Shown: piece after piece, positions 1 through 50,432 of the stretch
How positions within the stretch are numbered: the first letter of the stretch is position 1
Layout: the number at the start of each line of letters is the position of its first letter
Assembly (NCBI GenBank): GCA_019894795.1
Contig: JAGXNV010000002.1
Span: forward strand, 1 to 50,432
From: Candidatus Heimdallarchaeota archaeon
GTDB taxonomy: Archaea; Asgardarchaeota; Heimdallarchaeia; Heimdallarchaeales; Heimdallarchaeaceae
Direction of reading: 5' to 3'
Length of the DNA: 50,432 nucleotides
Notes under the pieces: generated by a model
Told to the model about the DNA's origin: nothing
The model's input: the letters and a program-made list of their open reading frames with translations, nothing else
Database searches by the model: none
Program-made: the position numbers and the translations under genes

Positions 1-1026
1 GTGACATGACACAAAATGACCTGGTCTTAATTCATCTAAAGGTGGTGTTACTTTCGAACAAATTTCTTGAGCTTTGTAACATCTAGGATTGAACGGACAT
101 CCGGGTGGAGGATTAACTGGACTGGGAACATCCCCTTCTAGGATAATTCTATCCATTTTTATACGTGGATCAGGTCTTGGGATTGCTGATAGAAGAGAAA
201 CAGCATAAGGATGAGCAGTTTTTCTAAACAGTTCTCCAGTTGGGCACATTTCCATGATTTTGCCAAGATACATGACAGCAACACGGTCGGAAACGTGTTT
301 GATAACACTTAGATCGTGAGCAATGAACATGTAAGTAAGATTAAATTCTATCTGAAGATCATGAAGCAAATTAAGTATTTGAGCCTGAACAGATACGTCT
401 AGCGCGCTTACGGGTTCATCAAGAAGTACGACTTCTGGGTGTATTGATAGAGCTCTAGCTATTCCTATCCTCTGCCTTTGCCCCCCACTAAATTCGTGAG
501 GATAACGTAGTGCATGATAGTCTTCCAATCCTACCTTAGCTAGAATCTCAAGAACTCTTGATTCTTTTTCCTCATAAGTCATATCAGGATAATGAATGTC
601 AAAAGGTTCTTTTAGAAGATCAAGAACCATTCTTCTTGGATTCAAACTTGAATAAGGGTCTTGGAAAACCATTTGTAATTGGCGTTTGATCGCTAATTCT
701 TCTTCTCTAGTCATTGGTTGAAAAATGTCTACTCCTTTAAAGTAAACTGAGCCCTCAGTGGGTTCCTCAAGTTTAACAGCAACTCTAGCAGTAGTGCTTT
801 TTCCACAACCAGATTCACCGACAAGCCCTAAAGTTTCTCCTTTATTCAAGAAGAGATTAACTCCATCAACAGCTTTAATGTTTGCAACAACCCTTGAAAA
901 GAGAATAGATTGTTGGCTAATGGGGAACCATTTCTTCAAATTAAAGAGACTGAGAATAGAATCTCTCTTAGAATTCCATTCTGCGAACATATCTGTAGTT
1001 TCATATTCTTTGAAAGTACTAACCAT
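1..1026 (-). CDS. Oligopeptide/dipeptide ABC transporter ATP-binding protein (OppF/DppF-like), 3' end outside window
   Basis: Own minus-strand translation from ATG at 1026: MVSTFKEYETTDMFAEWNSKRDS...LGLVGESGCGKSTTARV...QMVFQDPYSSLNPRR...FSGGQRQRIGIARAL...VVLLDEPVSALDVSVQAQ; Walker A, signature and Walker B intact, plus C-terminal oligopeptide-transporter Cys motif. Absent from ORF track because it runs off the edge. Confidence 0.93.
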   Translation of the reverse strand, partial: MVSTFKEYETTDMFAEWNSKRDSILSLFNLKKWFPISQQSILFSRVVANIKAVDGVNLFLNKGETLGLVGESGCGKSTTARVAVKLEEPTEGSVYFKGVDIFQPMTREEELAIKRQLQMVFQDPYSSLNPRRMVLDLLKEPFDIHYPDMTYEEKESRVLEILAKVGLEDYHALRYPHEFSGGQRQRIGIARALSIHPEVVLLDEPVSALDVSVQAQILNLLHDLQIEFNLTYMFIAHDLSVIKHVSDRVAVMYLGKIMEMCPTGELFRKTAHPYAVSLLSAIPRPDPRIKMDRIILEGDVPSPVNPPPGCPFNPRCYKAQEICSKVTPPLDELRPGHFVSCH

Positions 1027-1031
1027 TTTAA

Positions 1032-2072
1032 TTAAGCCTCCTCTCTAACATGTGTTTGTTCATGCATAACGGATTCATCGATGTGTAAGTCTAATTCCTC
1101 AAAGTGGTGACATTGAACACGACGAGCTTTTTGCTTATCGATAATAATGTCAGGAGGACGTTCGCGCATACAAATCTCGGTGGCGAATTTACAACGAGGG
1201 TGAAAACGACAACCCTTGGGAGGATTAATTAATCTTGGTACGAGACCAGGAATAGTGGCTAAGCGATGCTTGTCTTTTTCGAGAGAGGGTATAGAGTCAA
1301 AAAGAGCACGGGTGTAAGGGTGCTTGGGGTCAATGAAAATGTCTTCAGTAGGACCAGATTCGACGACACGACCACCGTAGAAGATGTGAACACGTTTGGT
1401 GGTCTCAGCGACTACACCAAGATTGTGAGTAATTAACATCATTGCTAGACCGTGACGACGTTGCATTTCCTTGATGAGTTCAAGGATTTGAGCCTGAATA
1501 GTGACGTCTAAGGCTGTTGTGGGTTCATCGGCTATCAGAAGGCTTGGTTGGAGTGCTAGAGCTCTCGCAATAAAAATTCTCTGCCTTTGTCCTCCCGAGA
1601 ATTGATGTGGATAATCTTTTATTCTTGCTGCTGGGTCTGCTATTCCTACTTGTTCCAATGCTTCTATTGCATATTCCAATGCTTCCTTTTTACTACAGTT
1701 TCTATGTAAGGCGATTACCTCTGTCATTTGGTCATCTATTTTGAATATTGGATTCAAACTTGTCATTGGGTCTTGGAATATCATCGCTATTTCCTTTCCC
1801 CTTATCCTTCTCATTTGTAGGTCTGGAAGCTCTAGTAGATCTATTCCCTTGTAGAGTATTTTTCCTGAAACAGTCTTACCATTTTTATCCAATATTCTCA
1901 GGGTTGATTTTGCTGTCACTGTCTTTCCGCAACCAGATTCACCTACGATTCCAACAGGTTCTCCCTGATAGACATCAAAAGACACTCCATCAAGTGCTTC
2001 GACGACTCCAGATTCAGTATAAAAATAAGTATAGATATCCTGTACGTCTAGTATTGGTTTTGCCATTTTCAT
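1032..2072 (-). CDS. Oligopeptide/dipeptide ABC transporter ATP-binding protein (OppD/DppD-like)
   Basis: GESGCGKTVTAKS Walker A, FSGGQRQRIFIARAL signature, LLIADEPTTALDVT Walker B, C-terminal CRFHPRCKFATEIC motif. Confidence 0.95.
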   Translation of the reverse strand: MKMAKPILDVQDIYTYFYTESGVVEALDGVSFDVYQGEPVGIVGESGCGKTVTAKSTLRILDKNGKTVSGKILYKGIDLLELPDLQMRRIRGKEIAMIFQDPMTSLNPIFKIDDQMTEVIALHRNCSKKEALEYAIEALEQVGIADPAARIKDYPHQFSGGQRQRIFIARALALQPSLLIADEPTTALDVTIQAQILELIKEMQRRHGLAMMLITHNLGVVAETTKRVHIFYGGRVVESGPTEDIFIDPKHPYTRALFDSIPSLEKDKHRLATIPGLVPRLINPPKGCRFHPRCKFATEICMRERPPDIIIDKQKARRVQCHHFEELDLHIDESVMHEQTHVREEA

Positions 2073-3170
2073 CTACTCTCTCAATCTTGGGTCTAGTGCG
2101 TCCCTTAATGCGTCTCCTAGTAAGTTGAACGCTAGTACTACAAAGAATATCGCAAAACCTGGCAGTAATGCTAATTCTGGATTCGTTTTCAGCACCGTTT
2201 GTGCATCATTTACCATCTGTCCCCACGAAATTGTCGTAGGACTTCCTAATCCAAGAAATGTTAACCCTGCTTCTGCTAATATCCCGCCTGCAATATTTAG
2301 TGTGGCAATAACGATAATTGGTGCTAAGATGTTTGGTATAATGTGCACCATAATTATTCTTCGGTTACTTGCACCTAGCACTCTTGCCGCATTTACATAA
2401 TCTAGATTATAAATTTGCTTTGTATTAGCATTCACTAGTCTCGTCAAACCTGCCCATCCAAATATCCCCAGTACTAGTATAATAACAATTGATTGGGGTA
2501 TTTGTCGTAGGAATACTAACCTTCCTCTTCTGATGAAAGATACTGCGAGGATTGCTATAACTAGAAAGGGTAACGCAAGAAACATATCTGCAATTCTCAT
2601 GATAATTTCTTCTGTCCATCCTCTATAGTAGCCTGCTAATGCTCCTAATGTAACCCCTATCACTACTGATAGAAAACTTGAAAATAAACCTACTGTAAGA
2701 GAGACTTCGCTTCCAGCCAATAATCTTGAGAACTCATCTCTTCCTAAAATATCTGTTCCACCTGGGTACTTAAGATTTGGGTTTGAAAGAGATCCTCCTC
2801 CGTTCCATGCATCAAACAATGGTGTTGTTCCTACTGGACTAAAAGGCATTAAGATTGGGTAGAAAATTGCTATTAGAACTACTCCTACCACTAAAACAGC
2901 TGATAGCGTCGCAATTCTATTTTTCCTATATCTTCTCCATACTAGTGACCATTGAGATGGACTTCTTTCTCTCAATGTCCCGTCTTTAGCAACGATTATC
3001 GTATCTTTTCCTCTAATTGAGTTTCTTAACTGTTTGAAAAAGTTTCCAATAGCAATGAATATACATGCAATGAAACCTGCCCAAATCATAGATCTTGGTA
3101 GTCTCTTATTGATCATGTAATTTTCTAAGGTTGCTCCGAAATTTTGTTTATCTGTTTCTGCTTTTTGCAT
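2073..3170 (-). CDS. Oligopeptide/dipeptide ABC transporter permease (DppC/OppC-like)
   Basis: Multi-TM, C-terminal ...GDALRDALDPRLRE, EAA-like loop ARVLGASNRRIIMVHIIPN; adjacent to DppB and DppD/F. Confidence 0.94.
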   Translation of the reverse strand: MQKAETDKQNFGATLENYMINKRLPRSMIWAGFIACIFIAIGNFFKQLRNSIRGKDTIIVAKDGTLRERSPSQWSLVWRRYRKNRIATLSAVLVVGVVLIAIFYPILMPFSPVGTTPLFDAWNGGGSLSNPNLKYPGGTDILGRDEFSRLLAGSEVSLTVGLFSSFLSVVIGVTLGALAGYYRGWTEEIIMRIADMFLALPFLVIAILAVSFIRRGRLVFLRQIPQSIVIILVLGIFGWAGLTRLVNANTKQIYNLDYVNAARVLGASNRRIIMVHIIPNILAPIIVIATLNIAGGILAEAGLTFLGLGSPTTISWGQMVNDAQTVLKTNPELALLPGFAIFFVVLAFNLLGDALRDALDPRLRE

Positions 3171-3185
3171 ATTTGACCACCTTTC

Positions 3186-5807
3186 TTACAGTTCTATTCT
3201 TGGATCCACTGCTACATAAACAATGTCCGTGATCAGATTCCCTAAGAGAATCAGTATCGTTAGTATTGCTACCGTGCCGAGTATCATGGGGAAGTCGAGA
3301 CGACCAATAGCTGATACGTATTTGAATCCTAGTCCTGGCCATGTGAAGAGTGTTTCTGTAATTGGAGCTCCTGCAAGTGCAGTAGCTAGAAACAACCCTA
3401 CATAGGTTACGACTGGAATTAATGTGTTTCTGAAAGCATGTTTCCATGTAATAATTCTCTCTGATATACCATTAGCTCTTGCGGCTAGGATATAATCTTG
3501 TCTTAATACTTCTAACATAGTTGATCTTACTAATCTTGAATAGATTGCCATGAAATTGAACAATAACGTAACTGTTGGTAGAACCATGTGGAGGAGTGAA
3601 TCACCTAGTCTCTCGACAACGTTTACCCACCACGTGCCCCATTCGCCTCCCCAGAATAAGTCCCAATTCGTGCCACTAAATACAGGTGTTGGTGTTGGAA
3701 CTCTGTGGGCTTTTGCTGCTGGGAACCATCCTAATCCATAACCACTGAATATGTAAATTAGTACTAACCCGAAGACAAATATGGGCATTGATTGTCCAAG
3801 TAAAGCAAGAGAGCTTGCCATTGAATCAATCCATGAAGTGTGGTTTTTGGCAGCCAATACTCCTAATGGGATGGAAACAAGCAAGGATAACACGAATGCT
3901 AATAATTGTAGTTTGAGTGTTTCCCAAACCAATCCACCAATCATGTCATTTATATCTTGTCCAGATTGGAAACTGTCTCCCATGTCTCCATGTAAGAGAT
4001 TGTAGAACCACATGACGAACTGCACATAAATCGGTTGATCTAATCCTAATTTTCGCGTTAGATTTATCCGATCCTGTTCTGTGGTTCTTTGTTTTCCTAA
4101 TAGTAACAAAGCTACCGGATCACCAAGTCCACTTACCATAACAAACGTCAGGACACATATTGCAATGAAAAGAGGTATTAATGTCAGTAGTCGGCGAGTA
4201 ATGTATGTTGTTAATCGCAAATTAGCGACACTTTTCAACCATTTTAGTACGCCTGTTTCTCCCATTTTTCTTACTTTTTCAGAACTAATTGGTTTCTGCC
4301 AATTCACGGGTAGGAATATCCCAGTTACAAGTAAGAGAATACCAATTGTAAAGAGATAGAAACCTGGACCAATGGTACCATTTAATTCTATGTTAAAGAA
4401 AGATGGTGCTTGATCATTTGGATTAAATGTTACAGGTTGTACTGATAATGCTGTTTGACCATCAACAACTGCTACATAACTTTCTGCAGCAATATACAAC
4501 GATCGGTTCATAGCAATTATTGCTGCTATCAATCCACTAAGCAATAAGATTACTGCTGCAATGTCTGAAGCTAAACCTCTAGATTTGAAGCCTCCACTCT
4601 GGAAAACTTGGCCTAATATGGCAAATAATAGCGCAAAAACAAGTAAGAACCAGATAATTGCAGACAAAATTACTACGCTGCTTGGCACCTCTCCTCTAAG
4701 AAGTTGAGCAGTTACTGAGTGTCCTTCGACATTGTAAGTAATGGTTCTATATTGAATGCTGAACCCCATAACTTGGACAAGATTTCCAGCTGTATCATTG
4801 TTTATTCTTGGTCTTACTTCGAATATTAGCAAACCTGTTATGTCATCTACTATATACGCATAACCACTTATAATGAAAATACCACTTGGTATACCAGCTA
4901 TGTCATAAGATGCTTCAAATACAAGGTTCGTAGGATCTGCAACATCAATAATCTGCAATCCTGTTTCTGCATCTGTTACATATGCATATCCATTTTCAAC
5001 AAATATACCTTCTCCATCACCTGTTAAATCGAAACTACTCATCAACGCTGGGTTAGCTACGTTTGTTACATTTAATATTATAAAACCAAAGTTTTCACCT
5101 ACTATGTAGGCATACTCTCCTTGTATGGTGAATGCATTTGCTATACCATTTGTATCGTAATTTGCTTCAAGTAGTGGATTTGAAACATTTGCTACATTCA
5201 ATATAACTAAACCATCCGTCTCATCCAGAATAAACGCATGATCTTCTTTAATGAAAACGTCTTTAGCAATACCAGTTGTCTCATAACTTGCTTCAAGTAT
5301 AGGGTTAGTTACATCTGTTACATTAAGTATTGTTAGTCCTGAATCAGAATCTGTTACATATGCGTATCCATCTTTTACATATACTCCATTACCTTCTCCT
5401 GTGAGACTGTAATTTCCTACTAATGATGGACTTGATGCAATCGTAACATTGACGATTGATAATCCAGTGACTGTGTCTGTTACATATGCGTATCCATCTT
5501 CAACATAAACCTCTTTACTATCTCCTGCAACAGTATAAGTACCTGACAGGCTGGGTGATGTTGGGTTGGATGCATTAAAAACGAGCATACCTGCATTCGC
5601 ATCAGCGACATAAATCATACCATTTTTGTAAAATACATCATTTGCTCCACCAGAAATAGGATAATACGCTGATGCAATTATTGGTTCAGGTTCAATAGTT
5701 GTAGAACCGAACGCGATACTATATAACGGTAAAAACGCTGCTGAAAATAATAGGATAGCTCCAACAATTTTAAGTGAAATAGCTACACTTTTATCCATAT
5801 AAATCAC
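3186..5807 (-). CDS. Fusion protein: N-terminal signal anchor, seven LVIVD-type repeats, TM segment, C-terminal DppB-like ABC permease
   Basis: Repeats of the form 'VYVKDGYAYVTDSDSGLTILNVTDVTNPILEASYETTG'; C-terminus TRRLLTLIPLFIAICVLTFVM...YILAARANGISERIITWKHAFRNTLIPVVTYVG typical of DppB. Confidence 0.92.
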   Translation of the reverse strand: MIYMDKSVAISLKIVGAILLFSAAFLPLYSIAFGSTTIEPEPIIASAYYPISGGANDVFYKNGMIYVADANAGMLVFNASNPTSPSLSGTYTVAGDSKEVYVEDGYAYVTDTVTGLSIVNVTIASSPSLVGNYSLTGEGNGVYVKDGYAYVTDSDSGLTILNVTDVTNPILEASYETTGIAKDVFIKEDHAFILDETDGLVILNVANVSNPLLEANYDTNGIANAFTIQGEYAYIVGENFGFIILNVTNVANPALMSSFDLTGDGEGIFVENGYAYVTDAETGLQIIDVADPTNLVFEASYDIAGIPSGIFIISGYAYIVDDITGLLIFEVRPRINNDTAGNLVQVMGFSIQYRTITYNVEGHSVTAQLLRGEVPSSVVILSAIIWFLLVFALLFAILGQVFQSGGFKSRGLASDIAAVILLLSGLIAAIIAMNRSLYIAAESYVAVVDGQTALSVQPVTFNPNDQAPSFFNIELNGTIGPGFYLFTIGILLLVTGIFLPVNWQKPISSEKVRKMGETGVLKWLKSVANLRLTTYITRRLLTLIPLFIAICVLTFVMVSGLGDPVALLLLGKQRTTEQDRINLTRKLGLDQPIYVQFVMWFYNLLHGDMGDSFQSGQDINDMIGGLVWETLKLQLLAFVLSLLVSIPLGVLAAKNHTSWIDSMASSLALLGQSMPIFVFGLVLIYIFSGYGLGWFPAAKAHRVPTPTPVFSGTNWDLFWGGEWGTWWVNVVERLGDSLLHMVLPTVTLLFNFMAIYSRLVRSTMLEVLRQDYILAARANGISERIITWKHAFRNTLIPVVTYVGLFLATALAGAPITETLFTWPGLGFKYVSAIGRLDFPMILGTVAILTILILLGNLITDIVYVAVDPRIEL

Positions 5808-6137
5808 TCGAGTGTGTTGAACAGATTCTCTATTCTTTTCTTAACTCACGTTGAAGTTTTTATAAATGTTGTCTCGATTTAGATATATCAAAACAATTAT
5901 TGAAATAGATTATGAGAAAGAATGAAAATAAAAAGCTTTGATTTTTTCAATTTGAGGACTTGATTAAAGAAAATAGCAATCTTGTAAGTTCATTCTAAGG
6001 GAATTTTCGACTAAATGACCTACACACTTCCATTGATTAATAAGTCCAATTTTAGACATGATATTTGAAGTAGATGGCAAACAAAAAATATTTAAAGCAA
6101 GTTAGAATGAGAAGAACGAGCGAAAACATTACCTATT

Positions 6138-6215
6138 GGGGTGGTGATCTAGCTCGGTTATGATATCTCCTTGACGTGGAGAAAGTCGGCGGTTCGAATC
6201 CGCCCCACCCCACCA
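6138..6215 (+). tRNA. tRNA-Val (anticodon GAC), CCA encoded
   Basis: Acceptor GGGGTGG/CCACCCC, D-arm, anticodon stem TCTCC-TTGACGT-GGAGA, T-arm GGCGG-TTCGAAT-CCGCC, discriminator A, CCA at 6213-6215; no intron. Confidence 0.93.
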
Positions 6216-6230
6216 TTCTTCTATACGCTT

Positions 6231-7196
6231 TTATTCAAATAATCCTTCAACACTAAGATACCTTTGCCCTGAATCTGCTAATATTACAACTACAATTTTA
6301 TTTTCACTTTCCTTTCTCTTAATTATCTCTTCTGTAGCTTTACATGCCGCCCCCGAAGATATTCCCACCAGAATTCCCTCTTTTACTGCCATGTAGCGAC
6401 ACATGGTGAATGCTTCTACTTCCTTTACTAGAAAGATTTCATCTATAATTTCTCTATTCAAAGTTTCGGGGATAAATCCTGGAGCTGTCCCCATCATCTT
6501 ATGAGGATGAAAAATACCTTTGGAAATGTATGGGGATTCAAATGGTTCCACTGCTACAAGTTTAATTTTTGGGTTTTTTTCTTTCAAATATTTTCCAGCA
6601 CCACAGATTGTTCCTCCTGTTCCTAAACCTGCAATGAGCAAATCTATTTTTCCATCAGTATCTTCCCATATCTCAGGACCAGTCGTTAGATAGTGCGATC
6701 TAGGATTTGATGGATTTGTGTGCTGACCTATGTAAAAGTATTCAGGATTATCTTGTAAAATTTCTTTGAGTTTTTGTCTTGCCCCATCTGTTCCAAATTC
6801 TGCAAGAGTTAGAATCAACTCGGCTCCAAGAGCTTTGAGTATTTGTCTCCTCTCTAAACTTTGGATTTCAGACATAACTAATATTGCCTTATATCCTTTA
6901 ATTGAGGAAATAAAGGCAACGGCCATCCCTGTATTCCCACTAGTACATTCAATCACTGTATCTCCAGGTTTCAGTTTGCCTTGTTTTTCTGCGTCATCAA
7001 TTATTTGTAAAACTGGACGATCTTTAAGACTTAAAGGGTTCATGAATTCACACTTGCCATAGACCTTCGAATCAGGAAAGAGTCTTTTGAGTCTTAGTAA
7101 TGGTGTGTTTCCAATTAATTCAGTAAGATTTTCTGCATATTTCAAAATATTACCTCTAATAAACTTCCAAATCTTTGCCAGAAACGACTTTACCAT
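6231..7196 (-). CDS. PLP-dependent cysteine synthase/beta-synthase family protein (CysK-like)
   Basis: NLTELIGNTPLLRLKRL, SLKDRP PLP-lysine motif, SGNTG, GTGGTICGAGKYLKE; true start probably internal (around ...LKYAENL), since the tracked start overlaps the upstream gene. Confidence 0.88.
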   Translation of the reverse strand: MVKSFLAKIWKFIRGNILKYAENLTELIGNTPLLRLKRLFPDSKVYGKCEFMNPLSLKDRPVLQIIDDAEKQGKLKPGDTVIECTSGNTGMAVAFISSIKGYKAILVMSEIQSLERRQILKALGAELILTLAEFGTDGARQKLKEILQDNPEYFYIGQHTNPSNPRSHYLTTGPEIWEDTDGKIDLLIAGLGTGGTICGAGKYLKEKNPKIKLVAVEPFESPYISKGIFHPHKMMGTAPGFIPETLNREIIDEIFLVKEVEAFTMCRYMAVKEGILVGISSGAACKATEEIIKRKESENKIVVVILADSGQRYLSVEGLFE

Positions 7197-7992
7197 TATA
7201 TCTTTCTTTTATTTCATTAAGAAGATCTTTTTCTTTCACTCCCCATAGAAGCTGATGATAAAGAACCAATAATTTTGGTTTCACAATGGAAGCAATTTCA
7301 GCTAGTTCATACGAAGAAGTGTGAACATCAGCGTGATACTCTTGCCAATCCTCTGAACGTTTCTTAAGTCCCTCTACTGAATAAACTTCATGAATTAAAA
7401 CATCACAATCTTTGTAATCTGTTATCATATCATCAAAAGGAGCTGTATCACCTGAAATTCCTATTATCTTATCAGGTGTATAAAATTTATATCCAAACGC
7501 CTTCCATGAACCATGATTCACTAAAAATGCTTCAACTTTGACATAATCATCATGATAAATTATACCTGGTTCAATCTCATTTACTTCAACTTTGTAACCC
7601 AGTTGATTGATTGGTTCTAATCCGTTTATCCTTTCTTCAATATCTTCCTGATAAGCTTCTAGAATAAGTTCTGTCATTTTATCAATTCCAGGAGGACCAA
7701 ATACTTTCAAGGGAACCTCTCTTCCTAATACCCAAGGAGTAAAAATAAGATCCGGATAACCAGCTGTATGATCTGAATGCAAATGAGTAAGGAAAGCAAT
7801 TTCAAGGTCTTTTGCAGGCAATTCTGCTTCAACAGCTCTTCTTATAACTCCAGGTCCAAAATCAATAAGATATATTTTATTGTTTATAATAATAACAATG
7901 GCAGCACCCGATCGACTAGGTTCAGCATTTGGCGTACCTGTTCCTAGTAAGATAATCTTTGATTTATCCTTGTTTCTGGATTTGATTGCCAT
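7156..7992 (-). CDS. Metallo-beta-lactamase fold hydrolase (RNase Z/arylsulfatase-like)
   Basis: LGTGTPNAEPSRSGAA, THLHSDH metal motif, GISGDTAP, LVLYHQLLWG. Confidence 0.85.
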   Translation of the reverse strand: MAIKSRNKDKSKIILLGTGTPNAEPSRSGAAIVIIINNKIYLIDFGPGVIRRAVEAELPAKDLEIAFLTHLHSDHTAGYPDLIFTPWVLGREVPLKVFGPPGIDKMTELILEAYQEDIEERINGLEPINQLGYKVEVNEIEPGIIYHDDYVKVEAFLVNHGSWKAFGYKFYTPDKIIGISGDTAPFDDMITDYKDCDVLIHEVYSVEGLKKRSEDWQEYHADVHTSSYELAEIASIVKPKLLVLYHQLLWGVKEKDLLNEIKERYNGKVVSGKDLEVY

Positions 7993-8066
7993 TAATGATT
8001 TAAATCAAATAGACTTCTTAATTTTATCTGCTAAATTTCACTAATACTAAAGAATTAATATTTCAT

Positions 8067-9053
8067 ATGATAAATTACTACACAAGCACTGGTGAGATGA
8101 TGGATTTTGTTAAAGAAGCTGAAAAAGCTGAGAAGAGAATAAGAACATATATACGAAGAACACCATTGGAATTTTCACATTTTTTGAGCAAAGAAGGAGA
8201 TACTAAGGTTTTCCTAAAATTGGAAAATTTGCAACTTACAAATTCTTTCAAAATACGTGGTGCTATAAATAAAGTACTTTCTCTTGAAAAAAATGAAAAA
8301 GAAAGAGGTGTAATAACCTCATCATCTGGTAATCATGGTGCGGCGTTCGCCTTTATAACTAGTAAATTAGGCATCGAAGGAACTATTTTTCTTCCTGAAT
8401 ATACTTCCCAGGCAAAGAGAACTGCCCTTCAAAATTATGGGACAAAATTAGAGTTCATTGGTAACGATTGCGTTCATACTGAAAATCATGCTCGCAAAAT
8501 AGCTATTGAAAGAGGCTTACCCTATATTTCTCCTTATAATGATCCTCAAATTGTAGCAGGTCAAGCAACTATTGGAATTGAACTCATGGAGCAACTAAAG
8601 GATATTGATGTTGTTCTGGTTCCAGTTGGTGGAGGCGGTTTGATATCTGGAATTGCTGGATACTTGAAATCAATTGATAAGAACATTAAGATTATTGGAT
8701 GTCAACCTATTAATTCAGCTGTCATGTATGAATCTATAAAGGCGGGGAAAATTATAGTAAAGGAATCTTTGGATACAATATCTGATGGAACGGCCGGAGG
8801 CATAGAAGAGCATTCTATAACGTATGATTATTGCAAAAAATATATTGATGATTTTATTCTTGTATCTGAAGAGGAAATAAAAGAATCAATTAAACTAATA
8901 ATGAAACATCACTATATGTTAATAGAAGGGGCAGCTGCCCTAACAGTATCTTCATTCCTGAAAAGTAAGGATGATTTTGCAGGTAAGAACGTGGTTTTAA
9001 TTATAAGTGGAGCCAAAATTAGCTTAGATAAAATAAAAGAAATTATGTGCTAA
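8067..9053 (+). CDS. PLP-dependent threonine/serine dehydratase family protein (IlvA/serine racemase-like)
   Basis: RRTPLEFSHFLS, LENLQLTNSFKIRGA (PLP Lys), SSSGNHGAAFA, PVGGGGLISGIA; probable true start ATG near 8097 after GGTGAG. Confidence 0.9.
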   Translation: MINYYTSTGEMMDFVKEAEKAEKRIRTYIRRTPLEFSHFLSKEGDTKVFLKLENLQLTNSFKIRGAINKVLSLEKNEKERGVITSSSGNHGAAFAFITSKLGIEGTIFLPEYTSQAKRTALQNYGTKLEFIGNDCVHTENHARKIAIERGLPYISPYNDPQIVAGQATIGIELMEQLKDIDVVLVPVGGGGLISGIAGYLKSIDKNIKIIGCQPINSAVMYESIKAGKIIVKESLDTISDGTAGGIEEHSITYDYCKKYIDDFILVSEEEIKESIKLIMKHHYMLIEGAAALTVSSFLKSKDDFAGKNVVLIISGAKISLDKIKEIMC

Positions 9054-9056
9054 TTC

Positions 9057-9551
9057 TTAGTATTCTAAAATTCTTGTTAGTTCTAGTCCTTCCTTACTTT
9101 GTATCATCTCAATCTCAATTGCTTTAGATTTCTTCTCTTTAAGCAAAAGTTCTGTTATCATATAGTAATCTGATGGAATGATCTGTTCTTTCCTAGAATC
9201 TATATCATTTATAGTAAACCATCTTAACTCCCCTTCTTCAGTCGATATTAACTTCCCTTCTTCTGTGCTTGTTTGGCAGACGATAATTATGAAGTGCCTA
9301 ATGTTACCTTCTTTATCTTCCTCTATCAATCTTTCATTTATAGTACCCTTGACTCCTTCCCATTTAACATTTAATCCTGTTTCTTCAGCTATTTCTCTGA
9401 GAATACCTTCTTTTAGTTCTTCATTCTTCTCTATTTTTCCTCCTACCAAAGCCCATTTATTCTGATAATCTCCCTTGTTTCTTTTAATCAGTAGCCATTT
9501 CTTTCCCCATCTGATTCCCGCTACAACTATGTTTAGGATATCTGGTTTCAT
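9057..9551 (-). CDS. NUDIX hydrolase
   Basis: Nudix box GGKIEKNEELKEGILREIAEETGL. Confidence 0.92.
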   Translation of the reverse strand: MKPDILNIVVAGIRWGKKWLLIKRNKGDYQNKWALVGGKIEKNEELKEGILREIAEETGLNVKWEGVKGTINERLIEEDKEGNIRHFIIIVCQTSTEEGKLISTEEGELRWFTINDIDSRKEQIIPSDYYMITELLLKEKKSKAIEIEMIQSKEGLELTRILEY

Positions 9552-9644
9552 TTAAATAGGATGATAAACTCTTATCAAAAACTTTTTCCTTCCGATTCAT
9601 AAAACATTTAAAGATTTGTGTTCCAAATCATTTAACGAAGCCCA

Positions 9645-10241
9645 ATGACTAACTTCATCCAAAGAACATCTCAGACAATTCGCAGAAAGCTTGGCTATCC
9701 AGAGACATCGATACTGGTTATGGGTAACAATCTTCCCGCAACACGTAACCGTGTTTTGCTTATGCGTTCTAATACTTCCTTAAATGAATTTATCATTGAC
9801 AGTTGCTTGAATGAGCTTCCATACACTGAGAAACTTAAATTTAAACCAAAGCAATTTAATCCCTTTGAAGGCATTCTCTATCTCATTGACGCAACAAAGG
9901 AGGAAATGATTAAACATGAACGTAATTATTTCTGGGAGAAAATTATTTGGGACGAAACAGTTGAAGATCTTCCAATTGCTGTTTGTGCTTATAACACTAA
10001 TCTACAAGGAGCTTTGACTAGAGGCGAATTAATAGAAACTATGTCTCTCATACGTTTAACAGATCGTATTTGGAACCTCTTTGAAGTTCCAGATGTAGAT
10101 TCATTAGTTGGCTCTCTAAAATGGATGAAAAAAATAATCCACATGGGTTATATCAAACCTTGGGCGGAAAAAGAACAATTATTAGAAAAAATACAACCTA
10201 TTCAAGTTCAATTTCCTTCAGAAGAAGAAAATAATCAATAA
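9645..10241 (+). CDS. Arf/Ras-like GTPase-fold protein lacking P-loop (pseudo-GTPase)
   Basis: 'GILYLIDATKEEMIKHERNYFWEKIIWDETVEDLPIAVCAYNTNLQGALTRGELIETMSLIRLTDRIWNLFEVPDVDSLVGSLKWMKKII' parallels the Arf C-terminal half (…VFVVDSND…LLVFANKQDLPxA…GLDWL); no GxxxxGK[ST], NKxD replaced by NTNL. Confidence 0.6.
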   Translation: MTNFIQRTSQTIRRKLGYPETSILVMGNNLPATRNRVLLMRSNTSLNEFIIDSCLNELPYTEKLKFKPKQFNPFEGILYLIDATKEEMIKHERNYFWEKIIWDETVEDLPIAVCAYNTNLQGALTRGELIETMSLIRLTDRIWNLFEVPDVDSLVGSLKWMKKIIHMGYIKPWAEKEQLLEKIQPIQVQFPSEEENNQ

Positions 10242-10258
10242 AATAAGAGGAATGTACA

Positions 10259-11806
10259 ATGACAATTTCAATTGAAAAAATAATGAAGGATGGATACTCA
10301 GGTTATTCAGTTCGTTCAATACTGATGAATCCAGAATTCCGAGATAGAGTTTCTAAAGACGTCACAGTTCGTGGTAATGAAGGTGGGAAAAACCTTGTAA
10401 TGGATAAACTAGCTGTTGGTGGAAAAGTCTTACTTACTGGTCCAACTGGTGAAGCTAAAACTCTTTTTGCAAGAGTCTTGCTTGACCATATTGTTAGAGA
10501 AATTAACAATTTCAAATATCATATAGGTGGTTGCCCCTTCTTAGAAGATGCAGGATATATCGTTGACATCATTAACAATTTCCAATCTAATCCTTTTGCA
10601 GGAATTAGAGTTATGCAATCTCTTTGCCCTTATTGTAGACAAAAAATCGAGAAAATTCTATCAGATGGAGAAAGCTCCGTACAATTAGATAGTACCAATA
10701 GTATTCTTGAAATCTCTCCAAAAGAGATAGTAAGCAGATTGGGAAAACTAGAAACTACAAAAACAATAGTTAGAAGAGCACAGCTTGATCCAAGAAACGA
10801 TCCTGAAAGTCTCTATATGTTGCTTGCAGGTGTTGAGAACTTAGAAGAGTTATTTGGTAAAGAAACTCAAACTACCTACGCTGCTACTTCACACAAAGTA
10901 GGAGTTCTTTCGCATGGTATACTAGTTGTAAATGAAATTCAAAGACTTCCACTAACCCTATTAGAATCTCTAATGGGTTTTCTAGAAGAACCAATGGGTA
11001 TCAAATATAACATACAAGGAGAACCAGTCTATATCGATGGAGCAGTAATCTTTACTTCTAACGCACCTTTGACAGTTTTTGGTGAAGAAAGTCAGCCTAT
11101 CATCAATCGTATTCCTGAAGTACTTTGGCCAGCACGTTCTGTTGAAAGTAGAGAACAGATTATACGTGATATGTTTGAAGAGCAAATAGTGCTATCAAGC
11201 AAGAAAATCACAGCTAATCCTTCTATAATTCAATTACATGAATTAGGAAAAGAAACAACAGATTTTGTTAGTAGACTTGCAGTAGGCTTTCTAGCATATC
11301 TTGGAAACAATTCATTACCTTCAAGCTTAAAAGCAAAGGATGTTCGTTCAGAAAGTCGCATGGCTCGTACGGATTTCTATTCTGGTCTCGACGAAATCCA
11401 CGATCCACAAAGAAATCCTCACATTGACTTACGTACCATGAACAATATCATCGGTGAGACAGTACTCTTGCAAGCCAGAGAAGTTGATACAGATATCAAT
11501 GTTATAACTTTAGAAAAATTGCGAAGTACAATTAATGCTTACGATGTACCCGTTTCAATGTTAAATGATGCTCTTCAACAGATTAAAATTCTGTTAAGAA
11601 CCTCAATAAAAGAGTCTGAAGTTTCAATAAGTGTCCAAGATATATCTGAAGATATTTCAAAAATGAAAGCACTCAGTGATGAGGAACTGGCTGATTTAAT
11701 TGTAAAATTTGAAGGTTTAGACAAATACAAAGATAACGTTAGAACAGAAATAATTGAAAGTCTAAAATCATCTTACGAGCAATTATTAAGAGTAGATTAC
11801 ATCTAG
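10259..11806 (+). CDS. MoxR/magnesium-chelatase-like AAA+ ATPase with Cys-containing insertion
   Basis: Walker A LLTGPTGEAKTLFARVL, Walker B-like GILVVNEIQRLPLTLLESLMGFLEEP, sensor-1 AVIFTSNAPL; insertion HIGGCPF...LCPYCRQK. Confidence 0.87.
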   Translation: MTISIEKIMKDGYSGYSVRSILMNPEFRDRVSKDVTVRGNEGGKNLVMDKLAVGGKVLLTGPTGEAKTLFARVLLDHIVREINNFKYHIGGCPFLEDAGYIVDIINNFQSNPFAGIRVMQSLCPYCRQKIEKILSDGESSVQLDSTNSILEISPKEIVSRLGKLETTKTIVRRAQLDPRNDPESLYMLLAGVENLEELFGKETQTTYAATSHKVGVLSHGILVVNEIQRLPLTLLESLMGFLEEPMGIKYNIQGEPVYIDGAVIFTSNAPLTVFGEESQPIINRIPEVLWPARSVESREQIIRDMFEEQIVLSSKKITANPSIIQLHELGKETTDFVSRLAVGFLAYLGNNSLPSSLKAKDVRSESRMARTDFYSGLDEIHDPQRNPHIDLRTMNNIIGETVLLQAREVDTDINVITLEKLRSTINAYDVPVSMLNDALQQIKILLRTSIKESEVSISVQDISEDISKMKALSDEELADLIVKFEGLDKYKDNVRTEIIESLKSSYEQLLRVDYI

Positions 11807-11842
11807 AAAGGCATCTACTAGTACCCTAATGGAGATAATAAC

Positions 11843-13228
11843 ATGCCCCACCGAATAAATTTCATCACAGCGGAAGAATTCACTGATCCGATTCAGCAAT
11901 ATGGTGATGTGGAGTTCATCTTAGATTTTGAGGATGCAGCTCAAGTTCTGAGGTTATGGCGTAACCCACACTTAGGACGAAGCTCTCGTGAAGGAGCTGT
12001 TCTTTCACTTGCAGCTAAAAATGCTGTAGCTATGGAGAACATAGTTCAAAAGATAATGACCACCTATTTAACAGCTCAACAAGAGGAACGCCTGATAAAC
12101 GAGCTCAAACTCTTGCGTTTCATGGGTGATAGGATTCTTCCAGACGTTTTGGAAAGAGTAAACCGCAACGAACTTCAAACCCTTGAAGAGATTCTTAAGT
12201 ATATTCAAGACCTTCTTCGTAATCTCAAATATGAAGGGTCTGTTGATTTAGATCAGCTTGCTGAGAAACTCAACCAATTACAAGAGATAATTGATATAGA
12301 AATAACGGATGCTTTTGGTCGAAAGAAAAGAATATCACGAGAAAGTGTTATGGATTTACTTGGGAAAATTCTTGGACGCTTTCTACTAAAACAAATTTCT
12401 GTAGCACCTATAGATGAAGTGCAAAAGAGACCTAGAGGTACAATTAGACTCAGAGAAACATACAAGAGTGCTATTCTTAGTTCCCAGAATATTCCACCTA
12501 CATCAGTTAAACAAGAGGATATCGTTAGGGTGAAAAAAGATAGACGATCACTTGTGTATCTTATCGTAGATATGAGCCAATCAATGAACAAGGCTGTTTT
12601 TGAAGGTAAAATGTCAAGACTGGATGGGGGTCTTCTTACAAGTTTAAGTTTATATTATTACTTCAAGATAATGAACAGACGAAAAAGGAAAAGATTTGAC
12701 ATGTTTAAACTTGCTGTAGTTCCTGTTAGACAGAACCCAACTGTTGTAGACGACGATAGTAAGATGGAAAACTATCTTCTTACTGCTGAAGCAAGAGGTA
12801 AAACTTACATGGTTCAAGCAGTTCAAACAGCAATTGAACATGCAAAGAAACAGCATACTGATAAAAACATTGATGTATATTTCACTATTGTTACAGATGG
12901 TATGCCTAATGTGCCTATATTTCCATATAATTATCGAAAGAATACAGATTTACAGAAGTACTTCTCAGAAATTCAAACTAAAACAAGACCAGAGACTATT
13001 GATTGTTTGATTCAACTTAATGGTATCTTTAAACATCTTAAGAATGAACGGACAAGAAACTGGAACATCTCTTACTTCCTTATGGGCACAGAATCTTTGA
13101 GAAATAAGGAAATTTTTCTCCATACTAAACAGATGCTGAAAGGCATAACACGACCTATACTTATTGATCCAGCTCAAATAAAGAGGCTAGGAGAACAGAT
13201 CCTAAGGGAGAGTCTAATACATGCTTAA
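11843..13228 (+). CDS. von Willebrand factor A (vWA) domain protein
   Basis: MIDAS DMSQS in LVYLIVDMSQSMN, downstream GKTYM Thr and IVTDGMPN Asp; immediately follows MoxR-like ATPase. Confidence 0.87.
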   Translation: MPHRINFITAEEFTDPIQQYGDVEFILDFEDAAQVLRLWRNPHLGRSSREGAVLSLAAKNAVAMENIVQKIMTTYLTAQQEERLINELKLLRFMGDRILPDVLERVNRNELQTLEEILKYIQDLLRNLKYEGSVDLDQLAEKLNQLQEIIDIEITDAFGRKKRISRESVMDLLGKILGRFLLKQISVAPIDEVQKRPRGTIRLRETYKSAILSSQNIPPTSVKQEDIVRVKKDRRSLVYLIVDMSQSMNKAVFEGKMSRLDGGLLTSLSLYYYFKIMNRRKRKRFDMFKLAVVPVRQNPTVVDDDSKMENYLLTAEARGKTYMVQAVQTAIEHAKKQHTDKNIDVYFTIVTDGMPNVPIFPYNYRKNTDLQKYFSEIQTKTRPETIDCLIQLNGIFKHLKNERTRNWNISYFLMGTESLRNKEIFLHTKQMLKGITRPILIDPAQIKRLGEQILRESLIHA

Positions 13229-14801
13229 GATAAAAACAGAATTTGATGAGATTGTGCGAGTTTACAACCTTGCAAGAAATGATTTTAAACATCTTGTAGG
13301 AGCCACTCCTGAAAATTATCGTGTATTACTCTTCGTTGATCCAGATCTCCACGTTTCTGTTAATAGAGTTGTGGAAATTACAGGAACACCTCAAGCTATT
13401 CTAACTGCTGAGCAAATTACTCATCTTAAATCTGCACGCATAAATGATTTCTTACCTACTGGAAAGGAAACTATTTACAATTCCCTTCCAACTCTCATTT
13501 ATCTTTCTGCTCCTTCTTATGAGTTAAACAAAGAAGAAGAATTTACTCTTAGAGTGATGTTCATCCATGCTTTTGCTCATGCATACATGAACGAGAAAAC
13601 TGAATCCAATTCAGCACGAACCCTTTCAAGGCTCTATCAAATTGATATTGTTCTTAAAGAATTGATGACAAATAACGTATTTCAATTAAATAAAGAATCA
13701 GCTGATGGTCATGCTTGGGCTTGGCAATATTTCCAAGATCTTATCGGTGTAATCCGCTTATTCACTGAGTCAAATGTAGAAGATTTTTATACTCCTCCTG
13801 AAATTGCGCGAAAATACACTTTATTCAACAATTTCTCGATTGAAGCGATTAATTATTTATCTGAAAGAGCAAAAGTTTCCAGGAAAAAACACCTCCACGA
13901 ACTAATCGATGAAGGTTTTGCCCACTATGTACAAGCAAAGGGGATCGAATATCTAGTAGAATCAGGCGATTATGAGTTCAAGAAGTCAGATGAGGATAAA
14001 GAACCAAAACTTCCAAATGAATTGAAAGCATTTTTAGCTCCTCCTATCGGTGAGTTTAGTTTAGCCGTAATAAAGAGACTAGCAAGAAAAATTGAGAATG
14101 AAGAGGAGTTATTCAATAAATTGTTCAGTTACAAATCTGATTATGAATTATTGGAAGAATTTACTTGGGATGAAGTAAAAGATATGCTCGCTGTTAACAA
14201 GAACCTTCACTCTGAAGGTGTAGTAAATAAATGGCATTCCTCAAAAAGTAGATGGACTGATATCTGGTCTGTTTATGCTTATGGTTGGCGAATTATTGAA
14301 GAATATACTAGAAAAATACATCGAAAGAAATTTTCTACATTTGGTCAATTGCAAGATGACAAACCAAGAATAGAATCAAAAGGATACGTGAAGGTTGATC
14401 AAAAGAAAGTTTATGTCTTTGAAGTCAACGATAATGGAATTGGTATAGATCAACTTGTAATCCTACATAATCATATGGCTCTCTATAGAGATGATTTTAA
14501 AACGATTCTTCCTGCTTTTGCTGACGTTATAGTATTCAAAAAGATTGGTGGAATTCATGTTTCAACTTTATTTGCAGTTCATAAAACCAAACATCAACCA
14601 CTATCTCCCTATAATTTACCTGTAGTAACTAGAGCTGTTCAAGTTACTAAAAGAAAAGATGCTTATCAGTTTGATTTAGATGAAGAATCAGAAGATAAAG
14701 TTGATGTGAGTGATGTAGATTATACTTATTTACGCAAATTAACGCAACCTCAAAGAGGAGCTATTGCATATCTAATAAAAGAAGGGATGTTTGAACTATG
14801 A
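13221..14801 (+). CDS. Uncharacterised protein, degenerate gluzincin-like metallopeptidase core
   Basis: 'FIHAFAHAYMNE' (HxxxH lacking the catalytic Glu) and 'ELIDEGFAHYVQAKG' (E-G-[FL]-A-x-Y-V third-ligand motif); overlaps upstream vWA gene by 8 nt. Confidence 0.5.
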   Translation: MLKIKTEFDEIVRVYNLARNDFKHLVGATPENYRVLLFVDPDLHVSVNRVVEITGTPQAILTAEQITHLKSARINDFLPTGKETIYNSLPTLIYLSAPSYELNKEEEFTLRVMFIHAFAHAYMNEKTESNSARTLSRLYQIDIVLKELMTNNVFQLNKESADGHAWAWQYFQDLIGVIRLFTESNVEDFYTPPEIARKYTLFNNFSIEAINYLSERAKVSRKKHLHELIDEGFAHYVQAKGIEYLVESGDYEFKKSDEDKEPKLPNELKAFLAPPIGEFSLAVIKRLARKIENEEELFNKLFSYKSDYELLEEFTWDEVKDMLAVNKNLHSEGVVNKWHSSKSRWTDIWSVYAYGWRIIEEYTRKIHRKKFSTFGQLQDDKPRIESKGYVKVDQKKVYVFEVNDNGIGIDQLVILHNHMALYRDDFKTILPAFADVIVFKKIGGIHVSTLFAVHKTKHQPLSPYNLPVVTRAVQVTKRKDAYQFDLDEESEDKVDVSDVDYTYLRKLTQPQRGAIAYLIKEGMFEL

Positions 14802-15571
14802 GTATTATACACTTCTTAAAAGGACTAAGTATGGGTCGGAAACTACAGAGTCATGAACCTTTAGATCGTGCTCATTTTGCACTATTTCAACAGATCAAGG
14901 GAAAAACTAAAACAGTTGGTAAACTTCTTCCTCTATTACAAGATTCTGATTGGAACGTAAGGAACGCTGCTGCTTCATCTATAATCTTCCTTGCTTCCAA
15001 ATATCCTGAAGCAAAGGATGAGGTTCTATCGCATTTACACAACATTGTGGAAACAAGTTCTTTATCCATCAAGCTTTCGATTTTGGAAATAATTGGGAAA
15101 CTCAAGCATTATGATTCTAAACCTTATCTCGTTAAGATACTTGAGGACAGTGGTTACGATTTGCAATATGCAGCAATAAGAGCTATTGGCTATTTAGACG
15201 ATGTTGACGTTCTATATCCTCTCAAAAACGTTGTATATGTCAAAGATTACATAACAAGACGAGCTGCTTTGCTTTCAGTAATTAGAATAACTAACTCTGT
15301 AAATGAGGATGAAATATTAGCGAAACTAACCCCCCACATTCATCTGATAATTGAATCTTACATTGAATTAAATAAGTTAGATGAAGTTATGCTAAAAATA
15401 CTAGATTATGGAGACGAAGAAGCTTTCCCAGATATGAAGGGGTATTCAGAATCTGAAATTGTAAAACTTGAATCACTTATAGAAACTAAAGATTATAGTG
15501 TGGAAATGTATCAAAACTTTGCAAAATTAATTTATCCTACATATTTCCCCATTGTAGAAACTTTGGAATAA
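14798..15571 (+). CDS. HEAT-repeat protein
   Basis: LLPLLQDSDWNVRNAAASSIIFLA / LVKILEDSGYDLQYAAIRAIGYLDD / VKDYITRRAALLSVIRI repeats; ATGA overlap with upstream gene. Confidence 0.8.
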   Translation: MSIIHFLKGLSMGRKLQSHEPLDRAHFALFQQIKGKTKTVGKLLPLLQDSDWNVRNAAASSIIFLASKYPEAKDEVLSHLHNIVETSSLSIKLSILEIIGKLKHYDSKPYLVKILEDSGYDLQYAAIRAIGYLDDVDVLYPLKNVVYVKDYITRRAALLSVIRITNSVNEDEILAKLTPHIHLIIESYIELNKLDEVMLKILDYGDEEAFPDMKGYSESEIVKLESLIETKDYSVEMYQNFAKLIYPTYFPIVETLE

Positions 15572-15580
15572 ACAGATAAT

Positions 15581-15828
15581 CTAATTTTCAATTTTTTTAG
15601 CACAGTATTCAACAAAGTCCTTTTTTATTCCTTTTGCTTTTTCTTCTCCTTTCCATTTCTTCCATACATATTCGCACACTTCTTCAAGAATAGATGAAAA
15701 CACGTAGTCACAAGAGTATATCCCATCATTCGATCATGAATTAGGCGTGAATCTAAACTACTCAAAGCCCTACTAAGATGAGGATGTTTATTTTTGATAT
15801 TTTTTTGGTTTTTGTATGGATTTTTCAC
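15581..15828 (-). pseudogene. Frameshifted small conserved-looking ORF
   Basis: Minus strand: MKNPYKNQKNIKNKHPHLSRALSSLDSRLIHDRMMGYTLV, then after a frame change ...VFSSILEEVCEYVWKKWKGEEKAKGIKKDFVEYCAKKIEN* (stop at 15581-15583). Confidence 0.45.
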
Positions 15829-15939
15829 TTGCTATAATTATATTCTCCCGTTAATATATTATGTTCCGACTATTTAACAACAAGCAATAAACCTTCAAAA
15901 GTTAATTAGCAAAGATAAATACCCCAACAGTAATTCAAT

Positions 15940-16143
15940 CTACCTAGCGCTTCTTATTTTATCTTTAGTTTCATATACTGCGCAAATTCTGCTCATTCCT
16001 TTATCTTCATGGTCAAGCTTGTACCAGGCTAATATTCTACCTTCAGGTGCTTCAAGTTCTTTAAAAACTGACTTAAGATAATTAAGAACACCTTCTGTTT
16101 CGAGTTCTTTTTCGGGAACATCGAAATAGTTGAAGAATTTCAT
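15940..16143 (-). CDS. Small hypothetical protein (67 aa)
   Basis: Isolated ORF with protein-like composition; no family recognised. Confidence 0.5.
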   Translation of the reverse strand: MKFFNYFDVPEKELETEGVLNYLKSVFKELEAPEGRILAWYKLDHEDKGMSRICAVYETKDKIRSAR

Positions 16144-16331
16144 AGAAACTGATTCCGTTTTATGCTACTAAAAAACATGTATTACAAGAATGATACACAC
16201 TGTGTGGATTAGCACAAGTAAACTTTCTGTAAAGAATACCTGTGGGTTCGTAACTCTTCTAATCTTCATGTTTATATGTCGAAATAGTTCTTATAAATAA
16301 GCAGATTTTTCAATATTCAATAGAAGAGTGA

Positions 16332-18314
16332 TTGAAGATGCCTTTAGATATAAAAACCGCGATGAAACCTAGGGGAGATCAACCCAATGCTATAAAACAA
16401 CTTGTAGACGGAATCAGTAAAGGAAATAAATTTCAAACACTTCTAGGGGTTACTGGTTCTGGTAAAACTGCAACAATATCTTGGGTTATTGACAAAATTA
16501 AGAAGCCTACCTTGATCATTGGCCCTAACAAGACTTTAGTTGCTCAGCTTTTTGGTGAATTCAAGACTTTTTTCCCATCTGCAAGTGTCAATTACTATGT
16601 CTCCTTTTATGATTATTATCAGCCCGAAGCCTACCTTCCTTCGAAGGATATGTATATTGAGAAAGATGTAGATATCAATGAGGAAATTGAGCGGCTTCGA
16701 CATACGGCTTTAGAAGCCCTTGCCACTCGTGATGATGTAATTGTTTGTGCATCCGTTTCTTGCATTTATGGTACTGGCCCTCCTGAATTATATCGTTCAA
16801 ACCGAATAAGCCTTAACATAGGTGATAGTATCGATAGACAAAAATTAATGCTTGAGCTTGTCAAAAATCAATATCAGCGTAATGATGTTGCACTATCTCG
16901 TAAGTGCTTTAGGGTTCGAGGTGATTCTATTGACATCTTTCCCTTATATGGAGATTATGTATACCGTATAGAATTTTTTGGAGATGAAATTGAGCGATTA
17001 ACTGCTCGTCATCCTGTTTCAGCAGAGAAACTTAAAGAATATGAACACTTGTCAATCTTTCCAGGAACACAATATCTAGCTAACGATGCTTACTTTGAAA
17101 GCGCTTTAGAGGATATATCTGTTGAGCTTGATATGCGTTTAGCTGAACTAGAGAAAGAAGAAAAAGTAGTAGAAAGACATCGATTAAAGCAAAGAGCGCT
17201 CTACGATTTAGAGCTGTTAAGGGAAACTGGTTCTTGCCCCGGTATTGAAAACTATTCTAGACATTTTGATAGAAGAAAACCAGGCGAACAGCCTTTTACA
17301 CTTCTTGACCATTTTCCAGAAGATTTTCTCCTAATTATTGATGAATCACATTTGACAATCCCTCAAGTGAGAGGTATGTATGGAGGAGACCATTCACGTA
17401 AGAAGAATCTGATTGAATATGGTTTTAGACTCCCCTCCGCAGCAGATAATCGACCGTTTAAGTTTGATGAATTCAGTGCTTATATGAAAACCGCCATTTT
17501 TACAAGTGCTACTCCAGGTCCTTATGAATTTGAAGTTTCAAATCAAGTTGTCGAACAAATTATACGCCCTACAGGACTAATTGATCCAAAAATAGATGTA
17601 AGAAAAACCAATGGGCAAATAATTGACTTAGTAAGCGAGATTAATCAACGGACAAGTCAAGGTGAAAGAGTATTGGTTACAACATTGACTAAAAAAAACG
17701 CCGAAACTTTATCAGATTACCTGCTAGATATGAAGATCAAATCCGTTTATCTTCATCATGAGGTGAATACTTTGGAAAGAATTGAAATCCTCCGCGATCT
17801 ACGTTTAGGCAAATATGATGTTGTTGTGGGTATTAATCTTCTACGTGAAGGTTTAGATTTGCCAGAAGTAGCTCTAGTTGCTATCCTTGATGCAGATAAA
17901 GAAGGCTTTCTGCGTTCACGAAGCTCATTAATACAGTTAATGGGTCGGGCTAGCAGAAATGTTCATGGAAGTGTTATTCTATATGCAGACAATCTAACTG
18001 GTTCTATGAAGGCGGCTATTGCTGAAAATAATCGCAGAAGAAGAATTCAACGGGATTACAATAAACAACATGGAATCAAACCTACTACAATTAGAAAGGA
18101 AGTTAAATCAATAGTAGAGCATTTAATGCAGATTACTCCAAAAGAAGAAGAGAAAATCGAAGTACCCAAAGACCTTACAAAAGAAGATCTACTATATGTT
18201 ATTGAGGATTTAACTGGTCAAATGGCAGAGGCTGCTGGAAAATTAGATTTCGAAAAAGCTGCACTTTTTCGTGATAAAATTAGAGAACTAGAGAAATTGG
18301 TGGAGAACAGATGA
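16332..18314 (+). CDS. uvrB: Excinuclease ABC subunit B
   Basis: RGDQPNAIKQLVDG, GVTGSGKTATISWVI, YYQPEAYLPSKDMYIEKD, LREGLDLPEVALVAILDADKEGFLRS, C-terminal UVR motif; likely true start ATG 16338. Confidence 0.97.
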   Translation: MKMPLDIKTAMKPRGDQPNAIKQLVDGISKGNKFQTLLGVTGSGKTATISWVIDKIKKPTLIIGPNKTLVAQLFGEFKTFFPSASVNYYVSFYDYYQPEAYLPSKDMYIEKDVDINEEIERLRHTALEALATRDDVIVCASVSCIYGTGPPELYRSNRISLNIGDSIDRQKLMLELVKNQYQRNDVALSRKCFRVRGDSIDIFPLYGDYVYRIEFFGDEIERLTARHPVSAEKLKEYEHLSIFPGTQYLANDAYFESALEDISVELDMRLAELEKEEKVVERHRLKQRALYDLELLRETGSCPGIENYSRHFDRRKPGEQPFTLLDHFPEDFLLIIDESHLTIPQVRGMYGGDHSRKKNLIEYGFRLPSAADNRPFKFDEFSAYMKTAIFTSATPGPYEFEVSNQVVEQIIRPTGLIDPKIDVRKTNGQIIDLVSEINQRTSQGERVLVTTLTKKNAETLSDYLLDMKIKSVYLHHEVNTLERIEILRDLRLGKYDVVVGINLLREGLDLPEVALVAILDADKEGFLRSRSSLIQLMGRASRNVHGSVILYADNLTGSMKAAIAENNRRRRIQRDYNKQHGIKPTTIRKEVKSIVEHLMQITPKEEEKIEVPKDLTKEDLLYVIEDLTGQMAEAAGKLDFEKAALFRDKIRELEKLVENR

Positions 18315-20101
18315 GTCTGTTATCCGATTTAGAATCTTTACCACTAGAACCTGGTGTTTACTTAATAAAGGACAAGGATGAAAAAATCGTATATGTTGGT
18401 AAAGCAAAAAACATTCGAAATAGAGTGAAACAACATTTTCAACCTACACACGATTCAAAGGAGGATAAATTACAAGAACTAGCCAATAGAATAGACTGGG
18501 TAATAACTAGAAATGAATCTGAAGCTTTGATTTTAGAAAAGAAATTAGTAAAACAGCTTTCCCCAAAACTAAATAGCCAACTGAAAGATGACAAATCTCA
18601 CCTTCTAATTCGCTTATCTTTGGAAGAAGAATATCCTCAATTTCTAATCGAGAGAGAAACTGATTCTCGAGTCCCAAAGAGTGTCTACTTTGGTCCTTTT
18701 ACTAATGACACTATGCTTAAACAGACTGCTAAACTAGTTCTGAAACTTTTTCCTATATGCAATTGTGGCAAATGTAAAGAACAAACCAGAAAAAGTAAGG
18801 CACCTCTTCGTTGTATGAGAGAACGATTGAGAAGGTGTTTGGCTCCCTGTTTGAATGATATCTCTCCTGAAGAATATGGAAAAACTGTCAAGAATGTGGT
18901 TGCTTTTCTGAAAGGAGACGTCGCTGATTTGCTGGATAACCTTGAGAAAGAAATGTGGGTAGCATCTGAACAATCAAATTTTGAAAAAGCAGCTAATCTG
19001 CGTGATTTAGTTCAAGCTGTTTATACTATCCTAAATATACAAGAAGATTTACACTCAAAGAAGAAGAACGTTGCATTGTTAGCATTCAAAGAAGAGGGCA
19101 AAATAATCTCATTTTGCAAACTGGAAATTCGTGAACACCGAATTCATAATATTAAGACATTTATTTATGATGAGGAGGAAGACATGCTAAATCTAGGCGA
19201 AGTTTTAACCTATATCTATGGTATAGAAAAACCAAAGCACAAAATCCAAGTGAGCGATAATTTTATTCTCCGATTCAAGAATGATATTAATTTTCCTGTG
19301 TTAACCATTAGAGGCAATACAGCTAAGCAATTGAACATTATTGCAGAAAAGAACGCAAATACTGAAATGAAGAAATACTTGAGAGAACTAAAATATCACG
19401 AGGATTCCGAGACTGTTTTGGAGGAGATGAAAACCATCTTAGGTTTAACGGAGACACCTGAAATTATACACGGTTTTGACATATCTACATTAAAAGGACA
19501 GCATTCTGTTGGTTCTTGTGTTGTCTTTGCTAATGGTAAACCAAAGAAAGATCTCTATCGACGATTTCGAATTAGAAAAGAATATTCTGATTCTAATGAT
19601 TATGCTATGATGAAAGAAGTAATATCGCGAAGATATAAATCTGAAACACTTAAGAAAGATCCTATTCCTAATCTGCTAATAATAGATGGCGGGAAAGGAC
19701 AGTTAAGTGTTGCAATTAAAGTACTTAAAGAGTTACATTTGAGTATTCCATCAATAAGCATCGCAAAGAAAAATGAAGAAATTTTCGTAGAAAACCAAGA
19801 TGAACCTATTGTACTTGAACAGAGATCAACAGTTTTACGTTTAATTCAGTACGTTAGAGATGAATCCCATAGATTCGCTATAAACTACCATAAGAAACTC
19901 AGAGAAAAATCTGTAAAACGAACAATCTTTGAGGATATCAAAGGAATTGGTAAGAGTAAGGTTCAAGCTCTATTTCATGAATACAAGAGTATACAGGAAA
20001 TCGCAAATTCTGAAGTAGCAAAAATGCAGAAGGTTTTAGCTGTAAATGAAGAAATAGCTATTCAAGTTATAAACATGGCTAAAAAAGTTCGCGTGGAATA
20101 A
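18311..20101 (+). CDS. uvrC: Excinuclease ABC subunit C
   Basis: GIY-YIG: LPLEPGVYLIKDKDEKIVYVGKAKNIRNRVKQHF; CMRERLRRCLAPC; UVR motif; HhH at C-terminus; 4-nt overlap with uvrB. Confidence 0.96.
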   Translation: MSLLSDLESLPLEPGVYLIKDKDEKIVYVGKAKNIRNRVKQHFQPTHDSKEDKLQELANRIDWVITRNESEALILEKKLVKQLSPKLNSQLKDDKSHLLIRLSLEEEYPQFLIERETDSRVPKSVYFGPFTNDTMLKQTAKLVLKLFPICNCGKCKEQTRKSKAPLRCMRERLRRCLAPCLNDISPEEYGKTVKNVVAFLKGDVADLLDNLEKEMWVASEQSNFEKAANLRDLVQAVYTILNIQEDLHSKKKNVALLAFKEEGKIISFCKLEIREHRIHNIKTFIYDEEEDMLNLGEVLTYIYGIEKPKHKIQVSDNFILRFKNDINFPVLTIRGNTAKQLNIIAEKNANTEMKKYLRELKYHEDSETVLEEMKTILGLTETPEIIHGFDISTLKGQHSVGSCVVFANGKPKKDLYRRFRIRKEYSDSNDYAMMKEVISRRYKSETLKKDPIPNLLIIDGGKGQLSVAIKVLKELHLSIPSISIAKKNEEIFVENQDEPIVLEQRSTVLRLIQYVRDESHRFAINYHKKLREKSVKRTIFEDIKGIGKSKVQALFHEYKSIQEIANSEVAKMQKVLAVNEEIAIQVINMAKKVRVE

Positions 20102-20172
20102 ACATTCGAAAAAAGTAGAATAAATAACTATAAAAACGACGGAATGAATATTTTGTACTGGTGAATATATAG

Positions 20173-21042
20173 ATGAGAAAAGGCTTAATTGTCAATTTTG
20201 GTATTCTCTTACTCATTGCTTCATTAGTTTTTGTTACGCCCACAAAAGCTACTACGGGCTGGGGAGCAGAAACTGATGTTATCTACAAATACGAATTAAA
20301 AACTCTCAAATTGGCAGGATTAGATTACGCACCTTTCCTTGCTGAAAACCTAACGATGCGAATAGAGTTTGACACTTTTGATGATACTGGATATACTTAC
20401 ACAGTTTACAATTCAACAGGTGGCACTTCAACAAATGAAACAAGATTTGCTGAAATGCTCGTAGGTGAAGAAAATGTAACTCTACCCGCTGGTCTACCAA
20501 TTGCTCTACCTTTGTCAATTGGAACAATTCCTGACTATCTTTTGTACTTTGGCCAATTTATAAATGCAACAGATTCATTTTATCTTCTAGAAGAGTTATT
20601 ACTGAATATAACAGAATATGCCAACATTACATATACTGGATCACATTCCTTGCTGGATGAAACATATCTCAAACTGTATTTTGATTTGTTTGCACCAGAT
20701 GTAAATGCTTCAATTTTGTCAGAGTTGTTAGGTGACGGTGATACCGGCTTACCAATTGCTCTACCTGTTAATATTACAGATTTCACTCTCAATACTACCA
20801 TTAAATTTAATGCAACTAGCGGTATATTGTACGATCTAATCATGGACATTGATTCATTGTCTCATGTGGGTGAGTTTACAGAAGATTTTGATCTCGATAT
20901 CAAGTATGCACTTTATGTGCCTCCTCCTCCTGAGCCTGAGCCTGAGCCTGAGCCTACAGATACTCCATATCCATGGTTGATACCAACGATTGCTGCTTTT
21001 GCAGTAGTTAATATCTTATTAGTGAGAAGAAGAAGGAAGTAA
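20173..21042 (+). CDS. Secreted/surface-anchored protein with signal peptide and C-terminal TM after Pro-Glu spacer
   Basis: N-terminal hydrophobic signal; C-terminal PPPPEPEPEPEPTDTPYPWLIPTIAAFAVVNILLVRRRRK. Confidence 0.75.
   Translation: MRKGLIVNFGILLLIASLVFVTPTKATTGWGAETDVIYKYELKTLKLAGLDYAPFLAENLTMRIEFDTFDDTGYTYTVYNSTGGTSTNETRFAEMLVGEENVTLPAGLPIALPLSIGTIPDYLLYFGQFINATDSFYLLEELLLNITEYANITYTGSHSLLDETYLKLYFDLFAPDVNASILSELLGDGDTGLPIALPVNITDFTLNTTIKFNATSGILYDLIMDIDSLSHVGEFTEDFDLDIKYALYVPPPPEPEPEPEPTDTPYPWLIPTIAAFAVVNILLVRRRRK
20929..20957 (+). repeat. Short tandem repeat (cctgag)n encoding Pro-Glu
   Basis: cctcctgagcctgagcctgagcctgagcct within the CDS. Confidence 0.85.
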
Positions 21043-21113
21043 CATTCCTAATTTCCTCTTTTTTTGTGCACAACTCTTTTTTAATTAAACTCTATTTTTT
21101 TTACTGAAACATC

Positions 21114-22229
21114 TTGAGTCTTAAACAAGAAGAATATTTGATTCTTAAACATATCTTGAGAGAACCCATTATCCCTTACAGTAAATTAGCTGAAAAGATT
21201 AAAATTTCTCCCCCTACAGTAAAGAAAAGGATAGAAAAATTAGTTGAAGAGCATGTTATTAGAGGTTTTCAAGCAGAGTATCACCCAGAATCCTTGGGTT
21301 TAGAGAGTCATATATTTCTCTTGCGAGTAGATTCAATTGATAAGTATAGAATTGTAGAAAGAATCATTGATTACCACCCATATCTTGTGGTTAGGCAACG
21401 ATGTTATGGAGGAATAACTGGGGTTTTTCTTAAAGTTCATATACCGATCGGTACAATAAACAAATTCCTCAATTTTCTCAATTATATTAAAGATAATAAT
21501 CTTATTGCAGAGATAGTTCATTCGACAACAATCGGGACTGGAATTAAAACTCACAGTGATTTAACATACTGGGAACCCAGTACCAGTAAATGGTTTTTCA
21601 ATTGGGATATTTGGAAAAAGAATATAGATAGTGTAGACTACATACCTCAGTTTGATTATTTTCAAAGGATAGCAAGAGAGAAACCTAGGAATGTTCTGAG
21701 TAATCTTAAGTATCTTGATTTCCTCTTATTGCAAGAGTTGGTTCAGGATCCAACGCAAAAATATGCGGATTTGTCAAAGCGGCTTGGAACACCCCAATAC
21801 ACTATCTCTCGTCGCAAAACATTCCTTAACAAACATGTAATCAGAAATTATCTTGTAGAATTCGATCGTTCATTCTTTGGTCTAGAAGATGAGTTGGTCT
21901 TCAAAGTAATATGTGGTCAACGTGCGATGACAAAAGTCATTTATTTAATTAAGAATCTCCCTCTTCCTTTTGAATCAGACTTTAGGTATACTGAAAAAGG
22001 ATTTCTGTGGAAAATGCTTCTTCCACCTAAAGACAAATTAGAACTCATTAACCTTCTTTGGTCACTTTTTCCAGATTTACAAATCATGATGCTTGATCCT
22101 CAAACAACTGTTACAAAGCCCTTCAATCCAGATAATTATTCTTTCATCGATCAATCTTGGAAAGATTCTGACGAATATATGATCGAGCAATCTTTGGATA
22201 AAGCTCGGGGTGAGCTAATACTAGCCTAG
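21114..22229 (+). CDS. Lrp/AsnC-like transcriptional regulator with two winged-HTH modules
   Basis: IPYSKLAEKIKISPPTVKKRIEKLVEEHVIRGF and QKYADLSKRLGTPQYTISRRKTFLNKHVIRNY; TTG start. Confidence 0.75.
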   Translation: MSLKQEEYLILKHILREPIIPYSKLAEKIKISPPTVKKRIEKLVEEHVIRGFQAEYHPESLGLESHIFLLRVDSIDKYRIVERIIDYHPYLVVRQRCYGGITGVFLKVHIPIGTINKFLNFLNYIKDNNLIAEIVHSTTIGTGIKTHSDLTYWEPSTSKWFFNWDIWKKNIDSVDYIPQFDYFQRIAREKPRNVLSNLKYLDFLLLQELVQDPTQKYADLSKRLGTPQYTISRRKTFLNKHVIRNYLVEFDRSFFGLEDELVFKVICGQRAMTKVIYLIKNLPLPFESDFRYTEKGFLWKMLLPPKDKLELINLLWSLFPDLQIMMLDPQTTVTKPFNPDNYSFIDQSWKDSDEYMIEQSLDKARGELILA

Positions 22230-22264
22230 TTTTGTATTAATAAATCACAGTCACTTTTTGACAA

Positions 22265-25171
22265 TTAGACTATAGCTCGAAGCTCGTGAACTATCTCATA
22301 TTTCATTTGTTTTCGAATTGGAGGGATAACACCTAGAATGGCTGCTATTATGAAAGAAACAATCATTATCATTAGTGCAACACCATCAATATGCAGTGTC
22401 ATTATTACAATTTCATGAGACATGAGAATTGGTTTCAAGAAACTTATTCCTATAAGAGTCGTTAATATTCCTAATGGAATTCCTACGATTATCGTTACAA
22501 TGATGAATGAAGCTATTTCAGAAATAAGCTGTTTCCTTATCTTACTCTGTTTCCCTCCTAAAGCCATTAAAATAGCATGTTCTCTCCTTCTTTGTTCCAA
22601 AGTAAATTCTGTAGATATTACAACATAAATAATTGCTATGATATCAATGAAAATTGCTCCAATTAGAAGAATCACAGTGACAGGTGGGATGTAGTTTGTG
22701 ATGAAATATCCAATGTAATCAGGATTAATCTTTTCTGGATTTACTCTGAATAATGGATTCAATGCTCTTATCTGCTCTGCAACTTCCTCAATATCCGCAT
22801 CATCTTTGACATCGGCAAGGAAAAGAGTCCCATTTTCGATACCCAAATTGGTTAAAAGCACTTTATTCACAAGTACCCATTCAGTTGTAATTCTGTCCAT
22901 CTTAGGATCATAACCATGGGTAACCCCTAATCCTGGTGCTGAATTAGCTATTGCCGATACATTAAATCGCATGTAAAATGGACCGCCTCTGAAATCTGTT
23001 ACAAACATTGTTTTTCCTACCGAGAATCCAAGTCTATCCGCTATATATTCACTCAAAATAATTCCTGTATCATTTGCACCTAAATAGGCTAAAGCATCTT
23101 TTGGATTAACTTCTGGAAAGCTTTCATCTATCCATCTACCTATACTCAGGTAATCCGTTGCATTTACACCAAAAACTTCAACGTTTTGATAACCAATTGA
23201 AGCAATTATGGAGTAGAACCCAAGTGATTTTTCCACTCCAGGGATATTGTTGATTGCATCTTCATATTGTGATAAGTTTACAGGTAGAATACTATGAACT
23301 CTAATATCTGCTCCTTTTCTATACGCATCTTCTAATTTCGCATTGTTAATTGTAGTAGACCTGATCATGATAAATGTACTCAGTAAGCATACCATCAATA
23401 CTAGAAAGAAAGTTAAGTCAGTAAGACTCTTTCTTGTTCTTCTTATGTTTCTAAAGATGAAAAAGCTTTTTCGTTTGAAAATTCTTTTATAGACATTTTC
23501 AATGTTTTTCAATAGATAATTCAAACCAATAGAGGCAAAGTAACATCCAAAGAAAATAACCCCTATGAAAACGTAAAGTGTCTTTGAGCTAGCTGATATA
23601 AGATTGAAATCAAATGTATAACTCTGATTTGCTAAAGAGATATAATCAATATATAAAAAGATAAATCCTGCAATAGTTAAAGCAAAAGCTGCTAATTTCA
23701 TGCTTAAACTCACAATCTGTTGTCCTTTTCTTGTTATTAGAAACGATTCTTGAATGTCTTTTCTTACATATGAAATCACATTGATAAGCGTGACTCCTAG
23801 ATATATGCCCAAAACAAGCACAGCAAAAATTTCTATCTCTAATGGTGAAATCTCAAGATATTGGAAATATCTTACGAAAAGTGTAGTGCTAAAGAATCCA
23901 TTATGTCCAAATGATGGGATGAGTGCAGCTAATAATATTCCACAACCTATACTTAGCACGAGAGAGACGCTACTTATTAGAACGAATTCACCAAAGAAGA
24001 GACCAATAATCTGTCCACTAGCCGCTCCCTTAGATCGTAAGAAAGCAATTTCCTCCCTTCTTCTTTTAATTGTTATTTGAGTGGATAGAACAGTTAGAAA
24101 TATTGCAGATGCAATTGTGGGTAAAAACAATGAAGTTGCACTAAAGGATCGCCTATATTCATCAGCCATTGTTTGGATTTTCTGCGAAAGAACATAACAG
24201 AATGAATGAAAGAAGCGGATTTCAATTCTTTCCTTCAGAGCAAGAAGATTATCCGGCATTTGTGTAATCCCGCCTTCTCTTAATAGTTGTGCATTGGTTT
24301 TTATCAATAATCTAGGTAGAAGTCCGTTGCTATCCATTATGAATAGATCTACGCCAGTTAAGTCTTCAGCTGGAAATATAATGGAGTCGAGTATTATCCC
24401 CCCTGCTCCTTCGGTACCTCCTCCCACTAATCTTTCGATAATCGAGTTATATCCTACATAATTGTAGATCCCTGATATAGTATAATTTTCAAAGCTTGTT
24501 TCCTCAATATCGTAGAATTGCATGGTGTGCTCTCCTTGGTCAGTATTCGGGATTTTACGGGTGATTGCTACATTTAGAACATAACCGGGGGAGATTGTTT
24601 CATTATATATTTGTTCTAATTGTTTTGCTTGCGTATAACTGACAAGTATTTCCCCAGAGTTTAATGTTGCATTTCCCTCGATTTCCAAATTCAGTTTAAT
24701 TCGATCAATTGATCGTGAAGAAACAACAAATGCTGATGAAAGGGAAAGTGGATTAGTCATATTTTCCTGATTTTCTTCTGGGTACCATCGATAGAATTGT
24801 CCTTTATCCTCATAGTTAAAGAGTGCAACTGTAGGAAATAACCAGTCTGCTTGTTTGACTAATGGGTCATAGAAAACGAATTCATATACTTCATCCATTG
24901 CATTAGTCAAAAAAGTTGAAATAAACATTTCATAATCTAATGTTTCAATATAATCATCAGCAATAATTTTTTGAGAAGTATTTGTCCATATTGAAGAAGT
25001 AAAAAGTATAGACATTGAAAAAACTAGACCAATAATGATGATTACGGTGCTTCGTTTTTTGCTTTTAAGATTCTTCCAAATCAGAAGCAGATTAAATAGA
25101 AAACTATGAAGCATTCTTGAATGAAACGATTCTTCAGTATCTGAGATTACAAAATCATCTTTCTCAGTCAT
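22265..25171 (-). CDS. FtsX-like/MacB-type ABC transporter permease
   Basis: 968 aa, FtsX-domain TM clusters (RRREEIAFLRSKGAASGQIIGLFFGE; RRREHAILMALGGKQSKIRKQLISE), large ectodomain, overlaps ATPase gene. Confidence 0.9.
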   Translation of the reverse strand: MTEKDDFVISDTEESFHSRMLHSFLFNLLLIWKNLKSKKRSTVIIIIGLVFSMSILFTSSIWTNTSQKIIADDYIETLDYEMFISTFLTNAMDEVYEFVFYDPLVKQADWLFPTVALFNYEDKGQFYRWYPEENQENMTNPLSLSSAFVVSSRSIDRIKLNLEIEGNATLNSGEILVSYTQAKQLEQIYNETISPGYVLNVAITRKIPNTDQGEHTMQFYDIEETSFENYTISGIYNYVGYNSIIERLVGGGTEGAGGIILDSIIFPAEDLTGVDLFIMDSNGLLPRLLIKTNAQLLREGGITQMPDNLLALKERIEIRFFHSFCYVLSQKIQTMADEYRRSFSATSLFLPTIASAIFLTVLSTQITIKRRREEIAFLRSKGAASGQIIGLFFGEFVLISSVSLVLSIGCGILLAALIPSFGHNGFFSTTLFVRYFQYLEISPLEIEIFAVLVLGIYLGVTLINVISYVRKDIQESFLITRKGQQIVSLSMKLAAFALTIAGFIFLYIDYISLANQSYTFDFNLISASSKTLYVFIGVIFFGCYFASIGLNYLLKNIENVYKRIFKRKSFFIFRNIRRTRKSLTDLTFFLVLMVCLLSTFIMIRSTTINNAKLEDAYRKGADIRVHSILPVNLSQYEDAINNIPGVEKSLGFYSIIASIGYQNVEVFGVNATDYLSIGRWIDESFPEVNPKDALAYLGANDTGIILSEYIADRLGFSVGKTMFVTDFRGGPFYMRFNVSAIANSAPGLGVTHGYDPKMDRITTEWVLVNKVLLTNLGIENGTLFLADVKDDADIEEVAEQIRALNPLFRVNPEKINPDYIGYFITNYIPPVTVILLIGAIFIDIIAIIYVVISTEFTLEQRRREHAILMALGGKQSKIRKQLISEIASFIIVTIIVGIPLGILTTLIGISFLKPILMSHEIVIMTLHIDGVALMIMIVSFIIAAILGVIPPIRKQMKYEIVHELRAIV

Positions 25172-25920
25172 GTTTTATCACCTTTAAATTTATACTTGAA
25201 ACTCGTTTCATCAAATTCTATATTATCGAAACCTGATTGGCCATTTTCGACAACTAAACCATTCTGAATAAGAAAAATACGTGTTGCAAGTTTAGTTACA
25301 TAAGGATCATGCGTGGTGTAAATTACTGTCATTTGACGTAGTTGAGCCATATTTAACAGTAGACTCATTATTTCATCGCCAGTTTTACTATCCAAAGTTC
25401 CTGTTGGTTCATCTGCGATTAAAATGGAAGGGTGATTTGCTATTGCTCTTGCTATGCATACACGTTGTCTCTCACCACTGCTTAGCTCTTCTGGGTTGTT
25501 CATTGCTTTTCTACGCAAACCTACCTGTGCTAAGAGTTCCAATGCTCTTTCTTGTGCTTCATCTTCAGTTTTTTCTGCTAAAATCATAGGCACCATAACA
25601 TTTTCTAGCGCTGTTAAATGTTCAAGCAAATAGAACTCTTGAAAAATGAAACCTATTTCATGTAGACGAAAATCATACAACTCATTTAAAGTCCACTCAC
25701 CTATGTTTGCTCCACTGTATAGAACCCTTCCGGAGGATGGTACGTCTAGCCCCGCAATTATGTTTAATACAGTAGTTTTTCCTGATCCAGATATTCCTAA
25801 TAAGCAGACAATATCTCCTTTGTGAATTTCAAAACTTGTTCCACGTAACACTGTTAATTCTTCTGCTTTTGAAACATAGGTTTTAGTTAAGTTTTCAGCG
25901 GATATGATTTTCTCGCTCAT
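25168..25920 (-). CDS. ABC transporter ATP-binding protein (LolD/MacB-type)
   Basis: GISGSGKTTVLNIIAG, LSSGERQRVCIARAIA, LIADEPTGTLDSKTG. Confidence 0.94.
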   Translation of the reverse strand: MSEKIISAENLTKTYVSKAEELTVLRGTSFEIHKGDIVCLLGISGSGKTTVLNIIAGLDVPSSGRVLYSGANIGEWTLNELYDFRLHEIGFIFQEFYLLEHLTALENVMVPMILAEKTEDEAQERALELLAQVGLRRKAMNNPEELSSGERQRVCIARAIANHPSILIADEPTGTLDSKTGDEIMSLLLNMAQLRQMTVIYTTHDPYVTKLATRIFLIQNGLVVENGQSGFDNIEFDETSFKYKFKGDKT

Positions 25921-25965
25921 CGGATTAACCGTCCTTCCGCGGAGACACTTAAATTATTTTTGTTT

Positions 25966-26118
25966 TTAGAAAAGAGCTTGAACTATGTAATAACCAATTA
26001 TAACTACTAGGAAAAAAAGCATTGCTATTCCTATTTTTCCCCAATCTCGAGATTCTTCTTCCTCTTCTTCCTCTTCTTCCAGAAATTCTTCATCTAACTC
26101 GAGTGTTTCCTCTGACAT
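25966..26118 (-). CDS. Small acidic single-TM protein (about 50 aa)
   Basis: Own translation: MSEETLELDEEFLEEEEEEEEESRDWGKIGIAMLFFLVVIIGYYIVQALF*; not in ORF track; between exporter operon and BFN gene on same strand. Confidence 0.55.
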   Translation of the reverse strand: MSEETLELDEEFLEEEEEEEEESRDWGKIGIAMLFFLVVIIGYYIVQALF

Positions 26119-26218
26119 AATAATTCCTTATCCTTTGTGATATTAAGTCTTGTTTAAAGGATTTGAGAACGAATTTATATCTTTTCCTAATTCTCAAAAA
26201 ATTGAAATATATGTGCGT

Positions 26219-26698
26219 TCATACCATATCATCTAGATGAGTAGCTATTACTGAATTAGAAACATAAATTGATGTTCCCGCTACTAAAGAAAGCAGTGTT
26301 GCATGACTTGGTATCATTTGGAATCTTTGGGTCTCTGTAACGCCCTCCAATCGAATTTCTATCGATGCTTGATATGCTGTTGAATATGGGACAACAGAAT
26401 CAATGACAACTCGTTCTACAATACAAAGCTCAGGAATCAGCTCTGCAACAGTTAATCTTGAATCTGCGCTTTCAACACCATTTAATTTTTTAGCTATTTC
26501 AATAGCGATTGAAACTGGTATATTAGTCATAAGAAAATTCTCTCCATTCTCTAACTCAAAATTAAGTAGAGGAATTTCTGCATAATGTTTTCCTGTTTTT
26601 TCCTCTTCTGAAGAAAAGATATCTGGACTTGCTGTTAACACATCAATACGGATAACTTTCAGCAGTTCAGTATCATCGGCGGAGAGTTTTTCTTCCAT
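26219..26698 (-). CDS. Bifunctional nuclease (BFN/DUF151) domain protein
   Basis: FLMTNIPVSIAIEIAKKLNG...RFQMIPSHATLLSLVAGTSIYVSNSVI resembles the DUF151 core. Confidence 0.65.
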   Translation of the reverse strand: MEEKLSADDTELLKVIRIDVLTASPDIFSSEEEKTGKHYAEIPLLNFELENGENFLMTNIPVSIAIEIAKKLNGVESADSRLTVAELIPELCIVERVVIDSVVPYSTAYQASIEIRLEGVTETQRFQMIPSHATLLSLVAGTSIYVSNSVIATHLDDMV

Positions 26699-26741
26699 AT
26701 ATTAAAAGCAGTTACTACCTTCAAAAATGTTAAGATAGTCT

Positions 26742-27097
26742 CCATGAGTTATTTTTCCCACTTTCCCCATGTTAAAGGAAAACGAAGCAAATTTTGAGGA
26801 CTCTTCCCAACCTAGGAACGTACAAGGTGGCAACGCTGCAAGCGGTGACATAGGTAAGCTTCAAGCTCTGGGATTACAGCTCCAACACACAGTGTTAGCG
26901 GAAGAGCGGGTTCATCTCCTCGCCGGGACTCATTACTGGAGATATATTCTTGAGCACCTTAGGTACTCACTCCAGCTCCGGAGGTAAACAGATTACTCTG
27001 TTTAAGCTCAAGCTATTGGCTCAAGACAATATTTACCATAGTCTACCCTATATAAAGTCAACAATAATCTGGGAGATGTAGGGAAAAATAGTCATGG
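26742..27097. mobile_element. 356-bp structured repeat element, copy 1 (intergenic; MITE-like or structured RNA)
   Basis: Near-identical to 36245-36600; flanked by CCATG...CATGG; terminal inverted repeat AGTTATTTTTCCC / GGGAAAAATAGT. Confidence 0.75.
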
Positions 27098-27211
27098 GAA
27101 TATCATAACAGGAAAAGATACTAAAAGAAAACAATTTAACAATCACTTCTATATTGTAATCAAAAGTATGGAATACTACAACATGTAATTGCACATCAGC
27201 TAGTTGATAAA

Positions 27212-27868
27212 ATGAATGAAATACAAACAACGTCTAAGCAGAAGGAAACGACTCGAATCCAAACAATTCTCAAATTGTCCGTTACTGCAGCTCTTGCAAG
27301 TTTGGGCATCATTTTATCTGCTGTAGTAATTTTCTTTCCTAATATCGAATTCATCTCTGTTTCAATTTTCCTTATAACTTTGTTATTTGGGATTGAATAT
27401 GGGTTACTTGCTGCCGTATCTGTTTCTGTAGTATATGAATTTCTTATCATACCAATTTATGGTTCAGGGGGATTGCTCATAATTTTCAAATTATTGTGCT
27501 ATATCCTACTTGCAATAGTAACAGGTATAAGTAGGAGAGTATTTGTTAAACTATCTTTTTGGGAACTGGGTGTTTTTGGAGCTACTTTTGCTGTAATTTA
27601 TGATATAATTACAACTCTCTTTGGTCAGATAATTGTTCTACAACGAAGTGTAACCCTATCCTATCTAATCGGTGTTCTAATATTTGGAATACCTTTTACT
27701 TTGGCACATATAATTGGAAATTTCATTCTATTTAGTCTAACTAGAACACTGATTAATTGGGTGATCAGTGCTTTTCAGTATAGAGGAATTAAACTTCTGA
27801 TGCTTCCGCAAGTACAAAATTCAACTATTAAAAAATCATCATCTCATTCCAGCGAGGAAGTTATATGA
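27212..27868 (+). CDS. ECF transporter substrate-binding (S) component-like membrane protein
   Basis: About 6 TM; LKLSVTAALASLGIILSAVVIFFPNIEFISVSIFLITLLFGIEYGLLAAVSVSVVYEFL. Confidence 0.65.
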   Translation: MNEIQTTSKQKETTRIQTILKLSVTAALASLGIILSAVVIFFPNIEFISVSIFLITLLFGIEYGLLAAVSVSVVYEFLIIPIYGSGGLLIIFKLLCYILLAIVTGISRRVFVKLSFWELGVFGATFAVIYDIITTLFGQIIVLQRSVTLSYLIGVLIFGIPFTLAHIIGNFILFSLTRTLINWVISAFQYRGIKLLMLPQVQNSTIKKSSSHSSEEVI

Positions 27869-28284
27869 AGAAATCAAAAATTATTTTCTTGATTATGGGA
27901 ATTGTACTTTTAACCTTAGTAATTTCCGCTTTAACCTTTTATTTCATATATACTTCAAATATTCCTACAAACGACAATATAAATGTAACAGTTATCATTA
28001 ACTATGGTTCATTAAAACAGGTTAATCAAGAAGAACACAATTTAACAGTTACAAAAGGTAGCTCTGCTCTACAAGCTTTCACAAATGTAGTCACGCTTGA
28101 TTTAGTAAATTACACTTTTGGAATATATATTGTAGGAGTAAATGGGTACCCGGAACAATCTCCTGATTACTGGGCCTTCTATTATTTTGACCACTCTTTG
28201 GTAGAGTGGGTATATGCAGAAGTTGGAGTTGATAATTATTACCTTGATGATGGAAATATGATAAAACTCGAATACACAGGATAG
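27865..28284 (+). CDS. Membrane-anchored DUF4430-like protein
   Basis: N-terminal TM; KGSSALQAFTNVV...VNGYPEQSPDYWAFYYFDHSLVEWVYAEVGVDNYYLDDGNMIKLEYTG; 4-nt overlap with S component. Confidence 0.65.
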   Translation: MKKSKIIFLIMGIVLLTLVISALTFYFIYTSNIPTNDNINVTVIINYGSLKQVNQEEHNLTVTKGSSALQAFTNVVTLDLVNYTFGIYIVGVNGYPEQSPDYWAFYYFDHSLVEWVYAEVGVDNYYLDDGNMIKLEYTG

Positions 28285-28319
28285 AATAAAGGAAATGAAC
28301 CATGAAGAGGTGCTGATGC

Positions 28320-29225
28320 GTGAATTCAAATGAGAAAGAGTCATATGGTTTTCTTCTGATTACGTATCAAACTAGCCATCCTCTTTTGTTAGTCTTAATA
28401 CCCTTTTTAGCTATTAGTAGTTTAATAGGATGGGTTTACAGATATTTCAACATTATTGATTTTGATCTATCCTTTTTCTTCGGAAGTGGAGGTGAATACT
28501 CTTTCCAAATTATGGATGGGGTAATTTTCGTTTCAATAGCTGCTTTAAGCAGTGTTATCATTGTTTTTACTTTGAAATATGGCTTGGAAAGATTCCTTAA
28601 ACTATTTTTTTCAATTGGACTTTTTCTATCACCTGTAAGCATGTTATGGTTACACGGGTACTTAATTGATTATTATTTACATAATGGAACATATTGGTTT
28701 GAAATAATATTTGCAATAATTGGTGTAATAATTGGTGTATTTGTTATTTGGGCATTTGTTTTCAAAAAAGGGAACAAACATTTACGAAATGGACTGGTAA
28801 TATTTCTAGGCATTACATTGGGTTCTATATTTGGTCTTTTACTATCACTAACAACTTATCTAACTTTAATTATACTCATCTCTCTCTTTGACATCTATTC
28901 TGTCTTTAAGGGACCTATAAACAAGATGATGCAGAAAACAAATCTACATTATGGACCAATATCTCCATTGCAGAAAAAGGAAACGGCATTAGGAATAGGT
29001 GATTTTATTTTTTATTCATCACTAGTTGCATTCGCAACTTCTAACTTTGGTTTAGCAATTGGTTTTGCTTCTATCGTTGGTCTCTTACTCGGGGTAGTGT
29101 TAACTGAGAAACTTTTAATGAAATTTGGAAGATTTCCAGGGTTACCTTTGCCAATCTTCTTATCGTTAGCATTTTTGGGTTTAGGATATCTAATATCCAC
29201 CTTTTTGTCAAAATCACTCTACTAA
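28320..29225 (+). CDS. Presenilin/signal-peptide-peptidase-like intramembrane aspartyl protease (family A22-like)
   Basis: Multi-TM with ISLFDIYSVFKGP ([YF]D motif), LGIGDFIFYSSL (GxGD motif), RFPGLPLPIFLSL (PxLP region) in correct order. Confidence 0.78.
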   Translation: MNSNEKESYGFLLITYQTSHPLLLVLIPFLAISSLIGWVYRYFNIIDFDLSFFFGSGGEYSFQIMDGVIFVSIAALSSVIIVFTLKYGLERFLKLFFSIGLFLSPVSMLWLHGYLIDYYLHNGTYWFEIIFAIIGVIIGVFVIWAFVFKKGNKHLRNGLVIFLGITLGSIFGLLLSLTTYLTLIILISLFDIYSVFKGPINKMMQKTNLHYGPISPLQKKETALGIGDFIFYSSLVAFATSNFGLAIGFASIVGLLLGVVLTEKLLMKFGRFPGLPLPIFLSLAFLGLGYLISTFLSKSLY

Positions 29226-29310
29226 CAAACCATCAAATTAAACATTCTGTAGTAACAAAAATCAAAAGGTTTAAAATGAGTGCTGGAGGAAACTAGCTCG
29301 GTCGTAAAAC

Positions 29311-29724
29311 ATGTCTTCACGCAAGTTCAGATACAGAGGATTTACTATAGAAGAATTAAAACAGAAAAGTATGGATGAGATACTCGAGCTATTACCGGCA
29401 CGAAGAAGAAGAAACTTATCTCGTCAAGAATTCTGGACACCAAGAAGAAAGAAGCTATTAGAAGACATTAGAAGCGCTATTGAATCTCAAGAAAGTGAAG
29501 ATAAAGTAGTGGTAAGAACACATGTAAGAGATATGACCGTTCTACCAGAGATGGTTGGTGCAACTGTAGCAATTTATAATGGTAAAGAGTTCATTGAGAT
29601 TCTAATACAACCACCGATGATAGGGCATGTATTCGGAGAGTTTAGTCCTACAACTAAGAAAGTTAACCATGGGAGTCCTGGAATAGGTGCAACAAGATCA
29701 TCATTATACGTTCCACTAAAATAA
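29311..29724 (+). CDS. 30S ribosomal protein uS19
   Basis: FRYRGFTIEELKQKSMDEILELLPARRRRNLSR...MVGATVAIYNGKEFIEILIQPPMIGHVFGEFSPTTKKVNHGSPGIGATRSS. Confidence 0.96.
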   Translation: MSSRKFRYRGFTIEELKQKSMDEILELLPARRRRNLSRQEFWTPRRKKLLEDIRSAIESQESEDKVVVRTHVRDMTVLPEMVGATVAIYNGKEFIEILIQPPMIGHVFGEFSPTTKKVNHGSPGIGATRSSLYVPLK

Positions 29725-29777
29725 TTTTTCTTACTTTTTCCTTAAGTTTTATAAAATACCTTTTCTGTTTCTATTGT

Positions 29778-30164
29778 ATGACTACTCCTCCTAAAGAAAA
29801 TTCTGTTTTAAAACCAGAAGAAACAAAGGCTTTTCAGAGATTAGAAAAGAATTTTACTATTGATTTGCTTTGGATTTGGGTATTAAGACTATTAAGAGAT
29901 GGTCCAAAGTACGCTTACGAACTACGACAAGAGATAGCGACCAAATTTGGATTTACTCCTGCAACTGTTACAAATTACACCATTCTTTATCTTCTTGAAA
30001 GAGAAGGTGTTGTACATAAGGTTGAGAAGAGAAATTCAGATGAACGTATTGATAGAAAATACTATGCTATAACAGAGTTAGGCGAAGACGTGATGGATAA
30101 AGCAGAAAATTACTTGAGCGAAACTTTTAGCAAATTGTTCCCCAAAAGCAAAATTGTTTCCTAA
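29778..30164 (+). CDS. PadR-family transcriptional regulator
   Basis: WVLRLLRDGPKYAYELRQEIATKFGFTPATVTNYTILYLLEREGVV. Confidence 0.85.
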   Translation: MTTPPKENSVLKPEETKAFQRLEKNFTIDLLWIWVLRLLRDGPKYAYELRQEIATKFGFTPATVTNYTILYLLEREGVVHKVEKRNSDERIDRKYYAITELGEDVMDKAENYLSETFSKLFPKSKIVS

Positions 30165-30250
30165 AATAAAACTTGCACGTTTTTCAACAAATTTAAAAAT
30201 TCATACGTAACACAGTTCATAGGTTACTATAATGATGGTGTTGATTTAAT

Positions 30251-30523
30251 ATGCCTAAGAAGAGAAAGTCGGGAGGAAGGTCCGGAGGTAAAAGAGGACG
30301 TGCCTCTGCGAAGACTTGTGCTAGTTGCGGAGGAACAGTTGCAACTGATAAAGCAAAGAAATACACTGTTTTTAGCAGTGCAGTAGATTACAGACTAGCT
30401 AAAGAGCTTCGATCAGAAGGAGCTCATATTCCTCGTCAACAAAAGATAGTCTACTATTGTGTTTCTTGTGCTATTCACAAGGGTAGAACAAATATTAGAG
30501 CAAAGAAAGAGAGACATGATTAA
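30251..30523 (+). CDS. 30S ribosomal protein eS26
   Basis: CASC...CVSC zinc motif, VFSSAVDYRLAKELRSEGAHIPRQQKIVYYCVSCAIHKGRTNIR. Confidence 0.95.
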   Translation: MPKKRKSGGRSGGKRGRASAKTCASCGGTVATDKAKKYTVFSSAVDYRLAKELRSEGAHIPRQQKIVYYCVSCAIHKGRTNIRAKKERHD

Positions 30524-30570
30524 TCCCATTTCTTATCTCCTTTATTCTTTCACTTTTTCGAGGAAAACAA

Positions 30571-31158
30571 ATGAATATATCTTTTTTAATACCTTCTTCA
30601 ACAATAAGGTTTACAACCCCTAAAAAAATAAAATCAGTTGTAGGTGGACAAGAGAGAGTGGACGTTTATTCTCGAATTTTACTTAACCTTTATCGCTGGC
30701 AAGATAGATTTGATGCTGATATTACAGCTATTTTTTACTTGTCCCATCTTGAAGAGAATTTATCAATTAGCATCTCTCTGTCAAATATAACTCATCAAAT
30801 TAAAACTGAGTTGGAAGCTACGCATTTTATAATAAATCTCTTTGATACTCCTGGAAATTTCGGCGCTAAAGCTCAAAAACAAGATTTTGAGACTTTATTA
30901 ACAACTCTAGCAGAAAAACACACATTATATTATCTTACTTCTTCTGGTAAAGATATATCTGTATTGAATGATGAAATTCTAAAATCAGGAGATTTATGCT
31001 TCATTTTAGGGAGCCAACTGGATCTTACTGAAAATCAAGAGAGAGTTCTTGGAAAATTCAATCCATTTTTAATAAGTGTGGGTGATCGAGAATATCTTGC
31101 TTCTCACATTATCACGATTATTAACCATTATTTATTTAGTAAATATAGCAAAATGTAA
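30571..31158 (+). CDS. SPOUT RNA methyltransferase, TrmY-like
   Basis: C-terminal CFILGSQLDLTENQERVLGKFNPFLISVGDREYLASHIITIINHYL; N-terminal GGQERVDVYSRILLNLYRW. Confidence 0.7.
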   Translation: MNISFLIPSSTIRFTTPKKIKSVVGGQERVDVYSRILLNLYRWQDRFDADITAIFYLSHLEENLSISISLSNITHQIKTELEATHFIINLFDTPGNFGAKAQKQDFETLLTTLAEKHTLYYLTSSGKDISVLNDEILKSGDLCFILGSQLDLTENQERVLGKFNPFLISVGDREYLASHIITIINHYLFSKYSKM

Positions 31159-31178
31159 GATTACTAAAACTTTAATTC

Positions 31179-31472
31179 TTGGAGCTAAAAATTAAATTAA
31201 TGACAAATGATGAGAAGGATAACAAGAAGAAATTGGATAACTCCGTTGTTACTAAGAAAATGCTTGCAGTTGCTTTCACATCTCCTGTCTTTTTCAGTGT
31301 AGTTTTTATAACTATAGCCTTTTTTGCTACATCGAATTCATCTGAAACGGTTCGGACAATATTCCTTGTTGTAGCTACTTTTGTTGGTCTCGGTGTATCA
31401 ATAGGTGTTATCTTTCTTATGCAGAAAATAATTAATAAAAAATTAAAAGAGATAGAGGACGAATCACAATAA
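31179..31472 (+). CDS. Small two-TM membrane protein
   Basis: Two hydrophobic segments; likely start ATG 31200. Confidence 0.55.
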   Translation: MELKIKLMTNDEKDNKKKLDNSVVTKKMLAVAFTSPVFFSVVFITIAFFATSNSSETVRTIFLVVATFVGLGVSIGVIFLMQKIINKKLKEIEDESQ

Positions 31473-31492
31473 TTTGGTAAAAGGTTAATAAT

Positions 31493-31873
31493 ATGTCACC
31501 TAAAGAGATTAACCAAAAATATTCATAAAAGAGAGCAACAGAGTTCTTTTTGTTAATCCACCAGAAGGTTATGATGAAATTTTGGGAAAACTCCCAGATA
31601 ATGTTAAGATTCTAACCAAACTTGAAGATTCTATAGACGTGATTCAGGTTTTTGTGAAAAGTAAAGCTGAATTAGAAGATTTACTCCCAAATCTGAAAGA
31701 TTTTCTTCATCCTAAAGGGAAGCTGTGGGTAACATACTACAAAGGAACCTCTGAGTACAAAACGGACATAAATAGAGATAGCATTCTTGCTTGGAATGCT
31801 TGGTTTACAAGGTGTAGCCATTATCTCAATAGATGTTGAGTGGTCAGCTTAACGATTCAAAGCTTCCGAATGA
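31493..31873 (+). pseudogene. DUF3052-like protein, disrupted by two frameshifts and one nonsense codon
   Basis: MSPKEINQKYS (frame a) / IKESNRVLFVNPPEGYDEILGKLPDNVKILTKLEDSIDVIQVFVKSKAELEDLLPNLKDFLHPKGKLWVTYYKGTSEYKTDINRDSILA (frame b) / MLGLQGVAIISIDVEWSA*RFKASE (frame a). Confidence 0.7.
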
Positions 31874-31885
31874 CTATCAGCTCTC

Positions 31886-33034
31886 TCATTGCTGTTCTTT
31901 GAACCATTGTATTGTTCTCTCAAAAGCTTCTTCTTTTGACACAATTGGTTTATAACCAAAATCTCTCTCAGCTTTGTCGCTAACAAATGTATGATCAACA
32001 CAAGTTTGAACTACTGCAAATCTATTGAAATTTGATTTTGGAGCGATTTTTTCTGCGAACCATGCAAGTGTATAAGCTAGTTTGTATGGGATAGACTTCG
32101 TAGGAGGAGTAAGGCTTAATGCCTTGAGAAAAGGTTCCATAAACGTAAATAGATTATCTGCTGGTTGATGATCTACAATGAAGTAACACTCCCCTGCAAC
32201 TTTTGAACCTTGATAGAGGTGCTTTGCAGCAAGAATATGTGCATGAGCAACATTCTCTGAGTAAACGTGAGAAAATTCCGCTGTACCATCACCCAGTTTA
32301 ATGTTGTTATTACTTTTAGCCATCTGAACAATATTTGCTATATGATATTTGTCTCTCGGTCCATACATCCCCACAGGTCTAAGAGATACAGTCGCCAATC
32401 CATTTTCATCATTTGCTGCAATTGTTGCTTTTTCAGCTAAAATTTTAGTTCGTGAATAGTTATCTTTAGGCATTTTTTCTGGGTATGGTAAAGTTTCATC
32501 AGCGTATACAATTGGTTTTCTTCCATCAACAACAACATCTAATGTTGATGTATATACTAGCCGTAAAACCCCAAATTTGAAGCATGAATCGATCACATTT
32601 TGGTTTCCAATAACATTTATTTCATCAAAAGTTTTTGCTGGTGTTCCAGGATTCCAAATAGCAGCAGCGGTCTGAAATACCGTATCTATTCCCTCACATG
32701 CATTTTCAACTTCCTCCATGTTTTTTATGTCTCCAACTAAAGATTCAACACCTTCTATTTCTAAAGATTCAAGATCTAATACACGAACGAAGTGGTTACT
32801 TTCTCGTAATTGAGAAACAATTTCATATCCTAACATTCCTACCCCTCCAATAACTAGACATTTTCCGAGATTTGTTAGAACTTTTCCCAAGACTTCACTT
32901 CCTTCGTCAGTTTTTATCTCATTGGAGTTTAATGCTTGATGCTTGTTTATGGTTGTATTAACTGGCTCGTTTGTCATCGATTTCACATTCTTAGAACTTA
33001 ATTGAAATTGCTTGTTCAGGACATTGTTCAACAC
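31886..33034 (-). CDS. NAD-dependent epimerase/3beta-hydroxysteroid dehydrogenase-like extended SDR
   Basis: GKCLVIGGVGMLGYEIVSQL, VYTSTLDVVVDG, YSRTK catalytic motif; start probably internal (MTNEP...). Confidence 0.85.
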   Translation of the reverse strand: MLNNVLNKQFQLSSKNVKSMTNEPVNTTINKHQALNSNEIKTDEGSEVLGKVLTNLGKCLVIGGVGMLGYEIVSQLRESNHFVRVLDLESLEIEGVESLVGDIKNMEEVENACEGIDTVFQTAAAIWNPGTPAKTFDEINVIGNQNVIDSCFKFGVLRLVYTSTLDVVVDGRKPIVYADETLPYPEKMPKDNYSRTKILAEKATIAANDENGLATVSLRPVGMYGPRDKYHIANIVQMAKSNNNIKLGDGTAEFSHVYSENVAHAHILAAKHLYQGSKVAGECYFIVDHQPADNLFTFMEPFLKALSLTPPTKSIPYKLAYTLAWFAEKIAPKSNFNRFAVVQTCVDHTFVSDKAERDFGYKPIVSKEEAFERTIQWFKEQQ

Positions 33035-33248
33035 ACTTCATACATCTGGTGCAAAGTGACGGATAAACTGGTGTCACTCGCCAAATTTGTGGGTCATAGG
33101 GATCATCATCTTTTTGATAATCTAGAGACTGATGCAATAAGAAAATTGCTGGATCACAAACCTTTAGGCAGATAGTACAGTTGCGAGGGTCAATCTTATT
33201 CCCATCACCACAAATTGAGTAATTTATCTTTATCTTGGTTCTACTCAT
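32991..33248 (-). CDS. Ferredoxin-like Fe-S protein
   Basis: CxxCxxxC patterns: NCTICLKVCDP and SLCTRCMKCVEQCP. Confidence 0.82.
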   Translation of the reverse strand: MSRTKIKINYSICGDGNKIDPRNCTICLKVCDPAIFLLHQSLDYQKDDDPYDPQIWRVTPVYPSLCTRCMKCVEQCPEQAISIKF

Positions 33249-33261
33249 GTGCTCACCTTAT

Positions 33262-34149
33262 CTAATATTGACCTTTTAGAGCAGGAATCTCGTTTCTAGC
33301 AACAATATTAAGTGCTTCAAAGCGGCACATATGTAAACAAACACCACAACCAAAACACTTAGATTGATCCACATCAACACGTTTTGTATTTTCATTAAAA
33401 GAAATAGCTCCAAATTGACACATGGTTATGCATCTTTTGCAGCCTTGGCAATTATCCGGATTGTTTTGCACAACATATTCTGCTTTAAAAATTGATTTAA
33501 TGCCAAATTCTGTACGAGGTCTGAATCCTGCACACATTGGTGTTTGACATGCACACAAATTATTGATATATGGTGTGGCCCCGTACCAAATTGTGCCTAT
33601 GTATCCCTTTTTATTGAATTCAGTAAATTTTTCTATAGCTTCATCCTTAGTTATTCTATACTTGCTATCTTCAGGTTCAGGTATAAAACGTGGCAATTTA
33701 TCTATTATCTCACTCATAACACCGAAATTTATACAACATGCTTCCTTTTCTCCTTTATGCATGTAACGACACATACAATATTTCATGATCAAACTGTCTT
33801 CTGGAACACACGTTTCCAAAATTGTAATGGCATCATCAAGTGGAATTACTTGACCAATATGACCTTCAGCTTTGAATGGATTTCGAGATGGTTTATCAGT
33901 GTGTAACATTTTTTCAGCGAATGTTTTCACAATTCGACCAATAATTGGCATTTGTATTTTATAACCCATCCCGATCGCACTGAAGCCACCAAATTTCCTT
34001 ACTTGCATGGCTTCAAAAGTTTTGTATTGTTCCATTAAGAATTCTTTAAGGTCTAATTCTTCAGCTAATTCATTAGAATAATTTCTTGCATTGAAATACC
34101 ATTTTCCAGCTGTGCCATGCTCTAAACAATAATCACACATATAGTACAC
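33262..34149 (-). CDS. 4Fe-4S dicluster-containing protein
   Basis: NCQGCKRCITMCQFGAIS and KCFGCGVCLHMCRFEAL, further Cys motifs (MKYCMCRYMHKGEKEACC, LCACQTPMCAGF). Confidence 0.85.
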   Translation of the reverse strand: MYYMCDYCLEHGTAGKWYFNARNYSNELAEELDLKEFLMEQYKTFEAMQVRKFGGFSAIGMGYKIQMPIIGRIVKTFAEKMLHTDKPSRNPFKAEGHIGQVIPLDDAITILETCVPEDSLIMKYCMCRYMHKGEKEACCINFGVMSEIIDKLPRFIPEPEDSKYRITKDEAIEKFTEFNKKGYIGTIWYGATPYINNLCACQTPMCAGFRPRTEFGIKSIFKAEYVVQNNPDNCQGCKRCITMCQFGAISFNENTKRVDVDQSKCFGCGVCLHMCRFEALNIVARNEIPALKGQY

Positions 34150-34342
34150 AAATCCAATAAAGATGTTTTTCTGTTAGGTTAGTAATATATAAAAGTAAGG
34201 ACTAAACCCCTGAAACTTTATCAATAGCGAGAATTGCTCTTTTAGAAATTACAAAACTAAATTCCATTTTTTTGTATTTACTAAAAATATCTCTTTTCCT
34301 GTTCTTTCTGTTGAAGCATAAATTTTTTAAAACTGGATTGGT

Positions 34343-35701
34343 TTGCTCAGAATAGAAACCTATAAAGGGATTACAATGGAACTCAAAAAAAGAAAAATTT
34401 TGATCATGGGAGCCGCAGGTAGAGATTTCCATAATTTCAACACTTATTACAGAGAAAATGAAAATTATGAAGTAGTTGCCTTCACCGCCACCCAGATTCC
34501 AGATATTGTCGATAGGAAGTATCCAAAAGAGTTATCGGGACCACTATACCCTGATGGAATTGAAATTCATGATGAATCTGAACTTCCAAGACTCATCAAA
34601 GAATTTGATGTTGATGAAGTAGTTTTTTGCTACTCAGATGTGACCCATGAATATGTCATGCATAAAGCTTCCCTAGTCAATGCTTTAGGACCAGCTTTTT
34701 CCTTATTGGGAACAAAAGGGACTATGCTGAAGAGCACAAAACCATTACTAAGCGTATGTGCTGTAAGGACAGGTAGTGGTAAATCACAAACATCCAGAAA
34801 AATTTTACAGTTAATCACTGATGCTGGCAAGAAGATCGTCGCAATCCGACATCCAATGCCATATGGAGACTTAACAAAACAAGCGGTGCAAAGATTTGCT
34901 GAATATTCAGATTTAGATAAACATGAAACAACTATTGAAGAAAGAGAAGAATATGAACCCTATATCGATAAAGGTCTAGTAATCTACTCTGGGGTTGATT
35001 ATGAGGCCATTCTTAGAGAAGCAGAAAAAGAAGCTGATGTTATTCTTTGGGATGGCGGAAATAACGATTTTCCATTTTATGAATCTGATTTGCAAATTGT
35101 TGTCGCAGATCCCCATAGAGTTGGGCACGAACTCACCTATCATCCTGGTGAAACCAATCTTAATTTAGCTGATGTAGTTGTGGTTAATAAAATTGCTACC
35201 ACAGATTATGAAAACGTTCTTGAGTTGGAAGAAAATATTCGCAAAGCTAATCCAAATGCGATTATTATTGAAGCAGCATCTCCAATTTTTGTTGATAAAC
35301 CAGATATGGTTAGAGGTAAAAGAGTGCTTGTTATAGAAGATGGACCAACTTTGACACACGGAGAAATGCAATATGGTGCTGGAGTCGTAGCCGCTCTTAG
35401 ATATGGTGCTGAAGAATTAGTTGATCCTCGACCTTATTTAGTGGGAAGCATGAAAGATACCTTCGAAAAATATCCTGATATTGGTACCTTGTTACCAGCT
35501 ATGGGTTATTTTGATCAACAACTCAAAGATATGGAAGAAACAATCAGAAATACTGATTGTGATGTCGTTGTTTCCGCAACTCCAATAGATATTACAAGGT
35601 TAATCAAGATAGATAAACCAATAGTAAGAGTGAAATACGAACTAGAGGAAATTGGTTATCCAAAACTAAAGGATATCCTAAAAGAGAAAGGTTTTCTCTA
35701 A
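34343..35701 (+). CDS. Cyclic 2,3-diphosphoglycerate synthetase-like protein
   Basis: ILIMGAAGRDFHNFNTYYRENENYEVVAFTATQIP, SVCAVRTGSGKSQTSRKI, VAIRHPMPYGDL, WDGGNNDFPF; likely start ATG 34376. Confidence 0.88.
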   Translation: MLRIETYKGITMELKKRKILIMGAAGRDFHNFNTYYRENENYEVVAFTATQIPDIVDRKYPKELSGPLYPDGIEIHDESELPRLIKEFDVDEVVFCYSDVTHEYVMHKASLVNALGPAFSLLGTKGTMLKSTKPLLSVCAVRTGSGKSQTSRKILQLITDAGKKIVAIRHPMPYGDLTKQAVQRFAEYSDLDKHETTIEEREEYEPYIDKGLVIYSGVDYEAILREAEKEADVILWDGGNNDFPFYESDLQIVVADPHRVGHELTYHPGETNLNLADVVVVNKIATTDYENVLELEENIRKANPNAIIIEAASPIFVDKPDMVRGKRVLVIEDGPTLTHGEMQYGAGVVAALRYGAEELVDPRPYLVGSMKDTFEKYPDIGTLLPAMGYFDQQLKDMEETIRNTDCDVVVSATPIDITRLIKIDKPIVRVKYELEEIGYPKLKDILKEKGFL

Positions 35702-35808
35702 TTCTTTCTTTTTTATTTTATCTACATTTACTCATAATTGTTTTCAAAGAATAATGCGATTTTTCGTGCTCAAGTTTTTAAACAACCTTTGTTTGAGAAC
35801 TTTTACTG

Positions 35809-36971
35809 ATGACCAAAGAAAAATTCCGCACTAAATATGGTCCTTGGGCAGTAATAGCTGGTGGTTCACAAGGTATTGGTGAAGCATTTGCAAGAAAACT
35901 AGCAGAAAGGAAAATAAATCTGATTTTACTAGCAAGAAACAAAGAGAAATTAGACAAACTAGCAAAAGACATAATCAAAACATATGCGGTAGAAGTTAGA
36001 TCAATTTCTGTAGATCTTACAGATTCTCAAGCGTATCAGAATATTTATACTATTACAGATGACTTAAACATTGGATTTCTTGTTTATAATGCAGCTAAAA
36101 TACCTATTGGCAATTTTCTCAGTTTCTCTCTCGAAGAGCAGTTTGAGGTTCTTGACCTTAATTGCAGAGGACCTATAATCCTTATCGATCATTATGCAAG
36201 GAAAATGAAAGAAAGGAAAGCAGGCGGTATTATTCTAGTAAGTTCCATGAGTTATTTTCCCCACTTTTCCCACATTGAAGGAAGGTGGAAGCAATTTCGA
36301 GGACTCTTCCCAACCTAGGAACGTACAAGGTGGCAACGCTGCAAGCGGTGACATAGGTAAGCTTCAAGCTCTGGGATTACAGCTCCAACACACAGTGTTA
36401 GCGGAAGAGCGGGTTCATCTCCTCGCCGGGACTCATTACTGGAGATATATTCTTGAGCACCTTAGGTACTCACTCCAGCTCCGGAGGTAAACAGATTACT
36501 CTGTTTAAGCTCAAGCCGTTGGCTCAAGACAATATTTACCATAGTCTACCCTATATAAAGTCAACAATAATCTGGGAGATGTGGGGAAAAATAGTCGTGG
36601 CTGGATTCCAAGGAACGCCATTGAATACCCATTATGTCGCCACCAAAGCTTTTAACTCAATATTGGCAGAGGGTTTATGGTACTAGTTGAAGGGTTATGG
36701 TGTAGATGTCCTTGCTTGTGCAGCAGGATCAACAGCAACTCCTAATTATATTGCAACTAAACCAAATGACCCTGGTTTTTTAGTCCCTAAACCTATGAAA
36801 CCCGAGAAAGTGGCTAAATCTGCATTGAAAAAACTAGGAAGAGAGCCTAGTATGGTACCAAGTATCGTTAATTGATTGGCTAGTTTTCTAATTAGACGTT
36901 TGTTAACACGTAAACAAGCTATAAGGACAATAGGAGCTAGCACACACAAAATGTATGGAGATAAATCATAA
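35809..36971 (+). pseudogene. Classical SDR oxidoreductase gene, interrupted by the 350-bp insertion and two in-frame stops
   Basis: AVIAGGSQGIGEAFARKLAERK...GGIILVSSM | insertion | AGFQGTPLNTHYVATKAFNSILAEGLWY(TAG)LKGYGVDVLACAAGS...SIVN(TGA)LASFLIRRLLTRKQAIRTIGASTHKMYGDKS*. Confidence 0.85.
36245..36600. mobile_element. 356-bp structured repeat element, copy 2 (inside SDR pseudogene)
   Basis: Core about 235 nt identical to copy 1; removing 36250-36599 restores the SDR frame (TCC ATG | GCT GGA = SMAG). Confidence 0.78.
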
Positions 36972-37046
36972 TCCTGCACATTTTTCTTATTTACATATTT
37001 TTCAAAAAATGATTGTAAAACAAATTTTATATTATTTCTTCTATCT

Positions 37047-37874
37047 TTGAATTTGGTAATGATGAAAGATTCAAGTTATAACATTGATAATATCATCGTC
37101 GAGGGCTCTGATTTGTATATAGTTTTAGATCAAAGAAAGAACTGGATCACTAAAGCAATTTCAGGCAAGCAGTTTCATTGCCACAAAGGATTTTTTGATT
37201 ATGATGATATAATCGGAAAACCCTATGGTTCACGAGTTGAAACAAATAAATCTGCAACCCTTTCAATATACAAACCTCTTCCCAGTGATTATCTATCAAA
37301 ATTAACCCATAGTTCTCAAATAATCTATCCTAAGGATGCGGGTTTAATTTTAATGAACACAGGAATAGCACCAGGATCTAAGGTTATCGAAACTGGTACA
37401 GGTAGTGGAGCATTAACTTCGATTTTAGCTACTTATGTGAAAACTGATGGTCATGTCTTCACTTATGAAATAAGAGAAGAAGCATTTAACACCTCAACTA
37501 AAAACATTCAAAGACTAGGACTAGAATCTTATGTTACTATAAAGAACAAAGATGCTTCTTTAGGATTTGATGAAACAAATGCTGATGCAGTCGTATTAGA
37601 TTTAGGAGACCCATGTGAAGTTATTCCTCATGCACATACTTCACTCAAATATAGTGGTACAATAGCTGTGTTTTTACCAACCTACAATCAAGTAGAAAAA
37701 GTCTATACCAAACTACAGGAATTTCATTTTGGAGAAATAAAAGCCATTGAGCTCATTAAAAGAGAAATGCAGTTGAAGGTCAATGCAATAAGACCAAATA
37801 CAAGGATGATTGGCCATACTGGTTTCTTGATTTTTGCTAGAAAATTATATCAAGAGGGAGAAGAATGTCGATAA
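37047..37874 (+). CDS. tRNA (adenine-N1)-methyltransferase TrmI-like
   Basis: SQIIYPKDAGLILMNTGIAPGSKVIETGTGSGALTSILA; LDLGDPCEVI; TrmI-type N-terminal domain. Confidence 0.88.
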   Translation: MNLVMMKDSSYNIDNIIVEGSDLYIVLDQRKNWITKAISGKQFHCHKGFFDYDDIIGKPYGSRVETNKSATLSIYKPLPSDYLSKLTHSSQIIYPKDAGLILMNTGIAPGSKVIETGTGSGALTSILATYVKTDGHVFTYEIREEAFNTSTKNIQRLGLESYVTIKNKDASLGFDETNADAVVLDLGDPCEVIPHAHTSLKYSGTIAVFLPTYNQVEKVYTKLQEFHFGEIKAIELIKREMQLKVNAIRPNTRMIGHTGFLIFARKLYQEGEECR

Positions 37875-38335
37875 TTTTCCGATGTAATAACTGTGAAACT
37901 ATTAACGACATTCCAAACAATCACCAGTACAGGCTGTGTAAGGACTGCGGGAAACTAATTACTTATACACCTGGAGAAGCAATAATTGTTGATGATATAG
38001 AAATTGGGCACAATGTTTTTCTACAAAGTGGAAAGTTATCTACTTCTGAAGCTGAGAAATTTTTTCAGATTACTGATACACATAAACAAAAGATATCTGA
38101 TATAATTACTGCTTTTGAAAAAAAGTCAGCTATCTTGTTTGATATTCAATCAACAAATTTGCCAGATACTGTTCTTTCTATTTTAAAGCAAAGTAAAACA
38201 CAATCTTTGGATGAGCTCATAAGAAATTGTAGATTGTTTGATATATCTCTACCTAAACTTGAAGCAATTATACTCCAATTAAAAAAAGAAGGTTATGCAT
38301 ATCAACCAAAAAGCTGGTTGATATTGTTAGCTTAG
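37865..38335 (+). CDS. Zinc-ribbon plus winged-helix-like small protein
   Basis: CNNCETIN...RLCKDCGKL; C-terminal helix-rich region; overlaps trmI-like gene. Confidence 0.6.
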   Translation: MSIIFRCNNCETINDIPNNHQYRLCKDCGKLITYTPGEAIIVDDIEIGHNVFLQSGKLSTSEAEKFFQITDTHKQKISDIITAFEKKSAILFDIQSTNLPDTVLSILKQSKTQSLDELIRNCRLFDISLPKLEAIILQLKKEGYAYQPKSWLILLA

Positions 38336-38338
38336 AAA

Positions 38339-38986
38339 CTACTTGTATTTTCTTTTACCTAATTTTTCTTTCAACCACCCATAGAAAATTAGCCCTATGA
38401 GTGCCAATACAATAACAACAAATACAATTCCAATTCCTATAATAGTCCCAGAAGAATTGCTACTCAAGTCAACAACTGAAACAGTGATGTTCTCAGCAGC
38501 TATGAAATCCCTTGCAGGAGGGCCTAGCTCACTTGCAGCTTCATATGAATTTTCAGCTGTAAAATAAATTGTTAAATTGTATTTTGCTTCTATATTTTGA
38601 ACATCAGCTACAATAGATCCTGTAAATGTGTCACCAGATTCAAGAGTTCTATAGTTTTGATCAAAGCTAACACTATAATTTTCATTAAAACGTATATTTC
38701 CATCCATATGCTCAAAATGAGCAGTTAGAGAAACAACAGTAACAGATAGATCACCAAAATTGCCTAATGTTGCAAAAATATTCACTGATTCTCCTCTTAC
38801 TAGATTTGTGGATGATATTCCACCTTCAAAAGCTTGAATATAACCATCTTGTTCTATAACTTGGTTGTTTTGATAATCATTACTCATTTCTGCTTTGATA
38901 GCATTAGATGCTGTTACCAGTGTCAGCAGCACTAATACCCCTATAAAACTAAATCTTTTCACTGAGTTTTTTTGCATTGCAATCAT
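38339..38986 (-). CDS. Secreted, C-terminally anchored beta-sandwich (CARDB-like) protein
   Basis: Signal peptide, GESVNIFATLGNFGDLSVTVVSLTAHF..., C-terminal TM followed by basic tail. Confidence 0.6.
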   Translation of the reverse strand: MIAMQKNSVKRFSFIGVLVLLTLVTASNAIKAEMSNDYQNNQVIEQDGYIQAFEGGISSTNLVRGESVNIFATLGNFGDLSVTVVSLTAHFEHMDGNIRFNENYSVSFDQNYRTLESGDTFTGSIVADVQNIEAKYNLTIYFTAENSYEAASELGPPARDFIAAENITVSVVDLSSNSSGTIIGIGIVFVVIVLALIGLIFYGWLKEKLGKRKYK

Positions 38987-39618
38987 CCTTCTTGAATAAG
39001 CATTAAAGATAACTCTCTTTTAATCGTTCCTAATGCTCTCTCTATCCTCTTTTCATAAGTATTATTAATACTTATTTTTCCATCAGAAGTAACAATTATT
39101 AATCCTCCTATACTTTCAATGAAACTATTAGAAAGCTTAATTTCAGTCTTTAACTTATTTTCCTTTTCCAATTTGTCAGTTATATTGGTAAGAAATTGTT
39201 TTGTAAGAATTTTCTTATCTTGCTCCCTATAATTAACAATAACTTCTGATTCTTTGAGTGTTAAAATTGCTGTCAGCAATAGATTCTCTAGGCTTTTCTC
39301 GTACTCTTTAGTTGTAGTTAAAGACTTGATTTTTTCAGTAGCTTTTACAATAAATTCATCCACTAATTCGTCACGAAACTTTGTTAACTTCAACCTTAAA
39401 TCTAATTCTTGTTTAGCTTTCTCTTTTAGGAATTCAGCTTCTACTTTCTTATTTGCAGCTTCTACGATATCATTTTTAGTTTGCAGAATTTTGACTTCAA
39501 TGTCTTTCTCAATTTCATCTATTGCTTTTTTCTGACTAGCCATAATATCTTTAATCAGCTTATCTGTGTTTTTTCTAATTTTATCTACGATTTCAGGATT
39601 GAAATATTCGTCACTCAT
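38983..39618 (-). CDS. V/A-type ATP synthase subunit E-like coiled-coil protein
   Basis: Long N-terminal charged coiled coil, C-terminal SIGGLIIVTSDGKISINNTYEKRIERALGTIKREL typical of subunit E. Confidence 0.75.
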   Translation of the reverse strand: MSDEYFNPEIVDKIRKNTDKLIKDIMASQKKAIDEIEKDIEVKILQTKNDIVEAANKKVEAEFLKEKAKQELDLRLKLTKFRDELVDEFIVKATEKIKSLTTTKEYEKSLENLLLTAILTLKESEVIVNYREQDKKILTKQFLTNITDKLEKENKLKTEIKLSNSFIESIGGLIIVTSDGKISINNTYEKRIERALGTIKRELSLMLIQEG

Positions 39619-39721
39619 TTCCTAGCTCTCCGAATCAATGAGAATTTGAAAAAGTCTTAATAAGTTGAATTATAAAAGTTATGGTTTAATATTAAACCAA
39701 AAATCGATGATAAATTTGAAC

Positions 39722-40744
39722 TTATTCAAACAGTGTTTCATCCTCTGCATATCTATAAGCTATTGCGAATAGAATAAAGAAAACACTTGCTGAGATGGCA
39801 ACAACTAGAGTGATCATGCCACCCCAATAACTCGCAATGAAATTTACTGCAATGAATATTGGCACCATTAATATGCCTCCTCCTCCATCATCTCTAGTCA
39901 TCTTCTTTCTCCATCTAACCACCATTTCCGTCAAACTTAATGCAACTGCTATCCCATTGATAATGAACATTGATAGATGAGATGAGTTCCAGTTAGCTGC
40001 AAATATGAAGATAAGTAAAAAGCCTCCGAATAAGAAGAATTTGATTACTAATCCAATTCTGCTTTCAGCTGGTTTTGTATAAGATACTTGTGCTGCTCCT
40101 TCACGCAAGAATATGAAGAAATTAGCTATTGCCATTGCACATGCTAGACATAAAACAACCCCATAGAAAAATTCAGAGTAAACAACCCAAAACTCCCAAA
40201 TAGGTTGAATTACAGTTGCATACTCGGCATAGAACGCTATTGTTACCATCAAAGGTATTGCCGCAAGTAGAAGTCCAGGAATAACTATCAAGATGGCGGG
40301 TATGTTCTTCTTAACCCCAAAAGCGTATAATAGTAGTTTTACTGCAAAGAATGCTCCAAACACTGCAATTATTGGGGATCCGAATGGCAAGATGAAGAAA
40401 AATAAACAGAATATAGCATTTACCATATAGAATAATTTTGTATCTATTCTAACTTTACCGAGAGCTCTCCACATCAACTCATATGAATTTGAGATTTTAT
40501 TAGCTCGTACGATTGAAGCAAGAGTGAATGGCAGTGCAAAGATGAGTGGTGCAACAATTTTCAGAATGATAAAATCACCATTTCCTGAGGAAAAGATATT
40601 GCTATCTGACCAGAATATGAACGAATCTAGAGACATGTCTTTCATTGGTCCTAGAAACGCCCATAAGTAGAAGAAAGTCGGAAAAATAAAAATTTGAAGC
40701 AAGACAATGAGTCTATTAATCATCATTCCTCTCATATCAACCAT
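39722..40744 (-). CDS. Multi-TM membrane protein of unknown function
   Basis: About 9-10 hydrophobic segments; no motif recognised. Confidence 0.65.
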   Translation of the reverse strand: MVDMRGMMINRLIVLLQIFIFPTFFYLWAFLGPMKDMSLDSFIFWSDSNIFSSGNGDFIILKIVAPLIFALPFTLASIVRANKISNSYELMWRALGKVRIDTKLFYMVNAIFCLFFFILPFGSPIIAVFGAFFAVKLLLYAFGVKKNIPAILIVIPGLLLAAIPLMVTIAFYAEYATVIQPIWEFWVVYSEFFYGVVLCLACAMAIANFFIFLREGAAQVSYTKPAESRIGLVIKFFLFGGFLLIFIFAANWNSSHLSMFIINGIAVALSLTEMVVRWRKKMTRDDGGGGILMVPIFIAVNFIASYWGGMITLVVAISASVFFILFAIAYRYAEDETLFE

Positions 40745-40844
40745 ATACTAACACCTTGGAAAGGAAAAGCCAACGGAAATAAAAAAACATTTCCTTTTAG
40801 CGTCACTGAACTAAACTTTATTAAATCGTATCAGTTAATAATCC

Positions 40845-42113
40845 ATGAGGGTTATGACCGAAAATTCAGCTTCACTGGAAGATATGTTAAAAAAATATAC
40901 CATCCAGATTCATGACTTAGAGTACATACTTAATTTCATGCAAAAAGAAAGTATTTCCCCACAACTGGCAATGCGTAGAATTAAGTTATTCGAGAAATTA
41001 CAAGAGAAAATGTCACAAACACAATCTAACGATAAAGTAAAAGAGCTGACCTCTGAACTCGATCACTTATCTAAAATGGTGGAAGAGCTTCAATCTGAGA
41101 AAACGAAATTGGATAAAGAAATTGAGGATACAAGGTTAGAACAAGATCTTTTCAACGCAGAAAGGGAAGAGCTAAAACTACAGATGCATGCGTTAATGGG
41201 TTCTATTGAATCTATTGAAACTGAAGCTGAAGAAGAAGAAGAGAAACTGGAAGAAGAGAACCAGACATTAAAAAAGAAAATTAGTGTAATGACTGCAGGA
41301 TGTCAAACATTAAAGGATAGGGTCCTTGAAATTACTTCTGAAAATGCATCACTTCGACCATTAGCACAAGGTCTTGAGAAAAGTCTTGAAATTATAATGG
41401 AAGGAAATCAGATTCCAAATGAACTTGGTATATCGGTTCCAAAGGAGATTATCGCTAAGCAACCTGTTGAAATACCTTCCACTAAAGCAGAATCTACTCC
41501 TGCTCCATCTAGAATAACTGAAACTATATCTCCAGATCAGGTGAAGTTTGTTGCACAAACTCCTGTTTCAGAAACGAAACCTTCTACTCAATCAACTGAA
41601 TCGATATCAGCTTCAACCTCTTCAATACCAGTTTCTAAACCACCAGTTGAAATAAAAGAAAGCTCAGTTTTAAGAAAGCCGGTTATAAAAGAAAAGTTGT
41701 TTGCAGATATTGATGAGATTGATAGAGCTGTATCTGCTCCTGCAAAAGAATCGCAGCCTGCTCCAGAAGCAGAATCAAAACCAGCCCCAACACCTAAACC
41801 CAGACCAAAACATGTAGAAGAAGATAGACCCGCAAAAATTTCAGTAAGTTCCAAACCTTCACCTGAAGGAAACCAAGTTTCAGCAAAAACAGAGAAAATA
41901 TTACGTCTATTCATTTCCTACGCTGAACAGGCAGATACTGATGAAAACTGGAAAGCAAGAATTGCAGCTATTTGTGACATGGATGAAGCATACATTGAAT
42001 TAGGTGGTTTAGCTATGTCTCAAGTTTATTCATACCAAACTCAAACTCTAAAGAAGAGGAAAGAATTTCAAAGATTATTGAATTCTTGGATTGAGAACGG
42101 GTTACCTCGATAG
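40845..42113 (+). CDS. Coiled-coil protein with Pro/Ser/Thr-rich linker and conserved helical C-terminus
   Basis: Heptad-rich 50-200, low-complexity 215-330, C-terminal EKILRLFISYAEQADTDENWKARIAAICDMDEAYIELGGLAMSQ. Confidence 0.7.
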   Translation: MRVMTENSASLEDMLKKYTIQIHDLEYILNFMQKESISPQLAMRRIKLFEKLQEKMSQTQSNDKVKELTSELDHLSKMVEELQSEKTKLDKEIEDTRLEQDLFNAEREELKLQMHALMGSIESIETEAEEEEEKLEEENQTLKKKISVMTAGCQTLKDRVLEITSENASLRPLAQGLEKSLEIIMEGNQIPNELGISVPKEIIAKQPVEIPSTKAESTPAPSRITETISPDQVKFVAQTPVSETKPSTQSTESISASTSSIPVSKPPVEIKESSVLRKPVIKEKLFADIDEIDRAVSAPAKESQPAPEAESKPAPTPKPRPKHVEEDRPAKISVSSKPSPEGNQVSAKTEKILRLFISYAEQADTDENWKARIAAICDMDEAYIELGGLAMSQVYSYQTQTLKKRKEFQRLLNSWIENGLPR

Positions 42114-42216
42114 GTTATCAAGCAATCAACTATTTACTGCGGTGTGTTCTTTTATCGAAGATTGGTAGAGTTTAGCAAAAATTAAAAAAGGATAGAGAGA
42201 TTTCGATTTAATAAAT

Positions 42217-42312
42217 GGGCCAGTAGTCTAGTCCGGATAAGGCACCAGCCTTCGGAAGAGTTAATCTGAAGACAGCTGGGGGTCGTAGGTTCAAGTCCTA
42301 CCTGGTCCGCCA
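42217..42312 (+). tRNA. tRNA-Arg (anticodon TCG) with 18-nt intron at 42256-42273, CCA encoded
   Basis: Acceptor GGGCCAG/CTGGTCC; D-arm; anticodon stem CCAGC/GCTGG; hBHBh' motif: CTTC-[GGA]-AGA-gttaa-TCT-GAAG-[ACA]; T-arm GTAGG-TTCAAGT-CCTAC; discriminator G. Confidence 0.9.
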
Positions 42313-42360
42313 CACCATTATTTATTGTTTACACAATAAAGTTTTTTTGCAAATAATCTA

Positions 42361-43107
42361 TTGGGAAGTTGTTGTATAGTAATGATTGTTGAAATATCTA
42401 GAACCTCATTCTTCCAGGTCACTCTTTTGCTATGTCTATTTATTGTATTTTCTCCATCTCTAATTTCTAGTAATCAAGGAATAAATCTAAAAATTGGAGA
42501 TGTGATTGTATATGATGTTCTAGAAGCTAGTAACACTTCCAATTTATTCTTTGGTGCATGGCCTCCAGGCGATTATTTAGGTAATTGGACCGTCAACCAG
42601 AATGAAAGAATAGTCTATGAACTAACGAATGTAACAACAAGTGAAATAGAAGGGGGGCTTGATCTGGGTAATTATTCTTTCTTAGAAGTAAGAAGTATCG
42701 ATATAGCTAGTGCTTTGGTACTTAGTATCTATCCTTGGAACGGAGGTTTCTTTGCAAATGCAACAAACTGGAATGGAATAATGGAAATGGTTGAAAATAC
42801 TAACACATCTGTTACAATTGTAGAGGGCTTGGAGCATAATGTCAACAATGAAGCACAATTATTCAATGTCTATATATTTAGCACAGAAAATTATTATGGT
42901 CAAGATTCCTTATTTTGTTATGACATTGATAGTGGAGTACTACTTAGCGCTTACTCATCATTTGGTGAATATTATCTCAATATTTCACTGTCCTCCACCA
43001 ATTTTGAAATGCAGAATACAAATATAATTTCTTACTATTTCCTATCTTATGTTTCTTTATTTCTGATAATAGCATTAATCATACGCAAACGTTCACAAAA
43101 ATTGTAA
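42361..43107 (+). CDS. Secreted/membrane-anchored protein of unknown function
   Basis: Signal peptide and C-terminal TM (YYFLSYVSLFLIIALIIRKRSQKL); TTG start. Confidence 0.6.
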   Translation: MGSCCIVMIVEISRTSFFQVTLLLCLFIVFSPSLISSNQGINLKIGDVIVYDVLEASNTSNLFFGAWPPGDYLGNWTVNQNERIVYELTNVTTSEIEGGLDLGNYSFLEVRSIDIASALVLSIYPWNGGFFANATNWNGIMEMVENTNTSVTIVEGLEHNVNNEAQLFNVYIFSTENYYGQDSLFCYDIDSGVLLSAYSSFGEYYLNISLSSTNFEMQNTNIISYYFLSYVSLFLIIALIIRKRSQKL

Positions 43108-43211
43108 CTTTTACTTTAATCTAATGAATTTTTCCAAAAAAAACTGCAAAAGTTGATGAACTAGCCACAAGAAATATTAAACCTAACCGAATATAAAGAA
43201 ATGAGTAACAT

Positions 43212-44033
43212 ATGAGTGAGAGTACACAAAAGTGTTCAAGTTGTTCAGAGACAGTTCCTTTAGAATACTCTGTTTGCCCTTTCTGTGGTTTTGGTTTATT
43301 AGAATATGAACTTAAGAAGTTTTCATTCAAACCTAAACTCAAAGAAGTGTTTATTCGAATTTATTCTTTTTTCAGAAGACCGTTTAAAACCAGTGAAGAA
43401 TTTGGTGTCGCAACAGAATCTAAAGGTACAAATATATTGCTATTACTATTCTCACTATTCTTATCACTCAGATACTATATGGTTATCCTAAAGGCTAATT
43501 TGAACTACTCAGTAACAATAATTATAGGGAATCCTGAAGCTTTTCACATCTCTCTTTCAATGGGTCTTATCCTATTTCTAGTTACCTTACTTCTTATGCC
43601 GTTCATTATATGGATAATTTACAAATTATTCTTTAATATTGGAACTTGGTTAATGTCTAAATTTGCTAATATGTTAGGTTCTGAAACAACGAAAAAACAA
43701 TATCAAACTATTGCTGGTTATGCTATAGCTCCCATTGTTATAGGTGAATTTCTCGGCATTCTTTTCACTTTAATAGGTCGTTCAGGATCTTTGGGTAATG
43801 CTGGTGGAGTTAGTTTTAATGATTTTGCTTCATATGTAACTACATTGTATAATTCTCCAGTCATGCTTGTATTCAAGATTCTAATGATTATACTGTGGGT
43901 TGTAATGATAATTTATACAACAATAGGTCTACGTGTAGTTGGAAAAATGAACTGGATTTCAGCGGCTATTTCAACAACTTTACCCATAGCAGTATTCGTT
44001 TATTTCTTTTACTTCTTGAATCTTTTTGGGTAA
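43212..44033 (+). CDS. Zinc-ribbon plus Yip1-like multi-TM protein
   Basis: CSSCSETVPLEYSVCPFCGFG, then FIRIYSFFRRPFKTSEEFG and five TM-like segments with GYAIAPIVIGEFLG, typical Yip1-family layout. Confidence 0.7.
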   Translation: MSESTQKCSSCSETVPLEYSVCPFCGFGLLEYELKKFSFKPKLKEVFIRIYSFFRRPFKTSEEFGVATESKGTNILLLLFSLFLSLRYYMVILKANLNYSVTIIIGNPEAFHISLSMGLILFLVTLLLMPFIIWIIYKLFFNIGTWLMSKFANMLGSETTKKQYQTIAGYAIAPIVIGEFLGILFTLIGRSGSLGNAGGVSFNDFASYVTTLYNSPVMLVFKILMIILWVVMIIYTTIGLRVVGKMNWISAAISTTLPIAVFVYFFYFLNLFG

Positions 44034-44126
44034 AACACACTTTTTTTCTTTCATTTTCTCTATTCGAACAAAATCACCCTAGAAAATGTTTTGAATACAG
44101 ACGGGGAATAGTCATGAGGACGTTTC

Positions 44127-45128
44127 ATGGAAGAAGGAAAAGCTACATTCATGAGAGATATTGGAGAAAAAGAATTTCTATCCAAAATTTTCCAGTATGT
44201 TGACACTCCCTTGTTAGAGTTTAATGATGATGCATCAGCTATTGAGCTACCTTCTGGAGAAATATTAGTGATTAATGTTGATATGCTAGTTCAAGGAACT
44301 GATGTCCTTCCAGGTATGGCTCCTTTCCAGATTGGTATGAAAGCGGTCACAATGGCTGTTAGTGATATAGTAGCTAAAGGCGTTAAACCAGTTGGTTGTT
44401 TAGCAAGCGTCGGTTTTTCCTCTAAAATGAATGTTGTAGAGGCAGAGGAAATAATTCAAGGCATTAAGAAGCAATGCACGTCTTATGATTGCTTATTTTT
44501 AGGAGGAGATTTGAATGAGAGCAAAGAAACTATTGTAGATATTGTTTCTTTTGGTACTTGTAGTAAAACTAAGTTAATTCCTCGAAAAGGTGCTATCTCT
44601 GGTGATCTGATATATTCGACTGGATTGTTTGGGTTGACTTCTTTAGGTTTTGAAATGTTACTAGAAGGGAGAAAAATTGAAACTGCTCTGCAAATTAAAA
44701 TACTTGAAGCTGTTTACGAACCATCTGCTAGAAATGAGTTTTTAGCAATATTACAAAACCTTCCAATAAAAATTTGCATGGATAGCTCTGATGGTCTTTT
44801 GGTTACCTTAAACGATCTATCAACTATTAATGATCTCGGAATTAATATAACAACTCTCCCTTTACATCCTGAAATCAAGGAATTTGCTGAAAAGAATGAG
44901 CTTAATCCCTTAGATTTAACCTTTAAGGGAGGAGAAGAATTCGAACTTATTTTTGCAGTGTCTCCAGAAACCAAGCAAATACTAGAATCTAAGACAAAGG
45001 AACTGGGACTTATTGTGTACCACCTCGGGATATTTGATAGTAATATCAAAGGGATGAAAATAACTGACCCTTCTTACTCCAACCTTAAACTACCTAAAAA
45101 CGGATATGAGCACTTTAAAAATAAATAG
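44127..45128 (+). CDS. thiL: Thiamine-monophosphate kinase
   Basis: GEKEFLSKIFQYV...DDASAIELPSGEILVINVDMLVQGTDVLPGM...VSDIVAKGVKP...GGDLNE...MDSSDGL. Confidence 0.9.
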   Translation: MEEGKATFMRDIGEKEFLSKIFQYVDTPLLEFNDDASAIELPSGEILVINVDMLVQGTDVLPGMAPFQIGMKAVTMAVSDIVAKGVKPVGCLASVGFSSKMNVVEAEEIIQGIKKQCTSYDCLFLGGDLNESKETIVDIVSFGTCSKTKLIPRKGAISGDLIYSTGLFGLTSLGFEMLLEGRKIETALQIKILEAVYEPSARNEFLAILQNLPIKICMDSSDGLLVTLNDLSTINDLGINITTLPLHPEIKEFAEKNELNPLDLTFKGGEEFELIFAVSPETKQILESKTKELGLIVYHLGIFDSNIKGMKITDPSYSNLKLPKNGYEHFKNK

Positions 45129-45174
45129 TAATATACTGACAAAAAGTGTTTAATAACTCAGTTAAATCTCTCTA

Positions 45175-46434
45175 ATGATTATTATGCCAAAGATAACAAA
45201 GATTGTAGCAAGAGAAATTTTGGATTCACGAGGAAATCCAACAGTTGAGGTAGATCTTTTTACTACTGAAGGTTTTGGTAGAGCTTTAGTTCCTTCAGGA
45301 GCTTCAACTGGTGAGCATGAAGCTTTAGAATTAAGGGATAAAGACGAACGTTTTCTAGGAAAAGGTGTTAAGAAGGCTATAGCGAACATCATGGATTTAA
45401 TTGCACCAAAATTAATAGGTGAGGAAGTTACAGAACAAAGGAATATTGATAGAATTATGCTTGACCTTGATGGAACAGAAAACAAATCCAAACTTGGTGC
45501 CAATGCAATGCTTGGTGTTTCTTTAGCAGCTTGCAAAGCAGCTGCAAATGGTTTGAATACCCCCCTATACGCCTATCTAAATAATGAAGCTAAAACAATT
45601 CCTGTTCCAATGTTAAACGTAATAAATGGTGGAAAGCATGCTGGTGGTCACCTAAAGATTCAAGAATTTATGCTTATCCCACATGGATTTGAAAAATACT
45701 CTGATGCTTTACGCGCAGCTTGTGAGGTTTACCAAGTTCTAAAAATCAATCTCAAGAAATTCGGTCCTTCAGCCATAAATCTTGGGGATGAAGGAGGTTT
45801 TGGAAGTCCTGTTGATACTGCTCCTGAAGCACTTCAAATGCTAGTTGATGCCATAAAAGATGCAAAATACATTCCTGGACAACAAATTTCAATTGGTTTA
45901 GATTCAGCTGCTGCTGAATTTTATTCCGATGGTTTGTATGAAGTTGATGGTAAAAAATTAACAGGAGATGAATTAGTTGATTATTATATTGACTTAGTTG
46001 AGAAATACCCTATTATCTCACTCGAAGATCCTTTTGATGAAAATGATTTTGAATCATTTGCAAAACTTCATGAAAAACTTCCAGACATATCAGTCGTTGC
46101 TGATGATTTAACTGTGACAAATCCAATAAGAATTCAGATGGCAATAGACAAAAAAGCTGCTAATTATCTTCTACTAAAGGTAAATCAAATAGGGACATTA
46201 ACTGAATCCATACAAGCTGCTGAACTTGCACGAAGCGATGGTTGGGGTATCAATATGTCACACAGATCTGGAGAAACAGAAGACACCTTCATAGCTGATT
46301 TAGCAGTTGCAATTGGTGCTGAAAGAATTAAAACTGGTGCTCCTGCTCGTGGAGAACGTACCGCAAAGTACAATCAACTTTTGAGAATTGAAGAAGAATT
46401 AGGTGAGCGAGCCAAGTATCTAGGGGATAAATAA
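45175..46434 (+). CDS. eno: Enolase (phosphopyruvate hydratase)
   Basis: REILDSRGNPTVEVDL, SGASTGEHEALELRD, NVINGGKHAG, LLLKVNQIGTLTE, SHRSGETEDTFIADLAVA. Confidence 0.98.
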   Translation: MIIMPKITKIVAREILDSRGNPTVEVDLFTTEGFGRALVPSGASTGEHEALELRDKDERFLGKGVKKAIANIMDLIAPKLIGEEVTEQRNIDRIMLDLDGTENKSKLGANAMLGVSLAACKAAANGLNTPLYAYLNNEAKTIPVPMLNVINGGKHAGGHLKIQEFMLIPHGFEKYSDALRAACEVYQVLKINLKKFGPSAINLGDEGGFGSPVDTAPEALQMLVDAIKDAKYIPGQQISIGLDSAAAEFYSDGLYEVDGKKLTGDELVDYYIDLVEKYPIISLEDPFDENDFESFAKLHEKLPDISVVADDLTVTNPIRIQMAIDKKAANYLLLKVNQIGTLTESIQAAELARSDGWGINMSHRSGETEDTFIADLAVAIGAERIKTGAPARGERTAKYNQLLRIEEELGERAKYLGDK

Positions 46435-46485
46435 TCCCTAACCTTTTCTTTTTTCTATATTTTTAACAGAGAATGGATAAACTTT

Positions 46486-48039
46486 TTGAAGAATGGCTTA
46501 TTTTCTTTCTCGGAGAAAATGAAAACTGCTTATGAAGAATTACTAGAGATATATGAAGAAATTCAGCTTTTGAATTCAATAAGTGGTGTGCTTTATTGGG
46601 ATTTAAACACCTATATACCACCAGCTGCTGTTAATTATAGGGCTAAACAATTTCAATATCTCAGCACAAAAACACACAAATTGTGGATCGATGAGAAGAT
46701 TTCATCATTAATAGAATCATGTGAAAAAGATGGCTCTCTGGATTCCTTTCAAATAAGAAATGTAGAGCTAATTAAGAGATCTTTTGATAGCAGAACTATA
46801 TTCCCTACGGAATTGGTAGGTAAATTAGCTTCGCAGTCAAACCGAACTTTAGAAATATGGAAGAAAGCCAAAGAAAAGAAAGATTTTCAAGAAGTTCTTC
46901 CTAATATGGAAAAGCTATTCCAGTTAAATGTAGAGGCTGCAGAATTATTAGCCAAGTCTAAAGGAATGAATGATCCTTACAATGCATTAATTGATAGAAA
47001 CGACCCGGGATTCAGCGTCGATTCATTAGGTAAATTATTTGATGAAGTAAAATCCTTTCTTGTACCATTTGTGATAAGATGCCAAGATTCCGACGTGAAG
47101 ATAGATCGTTCTTTTTTGTCTAGACATGTTCCAAGGGCAGCTCAAGTAAAAATGGTTCGGGATCTTGCAGAATTCCTTCAATATGATTCCTCGTCAAATA
47201 AAGCAAACGGAAGGATAGATGAAGTTGAACACCCTCTGACAATTGGGTGTGGATATGGGGATGTGCGTGTGACTGTGAAATATCATGAAGACCATGTTTT
47301 ATCAGCCTTCTTAGCAGGAGCACATGAATGTGGACATGCTATTCATGATTTACAAGGAAAAGCTGAATGGTATAATCAACCTATTTATCGCGTTTCATCA
47401 CCGAGCTTCGGAGAATCACAATCGAGATTATTAGAAAATGTTATCGCTAGTTCTGAAGAATTTTGGACTTTCTATTATCCAAAGTTCCAGAAAGCTACAA
47501 ACGGTGCATTTGATGATATTGATGTGAATAAATTCTATTCTGCATTAAACGCAGTTACTCCAGGTTTTATAAGAATACAAGCAGATGAAGTAACATACAT
47601 CTTGCACATTATTATTCGATTTGAAATTGAACGTGAATGGTTCGCTGGCAATATCACAACGAAAGAACTACCTCAAATATGGAATGAAAAATACAAGAAA
47701 TATTTGGGTGTAGCTGTCCCAGATGATTCATTAGGACTTATGCAAGATTTGCATTGGTATAGTCAATACTATGGATATTTCCACGGATATGGCATTGGAG
47801 ACATTATCTCAGCACAAATTACAAATACAATGAGTAAGAAACTTCCCAACTGGAGTGATGACTTAAAAGAAGGTAATTTCACTCACATAAAACAATGGTT
47901 AGCTGAAAATATCCATGAAAAAGGTGGAATATATGATGGTCTTGAACTAGTTAAACATATAACCAATGAGCCACTTTCAACCAAATATTTCACAAATTAC
48001 ATTGAGAAAAAGTTTTCAAAAATCTATAACTTAAAATAG
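46486..48039 (+). CDS. Carboxypeptidase Taq-like metallocarboxypeptidase (M32)
   Basis: AGAHECGHAIHDLQ (HExxH), HPLTIGCGYGDVRVTVKYHE, ESQSRLLENVIASSEEFW, IRIQADEVTYILHIIIRFEIE. Confidence 0.95.
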   Translation: MKNGLFSFSEKMKTAYEELLEIYEEIQLLNSISGVLYWDLNTYIPPAAVNYRAKQFQYLSTKTHKLWIDEKISSLIESCEKDGSLDSFQIRNVELIKRSFDSRTIFPTELVGKLASQSNRTLEIWKKAKEKKDFQEVLPNMEKLFQLNVEAAELLAKSKGMNDPYNALIDRNDPGFSVDSLGKLFDEVKSFLVPFVIRCQDSDVKIDRSFLSRHVPRAAQVKMVRDLAEFLQYDSSSNKANGRIDEVEHPLTIGCGYGDVRVTVKYHEDHVLSAFLAGAHECGHAIHDLQGKAEWYNQPIYRVSSPSFGESQSRLLENVIASSEEFWTFYYPKFQKATNGAFDDIDVNKFYSALNAVTPGFIRIQADEVTYILHIIIRFEIEREWFAGNITTKELPQIWNEKYKKYLGVAVPDDSLGLMQDLHWYSQYYGYFHGYGIGDIISAQITNTMSKKLPNWSDDLKEGNFTHIKQWLAENIHEKGGIYDGLELVKHITNEPLSTKYFTNYIEKKFSKIYNLK

Positions 48040-48063
48040 AAAAAAATACTCCCTTCCCTTTTA

Positions 48064-49905
48064 TTAATCTTCAATTCGAATTGTAGCCTGTTGTTGTCTT
48101 AATGGACCATCAGCCTTGATGCTGAGATTTATTACAACTGTCTCTCCTGGGTTAATTCGTTTTATATGAGACTTTACACTGAATGATTCAATTTTCACAT
48201 CTACTGTTGGAGGTGTGTGGCTAACATATTCTGCAGAGAATATTGGTTGAATCAGCATAACATTATCTAAAGGCACGTCTCCAGTATTTGTTATTGGTAT
48301 CTCAATATTATAACTATCATCAGTTTGTTTTGTGAAGATTGAAGTTGCTTTGTAAGATCTTTGTTTAAACTGAACTACGATTGATGGGATTTTTCCATCT
48401 GCTTTAGCATCTATAACAAAAGGTTTAGCGGGATGTTCAGCGTAAGCTTTTACTGTAGCTGGAGCAGAATGACTTCCTTCAATTCGAGGTTTATCAGCTA
48501 TACCTTTAGTTTGGATTTTTATTGTCTGACCAGATTCAAGTTTGAAATTTTCTATGGTGTAATGATAAATACGTTCCTTATCAATTCCTTCTGAAATACT
48601 TTCTAAGTATTCCCTTACATCTTCATCTTGAACATCTTCTTCAACATAGTCATCATCTCTCTCAATATCCTCAAATGTTGCCTTTTCTCTATCTTCGATA
48701 ACTGGTTTAGGTTCTTCTTTTGGTCGTTCTAAGAAGACAAGTTCTACTTCTCTTCCCGCTGATTCAGCAGATACTTCTTCAATTTCAAAATAACTTGGAA
48801 TGGTGTCTTCAATTTCAATCTTTCCAACAGTAGCTGAGCCAGTATTGGTGATATCTATTATAGCCCTTATATCTGAAGCTGCATAGGTTGTAACTTCTTC
48901 TGGATCAAATAATTTAGACATTCCTACTTTTACGATGTAAATTTGATCACTTTCTTTTTCATATGTGATTGTTGAATGTTCTGTGATTTTAAAAAGTGCA
49001 GTGTAGTCAAACTTCTTAGTAATTTCAGGAAATGTTATAGATTCAACAGTAATCTGCTCTTTCCAGATAGGTTCATCTAAATTACCTTCTAGCTCAAGCA
49101 TAGGTTCCTTGAAATATTTCTCTTCTCCATTAACTTCTATTTTAACATCCTTGAGCAATATCTCAAACTCACTTGCGTTCCTTAATCCCATACTCAATTT
49201 CCATTGATTTGGTTCTGCTGTTTCAATAACCTCTACACCAAGATCCACATTATCACAATCACCATCAAGAACTGGTTTAAGGGAACTCATCTTTATTTCT
49301 GTTTCACATCTTGCTGTGATTATACCGCTCTTGTATGGTTGTACATTGGTAGGATTAATAGTACATGCTATTGTAACTATCGCAACCCTACCAGCCTCTA
49401 GTTCAGGTATCACCCAATTTACAACTCTTTCACCTTCGACAATTGTAATGTCTCCTGGAAATGGTTCTATTGCCCGTATTTCCCGTGTATCTAAAGGTAA
49501 GTGTTTCTCCACAGCTAAATTCTTGATTTTTGTATCATACTTGTTTGTTACAGTTAGTTGAAAAGAGAGCGTTTGATCCACATTATATATCAGATCTTTA
49601 TTCAAATGGTTAACTTCATTTCCATCAAAACTTGTATCAAAGATCTCTTTAATTTCTATCTGTGGATCATTCTTTGTTGCATATTCAACGATATGTTCCT
49701 TACCTGCTTCAACGTAAGGAATGTTTGTGATTGGAATTTCATCAACATCATCATTGAAATCAGCTTTCAGTTCTATTCCCCATAGTGTTGTAGATTTGCT
49801 CGGGTTGATAACTTTCAAAACACCTTTTGATTCAGTTGAAAAAACCTCTTCCTTAGGTCCAATTTTAATTTCTACATGTTCTTCTAAATGTATTGTAGCT
49901 TTCAT
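48064..49905 (-). CDS. Beta-sandwich repeat protein (DUF11/CARDB-like), no signal peptide
   Basis: Repeated motifs such as SFQLTVTNKYDTKIKNLAVEKHLPLD, ITNTGSATVGKIEIEDTIPSYFEIEEV, IPITNTGDVPLDNVMLIQP. Confidence 0.65.
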   Translation of the reverse strand: MKATIHLEEHVEIKIGPKEEVFSTESKGVLKVINPSKSTTLWGIELKADFNDDVDEIPITNIPYVEAGKEHIVEYATKNDPQIEIKEIFDTSFDGNEVNHLNKDLIYNVDQTLSFQLTVTNKYDTKIKNLAVEKHLPLDTREIRAIEPFPGDITIVEGERVVNWVIPELEAGRVAIVTIACTINPTNVQPYKSGIITARCETEIKMSSLKPVLDGDCDNVDLGVEVIETAEPNQWKLSMGLRNASEFEILLKDVKIEVNGEEKYFKEPMLELEGNLDEPIWKEQITVESITFPEITKKFDYTALFKITEHSTITYEKESDQIYIVKVGMSKLFDPEEVTTYAASDIRAIIDITNTGSATVGKIEIEDTIPSYFEIEEVSAESAGREVELVFLERPKEEPKPVIEDREKATFEDIERDDDYVEEDVQDEDVREYLESISEGIDKERIYHYTIENFKLESGQTIKIQTKGIADKPRIEGSHSAPATVKAYAEHPAKPFVIDAKADGKIPSIVVQFKQRSYKATSIFTKQTDDSYNIEIPITNTGDVPLDNVMLIQPIFSAEYVSHTPPTVDVKIESFSVKSHIKRINPGETVVINLSIKADGPLRQQQATIRIED

Positions 49906-50073
49906 TGTAAAACCCTTTGAGTGTTATAAATTAAGAATCCGCTCATTGCAATTAATACTTACTGTTGTTGCAATAGCTGTAGAGGCTATTAGTATTATTT
50001 AAAACGCTCTTAGATGGTGATTCAACGGTCAACCGACAATGATTTAAGGAGCCAAAGAAATTAAGAAATTAAT

Positions 50074-50432
50074 ATGAATAAAGAAGAGAAGGATTTTCAA
50101 ATAATTGATCAAATCTATTCAATTCTACGAGATGGGACAAGAAGAAAGATTCTTACTCTACTAAGTAACATGAAACTCACTGCAGATGATTTGACAAAGG
50201 AATTAGCCATATCGCGTCCTGCTGTGGAAAAGCACTTGAAGCAGATGTTAGACATAGGATTGATTGAACGAATAGCCGATACATATCCAACATTAAAATA
50301 TCTTTATACTATTCCGGAACCAAGTGTTGAATTAATGTCTAATATACAAGATGCCATAGAGGATTTTGTTACTTCTCTAAGAGCTGATTACATAAGAAGA
50401 TTAGAAAATGAAGAACAGTTATACCTTCTAGG
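50074..50432 (+). CDS. ArsR-like winged-HTH regulator, truncated by window end
   Basis: MNKEEKDFQIIDQIYSILRDGTRRKILTLLSNMKLTADDLTKELAISRPAVEKHLKQMLDIGLIERI. Confidence 0.8.
   Translation, partial: MNKEEKDFQIIDQIYSILRDGTRRKILTLLSNMKLTADDLTKELAISRPAVEKHLKQMLDIGLIERIADTYPTLKYLYTIPEPSVELMSNIQDAIEDFVTSLRADYIRRLENEEQLYLL

Follow-up and report, generated by a model that had tools for sequence, protein, structure and literature searches.

The window analysed here, a stretch of 50,432 nt from the 3.07-Mb MAG of a Heimdallarchaeia-type Asgard archaeon, carries on its forward strand five genes that we designated A to E. Gene A (9645..10241, 198 aa) was assigned as an Arf-derived pseudo-GTPase on the basis of the Pfam Arf profile, a PDB profile comparison and the fold match of an AF2 model, and gene B (10259..11806, 515 aa), on Pfam matches and motif columns, as an AAA+ ATPase of the Sigma54/AAA_5/Mg-chelatase group. 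Gene C (11843..13228, 461 aa) encodes an N-terminal helical region and a C-terminal vWA domain with a complete MIDAS, gene D (13221..14801, 526 aa) is an orphan with a predicted multi-domain fold and degenerate HAFAH/EGFAHY motifs, and gene E (14798..15571, 257 aa) encodes a HEAT-repeat protein recognised by its HEAT_2 match. The initial annotation had described five co-directional, tightly spaced open reading frames, and both the coordinates and the gaps were reproduced exactly: the inter-gene distances are +17 nt (A-B), +36 nt (B-C), -8 nt (C-D) and -4 nt (D-E).

Inspection by eye revealed two candidate transcription signals on the same strand. A TATA-like element, ATTTAAAGA (TTTAAA), lies at 9605..9613, about 35 nt 5' of gene A, and could serve as the operon promoter, and the T-rich tract AATTTTCAATTTTTTT at 15584..15599, 3' of gene E, could mark the end of transcription. 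Scans of the window for sigma-70 promoters and stem terminators were uninformative, the host being an archaeon. For all five genes, every pairwise dN/dS value that could be obtained fell between 0 and 0.19. Thus, genes A to E are real and under strong purifying selection, with E evolving faster than the other four in the majority of these pairs. Directly 3' of the cassette (window positions 16332-20101) there are genes for bacterial-type UvrB and UvrC, which are also found near the cassette in the sister genera (L047, L048, L049).

Distribution and gene order in Asgard genomes

When B and D were each searched across 228 Asgard genomes, both were present in 40 of them, full-length or split between contigs, and always in single copy. 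In one further genome, G058, B was represented only by a 34-residue piece at a contig edge, and D was found without B in no genome. The co-occurrence of the two genes gave a Fisher p of ~6e-44, a value that is descriptive only, as shared ancestry is ignored. B was detected throughout its own genus (with the exception of one incomplete MAG), in two sister genera, in three other families of the same order (f2, f3 and f4) and in f7, another family of the class; D follows the same genome list. The 228-genome search yielded no B in families f5 and f6 or in other classes beyond weak partial matches; the additional weak matches to the B profile (E ~1e-4) spanned about 65 residues and belonged to different frames of ~315 aa. 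The B protein is 83-94% identical to proteins of Candidatus Heimdallarchaeota archaeon and 68% identical to that of Ca. Heimdallarchaeum endolithica.

Gene order was judged in the 20 loci that were complete enough. The anticipated conservation of all five genes as neighbours in related genomes held in full for B-C-D-E, which were contiguous and on one strand in 20/20 loci, with C-D and D-E overlapping end to start in most of them, and it held in part for A, which was located directly 5' of B in 15 loci and elsewhere in the remaining five genomes. In three of these (G006, G038 and G039) A is unlinked, in G040 it is divergently oriented about 1.8 kb from the cassette, and in G031 a more degenerate candidate lies about 5-7 kb downstream. 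The cassette order is common to two lineages between which D is only ~37% identical, and the cassette is nearly universal within the families that carry it. The best reading of these observations is that the cassette is chromosomal, vertically inherited and single-copy. A mobile or viral origin was rejected, as viral contigs contained no relatives and no phage relative was significant.

The flanks, compared by eye, contain UvrB/UvrC, NUDIX and dehydratase genes in family f1 and other genes in other families, and no flanking gene conserved across families was seen. In f4 a ParB-like/SerK-like gene (also identified by eye) recurs beside the cassette (L066:3515-4225, L067:9058-9789, L053:6420-7196), sometimes joined by an FKBP-like gene (L066:4220-4852, L067:8356-8994).

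Motifs and predicted folds of the five proteins

The A protein of the window matched Pfam Arf with an E-value of 3.6e-5, and 13 of the 16 A members matched the same family (best 6.5e-9). In the comparison of the A profile with Arf/Arl proteins in the PDB, Arl1 was matched at E 1.5e-11 over residues ~66-164, that is, in the C-terminal half of A. The AF2 model of A, which is of moderate confidence (pLDDT 71), had as its top fold matches the Asgard ArfR GTPases HodArfR1 (8oul; Foldseek E 6e-8, TM ~0.6), the best of all, and GerdArfR1 (8oun). Judged by profile and predicted fold, A is truly Arf-derived. Unlike the ArfRs, it is missing the nucleotide-binding motifs: the GK[S/T] of the P-loop GxxxxGK[ST] is absent in 16/16 aligned members, NKxD is replaced by YNTN, YNAE or PNTS, and the unlinked copies of f2, f3 and f4 likewise have no P-loop. 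In the canonical Arf paralogues of the class, by contrast, GLDxAGKT and NKQD are retained. The motif columns therefore bear out the earlier designation of A as an Arf-like pseudo-GTPase, with every GTP-binding motif gone in all lineages examined. The invariant residues of A cluster in the segment LTxxEIIExLSLIRLTDRxW, which by alignment with Arf corresponds to alpha4-beta6. Another group of Arf-like genes in these genomes (L047:3488-4426, L158, L159, L160) has an intact P-loop fused to a C-terminal domain of ~130-150 residues, and in Heimdallarchaeum endolithica one of these fusion genes precedes the cassette by about 5 kb.

Among the 21 B members, Sigma54_activat and AAA_5 were each matched in 20 and Mg_chelatase in 13, with individually weak Pfam matches (best 1.6e-5), and this pattern places B among the AAA+ proteins of the Sigma54/AAA_5/Mg-chelatase group. 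It had earlier been labelled MoxR-like. This label was not upheld: the MoxR profile AAA_3 gave no match to B at E<=1e-3, while it matched four other loci of the same genome, and AAA_3 was not among the families matched by the 21 members. Walker A is intact, with K67-T/S68 in 21/21 sequences, the sensor-1 Asn and R284 are invariant, and candidate arginine fingers are present. In Walker B, which reads [VI]VNE (hhVVNE) in 21/21, the Glu is retained and the Asp is replaced by Asn. Because of this replacement, B may bind ATP but hydrolyse it slowly, weakly or not at all. B also contains an insertion with three cysteines, C92, C123 and C126 (window ~10532-10636), which are conserved except in genus g10 (L053, L067, L070), which lacks the whole set; in the same genus A is located outside the operon. 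The set-wise loss of the cysteines would suit a dispensable metal site in B.

The vWA domain of C was recognised as VWA_2 in 15/17 members and as VWA_CoxE in 4/17. It is preceded by a conserved N-terminal region, and its MIDAS is complete, with D243-S245-S247, T321 and D352 invariant in 17/17 sequences. The proposed pairing of an AAA+ protein with a MIDAS-bearing vWA protein is supported by these residues and by the AAA+ motifs of B. Gene E, conserved across lineages, matched HEAT_2 at E 1.2e-13 in the window, in agreement with its description as a HEAT-repeat protein.

Gene D has the character of an orphan family. When the 21 members were compared with Pfam at thresholds as lenient as E 10, nothing recurred beyond a match in three members at E 0.013, and sequence comparison with the PDB gave no meaningful match. 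The AF2 model, built from 21 sequences, reached a pLDDT of 80 and a pTM of 0.83; it matched no PDB fold below E 0.1, and its comparison with one viral-protein model gave an E of 4e-4 at a TM of only 0.28. The term degenerate metallopeptidase, used for D in the initial annotation, was not supported. The catalytic Glu of HExxH is absent in every lineage, and HxxxH, at best H[AS][FL]AH, is patchy: the paired histidines (HAFAH, EGFAHY) are found in f1, f3 and f7 and are replaced in f2 and f4, with Tyr, Gln, Lys, Arg or Met occupying the His positions in lineages without the pair. A relationship of D to SpoVR was rejected as insignificant in the profile comparison, and so was one to the metallopeptidase-like DUF2201_N, for which hhalign paired the HxxxH regions at an E of only 0.07. 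It is possible that D represents a degenerate zincin. Degeneration is also seen in DUF2201_N (PF13203) itself, a metallopeptidase-like vWA protein of the class. Its members in f4 (L162, L163, L165-L169, L171, L174) have an HLVLH-type motif instead of HExxH, L161 (f6) retains HETLH, and G038 carries two adjacent copies.

Function of the cassette and its relation to known systems

We consider it somewhat probable that the cassette encodes one ATP-driven AAA+/vWA machine for protein remodelling (maturation or activation), similar to NorQD and CbbQO and equipped with three non-catalytic adaptors. A single machine is favoured by the invariable order of B-C-D-E in the 20 loci, the co-occurrence in 40 genomes, the retention of A after its relocation, the invariant motifs and the low dN/dS values. 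A point against it is that conserved operons can encode separate functions; moreover, since A is unlinked in some genera, it could be a regulator and not a subunit. The missing AAA_3 match of B and its Walker-B Asn also count against this reading, as do the distributions of COX1 and RuBisCO, which do not track the cassette. By analogy with NorQ/NorD, B and C most likely form the remodelling motor. In that system a finger of the vWA protein reaches into the AAA+ pore, and a twisting motion driven by ATP has been proposed to open up the client so that metal can be inserted (PMC13036017); the Walker-B Glu and the MIDAS are essential for client activation (PMC9976466). We infer a physical complex in which B would assemble an AAA+ ring, C would dock on this ring via its vWA domain and offer the metal site of its MIDAS to an acidic residue of the client, and D and the HEAT-repeat protein E would constitute a client-specific or scaffolding arm. 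A, having lost nucleotide binding, would provide a fixed module for protein interactions, in which the conserved alpha4-beta6 face is probably the contact surface.

The Arf ancestry of A also admits a reading in which the machine belongs to membrane or Arf-pathway biology: fixed by the loss of nucleotide binding, A would recruit the machine to membranes or compete with true ArfRs for a shared partner. ArfRs are reported to have a nucleotide-sensitive N-terminal amphipathic helix and to localise to membranes (review PMC12554972), they are the closest structural relatives of A, the AF2 model predicts an N-terminal helix in the window protein, and canonical GKT Arfs exist in the class. We nevertheless regard this reading as unlikely, as the A proteins of f7 start with MFKR(T/Q)KPPKH, an N-terminus too short for an amphipathic helix, and no conserved membrane-protein gene was seen by eye adjoining the cassette. 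It is rather unlikely, too, that the cassette is a cofactor- or metal-insertion chaperone that, in the strict sense of NorQD, CoxDE or ChlID, serves a single lineage-specific metalloenzyme, with D as the metal- or client-binding subunit. The AAA+/MIDAS-vWA architecture, the VWA_CoxE matches of C, the Mg_chelatase matches of B, the conserved Cys triplet and the paired His of D in f1, f3 and f7 would all suit such a chaperone. However, the cassette is retained where the Cys triplet (g10) or the His pair (f2, f4) is gone, and no conserved enzyme gene was seen beside it by eye. COX1 and RuBisCO were also excluded as obligate clients, as f1 and f7 carry the cassette but no COX1, and f7 has no RuBisCO either.

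That the five genes are merely co-transcribed and share no machine appears very unlikely. The unlinked position of A in some genera agrees with this explanation, but the order is kept across the divergence of the D proteins and A is retained genome-wide after relocation. Least probable of all, in our estimation, is a role in anti-viral defence or another biological conflict of the vWA-MoxR type. The cassette shares the general vWA-MoxR theme of the systems described in PMC7159879, yet its single-copy vertical inheritance and near universality within families speak against such a role, no effector swapping was seen, and PADLOC returned no specific family, the only matches being weak AAA and HEAT look-alikes.

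The single remodelling machine, if it exists, would be of interest in two respects. Asgard archaea possess many small GTPases, and a cellular role is known for few of them. Here an Arf relative without GTP-binding motifs is tied by a deeply conserved operon to a specific ATP-driven machine, which places an Asgard Arf-family member in a concrete protein context outside membrane traffic that is open to testing. AAA+/vWA machines are known mainly from bacteria and organelles, and the cassette would add to them an archaeal branch with new partners. In line with the earlier impression that no named system has exactly this composition, none was found for Asgard archaea or Heimdallarchaeota in open-access full text, and the cassette may, as far as this literature goes, be new among AAA+/vWA systems. 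We put forward more tentatively the idea that it represents a new AAA+/vWA class confined to Heimdallarchaeia, in which a GTP-stripped Arf, from the family that gave rise to the eukaryotic Arfs, would be a dedicated partner, together with D of a fold outside the PDB.

Several known systems resemble the cassette in part. PrkA (YeaG)/YeaH/SpoVR (YcgB) likewise combines a P-loop ATPase, a vWA protein and a protein with HxxxGH and NEG motifs, but a kinship suggested by motifs seen by eye in B and D was rejected, the comparisons giving E-values of 0.011, 0.075 and 0.003 with probabilities <10%. Within the class, matches to PrkA and SpoVR above the cut-off were confined to one genome. The SpoVR gene of a related genome (L089, G054:C578) contains an in-frame intein-like insertion with a LAGLIDADG-like stretch, at the junctions ...DAYC–VAPHHKV... 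and ...MHN–CAVG.... RavA/ViaA of E. coli is likewise a pair of AAA+ and vWA proteins, and the Walker A of RavA aligns with that of B; the profile alignment of B with RavA is limited to 22 residues around this motif, and that of C with ViaA is insignificant.

The MoxR-vWA ternary systems share with the cassette an AAA+ protein, a vWA protein and one or more further components. The initial annotation had referred to a vWA-MoxR-GTPase conflict module, which does not agree with the published description: the third components are VMAP, iSTAND and others, and GTPase-centric systems form a separate class. The ternary systems occur mainly in bacteria, spread laterally and diversify their effectors, and the description makes no mention of Asgard archaea (PMC7159879). 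Pfam and PADLOC detected no VMAP- or iSTAND-type domain in the cassette. NorQ/NorD and CbbQ/CbbO resemble it in having a single-AAA+ protein adjacent to a larger protein, in which an N-terminal region is followed by a C-terminal MIDAS vWA domain. They differ from it in that B has no AAA_3/MoxR match and carries the Walker-B Asn and the Cys insertion, and in that the cassette includes three extra partners and has no client gene alongside. The ring-plus-adaptor logic of NorQ/NorD and CbbQ/CbbO is nevertheless likely to be common to the Heimdallarchaeia cassette.
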